Positions 1 to 37,653 of a stretch of 37,653 bases of DNA are shown one piece after another; position 1 is the first letter of the stretch, and each line of letters opens with the position of its first letter. The notes beneath the pieces were generated by a model. It was not told where the DNA came from and made no database searches. It worked only from the letters and a program-made list of their open reading frames with translations. Location: positions 1 to 37,653 of IMG/VR virus record IMGVR_UViG_3300017963_000486. One strand, 5' to 3'. The DNA is from a virus. The position numbers and the translations under genes are program-made.

Positions 1-105
1 GGAAATATCATATGTCATGTTGATAAAGTCCGATACAATAAAAGCAACACTACAATATTGTTGCAATTTAATGATATAGATTTAACAATACAGGAGACAC
101 AATGA
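1..105 (+). CDS. C-terminal end of an upstream gene (partial)
   Basis: An open frame enters from the left edge and reads 34 residues before a TGA at 103-105. The stop overlaps the ATG of the dUTPase gene (ATGA at 102-105), the same stop/start arrangement used throughout this window, which supports it as a real gene end. The visible tail, ending in FNDIDLTIQETQ, has no motif I recognise. Its function cannot be given from this fragment. Confidence 0.7.
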   Translation, partial: GNIICHVDKVRYNKSNTTILLQFNDIDLTIQETQ

Positions 106-593
106 TCAAGAGGTTGAGTAATTTTATAAAAAGAAGGGTGCATCGGTGGTTGTTTACTTATGACTATCAATTTATATTGGATGAGAATGCCAGAAAACCA
201 ATTCGTATGTTCAAAAATGATGCAGGATATGATCTATATGTTTCAGAACATAAAGTGGTGCATGCAAAAAGTATGGTCAATGTTCCAACTGGTGTGTATT
301 GTATAAGTCAGATCCCAGCATGGATTTTTTTGACAGGAAGGTCATCGACTTTAATGAAACATGGAGTTTTAATAAATGATGGTGTAATAGATGGGGATTA
401 TACTGGAGAGTTGTTTATTAAAGTTTATAATCCAAAGGATGAAAGTGTATTGATACCTAAGGGCATGAGGATAGCTCAAATTATTGTATTACCACATACC
501 AGAATAAATTTTAAGTTCAAGAATAGAAACAAAAAGTTTAAAACTCTCAGGGGTGCAAGAGGGGATCAAGGATTTGGTTCTACAGGAGAATGA
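102..593 (+). CDS. dut: dUTPase (deoxyuridine 5'-triphosphate nucleotidohydrolase)
   Basis: Hydrolyses dUTP to dUMP and pyrophosphate, which limits uracil incorporation and feeds dTMP synthesis. All five motifs of the trimeric dUTPase family are visible: NDAGYDLYVS (residues 39-48), GRSSTL (79-84), a uracil-pocket hairpin around GVIDGDYTGEL (94-104) with Asp98 and Tyr100, PKGMRIAQIIVLP (119-131), and the C-terminal RGARGDQGFGSTG (150-162) that closes over the substrate. At 163 residues it is slightly longer than usual because of a basic N-terminal extension of about 20 residues. The ATG has a good AGGAG site about 7 bases upstream and overlaps the preceding stop. The gene sits just before the replication genes, as expected for phage nucleotide metabolism. 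Confidence 0.95.
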   Translation: MIKRLSNFIKRRVHRWLFTYDYQFILDENARKPIRMFKNDAGYDLYVSEHKVVHAKSMVNVPTGVYCISQIPAWIFLTGRSSTLMKHGVLINDGVIDGDYTGELFIKVYNPKDESVLIPKGMRIAQIIVLPHTRINFKFKNRNKKFKTLRGARGDQGFGSTGE

Positions 594-599
594 TGCCAA

Positions 600-1034
600 A
601 TGAGATTAATAGAATCATTTGATAAAAAAGTAGTAGATACTTATATTGAACTGGTGGTTAGCTACTATCGGGTTCATAATCAAACTACTGAAATTCATAT
701 TGATTCACTATTGGTGTTATACAGGTTTACAGGAAGTGATAAGTTGTTTAATGTAATATTTGACACTCATCATGGCTTATTGATTAAGTTGACCAGAACG
801 ATTTGTTTTAAATATGGGCAATATTTGTATGATGAGGATTATAATGAATTGTTGTCGATGTGTTATGGTGAATTTTACAGGAGAACTTTGTATTATAGTA
901 TTCCACCTCAGGCTCCATTTTCTAAATACGTAAAGTTGTATTTAAAAAGATGGTTGAATACTTATACTAAAGTAATTGTAAAAAAGAACAATAGAATAAT
1001 ATTGAATTGTGATAGGGAGTTAGAGTTTGATTAA
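600..1034 (+). CDS. Small protein resembling sigma factor region 2
   Basis: A 144-residue protein with no certain family. Residues about 55-123 follow the pattern of sigma-70 region 2: a helix rich in Leu/Ile (HHGLLIKLTRTICFKYG), an acidic 'DEDYNELL' helix where sigma factors carry 'eDLxQE', then an aromatic helix and 'PFSKYVKLYLKRWL', which resembles the 'FstYaxxxIrrxI' helix that contacts -10 DNA and core polymerase. No region 4 is visible; the last 20 residues are short and charged. Its stop overlaps the TTG start of the polymerase gene by 8 bases, so the two are probably translationally coupled. A divergent phage sigma factor (compare T4 gp55, which also keeps mainly region 2) is the best guess. 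The AGGAG at 584-588 is a little far from the start. Confidence 0.45.
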   Translation: MRLIESFDKKVVDTYIELVVSYYRVHNQTTEIHIDSLLVLYRFTGSDKLFNVIFDTHHGLLIKLTRTICFKYGQYLYDEDYNELLSMCYGEFYRRTLYYSIPPQAPFSKYVKLYLKRWLNTYTKVIVKKNNRIILNCDRELEFD

Positions 1035-3999
1035 TTTACATACAAAAACGTCTAAGGGTAGTTTTAATTCGATAATTAAAAATTCAGATCTAATGGGATT
1101 GCCAAGTAAGTTTATACCTGTAATTGATGATACGATGTTTAATGTTATTGATTTTTATAAAGAATGTAAGGCTAATGACAAAAGACCAATTATTGGGCTG
1201 GAGGTGTTTGAGTCATTTGGCAAGGCTGAAGATTTGATACAATATTATGGTAAGATTTATGGCAGGTTGTCATTAGTGGCCAAAGACTATTATGGTTATC
1301 AAAATTTGGTTAGAATAATGACTCATGCAAATAAGTATGGTTATTATAAGAAACCCAGAATTGATTTAGAGACTTTATATGAATACCATGGATCTTTATT
1401 TTGTTTTATTGATTCGATTAGTTCGATATTGACTTATCATATAATAAATAATAATGTTAGGGCTGCACATGAAGAGATAAAAAAGATTAAAACCATTTTT
1501 AAAGACAATTTATATTGTGTAGTATATGGTAATGCAAAACCTGATATCCGAGTAATAAGCTTCATGGAGGAGCATAGAGTACCATTGATTGCATCTAATA
1601 TTGTTAGATATATAAATAATTCGGATCAGCAGTATTGGAAGTACATATGGCACATCATTACCAATACTGCAATGACTGAACAAGTTGAATATCAGGATTT
1701 TAGTTTATGTGGGATAGAAAAGTTTATAGAGTGTGAATGGATTGATAGTGATAGTATACAAAATGTTTTTAAGTTAGTATCACAAATTGAAGATTATAGT
1801 CTAGATAGAAAAGAATTGTTGATACCTGATATGCAGATAAAAGATCGTGATTTTATAGAGAGTTTATATCAACAACTTGTGAATTTAGATCTAAATAGTC
1901 AAAAATATAGAGATAGATTAGATTATGAATTAAATACTATAATGCAGTTTGGTTACAAAGATTACTTTATACTAGTAAAGGATGTGATAGAATATGCGAA
2001 AAATAGGTTGTCTGGTTACATTAGTGCTGGTCGTGGTAGTGTTGGTGGTTGTTTGGTCGCTTTTCTTATGGGGATTACTAGAATTGATCCACTTAATCCA
2101 ATCGGCTTCGATTTAGAGATTCCATTTGATAGATTTTTAAATTCGGGTAGGAAAGTTATGCCGGATATTGATTTGGATTTTTTGCCACGTGACAGGTCAA
2201 AGGTTATTCAATATTTGAAGGATAAGTATGGTGATGATTGTGTAAAGAACATGATGACAGTTGTTACATTTGGTGCAAGGTCGTCAATTCGTGAGGTCTG
2301 TAGGATCTCTGGTACTTTAGATACTAATATAGAATTAATATTAAAATCCTTTCCTACAGATCAACAGTTGAATTTAGAGAGTTTAAAGGGAACAGAGATT
2401 TTTATACAAAATTCTCATGATCCGGTATTTATGAGTTCATATGAAATAGCTACTCATATAGAAGGATTAGCCAGAAACATTGGTGTACATGCGAGTGGTA
2501 TAGCCTTATCTGATAAGTCAATGGATGGAAATGTACCAATGTTTATTCATAATGACAGGGAAGTGACGCAATATGATCAAGATTCATTGGATTATATGGG
2601 AGTAGTCAAGCTTGATATTTTAGGTTTAAACATATTACAGATTATAAGTGATTGTTTGGATATGATAGATTTTGATATGGATAAGGCCAAATGGTTAAAT
2701 GCTATACCGGTTGATGATAATGACATTTATTGGTTCATTAGAAATAGTGATATTACAGGTGTGTTTCAATGGGACACGTATAACTATAGAAAAGTCATAG
2801 ATATGGTAAGACCTAAGAATTTTAAGGAATTGGTTGATCTCAATACATTGGGTAGGAGTGCTGCACTTTTATCAGGTTTGACTGATAAATACATAAAAAG
2901 AAAAGACAGGATAGAAAAAATTGATCCATTACATCCTCTACTGGAGGGATTGATGAATCAGACTTATGAATTACCCCTGTATCAGGAACAATTGATGTCA
3001 ATATTTGTAAATTTAGCAGGTTTTTCATCATCCGAGTCAGATGATGTAAGGAAGGCTATAGGTAAAAAGATCCCAGAATTAATGACAGAACAGAAACAAA
3101 GATTTATAACAGGCTGTAGTGCCAAGGGGATAAGTAAAGCTGAAGCTGATGAGATCTGGTTAATTATAGATAAGTTTAGTAAGTATACATGGAATTTAGG
3201 TCATGCCATGGCATATACTAGAATTTGTTATGAGACTGCATATCTGGCATGTAAGTATCCTAAAGAGTTTTACAGTGCTTGTATCAACAATATAGATAGT
3301 AGTGATGATGCCAATAGGTTTATATCAACTTTAAAAAAACGTAAAGTTCAAATTGTGAATTGTGATATTAATGAAAGTAAAGAGAATTTTATAGTAAAGG
3401 ATGGTATAGTGTATGCAGGATTTAGTGGATTAAAATATTTTAAAGAGAAAAGAATAAAAGCATTATTGGAATTGAGACAGATGGGATTTGATGATATAAA
3501 GGATTTTTGCAATAGAGTGCCCAAGAAGTTGATTAATAAGCAAGCTTTAGAGTCGTTATTTTGTGCAGGAGCATTTGATAAAATGATTAATATTGAAGAG
3601 GATATTGATATAATAGAAGATAGATTAGGAGTAGAAGTTGGAACATTAAAACACATCAGGTTGGATCAATACAAAAAATGTGGTAGAGCAACTATGTCAA
3701 TAGGTGATATTATGGACAGAATTTATCCAGTAGTTAGTAATCTAAGTAGTCAATCAAGTATAGAATTACCAATGTATGTTGCTAAAATTAAAGAGATTTA
3801 TACTAAAAATCATAAGAAGATGGCATTTACAGTATTGGAGGATCATACTGGTCAATATGAAGTAACGTGGTTTCCTGATAATTGGAAGGCCAGTAAATTG
3901 AAAGCTAAAGAATTGTATATGATTCGATTACAGCATAAAGATGGTTTGATCGGATTAGGTGCAGTTGAATATAGTAAAATTATAGAACATGAGGAGTAA
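1027..3999 (+). CDS. dnaE: DNA polymerase III alpha subunit (DnaE-type replicative polymerase)
   Basis: The replicative polymerase of the phage, 990 residues against about 1160 for cellular DnaE. The family-C palm is clear: SAGRGSVGG (333-341), the catalytic PDIDLDF loop (379-385, supplying two Asp) and the third Asp in VKLDILGL (Asp530). The GVFQWDT segment and a helix-hairpin-helix-like region near VPKKLINKQALESLF follow, and an OB-fold starts near residue 916. The N-terminal PHP domain is recognisable (residues 1-62, ending RPIIGLEVF) but has lost ligands: LHTKTSK replaces LHxHS and IDD replaces TDH. The start is TTG at 1027, preceded by AGGGAG at 1014-1019 with 7-base spacing, and it overlaps the upstream gene. 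Proofreading may come from the DnaQ-like exonuclease at 6229. Confidence 0.95.
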   Translation: MINLHTKTSKGSFNSIIKNSDLMGLPSKFIPVIDDTMFNVIDFYKECKANDKRPIIGLEVFESFGKAEDLIQYYGKIYGRLSLVAKDYYGYQNLVRIMTHANKYGYYKKPRIDLETLYEYHGSLFCFIDSISSILTYHIINNNVRAAHEEIKKIKTIFKDNLYCVVYGNAKPDIRVISFMEEHRVPLIASNIVRYINNSDQQYWKYIWHIITNTAMTEQVEYQDFSLCGIEKFIECEWIDSDSIQNVFKLVSQIEDYSLDRKELLIPDMQIKDRDFIESLYQQLVNLDLNSQKYRDRLDYELNTIMQFGYKDYFILVKDVIEYAKNRLSGYISAGRGSVGGCLVAFLMGITRIDPLNPIGFDLEIPFDRFLNSGRKVMPDIDLDFLPRDRSKVIQYLKDKYGDDCVKNMMTVVTFGARSSIREVCRISGTLDTNIELILKSFPTDQQLNLESLKGTEIFIQNSHDPVFMSSYEIATHIEGLARNIGVHASGIALSDKSMDGNVPMFIHNDREVTQYDQDSLDYMGVVKLDILGLNILQIISDCLDMIDFDMDKAKWLNAIPVDDNDIYWFIRNSDITGVFQWDTYNYRKVIDMVRPKNFKELVDLNTLGRSAALLSGLTDKYIKRKDRIEKIDPLHPLLEGLMNQTYELPLYQEQLMSIFVNLAGFSSSESDDVRKAIGKKIPELMTEQKQRFITGCSAKGISKAEADEIWLIIDKFSKYTWNLGHAMAYTRICYETAYLACKYPKEFYSACINNIDSSDDANRFISTLKKRKVQIVNCDINESKENFIVKDGIVYAGFSGLKYFKEKRIKALLELRQMGFDDIKDFCNRVPKKLINKQALESLFCAGAFDKMINIEEDIDIIEDRLGVEVGTLKHIRLDQYKKCGRATMSIGDIMDRIYPVVSNLSSQSSIELPMYVAKIKEIYTKNHKKMAFTVLEDHTGQYEVTWFPDNWKASKLKAKELYMIRLQHKDGLIGLGAVEYSKIIEHEE

Positions 4000-4073
4000 T
4001 GATGTTAAAAAGAAAAGAAATCACGCATATTGTTAATAGTAATGATAGAAAGGAGTGGAAACATGCCTCTTAA
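3999..4073 (+). CDS. Possible 24-codon leader peptide between polymerase and nuclease
   Basis: Two consecutive ATG codons (3999 and 4002) overlap the polymerase stop as TAATGATG and sit just after GAGGAG at 3991-3996. The frame reads 24 residues, is basic (MMLKRKEITHIV...) and ends at 4073, inside the start of the nuclease gene (ATG 4063). It may be a real micro-gene or simply couple translation across the 63-base gap. Length alone gives no proof of coding. Confidence 0.35.
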   Translation: MMLKRKEITHIVNSNDRKEWKHAS

Positions 4074-4968
4074 ATTTTTCATATGCCCAGATCAGACAAC
4101 TATTGGATTACAGGAGTGTTTAAAGGAGTGTAGGCTTAAGAAAAGGTGTTTGACCAAGCCAACACTTATGAAGTTATCTGAAGTTAGAGAATGGAAGGGT
4201 ATACCATCAGTAACCCAACTTTTGAATGGTACATATCAGTCTTTTTTAAGGATAACCAAGGATTATGCTGAAAATCCTGATAAAATGGCATACAGGTTAT
4301 TGGGTACAACAGTTCATGCAGGATTGGAACAGGTGGAGGATGAAACATTAATGGTTGAGTCCAGTAATGTGGGATCTGATGGTATAAGTGGTACATCCGA
4401 TTTGGTTGAGACAGAAGGTGATTGGAATATTTTAACTGATTATAAAACATCGGGGTCATATAAAGTAGCCAAAGCATTGGGTGCATATCAAAGGTGTAGG
4501 GATTCAGATACTGAAGTATATAAGCAGAAGACAGTAACAACAGTTGATGGTATGAAGATTACCAGATTGAAGGGTGAACCAAAGGTCATCAAAGAGTGGG
4601 CATTCGATATAGGAAAACAGGATTGTAAGGATTGGATATTACAACTTAATAAATATAGACTAGATTTTGAAGAGCAGGGTGTAAGAATTGATGAAATGAG
4701 GATACAGGCCATTATTAGGGATGGTGGTACAATTAATGCTAAAAATAATGGATTAGATAAGAATATTTATTTAATACCAATTCCTCACATGGATGATAGT
4801 GAAGTCAGGTCGTATTTTGAAAAGAAAAAGAGTGATCTAATGATAGCCTTAGATGTAGGAGATTGGGATACAAAGTGTAATGAAGAGGAGACGTGGAATG
4901 GTATTAAATGTGAAAGATTCTGTGAAGTAAGTGAATTTTGTAAGTTTATGGAGAATGAAGATGAATAA
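4063..4968 (+). CDS. Cas4/RecB-like PD-(D/E)XK nuclease with cysteine clusters at both ends
   Basis: A 301-residue nuclease of the Cas4/RecB/AddB type, probably acting in phage recombination or end processing. Core motifs: GTTVHAG (81-87, His85), Asp113 in SGTSDLV, LTDYKTS (124-130, Asp126 and Lys128) and QLNKY (194-198, the QxxxY motif). Cysteines are arranged CX10CX3CX5C at the N-terminus (Cys8, 19, 23, 29) and again, with identical spacing, at the C-terminus (Cys272, 283, 287, 293). Cas4 and AddB use one N-terminal and three C-terminal cysteines for a 4Fe-4S cluster, so metal or Fe-S binding is likely here. I chose ATG 4063, with AGGAG at 4051-4055, over an in-frame TTG at 4030 that lacks a good site. 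Its end overlaps the HNH gene. Confidence 0.85.
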   Translation: MPLKFFICPDQTTIGLQECLKECRLKKRCLTKPTLMKLSEVREWKGIPSVTQLLNGTYQSFLRITKDYAENPDKMAYRLLGTTVHAGLEQVEDETLMVESSNVGSDGISGTSDLVETEGDWNILTDYKTSGSYKVAKALGAYQRCRDSDTEVYKQKTVTTVDGMKITRLKGEPKVIKEWAFDIGKQDCKDWILQLNKYRLDFEEQGVRIDEMRIQAIIRDGGTINAKNNGLDKNIYLIPIPHMDDSEVRSYFEKKKSDLMIALDVGDWDTKCNEEETWNGIKCERFCEVSEFCKFMENEDE

Positions 4969-5344
4969 GATAAATGAAGACAAAATTAAAGAGAGTTTAG
5001 GTTTATTACCATCGGCTAGATTAAGAATTACTAAAGTTACAAATGGTTGGAATATCAGGGTGATTAAACCATCTATAATAAAGGATAAAAAGAATTTTTC
5101 CCAAATATTAAAGGATGCAGGACATAATTCAACGGTTTGTAGATGTTGTCATAAGAAGACTTATTGCCATCCACATCATATCATACCAAAGTCAGCAGGT
5201 GGACAGGATGATCCTGATAATGGTGTATTTTTATGTTTTGATTGTCATGTTGGTGATAATGCAGTTCATGATGGTAGATGGCAGATTGAGTCTATTGTAC
5301 ATCCTAATTTGATAAAAGAATTAAAAGAAAGGTATAAATTATGA
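4961..5344 (+). CDS. HNH endonuclease
   Basis: A 127-residue protein with a complete HNH/zinc core: a CxxC pair (Cys60, Cys63), the HHIIPKSAGG segment (72-81), Asn87 and the second pair LCFDCH (Cys92, Cys95, His96). This is the compact HNH form found in phages, acting as a nicking or cutting enzyme. ATG 4961 overlaps the end of the nuclease gene and has GGAG at 4950-4953; an in-frame GTG at 4931 would add 10 residues but has no comparable site. Placement between a Cas4-like nuclease and a RusA-like resolvase suggests a role in DNA processing, though it could be a free-standing homing endonuclease. It is far from the terminase, so it is unlikely to be the HNH partner used in packaging. Confidence 0.85.
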   Translation: MNKINEDKIKESLGLLPSARLRITKVTNGWNIRVIKPSIIKDKKNFSQILKDAGHNSTVCRCCHKKTYCHPHHIIPKSAGGQDDPDNGVFLCFDCHVGDNAVHDGRWQIESIVHPNLIKELKERYKL

Positions 5345-5877
5345 GCAATGAAGTTAAATATCCAATTTTACCATTTATATCGTATGGTACGATTGAGGAA
5401 GGTGGATTTTATTTTACTTTGCCATTTAGAGGAGTATCATTAAATCAGCATAAACAATTTCACCATGGTAGAGTCAAGTCATTGAGGGGTCAATATAAGT
5501 CGATAATTGATTTGGTAGTGGTTGCTTCAATGAAGAATATTTATATACGTCAATTTGATGAGAATGGATTAATATTAACAAAACCGGTGTTTGATAGTCC
5601 AATTGATTTGGTATGGATTTTGACGTTTATGGCTAAAAACACAAGGGATGTTTCTAATTATACACAAAAGATCTTATTGGATTCGATTGTTGAGATTGGT
5701 ATGATAGAAGATGACAATTCTAATTTTGTCAATAGTGATAAGACGATGTTTGGAAGTACAAAAGTTGATAGTATCACATGTTTAATGTTGGGCAATTTAC
5801 ATTCGCATAAATTTGTTAAAGCAGTACCACATACTAAGTTGGATAAAATATATAAATTTTTGGAGGTAAATACATGA
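5341..5877 (+). CDS. RusA-like Holliday junction resolvase, atypical active site
   Basis: A 178-residue protein recognised by the RusA-family signature: an N-terminal LPFRGVSLNQHKQ strand (27-39), then TRDVSNYTQKILLDSIVEIG (101-120) followed by MIEDDN (121-126). In RusA the pattern is RDxDN...K...D(A/S)L...G...DD, with acidic residues coordinating metal at the junction. Here Asp103, Asn106, Lys110, Asp114, Asp124 and Asp125 are present, but the second Asp of RDxDN is Ser105. It is longer than typical RusA (about 120 residues), with extra sequence at the C-terminus. The start overlaps the HNH stop as ATGA and its stop overlaps the next gene the same way. Resolving branched replication or recombination DNA before packaging fits its neighbours; activity is uncertain because of Ser105. 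Confidence 0.7.
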   Translation: MSNEVKYPILPFISYGTIEEGGFYFTLPFRGVSLNQHKQFHHGRVKSLRGQYKSIIDLVVVASMKNIYIRQFDENGLILTKPVFDSPIDLVWILTFMAKNTRDVSNYTQKILLDSIVEIGMIEDDNSNFVNSDKTMFGSTKVDSITCLMLGNLHSHKFVKAVPHTKLDKIYKFLEVNT

Positions 5878-6242
5878 TAGTAGTTTATTTAGCAGGCAAA
5901 CTTAGGGGTAATTGGTTTCAGAAGTGGATGAATATTAGGAGAATGAAAAGGATAGCTACTTATTTGTGGAAAAAGGGTATTGCAGTCTATTCGCCTCATT
6001 TAAATAGTGGCCATGTAGATTCAAAAGAGACTGATAAATTTGTATTACCTGCTAATATAGAGATGTTAAAAAGATGTGATGCAATATATGTAACAAAAAA
6101 ATGGGAAAATTCTCAAGGTACAAAAGATGAAATTGAAGTGGCGATGGCTGATAGAATTCCGATATTTTATAATTCAAAGACTTTAATTTTAAATTATGGT
6201 GCTAATAATATAAAAAGGAGGTGTAATTGTGGTCGTATATGA
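5874..6242 (+). CDS. Nucleoside 2-deoxyribosyltransferase-like protein (DUF4406-like)
   Basis: A 122-residue protein with the fold pattern of small nucleoside deoxyribosyltransferase relatives: a first strand VVYLAGKL (3-10), a helix, VYSPHLNS (38-45), the CDAIYVTKKWENSQGT segment (68-83) and a helix with Glu86 (DEIEVAMADRIPIFY, 85-99). In this superfamily the GT-x-x-E segment lies in the nucleoside pocket. Relatives in phages are thought to act on nucleosides or nucleotides, for example in base exchange or salvage, but substrates are mostly unknown. Its 3' end contains the ribosome binding site and start of the exonuclease gene. The family call is fairly secure; the reaction is not. Confidence 0.7.
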   Translation: MIVVYLAGKLRGNWFQKWMNIRRMKRIATYLWKKGIAVYSPHLNSGHVDSKETDKFVLPANIEMLKRCDAIYVTKKWENSQGTKDEIEVAMADRIPIFYNSKTLILNYGANNIKRRCNCGRI

Positions 6243-6840
6243 TGTAGAAACGATTAGACCTATAGCAACAGGGAATAAAAAATTGGATTCCAACTATCAG
6301 TATGCATCTGGATGGAAAGATTATAAAGGTATGGGAATATCAGTAGCATGCTTTTATGATTATAACAGTGATCACATATTTATTTATAAAGAAAGTGATT
6401 TTCAAGATGTGAATAGACTTAGAGAATTACAAAATCTTTTAAATGGAGTAGGTGTGATAAGTGGGTTTAATATTAAGAAGTTTGATAATGGATTATTGCA
6501 TGCTCATGGAATTGAAGTACCTATGGCAAAATGTTACGATTTGTTAGAGAATCTGTGGTTTGCTGTAGGTTTGGATCCACATAATTTTGATGTCAAGACT
6601 CATGGTGGTTATTCATTAGATAAAGTATTGGCTGTCAATTTTCGTGATGTACAAAAGACTATGAATGGTTATCATGCTCCATTCATGTGGCAGGATGGTA
6701 AGTACAATGAAGTTATAGATTATTGTAAAAATGATGTAATGGTAGAAAAAGCTTTATTGGATCGGATATTTCAAACTGGTGGATTAATAGATCCAAAGAG
6801 TAAAAAATTTGTGAGAATGTCAATACCAAGGGGATTCTAA
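6229..6840 (+). CDS. DnaQ-like (DEDD) 3'-5' exonuclease, probable proofreading subunit
   Basis: A 203-residue RNase H-like exonuclease. The three Exo motifs are visible: YDVET (4-8, Asp5 and Glu7), GFNIKKFD (79-86, Asn81 and Asp86) and YCKND (165-169, a YxxxD motif giving the DEDDy type). The short N-terminus means the catalytic strand starts almost at residue 1, typical of stand-alone phage exonucleases. The start is GTG at 6229 with a very strong AAGGAGGTG at 6215-6223, overlapping the preceding gene. The DnaE-type polymerase in the same block has no exonuclease domain, so supplying proofreading to it is the natural inference. A role in recombination or primer removal is the alternative. 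Confidence 0.85.
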   Translation: MVVYDVETIRPIATGNKKLDSNYQYASGWKDYKGMGISVACFYDYNSDHIFIYKESDFQDVNRLRELQNLLNGVGVISGFNIKKFDNGLLHAHGIEVPMAKCYDLLENLWFAVGLDPHNFDVKTHGGYSLDKVLAVNFRDVQKTMNGYHAPFMWQDGKYNEVIDYCKNDVMVEKALLDRIFQTGGLIDPKSKKFVRMSIPRGF

Positions 6841-7043
6841 TGGAAGATGATTTAGTTTCAGTTAATATTGAAAAAGTTAATAATGGTTATACAGTTGAGT
6901 ATGAACATATTGAGGGCATGTTTGTGTTCAATGATTTAAGTAAGGCATTAAAACATATAGACTCAACAATAAATAATATGTTTCAGGTTACAAAACCCAA
7001 GACATATACAGTTTATCAAGAAGATGATGGAGAGTATGATTAA
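6840..7043 (+). CDS. Hypothetical 67-residue acidic protein
   Basis: The start overlaps the exonuclease stop (TAATG). The protein alternates short strands (VSVNIEKVNNGYTVEYEHIEGMFVF) with one helix and an acidic tail (YQEDDGEYD). No motif is recognised. Context places it at the end of the replication block and probably in the same transcript. Confidence 0.7.
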   Translation: MEDDLVSVNIEKVNNGYTVEYEHIEGMFVFNDLSKALKHIDSTINNMFQVTKPKTYTVYQEDDGEYD

Positions 7044-7075
7044 AATAAATGCATATTAGGTAAGGAGGGATAATT

Positions 7076-7222
7076 ATGAGTTTATTAGATTTATTATTGA
7101 TTGTGGTTGCAGGATTGTGTGTGTTCATGTTCTGGTATTATAGAGAACCAAAAAATCCTAAAGATGATTTAGATCTGGATAAAAATAAAGTAGATCGTTA
7201 TTATAAAAGGTATAAACAATAA
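7076..7222 (+). CDS. Small single-pass membrane protein (48 aa)
   Basis: A 48-residue frame beginning at ATG 7076 with an excellent AAGGAGGG site at 7062-7069. Residues 3-22 form one hydrophobic segment (LLDLLLIVVAGLCVFMFWYY), followed by a charged tail rich in Lys, Asp and Arg. The N-terminus is short, so the charged tail is predicted to be cytoplasmic by the positive-inside rule. It fills the gap between two genes exactly, which supports coding. Phages carry many such proteins, including superinfection-exclusion and lysis-inhibition factors, but nothing here chooses among them. Confidence 0.75.
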   Translation: MSLLDLLLIVVAGLCVFMFWYYREPKNPKDDLDLDKNKVDRYYKRYKQ

Positions 7223-7243
7223 ATTAAAATAAGAGGTGTCAAA

Positions 7244-7711
7244 ATGTCAGAAATAGTAAAATCAGAAAATCAGCATATGAAACAAATTGAAGTAAATGGC
7301 ATAAAGTTTGAAGTAGATATGAGACATGCTAAAAAAGTTGATTATTATAGGGTAGGTGATCCAGTTAAAGTTTTAAAACGAGAATATCAAGATGATTGGA
7401 AATCTTATACAGGTGTAATAGCTGATTTCATACCATTTGAAAATAAGCCCACTATAGTTGTAGCTTATTTAAGTTTAAGTTATAGTGAGGCTGAAATACA
7501 TTTTATACACATAACTCCTGATAATCAAAAAGATATTGAAATTGCACCGATGTCAACTTATGAGACTGATATTAAAAAAGAAGATTTTTTATCTTCAATT
7601 GATCGGCAAATAGAAGGGAAAAAAGAGGCTGTTAAAGAACTTGAATATAAGAAGAGATTGTTTCTTGATCATTTTGGTCGTTATTTTGGAGAATTTAAGG
7701 ATGAACTATGA
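7244..7711 (+). CDS. Hypothetical protein with SH3/KOW-like beta segment and coiled-coil tail
   Basis: A 155-residue protein. Residues about 35-75 (YYRVGDPVKVLKREYQDD, then YTGVIADFIPFENKPTIVVAYL) resemble small SH3/KOW-like barrels in phage proteins that bind nucleic acid or other partners. The last 40 residues are helical and charged (DRQIEGKKEAVKELEYKKRL), likely a coiled coil. The start has an AGAGGTG site. The stop overlaps the next gene start. Function is unknown; the barrel call is a pattern judgement only. Confidence 0.65.
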   Translation: MSEIVKSENQHMKQIEVNGIKFEVDMRHAKKVDYYRVGDPVKVLKREYQDDWKSYTGVIADFIPFENKPTIVVAYLSLSYSEAEIHFIHITPDNQKDIEIAPMSTYETDIKKEDFLSSIDRQIEGKKEAVKELEYKKRLFLDHFGRYFGEFKDEL

Positions 7712-7874
7712 AGCTATAGTGGAAAGGCTAGTTGATTTAAATTCTGATGATTTCAATGATTGGGAATCAGAATTTATACATGATCTATGGTATAATAGAA
7801 ATTTTAATGATTTATCAGATAGACAAAAACAAAAAATACTGGAGATAAATAATAAATATGGAAAGATTAGCTAA
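7701..7874 (+). CDS. Hypothetical 57-residue helical protein
   Basis: Starts at ATG 7701 overlapping the stop of the upstream gene; 'GGAGAATTTAAGG' lies just upstream. The 57 residues are mostly helical and acidic with two Trp (NDWESEFIHDLWYNRNF). It overlaps the start of the next gene by 17 bases. No family recognised. A longer reading from an upstream in-frame ATG at 7641 would lie wholly inside the previous gene and has no better site. Confidence 0.55.
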   Translation: MNYEAIVERLVDLNSDDFNDWESEFIHDLWYNRNFNDLSDRQKQKILEINNKYGKIS

Positions 7875-8202
7875 AGTAGACATATCAAAATTTAATGAAG
7901 ATACAGAAAATTTAATGGAAGTCTTTGGAATTAAATCAGAAGATATCCAAGATTTATTATCTGATTTTTCAGAGTATATGGTCAAATCAGATAAAGTTGG
8001 ATATACAATGGAACAAGTTTTCAATAAACTTAATAATTTGGATGAAGAGGCTCAAAATCGATATTGGCAGACAATATTGTATATTTTATTCCAAGGTGTA
8101 ACTAAGTTGGTTTCAACGTATAATCGGATCGTGTTAGCAGAAAACCTTGATCCATTGATTAAACAAGTATTAGAATCCATGACAATAAAAAAGGAGCATT
8201 AA
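7858..8202 (+). CDS. Hypothetical 114-residue helical protein
   Basis: An all-helical, acidic protein (pattern NLMEVFGIKSEDIQDLLSDF, then EEAQNRYWQTILYILFQGV) with no recognised domain and no membrane segment clear enough to call. GGAG at 7841-7844 is somewhat distant. The stop is immediately followed by the ATG of the next gene (TAAATG), suggesting coupled expression. Confidence 0.65.
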   Translation: MERLAKVDISKFNEDTENLMEVFGIKSEDIQDLLSDFSEYMVKSDKVGYTMEQVFNKLNNLDEEAQNRYWQTILYILFQGVTKLVSTYNRIVLAENLDPLIKQVLESMTIKKEH

Positions 8203-8370
8203 ATGAAATTGAAAGAACATTTTGAGGTTGGTCAGATTGTGCATGATACTTTAGGTGACTATGAATGTATAGTCAGGAGTATAAATCAGGGTAATTTAAC
8301 GCTGTCAAGATTGGATAGGCAAGATGTCAAATACTATCAAGTACCAAGGTATATAGAATATGAAGATTAA
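8203..8370 (+). CDS. Hypothetical 55-residue SH3-like protein
   Basis: ATG 8203 directly abuts the previous stop and has AAAGGAG at 8190-8195. The 55 residues read as a small beta barrel: FEVGQIVHDTLGDYECIVRS, then NLTLSRLD and KYYQVPRYIEYED. The VGQIVHD opening resembles SH3-like phage proteins. Its end overlaps the following gene by 11 bases. Function unknown. Confidence 0.65.
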   Translation: MKLKEHFEVGQIVHDTLGDYECIVRSINQGNLTLSRLDRQDVKYYQVPRYIEYED

Positions 8371-8557
8371 ATGCTTGGTGTGTGGTGATATAATAAAGTC
8401 TCATTATAGGTGGGATTTTAAATTTTGTACATGTGAGAATGTGTTTATAGATGGTGGTAAAGATTATTTCAGGTATGGTGTTGTCGATTTAAAGACAATT
8501 GAATTTATAGAAGAGGAGGAAGATAAACATGGCAGGGGAACAAAAGAATCCATGTAA
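8360..8557 (+). CDS. Small zinc-ribbon-like protein (65 aa)
   Basis: The first half carries cysteine pairs typical of a small phage zinc ribbon: CLVCGDIIKS (Cys5, Cys8) and FCTCENVFIDGG (Cys23, Cys25), followed by YFRYG and a very acidic stretch (EFIEEEEDKHG). Similar short 'CxxCGdxIxS...CxCgnvxvDGG' proteins are common in phages, with unknown role. The acidic codons also contain the ribosome binding site (GAGGAGGA) of the terminase small subunit, so the two genes overlap by 29 bases. Confidence 0.75.
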   Translation: MKIKCLVCGDIIKSHYRWDFKFCTCENVFIDGGKDYFRYGVVDLKTIEFIEEEEDKHGRGTKESM

Positions 8558-9191
8558 AAAAGCAGCAGATAATAAATATATTAATACTTCTCCATGGAGG
8601 AAGAATAGTGAAGAAATGGATTGGGATGCTCTAAGGCATGAGTGGGTAACAACAAATATTTCAGTTGTTGGATTAGCTGAAAAATATGGATTATCGGTTA
8701 CTTCAGTCAGAAATCATTACAACAGGTATAATTGGAAGGATGAATTAAGAAAATTCCATAATATGATAGATGAAGCTTATGAGGCTGCTCTTGAAAAGAA
8801 GGCCAAGCAGATAGCAGAGAGGGCTATAGAATTAGATGCTGTAATATTGAAGTCGAGTGAGCAGATTGCAGGATTAATTGAGATGCAAATAAATGAATTA
8901 AATCATAATATAAGTTGTGGCAATGATGAAGTTACATTAGAAAAGTTGGATAGTTTAGCTAAGACTTTGAAAGTGGCAAGTGAGACTCTTAAGAATTCAC
9001 ATTACAATATCAGGTTAGCATCTGATAGAGCAACTTCAATAGTGAAAGAAGATGAGAACAAAATAAATCCATTGGGTGAAGATGAACAGTCAAGAGTAGA
9101 GAGAGAATTGGGTTATATTACTCCAGACAAAGATAAAATAAGGAATGAGATAAAAGATCAGGATGTCGATTCTAAAGTCACAGAAGAGTAG
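8529..9191 (+). CDS. terS: Terminase small subunit
   Basis: A 220-residue protein that should recognise phage DNA and load it onto the large subunit. Residues about 35-72 form a helix-turn-helix (LRHEWV, then VVGLAEKYGLSVTSVRNHYNRYNW), the pattern of small terminases with 'LAeeyGvsxxtvrxxxxxxxW'. A long helical region (80-190) fits the oligomerisation segment, and the C-terminus is acidic and probably contacts the large subunit. The start has GAGGAGGA at 8512-8519. It overlaps the large subunit gene by 29 bases, the standard terS-terL order. Confidence 0.85.
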   Translation: MAGEQKNPCKKAADNKYINTSPWRKNSEEMDWDALRHEWVTTNISVVGLAEKYGLSVTSVRNHYNRYNWKDELRKFHNMIDEAYEAALEKKAKQIAERAIELDAVILKSSEQIAGLIEMQINELNHNISCGNDEVTLEKLDSLAKTLKVASETLKNSHYNIRLASDRATSIVKEDENKINPLGEDEQSRVERELGYITPDKDKIRNEIKDQDVDSKVTEE

Positions 9192-10731
9192 ATATTTTTA
9201 TCATAAAGATCGAATGCTCTGGTTATTTATTTATGCCCATATCACTCATAAGGGACATAAGCTGACATTTAATAAACACCATTTTTTGAAGGAAATCTAT
9301 TCAGATAAATCGGATGAAATGGTGATTAAAAAGTCAACCCAATGTGGGATAAGTGAATATCTTATTGTTTATACAATCAATGAATGTTTAGATAATAGAA
9401 ATGTTTTTTATGTGTTGCCGACTCATGATGTAATGAGGAGATTTGCGATCAATAGATTTGATAAGTCGTTGAATCTTTCAAAGTTTTACAGGTCGTTAAT
9501 TTATGGAGAGGGAAGAAATAAAACAGAAAGTATTTCACTTAAGGATATTGGTAATGGTAATGTGGCTTTGGTTGGTAGTAATACTCCTGTTCCATTTACT
9601 GAATATCCTGCAGACACTTTGGTGGTAGATGAGAAAGATCGTTGTAACCAGATTCATTTGGAGATGGGGATAGAGAGATTATCAGCATCAAAGCATCAAA
9701 GACAAATCAATATATCAAATCCTACCCTTGTTAATTTTGGCATAGATAAAGATTATAATAATAGTGATCAAAAAAAGTGGTGTATTAAGTGTTCATCTTG
9801 TGGTAAGTTCATATTTCCTGAGTTTTTTACTCATATGGTGAGGCAGGTTGATGATGGAGTATGGATAGTTATAGATCCTGAGTGGGATCGCAATCCAATG
9901 ATTGAGATTAATCCAATATGTAATTATTGTAATCGTCCATATGACAGGTTTGCAGATGGTTGGTGGATAAGTGAGATAAAGAGCCATGTTAGTGGGTATC
10001 ACATATCAAAGATGTTTTCCACTAATGTTACTACTAATTATTTGTTTAATAGATTTGAGAAGGGATTAGCAAATCCAACGGTATTGGAGAGATTTCATAA
10101 TGCTGATTTGGGTATGGCTTATACAAGTAGTGGATCACAGGTCACGTTGACAGCTTTGCTTAATTGTGTAGGGGATTATAATTTGTCAATAGGTGGATTT
10201 TTATCTTATGATAAGAAGGACATGGTGATAAGTGGAGTTGATGTTGGCAATAAGTTACATGTGAGGATAGATAGGATTTTAAGTGATGGTAGGACACAGG
10301 CAGTTTATATAGGGACGGTTGATGAATTTGAGGATTATATCAGGTTGCACAGGATGTTTGGTGTCAAGGTTGGTGTAGTTGATGCTTTGCCGGAAAAAAG
10401 GAAAAGTAGAAAGCTATGTGCCACGTTGCCGAATATGTACAGGTGTTTTTATACACAGACTAAAAAAGATTTAATTAATCCAGAGGATCGAACATTGAAT
10501 GTAGATCGCACAGCGACATTAGATACAGTATATGAAGTGTTGAATACTAGAGGAGTGGTGTTACCTAAGAATGTTCAGGAGTTTAAGGAATACAATACAC
10601 AGATGTTTAGTAGTATTCGTCTGTATGACGACGAAAAGGAAAAATATAGTTGGGTTCACACAGAACCAGATCATTATTTTCATGCAGAGGCATATAAGGA
10701 GTTAGCTAAAAAGATAGCATTATTAAAATAG
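9163..10731 (+). CDS. terL: Terminase large subunit, GpA-like
   Basis: The packaging motor ATPase and nuclease, 522 residues. The ATPase half shows a GpA-type Walker A region VIKKSTQCGISEY (54-66), VFYVLPTHD (81-89) and Walker B DTLVVDEKDR (151-160). Cysteines in CxxC pairs (Cys207/210/213 and Cys253/256) fit the zinc-binding insert seen in lambda gpA-like terminases. The nuclease half has RNase H-type acids: VISGVDVGNKLHV (Asp360) and VGVVDALPE (Asp407), with DHYFHAEAY near the end. It is somewhat shorter than lambda gpA (641 residues). ATG 9163 overlaps the small-subunit gene; the ribosome site is weak, consistent with coupling. Confidence 0.92.
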   Translation: MSILKSQKSRYFYHKDRMLWLFIYAHITHKGHKLTFNKHHFLKEIYSDKSDEMVIKKSTQCGISEYLIVYTINECLDNRNVFYVLPTHDVMRRFAINRFDKSLNLSKFYRSLIYGEGRNKTESISLKDIGNGNVALVGSNTPVPFTEYPADTLVVDEKDRCNQIHLEMGIERLSASKHQRQINISNPTLVNFGIDKDYNNSDQKKWCIKCSSCGKFIFPEFFTHMVRQVDDGVWIVIDPEWDRNPMIEINPICNYCNRPYDRFADGWWISEIKSHVSGYHISKMFSTNVTTNYLFNRFEKGLANPTVLERFHNADLGMAYTSSGSQVTLTALLNCVGDYNLSIGGFLSYDKKDMVISGVDVGNKLHVRIDRILSDGRTQAVYIGTVDEFEDYIRLHRMFGVKVGVVDALPEKRKSRKLCATLPNMYRCFYTQTKKDLINPEDRTLNVDRTATLDTVYEVLNTRGVVLPKNVQEFKEYNTQMFSSIRLYDDEKEKYSWVHTEPDHYFHAEAYKELAKKIALLK

Positions 10732-10798
10732 GAAGATCTATTTCCGATATTTATTTATTTAGTAAAGGGATTTAAATTACAAAGCAAGGAGTCATAAA

Positions 10799-11032
10799 AT
10801 GAATGAGACAAATAAGACTGTAGTACCTGAAGAGACTGAAATACCTGCTCATATTAAAGGTGATAAGGATCCTGTAGTTGAAGAGGTGAAGGTTGATACA
10901 GATCCATATAAGAATTGGGATAAAAAGAAGTTAATCAATAGGATTGAAGAGTTGGAGTATGAGATCGGGGTATTGAATAACAGGTTGACTAGAGCAAGAT
11001 CTCAGGGTGTACCACGTGGAATGGGTAGATGA
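10799..11032 (+). CDS. Hypothetical 77-residue protein with short coiled coil
   Basis: A small charged protein between terminase and portal. The first 40 residues are acidic and look unstructured; residues 43-68 (KKKLINRIEELEYEIGVLNN) form a heptad-like helix; the tail is basic (RARSQGVPRGMGR). AAGGAG lies about 8 bases upstream. Preceded by a 67-base gap, one of the longer gaps here, which holds AT-rich sequence but no promoter or hairpin I can support. Function unknown. Confidence 0.65.
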   Translation: MNETNKTVVPEETEIPAHIKGDKDPVVEEVKVDTDPYKNWDKKKLINRIEELEYEIGVLNNRLTRARSQGVPRGMGR

Positions 11033-11056
11033 TTAGGTATTAATGGATAAATTTTT

Positions 11057-12619
11057 ATGAATGAACAAAAGGTCGATAAGACAATAACGCAAAATATCAA
11101 TGAACCCAGTTATACTTCTGTCCATTATAAGGGTAACAGGGGTATCATGGTTTACTCAACATCACAATTACAGCAGATCACTGGTAGAGATAAGCAGGGT
11201 AGGTTGTTAAGTTGGGGGGTAGAACAGCCTTATTTCTATCTCACGATTCAGCAGAGGATAGAGATATTTAGACTGTCATCTCCTGTGTTTGGTGTAATTA
11301 CGAGCAGGATGAATAAAATTGCGGGTTTGGATTTTAATATAACTTCAGATAAAAAGCAGGAAGATAGGATAGCTTTAAGAATGAGAAATATGAAGTCCAT
11401 ATATGACGAGTATTCAGATTCGTCCGAGTTGTCTCATTTGACTTTAAAGTCTGTCATTTATAGAAATTTATTACAGTACATGCCGGAACTTAAGCCGGAT
11501 TTATCCAATTTCAACAATTGTATGTTGAGGTGGAAGAGGAATTTACAGCAGTACAATAATGAAACATGTGACAATGTAAAGAGTTGGTTAATGGAGCCAA
11601 ATCAGGGTGTGACGTGGGCAGATTTTGTTAAGAAGTGGGTAGGAGATTATCATATCCATGGTAATGCTTCAATTTATAAGGATGATCAGAATGGAGTAGT
11701 ACAAAATTTTGATGTATTGCCAGGGGGTACTGTTTATCGGATTAAGGGTGCAGCATTTAATTCGGTATCGGGTTATATACAGGTCATTCCATCGTATACA
11801 GGTTATCATTCTTACATAGAACCACAGGTTTATTTTACAGATGAGATTATTTATAGCGAGTATATTCCATCGTCATCAAGGGCTTATGGTATGATCCCTT
11901 TGGAGGCTTTGATAAATAAGATTGCAGAGAGTATGCTATTTGATGAGTTAATGGCATCACAGGCAGATGGAACCAAGCCACCAGAGAAGTTGGTTATTAT
12001 CACAGACAAAAATCCATTTGGAAGTCTGGATGATAGTGAAAAGTATGATATGCCATTGGATACAGGTGAGCAGAAGAGGATAGAGGAGAGGATAAATACT
12101 CCCACCAAGGGTGCGATCATGACATTTAGTGGTAATCAGGCAGAGGTTGTAGATTTATCAAGGGAAAGTACAATGTCTATTCAGATGGAGAGACAGAAGG
12201 ATATCAGGGAAGAGGTTGCATTGGTATTCAATATGTCAAACATGGAGGTTAATCTCACAGGGTCTGAGGATACAAGTGGTAGGTCAACGTCTGAGGCTCA
12301 ATTGGAGATAGAGCAGGGTAAGGGGATTGCTCCTGTGGTCAAGGCATTAGCTCATGCCATACAATATGGATTATTGCCTTATAAATTTGGCACAGGTTTG
12401 ATGTTTGAATGGGATAAGGCAGTTGATGAGAGGGAAGAGAAAGAACTTGATAATCTTATGTTACAGACAGGTGAGATGACAAAGAATGAGATTCGAGAGA
12501 AGTACAATAAAGAGGGATTCGGGGAAGAATATGACAAGCCGGATCAAGGTGGAATGGGTGAGATTGGTGAAAATGAGATGAACCCAATGTTTACTCAATC
12601 AGTAAAGAGTAGGAAATGA
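11057..12619 (+). CDS. Portal protein
   Basis: A 520-residue protein in the portal position, right after the terminase genes. It forms the dodecameric ring at the capsid vertex through which DNA passes. Supporting sequence: 'QRIEIFRLSSPVFGVITSRM' near residues 72-91, the usual early helix of portals, the WADFVKKWVGDYHIHGNASI clip-region segment, 'IIYSEYIPSSSRAYGMIPLE' and the C-terminal 'TSGRSTSEAQLEIEQGKGI', all typical of portals of contractile-tailed phages. The C-terminus is rich in Gly, Glu and Met. The stop overlaps the next ATG. I cannot assign the exact portal subfamily. Confidence 0.88.
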   Translation: MNEQKVDKTITQNINEPSYTSVHYKGNRGIMVYSTSQLQQITGRDKQGRLLSWGVEQPYFYLTIQQRIEIFRLSSPVFGVITSRMNKIAGLDFNITSDKKQEDRIALRMRNMKSIYDEYSDSSELSHLTLKSVIYRNLLQYMPELKPDLSNFNNCMLRWKRNLQQYNNETCDNVKSWLMEPNQGVTWADFVKKWVGDYHIHGNASIYKDDQNGVVQNFDVLPGGTVYRIKGAAFNSVSGYIQVIPSYTGYHSYIEPQVYFTDEIIYSEYIPSSSRAYGMIPLEALINKIAESMLFDELMASQADGTKPPEKLVIITDKNPFGSLDDSEKYDMPLDTGEQKRIEERINTPTKGAIMTFSGNQAEVVDLSRESTMSIQMERQKDIREEVALVFNMSNMEVNLTGSEDTSGRSTSEAQLEIEQGKGIAPVVKALAHAIQYGLLPYKFGTGLMFEWDKAVDEREEKELDNLMLQTGEMTKNEIREKYNKEGFGEEYDKPDQGGMGEIGENEMNPMFTQSVKSRK

Positions 12620-12867
12620 ACATAGAGAAGATTTTACAGAGGGATAACAGGGTGGAAATAGAAAAGAGGTTTAAGCTTCATGTATTGTTAGGTGATCAGA
12701 TTGATATAATGACTGATATTCGGCATAGAATAAAAGATGCAGCAATATTGATAGATGCCGAGTGTCCGGATTCAAGGGAAAAATCTTTAGCTCTTACTAA
12801 GTTAGAAGAGGCTTTAATGTGGTCTACTACTGCGATAGCAAGATTAGAAGAGGATCAAGATGGCTGA
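12616..12867 (+). CDS. Acb2/Tad1-like cyclic-nucleotide sponge (probable anti-defence protein)
   Basis: An 83-residue protein whose second half (residues 51-76) reads PDSREKSLALTKLEEALMW followed by STTAIAR. This is the conserved signature of the Acb2/Tad1 hairpin family (DUF7681). Known members form oligomers that bind cyclic signalling nucleotides: Acb2 sequesters cyclic di- and trinucleotides made by CBASS, and Tad1 binds the Thoeris cyclic ADP-ribose signal. The first half (KRFKLHVLLGDQIDIMTDIRHRIKDAAILI) is helical, as expected. The gene overlaps the portal stop by 4 bases and the next start by 8, so it is expressed with the head genes. Family membership is from motif recognition; which ligand it binds is unknown. 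Confidence 0.82.
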   Translation: MNIEKILQRDNRVEIEKRFKLHVLLGDQIDIMTDIRHRIKDAAILIDAECPDSREKSLALTKLEEALMWSTTAIARLEEDQDG

Positions 12868-13045
12868 TGAAGTAGGGATGAAGATAACGCAGAATCAATA
12901 TGAGACTTTAAGTAGGGATTTTGTGTTAGATTTACAGGCAGTATTCAAGGTGTTAGAGGCCGAAATCAAGGAGTTAACTGGTAAGGCTATTGAGGAGGAG
13001 TGGACACCTGATAGATTAATAAAGGAGATTGAAGGCTTATTATGA
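12860..13045 (+). CDS. Hypothetical 61-residue helical protein
   Basis: Starts inside the 3' end of the Acb2/Tad1-like gene and ends overlapping the next gene (ATGA). It reads as two acidic amphipathic helices (YETLSRDFVLDLQAVFKVLEAEI and TPDRLIKEIEGLL). No family recognised. Being packed with an anti-defence candidate makes a related accessory role possible, but this is only position. Confidence 0.6.
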   Translation: MADEVGMKITQNQYETLSRDFVLDLQAVFKVLEAEIKELTGKAIEEEWTPDRLIKEIEGLL

Positions 13046-13257
13046 CAATAAAAGAATATATTAATAAAGAGAAGTCAAAGTTTGGGGATGATGATAGCCT
13101 AATATTAATAATTGGCATAAATAAGTTACATGAATTGATTCCTACTATTAGTGGTAGGTTAATCAATGTTGAGAGGATAAAAGATTATCAGGGTTTGCCT
13201 GTAATAATAAATGAATTTGATAAGGATGCATGTTCGGTTGTATGTGGAGCAAAATAA
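13042..13257 (+). CDS. Hypothetical 71-residue protein
   Basis: Overlaps the upstream stop as ATGA. The sequence alternates helix and strand (KEYINKEKSKFG, SLILIIGINKLHELIPTISGRLI, LPVIINEFDKDACSVVCG) with two cysteines near the end. No domain recognised. It overlaps the next gene by 28 bases. Confidence 0.6.
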   Translation: MTIKEYINKEKSKFGDDDSLILIIGINKLHELIPTISGRLINVERIKDYQGLPVIINEFDKDACSVVCGAK

Positions 13258-13544
13258 TAAAATGGATGGAGTCGTTCAGGGGTAAGAAGAAACTGACTGT
13301 AGAAGAATTATATGAAGATTTGAGATCATACAGTAAGAATAAGTTGGTCAAAGAGTTGATAGTGCAGGCTCAAATAAATAATGGCAATCAATGTGGAGTG
13401 GAGTCAGATTATAAAAAGCAGGTTAAGGGTTTTTCAAAAAAGAAGTTAATAAAAGCAATTATACTATTAAGATTATATAATAATAAACAAATAAAGCGTG
13501 AGCTTACAAAGAATGCTATGGACATAATTAAAAAGAAGGGATAA
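13230..13544 (+). CDS. Hypothetical basic protein (up to 104 aa)
   Basis: A lysine-rich helical protein containing two similar segments: 'LTVEELYEDLRSYSKNKLVKELI' (residues about 22-44) and 'VKGFSKKKLIKAIILLRLY' (about 65-83), each with an S-K-x-K-L-[VI]-K core, as in short repeated helical units. The start is uncertain: ATG 13230 has only AAGG nearby, and ATG 13242 or 13266 are also in frame. Function unknown; the basic charge would suit nucleic-acid or acidic-protein binding. Confidence 0.55.
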   Translation: MFGCMWSKIIKWMESFRGKKKLTVEELYEDLRSYSKNKLVKELIVQAQINNGNQCGVESDYKKQVKGFSKKKLIKAIILLRLYNNKQIKRELTKNAMDIIKKKG

Positions 13545-13548
13545 CAAC

Positions 13549-15195
13549 ATGACTAAACCTAAATCAGGAGAAAAGCAACAGGATTTTATATCAAGGTGTC
13601 ATAGTGCTCATGCAAGTGAATATCCTGATAAGGATCAAAGGCATGCAATGTGTATGAGCATATGGAATGAAACTAAAAAGGAAAAAGCTATGAAAAGTAA
13701 AGTTAATAAAGCATTAAATGAACTTGATAAGTTGATAAAGGGTATGGAGAAAGAAAAGGTATATAAGTCTGTATTAGTTGAGATACCAAAACATTGTCTT
13801 GGTGTATTTCCTGTAGAGGGACAGAGAAAGTTTAAGTCCATTTATCTTGATAATAGATTGGCAGGGGTATCAAAGTCTGAATCTTTGGAGCTTACTACAA
13901 ATCTGGTAACCAGAGCTTATGTTGATAATAAAGGTGCATTATTACAGGGAATTTTAAAGACATTGACTGATATAAAGAACCGGATTGCAAAGGAACAGTA
14001 TTTAGGTGATGAGACACAGATAGAGGAGTTTCCACCAAAGGGTGAAATCCCAATCATTGAAGATGATTATGAAGATAACGGAAGTGAGACTACTACCAAA
14101 GCAAAAAAAAGATTGAATAAGGCTGAAGAGGGCGATAAGAAGATGATTTTTGGCAAACCCTACACTTATTCAGGTGGAAAGTGGGAGGCCGATGGTGGTG
14201 GAAAGCAGGATAGTCCAGAAGAGGAAGCTGTAGAAGATCAATTAAATGAAGAGGAAGAGGAGATGGGTGAAGTCATTGATCCATCGGATGAAGATAAAGT
14301 TTGGTCTGAAGATTTAGGTAAATATGTTAGTATTCCAGAGGAGGAGACTGCAGAAGAGCAGTCTAAAGCTGAACAATTAACAATGATGGAAGATTATTTA
14401 AATGAGGCAGATATTAATACTTTGGATATGTCACCTGAACAGATAATAGAAACATATGAAGAATATACGGATATGTTATTGGCTGAGGGAGATCCTTATG
14501 GTGAAGTAGGAGATGAAGATGAAGATTTAGGTGAATTTGGATCATATAAGCCTCATTTTGAAAAAGTTGGGGATACATGGATGGATACAAATGTTGAGGG
14601 ATCTCAGGCCGGTGTAACAGATGATGATGTAACTGAAATGGCAAGTGCATTAGAAGAGGCAGGATATGACATTAGTCAACATGACCCAGATAATCCTGAA
14701 GATGTGAGTGCAATTATAGATATGTATGATGATAATTTTGGCCCAAGTGAACCATCTGGAGGAGATCCTACAAGTGTTCCAGTATATGAAAGACCGTCTA
14801 CTGATATAATGGACAGAGAAGATATAATTTCAGAATTGAAAGATTATGGATATACAGATGAAATGTTGGATTCTTCAGATTCTTTAGTTGACGATTTAAT
14901 AGATGAAAGAAATGCTGAAGCTGCTGCATTAGCTGCATCAATGGGAGATATGTCATATCTTGAAGATGAAGAAGGCTGGGCATCGGCATCTGATGTAAAA
15001 AGAGAAGAATTTGCAGATCCATCTCATTTTGATGAAATAAATGAATTGGATCGTGAACAAATAAACCAATTGTTTAAATTAATGCAATTAGACCCAGAAG
15101 AGGATATTTCAAGGAATTTAAAAAAGATTTCTGGTGAGAAGGATAGAAGTGCATTAGATTTAGCAATTGAAGTTGTTAAACGTGGATTAGGATAA
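13549..15195 (+). CDS. Large acidic head-region protein with N-terminal cysteine motif
   Basis: A 548-residue protein between portal and capsid genes. The N-terminus (KPKSGEKQQDFISRCHSAHA, then YPDKDQRHAMCMSIW) carries the 'CxxxxxxxxxxPDxDQRxAxCxSxW' motif (Cys17 and Cys35) seen at the start of phage head and portal-linked proteins. Residues about 200-215 (FGKPYTYSGGKWEADGG) form a small beta unit. From about 220 onward it is extremely acidic and low in complexity, dominated by Glu, Asp, Ser, Met and Tyr, ending with a short helix. Such composition fits an internal head or scaffold-type protein, or a disordered linker. The stop lies two bases before the first tRNA. The catalytic or structural role is not established. 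Confidence 0.6.
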   Translation: MTKPKSGEKQQDFISRCHSAHASEYPDKDQRHAMCMSIWNETKKEKAMKSKVNKALNELDKLIKGMEKEKVYKSVLVEIPKHCLGVFPVEGQRKFKSIYLDNRLAGVSKSESLELTTNLVTRAYVDNKGALLQGILKTLTDIKNRIAKEQYLGDETQIEEFPPKGEIPIIEDDYEDNGSETTTKAKKRLNKAEEGDKKMIFGKPYTYSGGKWEADGGGKQDSPEEEAVEDQLNEEEEEMGEVIDPSDEDKVWSEDLGKYVSIPEEETAEEQSKAEQLTMMEDYLNEADINTLDMSPEQIIETYEEYTDMLLAEGDPYGEVGDEDEDLGEFGSYKPHFEKVGDTWMDTNVEGSQAGVTDDDVTEMASALEEAGYDISQHDPDNPEDVSAIIDMYDDNFGPSEPSGGDPTSVPVYERPSTDIMDREDIISELKDYGYTDEMLDSSDSLVDDLIDERNAEAAALAASMGDMSYLEDEEGWASASDVKREEFADPSHFDEINELDREQINQLFKLMQLDPEEDISRNLKKISGEKDRSALDLAIEVVKRGLG

Positions 15196-15197
15196 AT

Positions 15198-15272
15198 GAC
15201 GATGTGGTCTAGTTGGTCAAGGACATCGGGTTTTCATCTCGATAGTCGGGGGTTCGAATCCCCCCATCGTTG
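15198..15272 (+). tRNA. tRNA-Glu (TTC)
   Basis: A full cloverleaf of 75 nt: 7-bp acceptor GACGATG/CATCGTT with a G-U first pair, 3-bp D stem GTC/GAC, anticodon stem TCGGG/CTCGA with loop TTTTCAT (anticodon TTC at 15233-15235), 5-nt variable loop, and a T arm GGGGG-TTCGAAT-CCCCC. Discriminator is G. CCA is not encoded. It begins two bases after the stop of the acidic head gene. Confidence 0.93.
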
Positions 15273-15276
15273 ATAT

Positions 15277-15349
15277 TGTAGGGTAGAACAGTTGGTAGTT
15301 CATTCGGATGATAATCGAAAGGTCGGGGGTTCAAGTCCCTCTCCTACAA
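15277..15349 (+). tRNA. tRNA-Ile (GAT)
   Basis: A 73-nt cloverleaf: acceptor TGTAGGG/TCCTACA (last pair G-U), D stem GAAC/GTTC, anticodon stem TTCGG/TCGAA with loop ATGATAA (anticodon GAT at 15310-15312), variable AGGTC, T arm GGGGG-TTCAAGT-CCCTC. Discriminator A, as usual for Ile. CCA not encoded. Confidence 0.92.
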
Positions 15350-15354
15350 GATAA

Positions 15355-15430
15355 TGCGGAGTAGAGCAGTCTGGTAGCTCGCATGGCTCATAATCATGGT
15401 CAGTCGCAGGTTCAAATCCTGTCTCCGCAA
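15355..15430 (+). tRNA. tRNA with CAT anticodon (elongator Met or lysidine-type Ile2)
   Basis: A 76-nt cloverleaf: acceptor TGCGGAG/CTCCGCA fully paired, D stem GAGC/GCTC, anticodon stem CATGG/TCATG with loop CTCATAA (anticodon 15389-15391), T arm GCAGG-TTCAAAT-CCTGT, discriminator A. The variable region is 7 nt (GTCAGTC), longer than the usual 4-5. The paired 1-72 position and the lack of three G-C pairs in the anticodon stem argue against an initiator. CCA not encoded. Confidence 0.88.
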
Positions 15431-15435
15431 ATAAA

Positions 15436-15506
15436 TGAGGTGTAGCCAAGTGGTAAGGCATTGGGTTTTGATCCCATGATCGGGGGTTCGATTCCTTCCA
15501 TCTCAG
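15436..15506 (+). tRNA. tRNA-Gln (TTG)
   Basis: A 71-nt cloverleaf: acceptor TGAGGTG/CATCTCA, D stem GCC/GGC, anticodon stem TTGGG/CCCAT (outer T-T mismatch, four good pairs) with loop TTTTGAT (anticodon TTG at 15468-15470), 4-nt variable loop, T arm GGGGG-TTCGATT-CCTTC with two G-U pairs. Discriminator G. The 5' half closely follows the usual tRNA-Gln pattern (TAGCCAAGTGGTAAGGCA). CCA not encoded. Confidence 0.92.
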
Positions 15507-15519
15507 ATAGGAAATTAAA

Positions 15520-16335
15520 ATGGCAAAAACCTATTTAGATAGATTAAAGAGACGATATAAAGATGTAGTAGCCAAAGGGACAAAGGCTGTTGATATTTTG
15601 AAGCAGGTGTTAGATAAAAATCTATCTGATATTCAGGATGGAGTATTTGATAACATGGATTCCAAATGGAAGAAATTTGTCAATAAATTTAAGAAGAAAA
15701 GTGATATTGATTTAAGTTTGCCGAGTAAAGAAGATATTACTGAAATAAGGTCAGTTCAGTTGATCAAGAATCAGGAAAATGGAAGGGCAATAAGTCAGAG
15801 GTTAAAAGAGCAATTAACTGATGAATTAAGGAAGGCAGTATCAAAGTTTGATGAAGATACTATAATTTCGGAACGTGGGAAGGGCAGGATAAATCCAAGG
15901 TTAATTGATCAGTTTGAAAAGCAGATAACAAAGACCTTTGAAGGTTATACCAAGAAGGATAAGAAGTTTAATATGCCAAAGAATGTGCATACGATTGCAG
16001 TCACAGAGATTAGGGGATCAATCAATAGCATGAAGGATCGATATGTACAAAAGATCATAGATGAAAATCCAGATGTTGAAGTAAAGAAAAAATGGATTCA
16101 TAATATAAGATTAAGTAAAGTACCAAGACGTGGACATATACAGGTTTCAAAAAAGAGGGCTATAGCTTATAATGATTTTTTTGATGTACCATTGTATTTA
16201 GAGAGACAGGGCAGATTGGTTAGGGTCGGATCTCACAAGATGAGATATCCACATGATCCAACTGCACCCATAACACAGACTGCAAATTGCAATTGTGATT
16301 ATGATGTTATAGTAATAAAGAGGAAGAGAAAATGA
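15520..16335 (+). CDS. Mu gpF-like minor head / head morphogenesis protein
   Basis: A 271-residue protein of the phage Mu gpF (SPP1 gp7-like) family. The diagnostic C-terminal half is present: TEIRGSINSMKDRY (about 162-175), a WIHN segment, PRRGHIQVSKK with the conserved His, FFDVPLYL, RYPHDPT and the ending TANCNCDYDVIV (NCxCD motif). Family members act in head assembly, often bound to portal, and a few copies enter the capsid. The first 150 residues are basic and helical. ATG 15520 lies 13 bases after the tRNA-Gln 3' end, with 'AGATAGGAAATTAAA' upstream, a modest ribosome site. The stop overlaps the protease start. Confidence 0.88.
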   Translation: MAKTYLDRLKRRYKDVVAKGTKAVDILKQVLDKNLSDIQDGVFDNMDSKWKKFVNKFKKKSDIDLSLPSKEDITEIRSVQLIKNQENGRAISQRLKEQLTDELRKAVSKFDEDTIISERGKGRINPRLIDQFEKQITKTFEGYTKKDKKFNMPKNVHTIAVTEIRGSINSMKDRYVQKIIDENPDVEVKKKWIHNIRLSKVPRRGHIQVSKKRAIAYNDFFDVPLYLERQGRLVRVGSHKMRYPHDPTAPITQTANCNCDYDVIVIKRKRK

Positions 16336-17330
16336 CTAAAAAGATTGGTAAGGATATTAAATTTCATTTCCATCCATATGGTTTTGAGGAGAATAACCAT
16401 ACTATTGAGAAGGAAGATAAGGATGGCAAATGTAGGAAGTATTTAGCTGGAGTGGCTTCGGGTTTAAATGTTGATGCTCATGGAGAGCGAATGTCTGAAA
16501 AATGCATAAAGTCGTTTATGGATCAAGCCAATTCGGGTGATATTTTGTTACATCCTGATTTGCATGGTATAAGAGAGACTGGTGATATCGGGATATTAAC
16601 TAAGTCTGAGATCATGCAAAATGGTGATTGGTATACAGAATATAGACTCTATGATGAGACTGATGGTGTAGGAGCCAATAAACTTGAGGCTATTGATACT
16701 ATATGGAAACAAATGAATGGTTTACCCCCTTATAAAAGAAAAAGACAAAAGGGATTTTCTATTGAAGGCATCATACCTGATGAGTCAGTAATTACTGATA
16801 CATATGGTGGATTTGACAGGTCGGTCATTGATGATGTGTTGTTAGATGGTGTGGTACTTGTGCCACGTCCGGCTTATAAGGATTCAATAGCTACAGCTGT
16901 ATACAAGGCATTGGGTGAAGTTACACCTTTTAGGAGAGAGTCGATACAGACTACAATCAGGGAAAATGTTCAGTTACAAGACCTTGAAGACAATTATTAT
17001 AAATATAAATGGCAGTATCTTGATGCTTTAGAACAAAATATAGAATCAATAATGACCAAGAATAATAACAATAAGAGAGAAGAATTGTGTATTTTGTTTG
17101 ATGAATACAAGGATTTAATGACTAACTTAATTTTAAGTTCTGGACGCATGTTTGCCAATGAGCAAGATGAGATTCAGGTTGATAATATAGCAATAACTGA
17201 TGACAATGTATATAGTCCTCAGATCCATTCAGCGTCTATAGAAGAGGAAGAAAATTATGATCAGAAGATTGAGTTGTTCAAGTCTCTTTATAGTAAATTG
17301 AATAATCTATCAAAAACTTTAGAGAGGTAA
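16332..17330 (+). CDS. Prohead serine protease, XkdF-like
   Basis: A 332-residue maturation protease that should process scaffold and capsid proteins during head assembly. The core matches the XkdF/HK97 prohead-protease pattern: RKYLAGVASGLNVDAHGERM (35-54), the catalytic His region DILLHPDLHG (70-79), the serine region KGFSIEG (140-146, Ser143) and DGVVLVPRPAY (172-182). The C-terminal 140 residues are helical and charged and may be a self-cleaved or scaffold-like extension. The gene overlaps the gpF-like stop by 4 bases and is followed by scaffold-like and capsid genes, the classical order. Confidence 0.87.
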   Translation: MTKKIGKDIKFHFHPYGFEENNHTIEKEDKDGKCRKYLAGVASGLNVDAHGERMSEKCIKSFMDQANSGDILLHPDLHGIRETGDIGILTKSEIMQNGDWYTEYRLYDETDGVGANKLEAIDTIWKQMNGLPPYKRKRQKGFSIEGIIPDESVITDTYGGFDRSVIDDVLLDGVVLVPRPAYKDSIATAVYKALGEVTPFRRESIQTTIRENVQLQDLEDNYYKYKWQYLDALEQNIESIMTKNNNNKREELCILFDEYKDLMTNLILSSGRMFANEQDEIQVDNIAITDDNVYSPQIHSASIEEEENYDQKIELFKSLYSKLNNLSKTLER

Positions 17331-17332
17331 AA

Positions 17333-18076
17333 ATGAAAACCACTAAGAAAAGAAGAATAACAAAAACTCGACCAGTCAAAAGGAAAGTTAACAAGATGTT
17401 ATCTCCTGAAGAAATGACTTTGGTTAGTAATATTGAGTCTATTTTGCAACAATTGATGCAAATGGGTTCCGGTGGTGGAATGGCTGAAGAGCCTGCAACA
17501 CCTGTAGTTATGGAGGCAGAAGATATGCCACCTAAAATTGATGAAGATGAGGATAAGACCATGGAAAAACGTAGATTGAAAAAAGGTCTTGAAGAAACAC
17601 CTTCAGATGCTGCAACGGCAAGTGATGATGCAGAAGAAAGAATGGAGGAAGTACATACAGAGCTTTCTGCTGAGAATGTAAGTGAAGTTGAGAAGGCTTT
17701 CAAAGTTTTGATGCAAGCAATGCAAAAGCAGAATGTGAAAAAATCTGTAAATGCTCCACAGTCACCATTAACTCAAGTTTTGAATAAACTGGTTGAGGTG
17801 CAGAAGGCAAATCAGGAGCAGATTAATGATGTATCCATGGCTATGACTCATATACTAGAAGGTTTAGGAGTTGCAAAACAACTGGATGTTGTTGAAGAGC
17901 CAGCCAGAAATCCCAAGTCAATCAATAAGTCTCAGAATGATGAGTTATTAGAGGTTCTTAAGGGATTGACACAAGAAAAGAAAGAAGAGAGTAGCTATAT
18001 AAATAAGGCATCTCAAAGTAACAAGGTGAGAAAGACTTTTTCAGATCCCAATATACTTAGGGGTTTGTTAGGTTAA
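17333..18076 (+). CDS. Scaffold-like protein
   Basis: A 247-residue protein between protease and major capsid protein, the usual place for a scaffold. A strongly basic N-terminus (MKTTKKRRITKTRPVKRKV) is followed by a Met/Gln/Gly-rich stretch, an acidic Ala/Glu region and long helices (about 95-185, including EVQKANQEQINDVSMAM). Helical, charged composition with no enzymatic motif is typical of scaffolds, which are degraded by the prohead protease. The identification rests on position and composition, not on sequence family. Confidence 0.6.
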   Translation: MKTTKKRRITKTRPVKRKVNKMLSPEEMTLVSNIESILQQLMQMGSGGGMAEEPATPVVMEAEDMPPKIDEDEDKTMEKRRLKKGLEETPSDAATASDDAEERMEEVHTELSAENVSEVEKAFKVLMQAMQKQNVKKSVNAPQSPLTQVLNKLVEVQKANQEQINDVSMAMTHILEGLGVAKQLDVVEEPARNPKSINKSQNDELLEVLKGLTQEKKEESSYINKASQSNKVRKTFSDPNILRGLLG

Positions 18077-18107
18077 ATTTTTGAGATAATAGAGGAGACA
18101 TCTTATT

Positions 18108-19541
18108 ATGTTAATAAAACAGTTTAATAAGTTTGCTTCTGATAACAGGAGCTTAATAGAAAAAGCTTTGACTTCAGCAACCGGTGTTGGTGGTGCATTA
18201 ATTCCTGAAAATCTGGAAAAGATCATCACAGATACTGTAATTCGCTTAAGTCCAGAGCTTGCAATGGTCATGCAGAAGAAAATTTCTGGTAAGACACATG
18301 AATTTAACAGGTTGATCCAGAGACCTTCTCGTGGTGGAGCGATGGGAGAAAATGCGACTACTCCTATCACTAATTCAAAGACAACCAGAGCGACTGTAGA
18401 CCTCAAGGTTGTTAGAAGAAAAGGTAAGGTTACCAATTTCTTAATTGATACTTCAGAAGAGTACATAGATACTGCTGCATATGAAATGGAAAATCATATT
18501 CAAGCTCATGTACTTGATTTGATTTATTATTTAATATGGGGTAATGCCAATGCCAATACTTATGAGTTTACAGGTCTTGAGAAGTTTATCGCATCTAAAC
18601 ATGTTGCATTTAGTGCTGCTACTGCAGGAGCAGTACCGACTGATTTGACATTTTTGGATACAATGATAGACTATTCAAATCGTAATGGTGGAGCAAGACA
18701 TACTAGAGCATTTTTAATGTCACCTGAGATGTTATCCAAGGTATCTAGTTTGCTTACAAATGTTCGATTAAATCAGGGTCTGCAGGGTGCAGGACTCACA
18801 CAGGTTGAGATCGGTGGTGGATGGAGACTTAATGCATACAGGGATATCCCAATCATTGAGACTACTTCATTATCTCCAATAGAATCTTTAACTTCTACTG
18901 TAACTGTTACTTCAGATGGTACTACTGGTGGTAGTTTCTCTGATGGTACATACTATTTTTATGTTGCACCGGTAACTTATGAAGGTGAGCAGTTACCTTC
19001 TGCTGAGAAGAGTGTTACATTGTCCGGTGGTACAGCTACACAGAAGATTAAGATAGATCTTGATGCACCACATGGCACAACTGACCATGATGGTAATACT
19101 TATTACAATGTACTTTCGTATAAGATTTATTATGGTACATCATCTGGTGTAACTAATTGTACATTGCTTAAGGAAGTTAGTGCTTTCACATTTGATAGTG
19201 AGGGTACACCAAGTGGTGATAATGGTGTAGATGCTTCAATATCTATTACTACTGCCACTCCATCAACTGATGTTCCAACTCATATGCAATCTGATTTCCC
19301 ATTACAAGCAAGTGGTGGTGTAAATGCAGAGTCTGTTGTACTTTGGGATACAGATCCTATTCAAGGTTTGGGTAAATTACCATTTACTAATAAGCCAGGG
19401 GATAGATTTGATGGACTTGTGGTTACCAAGCCATTAGCTGAGACTGATGATTTTATCAATTTCTTGATTAAGTCATATTGTGCATTAACTCCAGCTTATG
19501 AAAAGACCAGTTACTGGTTAAGAAATATTAGATCTGCGTAA
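18108..19541 (+). CDS. Major capsid protein (HK97-fold type) with an inserted beta-domain
   Basis: A 477-residue protein with the sequence features of HK97-type capsid proteins: an N-arm followed by GVGGALIPENLEKIITDTVI (26-45), a P-domain segment FLIDTSEEYIDTAAYEMENHIQAHV (111-135), FLMSPEMLSKVSSL (202-215) and YRDIPIIETTSL (244-255). Residues about 256-390 interrupt the fold with a Thr/Ser/Gly-rich, strand-forming stretch (TYYFYVAPVTYEGEQLPSAE, then YNVLSYKIYYGTSS) that looks like a fibronectin III/Ig-like surface domain, and the capsid sequence resumes near 395. GAGGAG lies about 10 bases upstream. The N-terminal arm may be trimmed by the protease. Confidence 0.87.
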   Translation: MLIKQFNKFASDNRSLIEKALTSATGVGGALIPENLEKIITDTVIRLSPELAMVMQKKISGKTHEFNRLIQRPSRGGAMGENATTPITNSKTTRATVDLKVVRRKGKVTNFLIDTSEEYIDTAAYEMENHIQAHVLDLIYYLIWGNANANTYEFTGLEKFIASKHVAFSAATAGAVPTDLTFLDTMIDYSNRNGGARHTRAFLMSPEMLSKVSSLLTNVRLNQGLQGAGLTQVEIGGGWRLNAYRDIPIIETTSLSPIESLTSTVTVTSDGTTGGSFSDGTYYFYVAPVTYEGEQLPSAEKSVTLSGGTATQKIKIDLDAPHGTTDHDGNTYYNVLSYKIYYGTSSGVTNCTLLKEVSAFTFDSEGTPSGDNGVDASISITTATPSTDVPTHMQSDFPLQASGGVNAESVVLWDTDPIQGLGKLPFTNKPGDRFDGLVVTKPLAETDDFINFLIKSYCALTPAYEKTSYWLRNIRSA

Positions 19542-19553
19542 GGAGATAAGATT

Positions 19554-20504
19554 ATGACAGTATCAAAAGATGATGCTCAAAGTATAAATAATTTAAATCC
19601 TGGCAATCAATTATATCAAGTTGGTACTAATCTAAGGTTAGCTTTGGATGGTGGTGCTAGAAATATTCGAAATCTTGAATATGTCAGGTGGGTTGATGGA
19701 TCGAAATCTGTTAGTGGTGATGGTAAAGATCCTGATACTGCATTTAAAACAATTACTGAAGGTATAACATGGCTTAACACTGTGTCAGGCAAAGGTGCGA
19801 CACTCTTAATTAAGCCAGGATTTTATATTGAAAAGGCTGATGAAGTACCAACTTTATCGGCTAGTGATTGTTTAATTCAAGCCTTGGGATTACCTGAAGA
19901 TACAGTTTGGTTTGGATCCGGTGCAAATGGGTCGGTTGTTGCAGCAACTGATGACCTATTAACCATATTGGGTGGCAATAATGCTGTATTAGGTTTGGGG
20001 ATGTATGTTCACAAGGATGATAAGGCTTGTATAGTATTTGATGATACCGGAGCTGGTTATGCAGGAAGTTTTAATTTGATTCAAGGATGTCTGTTCAGTC
20101 CACAGGCTCAAGATGGCATGGGTTATTGTATCAAGTATGTTGGTGGTAACACTAACTGGATATTTAATAATGTGTTCATGGGTGCGAAGACTGCAGGTAT
20201 TTTGATAAATAGTCAAGTTGGAAATCCTGTTAGAAATAGAATAGAAAATAATCAATTCATTGGTACAGCTATTGGAGTTCAGATTACCAGTGCTAATTAC
20301 AATACCCTTGTAAAGGATAATTGGTTTAGTGCAGGTAGTCAATCAGGTGAAGACATGACAAATGCCATAGTTATTTCAGCTGGTATGACAGCCGGTAAGG
20401 TAACATTTGCAGGTAACTATTTTGAACAAAGTGCAGCAAATGATATATCGGATTCTAAAGCAGGTGGATCGGTTATTGAAATGAACAATTTTAATGGTGC
20501 ATAA
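19554..20504 (+). CDS. Right-handed beta-helix virion protein
   Basis: A 316-residue protein with parallel beta-helix features: a pectate-lyase-like opening (VSGDGKDPDTAFKTITEGI, about 53-71; GATLLIKPGFYIE) followed by regular Asn-rich rungs such as NWIFNNVFMGAKTAGILI, RNRIENNQFIGTAIGVQI, TLVKDNWFSAG and VTFAGNYFEQSA. No catalytic residues of pectate lyases can be named. Such helices occur in tailspikes, but this one directly follows the capsid gene, so a capsid decoration or head fibre is likelier. AAGGAG sits just upstream. Confidence 0.75.
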   Translation: MTVSKDDAQSINNLNPGNQLYQVGTNLRLALDGGARNIRNLEYVRWVDGSKSVSGDGKDPDTAFKTITEGITWLNTVSGKGATLLIKPGFYIEKADEVPTLSASDCLIQALGLPEDTVWFGSGANGSVVAATDDLLTILGGNNAVLGLGMYVHKDDKACIVFDDTGAGYAGSFNLIQGCLFSPQAQDGMGYCIKYVGGNTNWIFNNVFMGAKTAGILINSQVGNPVRNRIENNQFIGTAIGVQITSANYNTLVKDNWFSAGSQSGEDMTNAIVISAGMTAGKVTFAGNYFEQSAANDISDSKAGGSVIEMNNFNGA

Positions 20505-20507
20505 ACT

Positions 20508-20861
20508 GTGAAAGTTTTCACAAGCAAAGAATATAAAGAGTTAAGTAAAGTCAAGGAGTCTGCAGAAGGCAAATTGGTGGAGCTTAATGATAGATCTGAT
20601 AGTGGGGGAAAGTCTCCTCCACTTGAAGATTTTACATGGCATTTACTACATCCTGAAAATGGAATATATGAACTTCAGAATTTTGAGGACGTATTAAAAA
20701 TCGATGGTAAAGAGTACAAACGCAAGTGTCAAAATGGTGTGGTGGTAACTAAAGATAAAGTATTAGCAGAGTTTTTAATAAGTAAAGGTTATGAAATAAT
20801 AGAAATAGATTCTACAAATCGGTCTACTAATAAGTCTTGGATCAATGAATTGGATGTTTAG
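20508..20861 (+). CDS. Hypothetical 117-residue protein
   Basis: Starts at GTG 20508, four bases after the beta-helix stop, without a strong ribosome site. The sequence has a helical N-terminus (SKEYKELSKVKESAEGKLVEL), a region with two Trp/His residues, then a small mixed domain containing 'YKRKCQNGVVVTKDKVLAEF' and 'LISKGYEIIEID'. The latter resembles a short N-terminal-type module in phage head proteins ('vv.T.d..la..L...Gye.i'). Function unknown. Confidence 0.6.
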   Translation: MKVFTSKEYKELSKVKESAEGKLVELNDRSDSGGKSPPLEDFTWHLLHPENGIYELQNFEDVLKIDGKEYKRKCQNGVVVTKDKVLAEFLISKGYEIIEIDSTNRSTNKSWINELDV

Positions 20862-20870
20862 GAGTATAGA

Positions 20871-21233
20871 ATGTCTTGTATAGAAATGCAGGTGGTTCCA
20901 GTAAAGAGTGGTGGTTTAAATAGGGTCGCTTTTGAATGTGATTGTGAATTAAGTTCTATCTCTGTTGGTAATTGGATATTGATACCTGATGAAGTGGATT
21001 CAGTTGTAGTTACATTTTCTAATACAGATAGTGCAGGGGGAAAAGTTCAGGCAACTTCTAATGTAGTAGCAGATGTTAGGGCAGATTCGGGTGTTGTTGC
21101 AGTGGATTGGGATTTGGGTGAAGTTACAGAGACTGTTCAGGATGTTTGTTACCCTCCTACTGCAATAAGGTTGATACAAACCACTTTGGGTGGTGGGTCT
21201 GGAACAACAAAGATTTATGTGAGGGCACAATAA
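20871..21233 (+). CDS. Hypothetical beta-rich protein (120 aa), possible virion protein
   Basis: Almost entirely strand-forming (QVVPVKSGGLNRVAFECDCE, SVVVTFSNTD, VVADVRADSGVVAVDWDLGE, TKIYVRAQ), with no signal peptide. The pattern fits an Ig-like or jelly-roll capsid decoration protein. The stop overlaps the next ATG (TAATG). Position among head surface proteins supports a virion role. Confidence 0.6.
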   Translation: MSCIEMQVVPVKSGGLNRVAFECDCELSSISVGNWILIPDEVDSVVVTFSNTDSAGGKVQATSNVVADVRADSGVVAVDWDLGEVTETVQDVCYPPTAIRLIQTTLGGGSGTTKIYVRAQ

Positions 21234-23491
21234 TGTCAATTTGGAAAGGGCTAACAAGTCTATTATCTTTTAAAAGAGAAAATCCAAATGATGGTGGTGA
21301 TGAACTGGCAGTCAGCATGGGATCTCATATTTGTGTTTCAAATTCTACAGAAATTCCTTTGGTAGCTGGTGATACATTTATTGGTACGTGGGAGGACACA
21401 CTTGAATATTCGGTTATTGTTGTAGGCTTAAGATCAGATCAAGAAAGTGCAATTAACGGATTTGTAATAGAATATTCAGCAGATGGAGTCAATAAAATTC
21501 AAGACGATGCCTTTACTGTGTTTGCCAATAGTGGGAAGGTTTATTCAGTCACTCCATCTAATAGATATTTTAGGATTGTTTATACTAATGGGTTAGTTGA
21601 TCAAACAATTTTTAGTCTTCAAACAATTTTAAGAAGACAATTTATAAAAGCGAGTGCTCACAGGATAGATGATACGATAATCGGACAAGATGATGCCGAA
21701 CTTATGACTTCTGTAATAAAAGTGAAAAGCAACAATGATGTAAATGAGTACACAAATGTTGACGTTCAAAATCCTATACCATCTGATGGGGATTCAGTTT
21801 TTGGGAAGGATTTATTGATTGAACTTTCTGATGAAGGTGATTTTGTATTGCCATCTAATCCCTCTGCGACAAAAAATCAAATTCTTGTAAGCATGGTATC
21901 GAATGTTGAAATTGATAAAAAAGATTCGACTTCTAATAATCCTAAACAAATAACTTTAACATTTGCTCGACCAGTGAGTACAACAGAATTTGGAATTGAT
22001 GGAGGTACAGGTAATTTTTCTAATGTTAAAGTAACTTTATTTCAAGGAAGTTATTCTGAAGTATTGATTGATGAAAGCACAGATAATACAAAGTATGTAA
22101 TCAGACTTTTTGATATTCCACCTGTTAGATTCTCCAAATTGCTTATTGAATTCTATACTATTGATGCTGTAACAATTGGACTAATTGGAATATTTAAAAA
22201 CAGAGATGTTGCAGCAAGGATTCAGGCACTCAATGATTTTGGAACGGTTGTTAATCTATCGTCCACAAATCAAGGGAACTTAAAAATAGCATTGCAGGAA
22301 TATGGAGACACTCCATCTATTGATGCCTTTGATAGATTGAGAGTATCCGAACCATTTACTATTTTTGATTCAAAACAATTACATGATAAACAACCTTTGT
22401 TCTGGGATGAGTCGATTGGTGGGAGTGCAACCAGTGTTCACAGTTCAGCCGATGCCAATGTTGTCATGACTGTAACTGCCAGTGCAAGTGATTATGTAAT
22501 CAGGCAGACAAAACAACGATTCAACTATCAGCCTGGCAAAGGTCAATTAATCCTCCTGACATTTTTAGCAATTACACAAACTGGAGTAAGGAAAAGAATA
22601 GGTTTATTTGATGGTACTGGAGTTAATTACCTGACTCCGAATAATGGAATATTTTTTGAAAATGATGAAGGAACACTCAGCTTTAATATAGCCAAAAATG
22701 GCAGTGTCACAGAAACAGTAACTCAAGCGAATTGGAATTATGACAAATTAGATGGAACTGGTTTTAGTGGTGAGACTCTTGACATATCTGCGACACAAAT
22801 TTGTATTATTGACTATGAATGGCTTGGAGTTGGTCGAGTAAGAGTAGGTTTTGTAATAAATGGAATTATAAGATATTGTCATTATTTCAATCATGCGAAT
22901 GATAATACTTTTACTTCAGTTTATATGTCTACTCCGAATCTTACACTCAGGTACAGTATTGAGTCAGATGGTACAGGAGCCGGAAGTATGACTCACATTT
23001 GTTCTACTGTTATGTCAGAAGGTGGAATCGAAAAAACTGGTGTGTTAAGAAGTACAGAGAGTGCAACTGCTTTTGTGACTGGTTATGGTGCGAATAAATA
23101 TGCACTACTTGGAATAAGATTAAAGACTGCCTATAAGGATATAAGTGTTATACCAGAAAGTGTTCAATTGATTATTGGAACGAATGATGCATTTAAATGG
23201 GAATTGCATTTGAATCCTGTAGTCGCAGGAACTTTTACTTATAATGATAAAACGAATAGTGCGATACAAGAAGCTCAAGGAGTGCTAGCGAATACAATTA
23301 CTACTGATGGAATAATTCTGACCGCAGGTGGTGGAGCACAAACTTCAAGGGGAGCAGAAGCATCTTTAGAAACAGCATTAAGAATTGGAACATCAATTGC
23401 CGGAGTCCAAGACACATTGGTTTTAGTCTTTAGGCCTTTTACAACAAATGTATCTGTTTGGGCTACTATGAACTATAGAGAATTGTTATAA
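21233..23491 (+). CDS. Large multidomain virion protein (752 aa), unknown role
   Basis: Start chosen at ATG 21233 (GAGGG at 21221-21225, TAATG overlap) rather than farther upstream inside the previous gene. Residues about 30-150 form a beta domain with 'GLRSDQESAINGFVIEYSADG', resembling domains in tail and capsid surface proteins. The middle has F5/8-type-looking strands (PVSTTEFGIDGGTGNFSNVKV). From about 395 'DAFDRLRVSEPFTIFDSKQL' begins a conserved phage structural module followed by lectin-like strands (RIGLFDGTG, IFFENDEGTLSFNI, RYCHYFNHA). It ends in a further beta region. The context (between capsid and connectors) suggests a head fibre or vertex protein. No enzymatic motif was seen. 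Confidence 0.65.
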   Translation: MSIWKGLTSLLSFKRENPNDGGDELAVSMGSHICVSNSTEIPLVAGDTFIGTWEDTLEYSVIVVGLRSDQESAINGFVIEYSADGVNKIQDDAFTVFANSGKVYSVTPSNRYFRIVYTNGLVDQTIFSLQTILRRQFIKASAHRIDDTIIGQDDAELMTSVIKVKSNNDVNEYTNVDVQNPIPSDGDSVFGKDLLIELSDEGDFVLPSNPSATKNQILVSMVSNVEIDKKDSTSNNPKQITLTFARPVSTTEFGIDGGTGNFSNVKVTLFQGSYSEVLIDESTDNTKYVIRLFDIPPVRFSKLLIEFYTIDAVTIGLIGIFKNRDVAARIQALNDFGTVVNLSSTNQGNLKIALQEYGDTPSIDAFDRLRVSEPFTIFDSKQLHDKQPLFWDESIGGSATSVHSSADANVVMTVTASASDYVIRQTKQRFNYQPGKGQLILLTFLAITQTGVRKRIGLFDGTGVNYLTPNNGIFFENDEGTLSFNIAKNGSVTETVTQANWNYDKLDGTGFSGETLDISATQICIIDYEWLGVGRVRVGFVINGIIRYCHYFNHANDNTFTSVYMSTPNLTLRYSIESDGTGAGSMTHICSTVMSEGGIEKTGVLRSTESATAFVTGYGANKYALLGIRLKTAYKDISVIPESVQLIIGTNDAFKWELHLNPVVAGTFTYNDKTNSAIQEAQGVLANTITTDGIILTAGGGAQTSRGAEASLETALRIGTSIAGVQDTLVLVFRPFTTNVSVWATMNYRELL

Positions 23492-23501
23492 GGATAATAA
23501 A

Positions 23502-24125
23502 ATGAGTATACCAACAGCAGATGAAATTAGAACTTTTTTAAATGGATACAAAATTACAGCGACTCTTGTACCGGATGCATGGATTGAAGCAAGACGTGAT
23601 AATTTTATAATTCCAATAGTTGAGAGAATCATAGGTCGATCTGTTGATGCTGAAGATACGAATGTTGAATATGTGTCGGGTACTGGTGGACCATTATTAT
23701 TTTTATCGACTAGAAACATAACTGAACTTGTATCCATAGAATATGTGACTGGAAGTGGTGATATAGATTCTAATATTAGTGTTGCAAGTGTGAGGTTGAT
23801 TGCTGAAGAGGGTATAATTAAGGCGATTTCGAATATTACAGAAGGTGGATATAGTACTTTATTTATGAAGGGAACTAAAAATGTGAAGGTGACTTATAAA
23901 GTTGGTGGTTCAATTACAGACGATTTGAAAGAGGCAATTATATATTTAGCATCTGAACAGATTTTAGGATATGTAGGTGCTAGAACTGGTGGTGGTGCAT
24001 TATCAGTCCAAGGATTTAGTAGAAGTTTTGGTGAGCGTGGTAGATATCAGGATTTAAGGAATGATCTTAAGCGTCAAGCCATGGGAATATTAAAAGTTTA
24101 TTCATCTGCTGTAGTTGGGAGGTAA
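23502..24125 (+). CDS. Head-tail connector (adaptor) protein
   Basis: A 207-residue protein at the adaptor position. The opening helical region (TADEIRTFLNGYKIT, then VERIIGRSVD) followed by a beta segment (VEYVSGTGGPLLFLSTRNIT, VKVTYKVGG) and a helical end (DDLKEAIIYLASEQILGYVG) is the layout of connector proteins of the gp6/gp15 type that attach below the portal ring. The glycine-rich SVQGFSRSFGERGRY segment near the end also occurs in such proteins. Family assignment is by layout and position. Confidence 0.72.
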   Translation: MSIPTADEIRTFLNGYKITATLVPDAWIEARRDNFIIPIVERIIGRSVDAEDTNVEYVSGTGGPLLFLSTRNITELVSIEYVTGSGDIDSNISVASVRLIAEEGIIKAISNITEGGYSTLFMKGTKNVKVTYKVGGSITDDLKEAIIYLASEQILGYVGARTGGGALSVQGFSRSFGERGRYQDLRNDLKRQAMGILKVYSSAVVGR

Positions 24126-24128
24126 ATA

Positions 24129-24212
24129 ATGGTTAATTTCGTATTTGGTGTATTTATTGAGATATTGATAAGTGTATGTTTTGTTATTTATAGTTTTGTA
24201 AGAAAGGAATAA
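24129..24212 (+). CDS. 27-residue single-span membrane microprotein
   Basis: A tiny frame that fills the gap between two connector genes: ATG 24129 follows the upstream stop by three bases and has GGGAGG at 24118-24123. Residues 3-24 are nearly all hydrophobic (NFVFGVFIEILISVCFVIYS), ending in the basic RKE. The last codons (AGAAAGGAA) double as the ribosome site of the next gene. A translation-coupling peptide is the alternative to a functional membrane protein. Confidence 0.6.
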   Translation: MVNFVFGVFIEILISVCFVIYSFVRKE

Positions 24213-24215
24213 ATT

Positions 24216-24638
24216 ATGGCTATAGAAATTGGTGTACAATTAGAAAGGGACTGTGCCTTAGAAGATGCTAAAGAATGGATAGATGAACGTGGTGATGAAA
24301 TCAAATTAAAGGCATCTAATGAAGGTAATGTGGTCAGAGATGTTTATGGATCTATAAAGCAAAAAGCAGTAACTGAATACACTATGAATGCTTTCCCTAT
24401 TGAGTTTAATCCGACTGATGGCCAGATGGAAAAGGCTGGTATAAAAGAAAATGTTGATGTTATTATCTATTTGGCACAACTTGATTTGACTAATAATAGT
24501 ATTGGATATGAAACTATTGATGATATAAGATGGAGAGTTACTGTAAAAGGAGCGACTTATACAATAAAGGATAAGAATCAGGTTAATATGATGGCAGACA
24601 CTTATTTAAATATAGCATTAGGTTTATTTAGAGTATGA
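24216..24638 (+). CDS. Probable head completion / stopper protein
   Basis: A 140-residue protein between two connector-type genes. It begins with a helical segment (LERDCALEDAKEWIDERGDE) and continues with strands (DVIIYLAQLDL, DIRWRVTVKGATYTIKDKNQV), the latter resembling the barrel of head-closure proteins ('...w.v...G..y.V.....'). The stop overlaps the next gene as ATGA. Assignment is by order and fold pattern, not a firm family match. Confidence 0.6.
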   Translation: MAIEIGVQLERDCALEDAKEWIDERGDEIKLKASNEGNVVRDVYGSIKQKAVTEYTMNAFPIEFNPTDGQMEKAGIKENVDVIIYLAQLDLTNNSIGYETIDDIRWRVTVKGATYTIKDKNQVNMMADTYLNIALGLFRV

Positions 24639-25216
24639 CAATTAAGATTATACAATCAAATGATTATAAGAATAAGAAGTCAAGGATCAAAAAATTACCA
24701 CAATTCATGGACAAGTTGATACGTGGTTATACAAAACGAGATTTGATAGAAATCAGGGATATTTTCCATGATGGAATAAAAGATGATACTTTGAGGTTAG
24801 AAAGATTATCGGAACTTACTAAGAAACGCAAACAAAGTCAAGGATTTGCAAGTCCATCGACTCCTTTATATGGAAAAGGTGACGAATCAAAAGATCGGTC
24901 TTATATGAACATGTTAAATATTGAAAAGACTACTGGTGGATGGAAGTTAGTACCGAGTCGTAGAAAACATTGGTCGGGTAGAATAACATTAAAAGAATTA
25001 TTTACAATTCATGAGCATGGTGCAAAGATAGTACAGGGTGATAAGATTATACAAATCAAACCAAGGCCAGCTTTATTATTGGCATATAGACGTTGGTTAA
25101 TAAGACAGAGAAAAGGTGAAAAGTCAAAGGAATTGAGAAAAGCTTTGACTGATTATATAGATAAAGGTAATAGGTCTTTAATGAAAATAATAGAGGATTA
25201 TGATAATAGAGAATGA
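24635..25216 (+). CDS. Tail completion / virion morphogenesis protein (Mu gpG-like)
   Basis: A 193-residue basic protein. 'LSELTKKRKQSQGFASPSTPLYGKGDESKDRSYMNM' (split here by position, about 58-93) follows the Mu gpG/HK97 gp10 pattern of a basic 'LxxxTxxxK' helix, 'PxxPLxxxG' and a loop leading to strands, and HEHGAKI plus IKPRPALLLA (about 129-154) match the later 'H..G........pRp.l' part. Such proteins join tail and head. The ATG overlaps the previous stop and the stop overlaps the next start. Confidence 0.65.
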   Translation: MTIKIIQSNDYKNKKSRIKKLPQFMDKLIRGYTKRDLIEIRDIFHDGIKDDTLRLERLSELTKKRKQSQGFASPSTPLYGKGDESKDRSYMNMLNIEKTTGGWKLVPSRRKHWSGRITLKELFTIHEHGAKIVQGDKIIQIKPRPALLLAYRRWLIRQRKGEKSKELRKALTDYIDKGNRSLMKIIEDYDNRE

Positions 25217-26397
25217 AGACTGTAATTGATAACTTAATCTCAACGAGTGGATGGTCGGCATCTGGTGGAGCGACTGTGTATGGCACTAATCAGATAGAAA
25301 ATTTTATAGCTGGTAACAATACTGCATCTTTAATATTAAGGTTTAATGCTTTGAATTCAAATGCAGAAAAATCTTATAGTATTGATGTTACAAATTATGA
25401 TATATTTACTGTATGGATCCATTCACGATTATTAGGTGATCCGGAAGCAATTGATGTAGATCAGTTTATTTATAAGATTGATTTGGGTACAGGAGAAGAA
25501 TTTTATGTCCAATTAGACAATAAATTTGTACCGATAACTTTAGACATTTCTGGTGTGAGTACAATTTCTAAGATTAAGATTACTGCTTTACATTCTGAAG
25601 ATGATTATTTATTTTTATCATATGCTGTAGCTTCAAAGGATGTGTTTCCATTAGATATTTTTGCTGGGATAAAAGAACAGTTAGAATTTGAAAGAGATCA
25701 GTATTTTAGTCAAAGGCTAATAGGCACGATAAGTGGTACAACTGGTGATACTTCTATAACTTTTAGTGGTTATCCGGTTTTTATAGATCGATATTCAGTT
25801 ATTGAGATAGATGATGGGGTAAATTCAGAGATTCACCATTTATTGGATCGTGAAGGCAATACCTTTGAATTAAGTGGATTACAGGATGGTAGTGCTTTAC
25901 TTAATGATTATACCAATGCTAATGTTTATTTGTATTATCCAATAGATTTTGGCATGACACAACGTGAGATATCATTGCCTTCTATAACAATTTGGGGTTT
26001 TGTATCTGAAAGAGAAATAATAAGTAGTGAATTTGATTTAATATATGATACTATAAGTGTTGACAATCAGACTTATCAGGAAAGACAGGTTGGTCAATAT
26101 TTAAATTGGAATATCTTAATAGATTGTGAAGAGAGAGAAAGCTATGAAATATCAGGTGAATTAGCTAAAATAGTAAGACAATTTTTAGGTAAAAGGATAA
26201 TTTGGGTAAATGGACGTAAGATTCACATAGAGTATGATGGTTCATCGACTGAAGTCGAAGCTACTGAAAACTATGATATAGTACCCAAGATTCAATATCC
26301 GGCTAGTGTACAGATAAAAGAAGAAATTTATAATAGAAAAACTATTTATAAAGTCCAGACTATAAATGTAACCACCACTATAACTCAGGAGGATTAA
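25213..26397 (+). CDS. Neck / tail-terminator-like protein with two extra beta-domains
   Basis: A 394-residue protein in the slot usually held by a tail terminator of about 130-170 residues. Residues about 255-394 (PSITIWGF, then a helix GELAKIVRQFLGKRIIWVNG and paired strands) look like that small alpha/beta fold. In front are a jelly-roll-like stretch (1-145; LISTSGWSASGGATVYGTN, YDIFTVWIHSRLL) and a small beta module (175-242; GDTSITFSGYPVFIDRYSVI) that resembles one in the sheath. The fusion is unusual; the terminator call is an inference from order and fold pattern. Confidence 0.5.
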   Translation: MKTVIDNLISTSGWSASGGATVYGTNQIENFIAGNNTASLILRFNALNSNAEKSYSIDVTNYDIFTVWIHSRLLGDPEAIDVDQFIYKIDLGTGEEFYVQLDNKFVPITLDISGVSTISKIKITALHSEDDYLFLSYAVASKDVFPLDIFAGIKEQLEFERDQYFSQRLIGTISGTTGDTSITFSGYPVFIDRYSVIEIDDGVNSEIHHLLDREGNTFELSGLQDGSALLNDYTNANVYLYYPIDFGMTQREISLPSITIWGFVSEREIISSEFDLIYDTISVDNQTYQERQVGQYLNWNILIDCEERESYEISGELAKIVRQFLGKRIIWVNGRKIHIEYDGSSTEVEATENYDIVPKIQYPASVQIKEEIYNRKTIYKVQTINVTTTITQED

Positions 26398-26401
26398 TTT
26401 A

Positions 26402-26659
26402 ATGGAAAAGAAATTTGAACAGTCTAAGGGTTCAGACAATAAAAAAATTGGCAAGGATAAGCCAAAATTCGAACAAAGTAAAGATATTGGTTCTAATCAA
26501 GTCAGGTTGGTATTCAAAGGTAATCGTACTTTTGAATTACACATTGGTAGAACATTATATAGATTTGAAGGAAGGGAATCTAAATATGTTCCCAAATCTG
26601 TTTTAGATCATAAGGATTTCACAGAACAGATTAAACAATATTTTGTTATAGGAGAATAA
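26402..26659 (+). CDS. Hypothetical 85-residue protein before the sheath
   Basis: A disordered Lys/Gln/Ser-rich N-terminus containing a repeated KFEQSK word (residues 4-9 and 22-27) is followed by a compact strand-rich domain (VRLVFKGNRTFELHIGRTLY, then FEGRESKYVPKSVL). 'GGAGGATT' precedes the start. Small proteins in this position are common in contractile-tail operons but I cannot name a family. Confidence 0.65.
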   Translation: MEKKFEQSKGSDNKKIGKDKPKFEQSKDIGSNQVRLVFKGNRTFELHIGRTLYRFEGRESKYVPKSVLDHKDFTEQIKQYFVIGE

Positions 26660-26660
26660 T

Positions 26661-28490
26661 ATGACTACTAGAAACTTAAGAAGATTGGGAGTATATGGAG
26701 AAAACCTTCCAACTAAGAAAAGTAAAACTGTAGAGCCATCTGATTTTTTAATTGGTGGGCTGATCGGTTTATTTGAGAGACGATTTAAAGTTTCTTTTCT
26801 TGTTAATAATTCTGAAGAGGCAAGGGAAATCTTTGGTGATCAAGAGACTTCAACTTATTATGGTTGGGATGCACTAAAAGGATTTTTTGATAACATTGTT
26901 GGCACAGATGGTAAAGTCTATATAAAGTCACATGTTGGATATGATGGTACTTCATTTGATGGAGTTGTAGCAACTTCTACTGCTGTTGATGGTGCCGCTG
27001 CCAATTTAATGAGAATCGATGCAGCATATAAAGGTGATTTAGATTATAGTACAAGTGGTAATAATACTGGATACACTATCACAAATGGTGACAGGTTTAC
27101 TACTGCTGTAAAAACTGCAAATACAGCTTCTGATACTTTTATAATTGTTGATTCAGTTGCAGGAATGTTTGTAGGTGATATAATAAAAGTTGTTGCTACT
27201 GGTGGTGGTGGAGCGACTGTTTATAAAGAGATTACTGCTATCGATGAATCAACAGGTACAATTAGTTTTACTGGAGCTTTTGATGGTGCAGCAAATGGTG
27301 AAGTTGATGATGTGGTATCAATTCCAGGATTTCAATTAAAAATTTTTAGAAAGTCAAAGACTGGAATAGAAACAGAGGTTGAAACTGAACTTGGTAAAAT
27401 ATGGTGTACTACTCAAGATGCAGTCACAGATTTTTATGTAGAAAATGTCTTTAGCCAGAGCAAATGGATTAAAGTTACGGATCTTGATCCTGCTACTGCT
27501 GTTGGATCAACTATTTTTCCTGCTGATGTATCAACTGTTACTTATTTAACAACTGGATCAAATGGTACAAGTCCGACTACAGTAGCTCATTGGTCACAAG
27601 ATTTATTGGCCTTTGATAATGATCCTATAAGAATGATTTGTAATCCTGAATCCACAGATGTCGATATACAAAAGGCTATAGAAACTTATTGTAGAGCAAG
27701 GGATGATACACCAAAGGTAATATTTAATATTGCAGAGAACCAGTCCAAATCTCAGATGATAACAATTGGTAATAACTTTCAGAGAAGTGATGATGTATTG
27801 GGGGTTATAGTTGGGGATTGGGTCAAGGTTGTTGATCCTTTTGCAGCTTCAAATATTGCACCGGATCGTAATGTACCAAATGTTGGTCATGTTATGGGTA
27901 ATTGGATCAGGGCTGTTGGCACAAAGGGAATACATTGGGTTCCTGCTGTACCAACTAATCCATTGTTTGGGATAACAGACATAGTACGTACTACTGCTTT
28001 TACAGATTCAGATAGAACTGATATAGCTGAGGCTGGAGTAAATATCATACAGTTTATCAAAGGTACAGGGTACATAATAAGGAATTTCTTTACTCCATCA
28101 ACTACCAAGGAATTTAGCTTTGCAAATGGTATCTTGATGAGAGAATATATTAAGATATCGGTAGTCGATTCTTTACAGAATACAGAAAATGAACCAAACA
28201 ATTATGCAAGGATACAGGCTAGTAGAACTGCAATTCTTAATTTCTTATATAGATTATGGGAAGTTGGTTCAACAGGTAATGTTCCAGTAGGTGAAACATT
28301 TGGTCAGACCATTGATTCTGAAACAAATGAATCATCAGAGCCATCTGATCATTTTCAAGTACAAGCAGATGCTATAAACAATCCTCAGGCCAGTATTGAA
28401 TCTGGTGAGAGGAATTTAGATACATGGTTTACATATCCATCACCTGCAGGTAGTATAAAGATTGGTGTTGGACTTTTATTATTGGGATAA
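26661..28490 (+). CDS. Tail sheath protein
   Basis: The contractile outer sheath, 609 residues. The beginning (PSDFLIGGLIGLFERRFKVS, then NNSEEAREIFGD) matches the 'v.igvaargP....v.v.s...f...FG' opening of sheaths, and the end (YIKISVVDSLQN, then PAGSIKIGVGLLLLG) fits the conserved C-terminal domain that intertwines neighbours. Residues about 153-220 add a separate beta module (SDTFIIVDSVAGMFVGDIIK). It starts one base after the previous stop with GGAG upstream, and is followed by tube and chaperone genes, the standard order. Confidence 0.85.
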   Translation: MTTRNLRRLGVYGENLPTKKSKTVEPSDFLIGGLIGLFERRFKVSFLVNNSEEAREIFGDQETSTYYGWDALKGFFDNIVGTDGKVYIKSHVGYDGTSFDGVVATSTAVDGAAANLMRIDAAYKGDLDYSTSGNNTGYTITNGDRFTTAVKTANTASDTFIIVDSVAGMFVGDIIKVVATGGGGATVYKEITAIDESTGTISFTGAFDGAANGEVDDVVSIPGFQLKIFRKSKTGIETEVETELGKIWCTTQDAVTDFYVENVFSQSKWIKVTDLDPATAVGSTIFPADVSTVTYLTTGSNGTSPTTVAHWSQDLLAFDNDPIRMICNPESTDVDIQKAIETYCRARDDTPKVIFNIAENQSKSQMITIGNNFQRSDDVLGVIVGDWVKVVDPFAASNIAPDRNVPNVGHVMGNWIRAVGTKGIHWVPAVPTNPLFGITDIVRTTAFTDSDRTDIAEAGVNIIQFIKGTGYIIRNFFTPSTTKEFSFANGILMREYIKISVVDSLQNTENEPNNYARIQASRTAILNFLYRLWEVGSTGNVPVGETFGQTIDSETNESSEPSDHFQVQADAINNPQASIESGERNLDTWFTYPSPAGSIKIGVGLLLLG

Positions 28491-28501
28491 GGAGGAATTA
28501 A

Positions 28502-28915
28502 ATGCAAGATAATGCAATGGCTGAAAAGAAAAAGTGTTTCTGGGACGGTGAAGAGATTTCTGGATTAGTTAGTGTAGAGGAAATTTCCAGAGAAAAACGA
28601 ACTGTTGAAGTTCCTTCTTTTTCTAAGATTAGGGATTTAAATTCAGGTATAATTAAAATTCCACCTCTTAATATAGTTTATAAGGTGGAAAGAAATACAA
28701 ATACCAGAGCATTTTTTGAGAATTTTTACAACCAGAACCAAGTAAAAGATCTGGAGATTGTAAGAACGGATGCTGATGGTGTTGAATTTTCAAGAAAGTT
28801 ATATCCGGATTGTGAATGTACGAAGATTGCTGAACCATCATATGATGCAGCAAATCCTAACTATGCAACTATATCAATTACTGTTACACCATGGGATATA
28901 ATTGATTTAGACTAA
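28502..28915 (+). CDS. Tail tube protein
   Basis: A 137-residue protein immediately after the sheath, the standard place for the tube that DNA passes through. The strand pattern (KCFWDGEEISGLVSVEEISR, KRTVEVPSF, PPLNIVYKVERN, a helix ARAFF-like segment, then CTKIAEPSYDAANP and ATISITVTPWDI) fits the tube beta-barrel with its central helix. A strong AAGGAGGA precedes ATG 28502; ATG 28517 is also in frame and would give a start at MAEKKK. Confidence 0.78.
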   Translation: MQDNAMAEKKKCFWDGEEISGLVSVEEISREKRTVEVPSFSKIRDLNSGIIKIPPLNIVYKVERNTNTRAFFENFYNQNQVKDLEIVRTDADGVEFSRKLYPDCECTKIAEPSYDAANPNYATISITVTPWDIIDLD

Positions 28916-28928
28916 AAAGGAGTAATTT

Positions 28929-29753
28929 ATGGAATTAAGGTTGCCAATACCGATTTTTTTAAAGGATAATATTTACACTCATGTGGAAGTCAAGACACCA
29001 ACTGCTAAAGTATTAGCTGATACAAATGATGTAATCAACTCAGCAGGTGAATACATGGGAATGAGAAATTTAATCTCTGGATGTATAGAAAGGGTGTTTA
29101 ATGAAAATAATGAAATAACAGATTCTGTATCTATCAAATCTTTGGTATTTAAGATGCCCAATAAGACTGCAGAATTTGTTTCTACTGATTTAATTGTAGA
29201 TTTTTTTAATGGTGACGATTATGTGACCGGTATTTATCCCTGTCCAATATGTAGAAATGAGGAAGTGTCTAAACAATCGTTTGATATAGATACAAGAGAT
29301 AGAATAAGTGATCTAAAAGTAGTTTATATGGAAGTGGATGAATATCAAAATTCAATAACTGTTAATTTATCAGAACCAGTAATTATTAAGGTAAAAAATG
29401 AAGAACTTCAAGTTGATAATATTACAATTGGGTATCCAACTTTAGAACATCACCACAAGGCTTATACCAGATTTGGAAATACTAATACAATACGATATCA
29501 ATTGGCTATATATTCTGAAGCTTTAATAGAAGTGAATGGTCAAGCTATATCCGATGAATGGAGACGATCTTATGGTATGAAGATTTTTGAGAATATGTCC
29601 AGAATCAAAGAAGTAACAGATAAGTTTTCAGATTTTATAAATAAGTATGGTCGTGATTTAAGAGTCGAAAAAATTTGTAAGTCATGTGGTGAGGTTTGGC
29701 AACCCATTATAAATACTTCCAATTTTTTCGGTTCTGCACTCCAGTTACGTTAG
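28929..29753 (+). CDS. Tail assembly chaperone, short form (zero-frame product)
   Basis: A 274-residue protein between tube and tape measure. It carries two CxxC pairs, CPIC (Cys105, Cys108) and CKSC (Cys250, Cys253), likely one zinc site, with strands (SLVFKMPNKTAEFVSTDLIV) between helices. Proteins of this kind coat the tape measure during tail assembly and are often made in two forms by frameshifting. AAAAGGAG lies upstream. The stop TAG (29751-29753) sits in the loop of the stem-loop that follows a slippery site in its last codons. Only a small share of ribosomes should shift; most make this short form. Confidence 0.75.
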   Translation: MELRLPIPIFLKDNIYTHVEVKTPTAKVLADTNDVINSAGEYMGMRNLISGCIERVFNENNEITDSVSIKSLVFKMPNKTAEFVSTDLIVDFFNGDDYVTGIYPCPICRNEEVSKQSFDIDTRDRISDLKVVYMEVDEYQNSITVNLSEPVIIKVKNEELQVDNITIGYPTLEHHHKAYTRFGNTNTIRYQLAIYSEALIEVNGQAISDEWRRSYGMKIFENMSRIKEVTDKFSDFINKYGRDLRVEKICKSCGEVWQPIINTSNFFGSALQLR

Positions 29754-29995
29754 ACGAGTATCTTGGAGTGCGAACCGAGAATTTAGTTTGTATTAGTGAT
29801 GCTTTTAGATTGATAGATTTTTCAATTGATAGATTTGTGAAGGAAAGTTTTTTGATGATGTATTTAAGTCAGGGGGGTTTGACGTATTCGGATTTAATCA
29901 ATATGAGTTTTAAAGAATATCAAGAATTCAAAAAAGAGGCAGTAGAATTACAAAATGCTATGAATCCTAAAAAAGAGGAGCAAGACGGTGGATGA
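28929..29995 (+). CDS. Tail assembly chaperone, long form by -1 frameshift
   Basis: Reading the zero frame to Phe267 (29727-29729), slipping back one base and continuing from CGG at 29729 joins the short form to a second frame that ends at 29995, giving 355 residues. The extension (RFCTPVTLDEYLGVRTENLV, then helical ...YSDLINMSFKEYQEFKKEA) has no ATG or ribosome site near its beginning, so it needs the upstream frame. This is the G/GT arrangement: the extension usually binds tape measure. Frame arithmetic is consistent with a -1 shift (zero frame is position 0 mod 3, extension 2 mod 3). Confidence 0.85.
29723..29729 (+). promoter_or_regulatory. Slippery heptamer T TTT TTC for -1 frameshifting
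   Basis: The zero-frame codons are AAT TTT TTC GGT, so the heptamer reads T TTT TTC. It fits X XXY YYZ, letting both tRNA-Phe codons re-pair one base back. It lies in the 58-base overlap of the two chaperone frames, as a frameshift site must. Confidence 0.88.
29728..29778 (+). promoter_or_regulatory. Frameshift-stimulating stem-loop
   Basis: The 5' arm TCGGTTC (29728-29734), one bulged T, then GCACTCCA (29736-29743) pairs with TGGAGTGC (29764-29771) and GAACCGA (29772-29778): 15 base pairs with a 20-nt loop. The upper 8-bp part begins 6 nt after the heptamer, the usual spacing, and the lower part would be opened by the ribosome at the slippery site. Confidence 0.85.
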
Positions 29996-31214
29996 CATAA
30001 CCTTGACATTTAATCCTAACATGTTTTTAGAGGCAATAGGCAAGATCAACATGGGTCTTGAGACTATGGATCAAAATTTTAAGTCATTTGCTGACCAAAA
30101 TACCAAGAGGTCAGAAAAGACCAAAGTGTCGGCCTTAAGTATTGCTAAAGGTATTGGTGTAGCCAATATTGCTATGTCTGGATTTAGGAAAATTATGGCT
30201 CAAATTCCTGAATTGGGCAGGACATTTTCAATAGCAGGTAGTATTATATCCAAGAATTTGCTTTGGCCTCTTAGACAAGAGTTGATTCCAGTATTGCAAA
30301 AAGTGTTAGATTGGGTTCGTGATAATAGGGCTATGTTCGTAAGATGGGGTAATGTAGTAAGAAATATTTTTATAGTAATTAAAAACTTAGTAACTGGTAT
30401 AGTCAGAATTTTACAGCGTTTATGGGATGGATTTATATCGGGTATTGAAAGAGCATTTAATACTTCAGTTGGTAAGATGACTGATTTGGCCAATTTATTG
30501 GTATTCAAGATTTCAGCAGTTATTAATTTTTTAGTTATAACATTAGAACCAGTAGCTGACATAATAGCAGGCATAATGGTTAAATCGGCAAGGGCTGTCA
30601 TGGGTTTTGTACAGGGATTTAGTGAAGGATTTGGTGATGTAAGTGAAGTTCTATTTGATGTAATGGATGTTTTTAAAGATTTCTTGGGCTTACTTGATAG
30701 TATGTCCGGTAAGGGTGACACCTTGGTAAAAATATTCAGAACATTGGGATATGTACTTGGTACTGTTGTAGGTGGAGCGATCAGGTTGGCACTTAGTCTA
30801 TTTGATAGTTTATTATTGGGGATAAATGAAGCTGTTGGTTTTGTGAAATGGGGAATTGCCAGATTGAAGGGTGATGATGCTGAGGCTAAACGAATTCGAA
30901 AATCAACAGATGCAGAGACTGAAAGGATTGGAACACGTATTCAACAAAGAATGCAACGACAAAGGGATATAACAGTTGGAGGGGGAAAAAGAATTGGTCA
31001 AATGTGGACGAGTGGAACAGGTAATGAACCGGCTAAATTAAAACCTGAAACGGTCACCAATAATCAGAGTACATCTAGTGTTGTGAATCAAAATATTACT
31101 GTAAATAATCGAATAGATGGTACTAAAGATCCACAAATGACAGCAGATCAAATATCCGGACAATTGAGGGATCAGTTATCAAAAGAAAGAGCTAAAGCAG
31201 GGAGATCAAGATAA
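29988..31214 (+). CDS. Tape measure protein (short)
   Basis: A 408-residue, mostly helical protein directly after the chaperone, so it is the tape measure. It has several hydrophobic helices, notably LLVFKISAVINFLVITLEPV (about 165-184) and a Gly/Ala segment around 247-275, and a polar, disordered Gln/Asn/Thr end. With the usual 0.15 nm per residue it predicts a tail near 60 nm, short for a contractile phage. The start is GTG 29988, with GAGGAG at 29975-29980, overlapping the frameshift product. Confidence 0.82.
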   Translation: MDDITLTFNPNMFLEAIGKINMGLETMDQNFKSFADQNTKRSEKTKVSALSIAKGIGVANIAMSGFRKIMAQIPELGRTFSIAGSIISKNLLWPLRQELIPVLQKVLDWVRDNRAMFVRWGNVVRNIFIVIKNLVTGIVRILQRLWDGFISGIERAFNTSVGKMTDLANLLVFKISAVINFLVITLEPVADIIAGIMVKSARAVMGFVQGFSEGFGDVSEVLFDVMDVFKDFLGLLDSMSGKGDTLVKIFRTLGYVLGTVVGGAIRLALSLFDSLLLGINEAVGFVKWGIARLKGDDAEAKRIRKSTDAETERIGTRIQQRMQRQRDITVGGGKRIGQMWTSGTGNEPAKLKPETVTNNQSTSSVVNQNITVNNRIDGTKDPQMTADQISGQLRDQLSKERAKAGRSR

Positions 31215-31807
31215 TGGCTATAAATTTTAAATTACCAAAATTTGCATTCAATCTTCCATGGTTTTTATATGATATAGGTAATAAACAATTAATTGTAAGT
31301 CAGACTATACCTGATGAGATTAGTGATGTCAAGGATGTTATATTAACTGAAACTCCAATTCCTGGATTAAATTATCAACCAATAACCCCAGGGGGTGGAG
31401 GTAATAGGAAGATAACAATGACCATACCAATTGTTAAGAGAAACAATTCAGTTGGTAATATTTTATTGATTAAGCAATTTGAGCAGTTGAGGAATCAAAA
31501 TGTTGGATTAACAGGAGTGTTTTCAAATCAGTTTACTCCTAATCCACAAGTTTTATATTATTGGGGTACAGGATCTGTACCTTTGGTGTATTGGGTTAAA
31601 AAATGTGACTTTACTCATTCTGGTGGATGGGTTAATGAAATAGGTAATCCTACTTATACTGGAGTGTCTTTAGAGCTTTGGTTAGATGAGACAAATCCAC
31701 TCTATGAACTTGAACAATTATTCAGGAAGTTTTCTGCACTAAGTGGATCCGTTGTAAATGCATATGATGTGGTTGAATCTCAAAGATTGAATCAAAGGAT
31801 ATTTTAA
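31214..31807 (+). CDS. Tail / baseplate hub-associated protein (XkdP or GpU-like N-terminal type)
   Basis: A 197-residue strand-rich protein after the tape measure. A segment with 'TPIPGLNYQPITPGGGGNRKI' followed by 'MTIPIVKRN' and 'NILLIKQFEQLRNQ' (about 48-95) fits the fold of baseplate proteins that link tube and hub, as in XkdP and P2 GpU-like proteins, and 'VYWVKKCDFTHSGGW' continues it. The LysM unit common at the C-terminus of XkdP is absent here and appears to be the separate next gene. Start and stop overlap neighbours by one base. Confidence 0.6.
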   Translation: MAINFKLPKFAFNLPWFLYDIGNKQLIVSQTIPDEISDVKDVILTETPIPGLNYQPITPGGGGNRKITMTIPIVKRNNSVGNILLIKQFEQLRNQNVGLTGVFSNQFTPNPQVLYYWGTGSVPLVYWVKKCDFTHSGGWVNEIGNPTYTGVSLELWLDETNPLYELEQLFRKFSALSGSVVNAYDVVESQRLNQRIF

Positions 31808-32079
31808 TGAGATATGAAAGCATAGATACAATTTCTTTTACTAATCACAACAATAGAATTGTTGCTATTAAAGATAAGCGTGAGTATCCGGCATATGAAA
31901 AATTAATAAATATTGTAACAAATGCTGATGACAAGGTGGATGAGATAGCCAGTCGTTATGAAGCTTATGGTGATGGTGGTGAGGATCAAAGTTATAAAAT
32001 AGTTGATTACAATATAATAACTATTTTTGAGACGGATTTTGATATGTCAAAGATTAAAAGTTTGGGTGTACCAGTATGA
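31807..32079 (+). CDS. LysM-like small baseplate protein
   Basis: A 90-residue protein with 'TNADDKVDEIASRYEAYGDG' (38-57), the 'gDtldxIAxxxyG' pattern of phage LysM/gpX-type baseplate proteins, followed by YKIVDYN and strands. In contractile tails this domain sits next to the hub. It precedes a gene for a hub protein and overlaps it by 4 bases. Confidence 0.65.
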   Translation: MRYESIDTISFTNHNNRIVAIKDKREYPAYEKLINIVTNADDKVDEIASRYEAYGDGGEDQSYKIVDYNIITIFETDFDMSKIKSLGVPV

Positions 32080-33317
32080 TAAACTTAGTAAATCAGGATA
32101 GTTCTTTTTTCAATATTACAAGTGGTGATGTAGATATTACTGTATTAAATGAAGACATTATCTCATTTACATATGAAGAGGAAATGAGCAGATATAATTC
32201 TGGTACGATATCACTTTATGATGATGGTAATAAATATTCAAAGATTTTGAGATTAGGAGCAAGACTTAATATTTCATTTGGTTATTTAAGAGCAGACCAG
32301 TCATTGAAAAATAAGTTAGTTAAAACTTTGAATCCTAATGAATTAGATGGTGGTACAGCTAGAACAGGAATCAGGGGTGTTGTACAAAGTCCATCCGGTG
32401 GTGGATCAAATACTGGGGTAGTGACATATAATTGTAATTTTTTCGGTAATGAATATTTAAAAGGTAAAGAATATAAAGTTTATGTTGGTATAAGTAGAGG
32501 TCAATTGGTCAGACAACTATTACAGGAAATCGGTGCCACAAATGTGTTGATAAACTTTACCAGACAAAATGAAATTTTAAATGAAGATACCCAGATTATG
32601 CAGAGGGAAACAAATTATAGACTATTATTAAGATTTGCCAGAGAATGGAGAACAGTATTTAGGATAAGTTATGATCCTGCAGGTAATTTGACAGCTTTGT
32701 TTGTTTCTCCTTCATTTTTGCAAAGTACTAGTATACCAAAATTGATGAGTGGTGCAATCGGTGGGGACACAGTATTGCTTGATTATAAAGGAAGTATCAA
32801 CAATGTAATAGAATACACATGGGCTAATAAAGCTGGAGAGGGTGGACAGGGGGACAATGTTAGGATTGTACAGGGTGCTGATGGTAATCCAACATTCTTA
32901 AGGTATGTGACTAGTGGTGAAACAGTAAAAGTTTATAAGCTTAATGAAGATAGAATTAAGAATAAATTAAGAGGAGCTAAAAATTTTCAAGATCGAAATA
33001 AGCTTATCAAAGAATGGTTAAATACTGATGATTTTGAACAGGTAAAATGGGCATTTGATCCCATAGAGCAATCGACTGCTCCTCAAGGATTGGGGTATAC
33101 TATGAATGTCAAGATGTTAGGCAATCCTTTGTTGTCTGCACCATTAAAAATTTTGTTTACAGAGACTTTTCCTGTTTGGTTCAATCCTAAGAATGATAAG
33201 ACTCATATAGTAAATTACTATGCAAGGAAAGTAACCCATACGATTGATAGAAGTGGTTATAAAATGGATTTAGCTATTATGGATGCCTTTACGATGTATG
33301 GGGGTAGCTTATTATGA
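32076..33317 (+). CDS. Baseplate hub protein (gpD / gp27-like)
   Basis: A 413-residue protein of the hub type. Strand-rich halves begin with 'VDITVLNEDIISFTYEEEMS' (19-38), include 'NISFGYLRADQS' and 'YKVYVGISRGQLVRQLLQEIGA' (about 134-155, the helix-containing part of gpD-like hubs) and end with 'YYARKVTHTIDRSGYKMDLA', typical of the late-control D family. It forms the trimer that carries the spike. Overlaps both neighbours by 4 bases. Confidence 0.8.
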   Translation: MINLVNQDSSFFNITSGDVDITVLNEDIISFTYEEEMSRYNSGTISLYDDGNKYSKILRLGARLNISFGYLRADQSLKNKLVKTLNPNELDGGTARTGIRGVVQSPSGGGSNTGVVTYNCNFFGNEYLKGKEYKVYVGISRGQLVRQLLQEIGATNVLINFTRQNEILNEDTQIMQRETNYRLLLRFAREWRTVFRISYDPAGNLTALFVSPSFLQSTSIPKLMSGAIGGDTVLLDYKGSINNVIEYTWANKAGEGGQGDNVRIVQGADGNPTFLRYVTSGETVKVYKLNEDRIKNKLRGAKNFQDRNKLIKEWLNTDDFEQVKWAFDPIEQSTAPQGLGYTMNVKMLGNPLLSAPLKILFTETFPVWFNPKNDKTHIVNYYARKVTHTIDRSGYKMDLAIMDAFTMYGGSLL

Positions 33318-33937
33318 TGACTGACTATGATTTCTATGGTGAACTTGTAAATGATATAAAGCGTGAGACTGTTTATTTAAGACATTATATAGGTGAAGTA
33401 GTTGATAATGAAGACAGTTTAAAAAAAGGAAGGATTAAAGTCACATTACCTGAATTGGGATTTTTGAGTAAAGATTTATCGATATGGTGTAATCCAAGAC
33501 AGGGACATGGACTAAGTGTACCAAAGGTCGGATCATGGGTAGAAGTTTATTTTATCAATGGAGATCCAGAAAAACCAGTTTATCTATATTTGGCATCTGA
33601 GATTGCTGAAAATACACCAAAGGGTTATACAGGTGACGTAAAACAACATGTATTATTTGAAGATCCAGATGATGAAAATGGATTAATTTTATATGAAAAT
33701 AATGGTACTAAACTTACATTTTTTAAAGGTGATGAAAGTTTTGTATTGGGTGATACTGCACAGACTGAACTTGATAAGGATAAAGATGCAATGACTGAAT
33801 TACAAAATGCTATAAATGGATGGACTCCAGTACCAAATGATGGGGGTGCAGCACTTAAGGCAGCATTAGCAACTTTTTTAGCTAAACCCATGGCAGATTA
33901 TTCAAGTATATTAAGTGATTTAATAAAAGGTAAATAA
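33314..33937 (+). CDS. Baseplate spike protein with OB-fold (gpV / gp5 N-terminal type)
   Basis: A 207-residue protein. Residues about 20-90 form the OB-fold of spike proteins: 'RHYIGEVVDNEDSLKKGRIK' and 'VTLPELGFL', 'SIWCNPRQGHGLSVPKVGSW', 'VEVYFINGDPEKPVYL' (the 'P.vGs.V.v.F..Gdp..Pv..G' pattern). The following beta segment (KLTFFKGDESFVLGD) may continue toward a needle, and the C-terminal 55 residues are helical. No lysozyme domain is present. Overlaps the hub gene by 4 bases. Confidence 0.85.
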   Translation: MMTDYDFYGELVNDIKRETVYLRHYIGEVVDNEDSLKKGRIKVTLPELGFLSKDLSIWCNPRQGHGLSVPKVGSWVEVYFINGDPEKPVYLYLASEIAENTPKGYTGDVKQHVLFEDPDDENGLILYENNGTKLTFFKGDESFVLGDTAQTELDKDKDAMTELQNAINGWTPVPNDGGAALKAALATFLAKPMADYSSILSDLIKGK

Positions 33938-34351
33938 ATGGCAGAAGAATTAAATTTTGATCAAGCATGGGACATTTTCTTTTATTATGGCAAAAGTGAT
34001 TTGGGTCTGGAGAATCAATTTGACTTATACCAAATTATTACTCAACCTAAGAGGTCGCTGTTTTATAATAGAAGAGAATCATCGGGACTTAGTGAATATG
34101 AAAATAATCCGAATGCTTTACAGTTACAAGTATTGGCCAGATTTGATATAGCCAATGCAGTTGCATATAGGAATACTTTAGTGGTTGATGGTACAGAAGG
34201 TCGAAAAGATAGAAGGATAGCAGTAAGCCAAAATTCTATAGGATTTGATAATAGAAATGGTGAGTTAGATATTAGTATTTTGTATTTCAATTATTTTGAT
34301 TATATAAATCCTAAGATATTCTCATCTCCATTAAGTTCATTGGGAGGTTAA
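33938..34351 (+). CDS. Baseplate wedge protein, gp25/gpW-like
   Basis: A 137-residue protein located between spike and baseplate J, the place of gp25/gpW. It has 'FDLYQIITQPKRSLFYNRRE' (28-47), the 'i.q.i.il.t..g.r.f.p' pattern, and 'RDIANAVAYRN'-like helix region (written here from about 93-102), then strands (RRIAVSQNSIGF, LDISILYFNYFD). It begins directly after the spike stop. Identification is reasonable by order, moderate by sequence. Confidence 0.65.
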   Translation: MAEELNFDQAWDIFFYYGKSDLGLENQFDLYQIITQPKRSLFYNRRESSGLSEYENNPNALQLQVLARFDIANAVAYRNTLVVDGTEGRKDRRIAVSQNSIGFDNRNGELDISILYFNYFDYINPKIFSSPLSSLGG

Positions 34352-34352
34352 T

Positions 34353-36122
34353 ATGTCAAATAGTGTAAATCCATTAAAATACACAAGTAGAACTTTTAAT
34401 ACAATATTGAATGATATAAATAACAATGATGAGTTGGTGGATACTCCTAATTGGTATAAAAATTTAATAGCAGGATTGGGTGATCTATTAAGTATGTGGG
34501 AAAATGCGAATGCTAATCAAGCTCACTTGAGAACATCCTTTACCAGACAGGCAACGGCTGATTTACTTGAATTAATTGATTATTTTTTATCTCCTAAGTC
34601 CACAGCATCGGGTACATTGTTATTTTATTTAGATGCTGATTCAGTCTCATTTCCTAAGAATATTTTATTGGGTAATTTGGCAGCAAGATCGGAGGGTACA
34701 TTAGAAGTTTCATCTCGAAAGTATGAAGCAAGATCAGCAGTAACGGTTAGTGCAACTTCAGAGGGTTTTACTACAGATTTTGCTACTGATAATAATTTAG
34801 ATGTAGCCAGAGTTTATACGACTGGTGAAAAAGTCAGGGTATCGACTGACAATACTTTACCTTCTCCATTACAGGCAAGTACAGATTATTGGGTAATAAA
34901 AATATCAGATACTGAAATAAGGCTAGCCACAACTTTGGCAAATGCTTATGCAGGTACAGAAATTACTTTAACTGATGATGGTACAGGTAATCATACAGTA
35001 GCTTTATATTCAACTCAGGTAACCTGTTATCAACAGGAGACAATTGACCAGTCTATAATAGGCACAAGTGATGGTACAACAGAATGGCAAAAGTTTGATT
35101 TACCGGATTTAGATGTATTGGAAGATACTTTGATTATTACTATTAATAGTGTCCAATGGACAAGGGTTGATACTTTAGTTGATTCTCTTCCTACTGATAC
35201 CCATTATTTATTAAGATACAATACTGATAATTCGTCTTATATTTTATTTGGTAATGGAACATATGGTGATATTCCTGCCAATTTTGATATATATGCTGAT
35301 TATGCCACTGGTGGTGGATTAGATTCAAATATTAGCACAATAGGTAAAATAAATGTTTATGCGGGTTCAGATGGTGATATATTAGCAGTTTCAAATCCAT
35401 CTACATTTACAGGTGGATCCGAAGAGGAAAGTCTTGCATCTGCTAAAGTACTTGGACCACTATTATTAAAAGCTAGAAATAGGTTTGTTACAGTTGATGA
35501 TGGTGAATCTCTTGCATTGGATTTTGGTGGAATAGCAAGAGTAAAAGTCAATAAAAATGTCTATGGATTATTATCATGTCAAGTACCAATAGTACCAAAT
35601 GGTGGTGGAACACCTTCATCAGCTCTAAAATCTTCTCTTCAGACTTATTTAATAGATAGAACAATTTTAGAAACAGTTGATGTTCGGGTAGTTGATCCAA
35701 CATATAATACTATTACTCCAGTTGTTACTGTAAAGATTGATTCAGGAGCATTATGGTCAACAGTACAAGGATATGTAATATTAGCATTAAGGCTTCAATT
35801 TTCTGAAAGAGGATATGAGATACAGCAAGATTACATATCTAATGGTATAGAGAGTGCTGTCACTATTATAAATGCCGAATGGAGTACTTCATTTAGTTCA
35901 AGTGACTATAATCAAATAGCAACTTTGTTAGATGAAGACAACTTTGAACCAACTGATTTTGGTGTAGATTTTCAGGAATCCGATGTTTTAGGATATATAG
36001 ATACAAATGTTGAAGGTGTTGACTATTTAACATGGTCAAGTCCGGCATTTCCAATAACACAAGCTGATGATGAGATTACTACTGATAATGTCTTAATTGG
36101 TAATGTAACTCAAATTCCTTAG
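34353..36122 (+). CDS. Baseplate J-like protein
   Basis: A 589-residue wedge protein. It starts with a helical part containing FTRQATADLLELIDYFL (63-79), continues with a beta region, and its second half has the J core: 'GNGTYGDIPA', 'YATGGGLDSNISTIGKINV', 'GGSEEESLASAKVLGPLLL' and 'RFVTVDDGESLALDFGGIA', the 'Rav...dye.ia......' helix-strand of gpJ. Residues about 143-218 (TTGEKVRVSTDNTLPSPL and onward) add an Ig-like tail module. GGGAGG precedes the start. Confidence 0.85.
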   Translation: MSNSVNPLKYTSRTFNTILNDINNNDELVDTPNWYKNLIAGLGDLLSMWENANANQAHLRTSFTRQATADLLELIDYFLSPKSTASGTLLFYLDADSVSFPKNILLGNLAARSEGTLEVSSRKYEARSAVTVSATSEGFTTDFATDNNLDVARVYTTGEKVRVSTDNTLPSPLQASTDYWVIKISDTEIRLATTLANAYAGTEITLTDDGTGNHTVALYSTQVTCYQQETIDQSIIGTSDGTTEWQKFDLPDLDVLEDTLIITINSVQWTRVDTLVDSLPTDTHYLLRYNTDNSSYILFGNGTYGDIPANFDIYADYATGGGLDSNISTIGKINVYAGSDGDILAVSNPSTFTGGSEEESLASAKVLGPLLLKARNRFVTVDDGESLALDFGGIARVKVNKNVYGLLSCQVPIVPNGGGTPSSALKSSLQTYLIDRTILETVDVRVVDPTYNTITPVVTVKIDSGALWSTVQGYVILALRLQFSERGYEIQQDYISNGIESAVTIINAEWSTSFSSSDYNQIATLLDEDNFEPTDFGVDFQESDVLGYIDTNVEGVDYLTWSSPAFPITQADDEITTDNVLIGNVTQIP

Positions 36123-36131
36123 GAGTTTAAT

Positions 36132-36803
36132 ATGTTTCCTTATCCGTTTGAAAAATTTGTCCCTGATATTCTTAGGAATAATTTAACAGCTAAAGGTCAA
36201 GCTTTCATTGATAAACATGATGAATATATATTAGCATGGATTGAAGAATTAAAAGAACTTTATTTTGCTAATAAGTTACCTGAACGAATACCATTGGATT
36301 TTTTAGAAGAAATGGGTTACTTTTTAAATGCAGGATTGATGCAGACTGATACTGAAACCATTAAACGTAAAAAAATTGCAGATGCAGTAAAAAGTCATAA
36401 ATTAAGAGGAACGTGGAATGATGATGCCAAAATTAGAATTGATAATATAACTGGTTATAATGCAGCCATTTTTGTTGCTACTCAATCTGATGATTCTATA
36501 GAAATGGGTCAAACATCAAGTGAAGATGCTACTGTTTATTGGAGCACAGAATCGGGATATGATGGTGCAGATGATAGTTTGGGTACATGGGAAATAGGTG
36601 ATTTTACAGAATACGTTATTGCAGGTAATGTTTACATAGACTGCCATGAAGGTGTTAATACAGCTGTGTTAACTTCAGATCAAATAGAACAAATAGTTGT
36701 TGAATTAGAGTTTGATGTTGTACCGGCTTATATGAAAGTTTATTTAGGTTATATCAATACATTAGGTCAGTTTATTGTATATACAGGAGGAATAATAGAA
36801 TGA
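36132..36803 (+). CDS. Tail protein I-like baseplate protein
   Basis: A 223-residue protein after baseplate J, the usual place for P2 gpI-type proteins that link the wedge to fibres. The helical first half includes 'PERIPLDFLEEMGYFLNAGL' (about 50-69) and 'ETIKRKKIADAVKSHKLRGT' (74-93), the 'l..lA...d.....e...R..l...i..h..kGT' pattern of gpI. The second half is beta-rich. TTAGGAG precedes the start and the stop overlaps the fibre gene as ATGA. Confidence 0.72.
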   Translation: MFPYPFEKFVPDILRNNLTAKGQAFIDKHDEYILAWIEELKELYFANKLPERIPLDFLEEMGYFLNAGLMQTDTETIKRKKIADAVKSHKLRGTWNDDAKIRIDNITGYNAAIFVATQSDDSIEMGQTSSEDATVYWSTESGYDGADDSLGTWEIGDFTEYVIAGNVYIDCHEGVNTAVLTSDQIEQIVVELEFDVVPAYMKVYLGYINTLGQFIVYTGGIIE

Positions 36804-37653
36804 CGATAGACAAATATCACAATCAACAATATAGTGGTAATGTTCCATCAAGAGTTGGTGATAGAAGGTATTCACAAGATAGAGTTAGAGATTTTTGGTT
36901 CCAGATGGACAAATTAGGATTATCATTTGATGATATTATGGGTTTACTTCCTATACTTCTTTCTGGTGGAGTAGTTACACAAGGAGCCGGATCAAGTCTT
37001 GATATTACAGCAGGTTATGGTTATGCAAAATTTAATGTGGAAATACCAGATAGTTTTGCTTCAACTCCACCAACTAAAACTACTGGAGATATTGAGGCGA
37101 TGCGAGTATCATGGGGTGCACAAAATGATATAAATGCTTCAAGTGCAAACTGTTCTGTTTACACAGTTGTTGATGATGGTGCAACCGTCCAGTATGTGAA
37201 GATGAGATATTTGGAAACAGATGGAAATACCAGAAATAGAGCAAAATCTACAGGATCTTATGCCTATGAAGTAACACCAGATTTTGACCTACAGGTGGAT
37301 GCAGTCGCTCCAACTGATTATGATATTCTATTGGCAACTTTTACAAGTTCTGGTGGAACATATACGATAACAGCAAGCACAACTCAGGTACTCCAATTCC
37401 CTACGGTAGCAGATTTAAATACTGCATTGATACAAATAGAAAAAAGACAAACTGTTTTATCTGCAAAAACTGACTCAGATGGATATGCAGATTTCTTAAG
37501 TGAAAGTTCTGGACAAATAACTCTTGATACTAACTCAGGGAGTGATCCTGCATATTTGACATGGGCAAAAGGATTTGATGCAAGAGGTGCAATTGATTTG
37601 CTGAGTGTAATTGAATCAGACCAATCACCAGCAGGATGGGATTTGTCAAGTGA
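36800..37653 (+). CDS. Tail fibre / baseplate fibre protein (partial, runs off the end)
   Basis: ATG 36800 has AGGAGG at 36785-36790 and overlaps the previous stop. The frame is open for 284 complete codons to the window end, so the gene is cut. The first 60 residues include a helical part (RRYSQDRVRDFWFQMDKLGL), then repeated strands rich in Thr, Ser, Gly and Asp typical of fibres (LDITAGYGYAKFNVEIPD, YEVTPDFDLQVDAVAPTDYD). Its place after gpI supports a fibre attached to the baseplate. Receptor specificity cannot be inferred. Confidence 0.7.
   Translation, partial: MTIDKYHNQQYSGNVPSRVGDRRYSQDRVRDFWFQMDKLGLSFDDIMGLLPILLSGGVVTQGAGSSLDITAGYGYAKFNVEIPDSFASTPPTKTTGDIEAMRVSWGAQNDINASSANCSVYTVVDDGATVQYVKMRYLETDGNTRNRAKSTGSYAYEVTPDFDLQVDAVAPTDYDILLATFTSSGGTYTITASTTQVLQFPTVADLNTALIQIEKRQTVLSAKTDSDGYADFLSESSGQITLDTNSGSDPAYLTWAKGFDARGAIDLLSVIESDQSPAGWDLSS

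Follow-up and report, generated by a model that had tools for sequence, protein, structure and literature searches.

RESULTS

Features of the locus

The window analyzed here is the whole virus record IMGVR_UViG_3300017963_000486 (37,653 bases, positions 1 to 37,653), and the chaperone locus lies on its plus strand. An open reading frame of 274 aa (ORF0, 28929..29753) is preceded by a Shine-Dalgarno (SD) sequence, AAAAAGGAG, graded good, and was assigned as the short (G-like) form of a tail assembly chaperone from its homologues, its invariant cysteines, AF2 and Foldseek analyses, and a profile match to T4 gp26. The heptamer T TTT TTC (29723..29729), followed by an invariant G, lies in phase with this frame, as the first-pass annotation of the DNA had claimed, and its codons TTT TTC encode Phe266-Phe267 of ORF0. 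The zero-frame stop codon TAG (29751..29753) sits in the loop of the hairpin that follows, where that annotation had placed it. A second frame at −1 extends over 88 codons and a stop (29729..29995), and its earlier description as a frame running to 29995 with no ATG or ribosome site near its start held on rechecking. Homologous frames, third-position bias and AF2 modeling mark it as a probable C-terminal helical domain of a 355-aa, GT-like product, with the predicted fusion junction ...NTSNFF-RFCTPVTLDEYLGVR....

The upstream neighbor (28502..28915) is a probable tail tube protein, called from a weak PHROG tail tube match, its position after the sheath gene and the same order in relatives. The downstream neighbor (29988..31214) encodes a tape measure protein of 408 aa (PHROG tape measure, E 2.8e-08), and the start of its gene overlaps the stop of the −1 frame. 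The two frames are thus placed between tube and tape measure genes as in lambda-type G/GT pairs, the tube call in the window being weak by HMM. A tape measure protein of 408 aa implies a short contractile tail. Elsewhere in the window, four tRNA genes, Glu(ttc), Ile(gat), Met(cat) and Gln(ttg), were found at 15197-15506.

Among the 11,865 codons of the window, 60 in-phase X XXY YYZ sites were counted. A long −1 frame, of 88 codons, follows only the one at 29723; after the next best of the 60, the −1 frame spans 15 codons. Since this is the sole long −1 frame among 60 in-phase heptamers, and is joined to a stable RNA fold, the feature is real and not a chance match.

Stem-loop downstream of the heptamer

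The stimulatory stem was located by folding and by covariation in homologues. Its 5' arm, GCACTCCAG (29736..29744), is separated from the heptamer by a 6-nt spacer (29730..29735), and its 3' arm, CTTGGAGTGC, with one T bulged, lies at 29762..29771. The upper stem is formed by pairing of GCACTCCA (29736-29743) with TGGAGTGC (29764-29771), and an extra pair, G29744-C29762, extends it across the T bulge. Folding of the RNA 3' of the heptamer gave −23.7 kcal/mol (z −4.2), with 0 of 200 shuffles as stable; when the heptamer was included, the value was −29.9 kcal/mol (z −5.6, 0/200 shuffles equal), and the U run of the heptamer was also paired in this fold, made in isolation. The first-pass annotation described a 15-bp stem with one bulge: paired arms do follow the heptamer directly, although a strict count gives two bulges. 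Its view of the upper 8 bp, spaced 6 nt from the heptamer, as the effective stimulator agrees with the homologues, in most of which the closing pair lies at +7.

Below this, the spacer in the window also serves as the 5' arm of a lower stem, in which GGTTC (29730-29734) pairs with GAACC (29772-29776) and T29735 is bulged; the complete 3' arm, 29772..29781, pairs with 29725-29734. This lower stem, which reaches into the heptamer, recurs in the close sister locus L017 and elsewhere partly in single loci. It was therefore considered lineage-specific and rejected as a general functional element.

Homologues and conservation of the heptamer

The Leptospira phages LE3 and LE4 were matched by tblastn at 22-23% identity, and two Leptospira plasmid-prophages were matched by tblastn from LE3. 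All four carry T TTT TTC at homologous Phe-Phe codons, with a homologous −1 frame from the next codon. About 100 further environmental viral loci were collected by searching viral contigs with sheath and chaperone profiles; the tail sheath profile was the probe that yielded relatives, and no matches were obtained with the single window protein against viral contigs or with two queries against genome contigs. T TTT TTC together with a long −1 frame was present in 105 fetched loci, some of them overlapping, from which a non-redundant set of 57 loci (<80% nucleotide identity) was drawn. The heptamer is identical in 57/57 of these, which is no independent count because the set was chosen by the heptamer. 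All 57 also have a G after the heptamer, read FF in the zero frame at the slip point, and have CxxC or CxxxxC at most 25 aa before it. The −1 extension is 69-100 codons long across the set.

An independent point comes from the few loci that bear the gene outside the heptamer-filtered set: in each of them but L062, a contig end truncates the locus. In L062, CAG CTT TTC GAG replaces the heptamer at the end of ORF0 (near 7763), and the −1 frame is kept together with a stem, GCTCTCC/GGGAGAGC, at 6-nt spacing. Either the site in L062 varies naturally or the sequence was misassembled. A separate case is L073 (6335-8864), which has the sheath and tube genes of this phage group and, after the tube gene, other genes and not ORF0; this arrangement is either a rearrangement or a misassembly.

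The −1 frame as coding sequence

In 13 pairs of relatives, differences were commonest at the third positions of the −1 frame. The per-position differences were 27/15/48 between the window and L017 and 10/3/30 between L008 and L009. Judged from these patterns, the −1 frame evolves as protein. The AF2 model of the encoded domain is helical (pLDDT 72.7). No conserved start codon or SD sequence was found in the −1 frame across homologues, in which ATG and GTG are scattered, so what is seen is a coding, overlapping −1 frame with no start of its own. In ten loci, a stop in the −1 frame lies 6-9 nt before the slip point, and the frame is therefore not enterable from upstream in these loci.

Covariation and spacing of the stem

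Across 13 aligned sequences, 97% of cells are paired in the 8-bp arms (+7 to +14). Covariation of the arms was a check set beforehand, and all eight pairs (8/8) vary on both sides with pairing kept. The covariation score was 0.80, versus 0.24 ± 0.05 in shuffles, and pairing fell to 39-53% when the partner was slid by 1-3 columns. The 3' arms had been picked for best pairing, and controls with an equally free choice were therefore added. When the spacer was scanned from 0 to 21 nt, a 7-bp stem was commonest at 6 nt (38/57 loci), versus at most 15 loci at spacers of 0-5 nt; the runners-up are neighboring registers of the same stem. Arm pairing with a locus's own downstream DNA was 15.3, versus a mean of 10.7 and a maximum of 12.25 with the DNA of other loci (2000 permutations). 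In 60-nt MFE folds, +7 was the opening side of a helix in 52/57 loci. The 6-nt spacing, backed by the covariation and the swap controls, thus places a downstream structure within the 5-9 nt of a −1 frameshift signal.

The form of the stem varies among loci. About one-third lack a perfect 7-bp stem at spacing 6 within 55 nt, and the majority of this third carry stems with bulges or of longer range; no clear stem was found in L041, L067, L084 and L098 by the spacing-6 scan and folds. Local folding detected no strong local hairpin in LE3 or LE4. A 174-nt fold (z −5.0) revealed an 11-bp stem at the same spacing, which closes a loop of ~130 nt holding another hairpin; in LE3 (L002, 4787-4960), and likewise in LE4, L003, this long-range stem pairs GCUCUCCGUUC with GAGCGGAGAGC.

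The first-pass annotation had named in advance what would speak against a frameshift, namely homologues with an unconserved slippery site and stem and a second frame with its own start. This comparison found the heptamer in all of the heptamer-selected loci, covarying arms and no conserved start, with L062 as the locus lacking the heptamer, and the frameshift reading withstood this test.

Alternative explanations for the overlapping frames

Programmed −1 ribosomal frameshifting at T TTT TTC, yielding a short and an extended chaperone, is very probably the correct reading of these data. Transcriptional slippage on the six-T run, which would give mRNAs of altered length, part of them fusing the frames, with the stem being incidental, is very unlikely. 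Slippage can occur on homopolymer runs, of which this site is one; however, six T residues are short for transcriptional slippage in bacteria. Moreover, an invariant C and an invariant G follow the T residues, the phase of a tandem-slip heptamer is maintained, and a slipping polymerase would need neither the fixed 6-nt spacing nor the covarying stem.

It is very unlikely that the second frame represents a distinct gene, translated from a start of its own or by coupling and never fused to ORF0. Small separate CDSs are annotated at this place in LE3/LE4 and in several phage records, and translational coupling is common at overlapping genes, but homology in the −1 frame starts at the codon after the slip point, ahead of any start codon, and the scattered ATG and GTG positions lack SD sequences. 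A separate gene would also leave the heptamer, the 6-nt spacer and the covarying stem unexplained. A ribosomal bypass of the kind known from T4 gene 60, a hop across the hairpin, could join the frames as well, since the hairpin is strong and a hop of ~50 nt would restore the same frame. In many loci, however, the hairpin itself is read as −1 coding sequence (R-x-R-S-P... is conserved across it), the loop length ranges from 6 to ~130 nt among loci, and conserved matching take-off and landing codons are absent, which makes a bypass highly improbable. That the stable, GC-rich hairpin near the stop codon is an intrinsic terminator or another RNA element, or that a sequencing error has split one gene, can hardly be credited, given that no T run follows the hairpin, that it lies inside the tail operon, and that the same layout occurs in 57 non-redundant loci, in independent assemblies and in finished genomes. 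The bypass, terminator and separate-gene readings were rejected on these comparative data.

Relation of ORF0 to T4 gp26 and gp51

ORF0 contains two CxxC pairs, C105/C108 and C250/C253, which are invariant in a 15-sequence alignment and bear out the earlier statement that the 274-aa first product carries a zinc site. The AF2 model built with 15 homologues has a pLDDT of 91.6. Its best viral Foldseek neighbors come from LE4, which belongs to the family itself, from Bacillus phage BCD7, the top named hit beyond the family, and from proteins annotated as T4-like baseplate hub or hub assembly proteins, among them Aeromonas phage 25 gp26 and SP-15; several of the T4-like hub/assembly proteins matched at E ≤ 1e-4, with TM values mostly of 0.4-0.6. 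A PDB fold search with ORF0 gave no match. Over the length of gp26, the family profile matched the T4 gp26 set at a probability of 93.7% alone and of 97.3% with SP-15-type relatives, versus only 17-64% for gp51. The Pfam PF12322 (T4_baseplate) HMM does not match ORF0 or its homologues, and does match the SP-15, LIS04, GXN1 and Atu_ph07 relatives. Neither ORF0 nor the −1 domain had a usable match when compared with Pfam and PHROGs.

On the basis of these profiles and models, ORF0 groups with T4 gp26/gp51 as a distant relation. No lambda gpG family was matched by ORF0 in Pfam or PHROGs, and its fold neighbors are T4-like hub proteins. The resemblance to G/GT would therefore be one of analogy, in position and proposed mechanism, and not that of a lambda gpG homologue. 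The first-pass assignment to a G/GT type of chaperone accordingly stands for position and mechanism and is refined for family, the protein being gp26/gp51-like.

Shifted frames in other phages with gp26-like genes

A gp26-like gene of the PF12322 type also precedes the tape measure gene in Bacillus phage SP-15, Listeria phage LIS04, Streptomyces phage BRock and other phages, and a shifted frame that overlaps it is homologous to the −1 domain. Where the gp26-like gene ends, this frame is +1 in SP-15, LIS04, GXN1, LR756508, Mel-JY01 and four Streptomyces phages. These +1 frames (L121, 34990-35929; L122, L123, L124, L126, L127 and L128-L130) reach near the tape measure gene. Published records show small separate ORFs or a gap at the overlaps, which are probably unannotated +1 frameshifts; they would need another recoding signal than the heptamer of the window. 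The baseplate hub gene of Agrobacterium phage Atu_ph07 (L131, 1444-2510) ends with the T TTT TTC G seen in the window, and there a −1 frame of 75 codons overlaps it, with a strong hairpin ~19 nt downstream and not 6. The overlap in LR756511 also looks −1.

The shifted-frame domains of the mostly +1 set matched the −1 domain of the window family with an hhalign probability of 92.6% (E 4e-7). T4 gp26 (L132, 5803-7229) ends at EFFELL, where gp51, homologous to it at 99.4%, continues for 45-50 aa. For this gp51 extension, the match was 76.5% (E 2e-5) to the mostly +1 set, 8% to the −1 set by itself and 28% to the two combined; reversed controls gave 0.1-1.6%. As the direct HMM match of the −1 domain to T4 gp51 is weak, the part concerning T4 is put forward as a hypothesis. 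The suggestive reading is that T4 may encode its G and GT forms as two genes, 26 and 51.

DISCUSSION

Comparison among loci shows a frameshift signal with its conservation, the covariation of its stem, a coding −1 frame, the gene position and the predicted fold. Two predicted products, a G-like protein of 274 aa and a GT-like protein of 355 aa made via programmed −1 frameshifting, are strongly supported by this evidence. From it we infer the slippage itself, its efficiency and the ratio of products, the junction and the roles of the products. In the proposed mechanism, the hairpin 6 nt downstream would stand at the mRNA entry and cause the ribosome to pause on U UUU UUC in ORF0. In a fraction of ribosomes, both tRNA-Phe would slip from UUU UUC to UUU UUU, and translation would continue for 88 codons in the −1 frame. 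The 274-aa protein would be the majority product and the 355-aa protein, with its C-terminal helical domain, the minority. If lambda is taken as the model, coating of the tape measure protein may fall to the short form and recruitment of tail tube subunits to the extension, and both chaperone forms would leave the finished tail.

A −1 frameshift is conserved in tail assembly chaperones such as lambda gpG/gpGT, in the account of Xu, Hendrix and Duda (2004) given in PMC5009743. As in lambda, the gene lies between tail tube and tape measure, the heptamer is near its 3' end, the −1 extension is similar in size, and a short and a long product are expected. In contrast to lambda, the first product here has 274 aa, two CxxC pairs and a T4 gp26-like predicted fold, and T TTT TTC with a stem at 6-nt spacing is the arrangement throughout the family described here. 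T4 gp26 and gp51 are hub assembly chaperones (PMC3004832). ORF0 resembles gp26 in predicted fold, zinc-knuckle layout and its end at an EFF motif, and gp51 has a C-terminal extension in place of the frameshift domain; unlike the phage of the window, T4 has two separate genes and no frameshift.

Other close systems are LE3/LE4 (Nylescharonvirus) and the plasmid-prophages p5 and p2_L200901116, which share the gene order, heptamer, spacer and −1 domain. They differ in ORF0, which has only 20-24% aa identity, and in that their two frames are annotated as unrelated hypothetical proteins. The LE3/LE4 paper handles the two frames as separate proteins, also in its proteomics search, and does not mention frameshifting. 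In the open-access literature, as distinct from subscription papers, we found no report of frameshifting in gp26/gp51-type genes.

A broader reading, which we consider evenly balanced between true and false, is that the gp26/gp51 family is the frameshift-encoded G/GT chaperone of many contractile-tailed phages, shifted by −1 or +1, and that T4 has split it into the paralogues 26 and 51. Outside the T4-like phages, a single gene would then yield both forms by a shift at one shared Phe-Phe point, of −1 in the leptophage-like clade and Atu_ph07 and of +1 in SP-15 and in phages of Streptomyces and Microcystis. The recoding review describes G-T frameshifting as widely conserved among phages with long tails, "except T4" (PMC5009743). 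If the broader reading is true, the split into 26 (short) and 51 (long, with the extension) explains the apparent lack of G-T frameshifting in T4.

The finding adds a deeply conserved, covariation-supported candidate frameshift to the chaperone group in which T4 is listed as the exception. It corrects the annotation of Leptospira phages, in which the extension is listed as a separate gene, and it identifies the extension in about 100 phage loci from the environment. The stems form a natural series, from local hairpins to a long-range stem with a 130-nt loop and a variant lacking the heptamer, which offers a test set for the mechanics of frameshifting. For the biology of T4, it offers an account in which gp26 may be the short and gp51 the long form of a tail assembly chaperone, and not unexplained hub factors.
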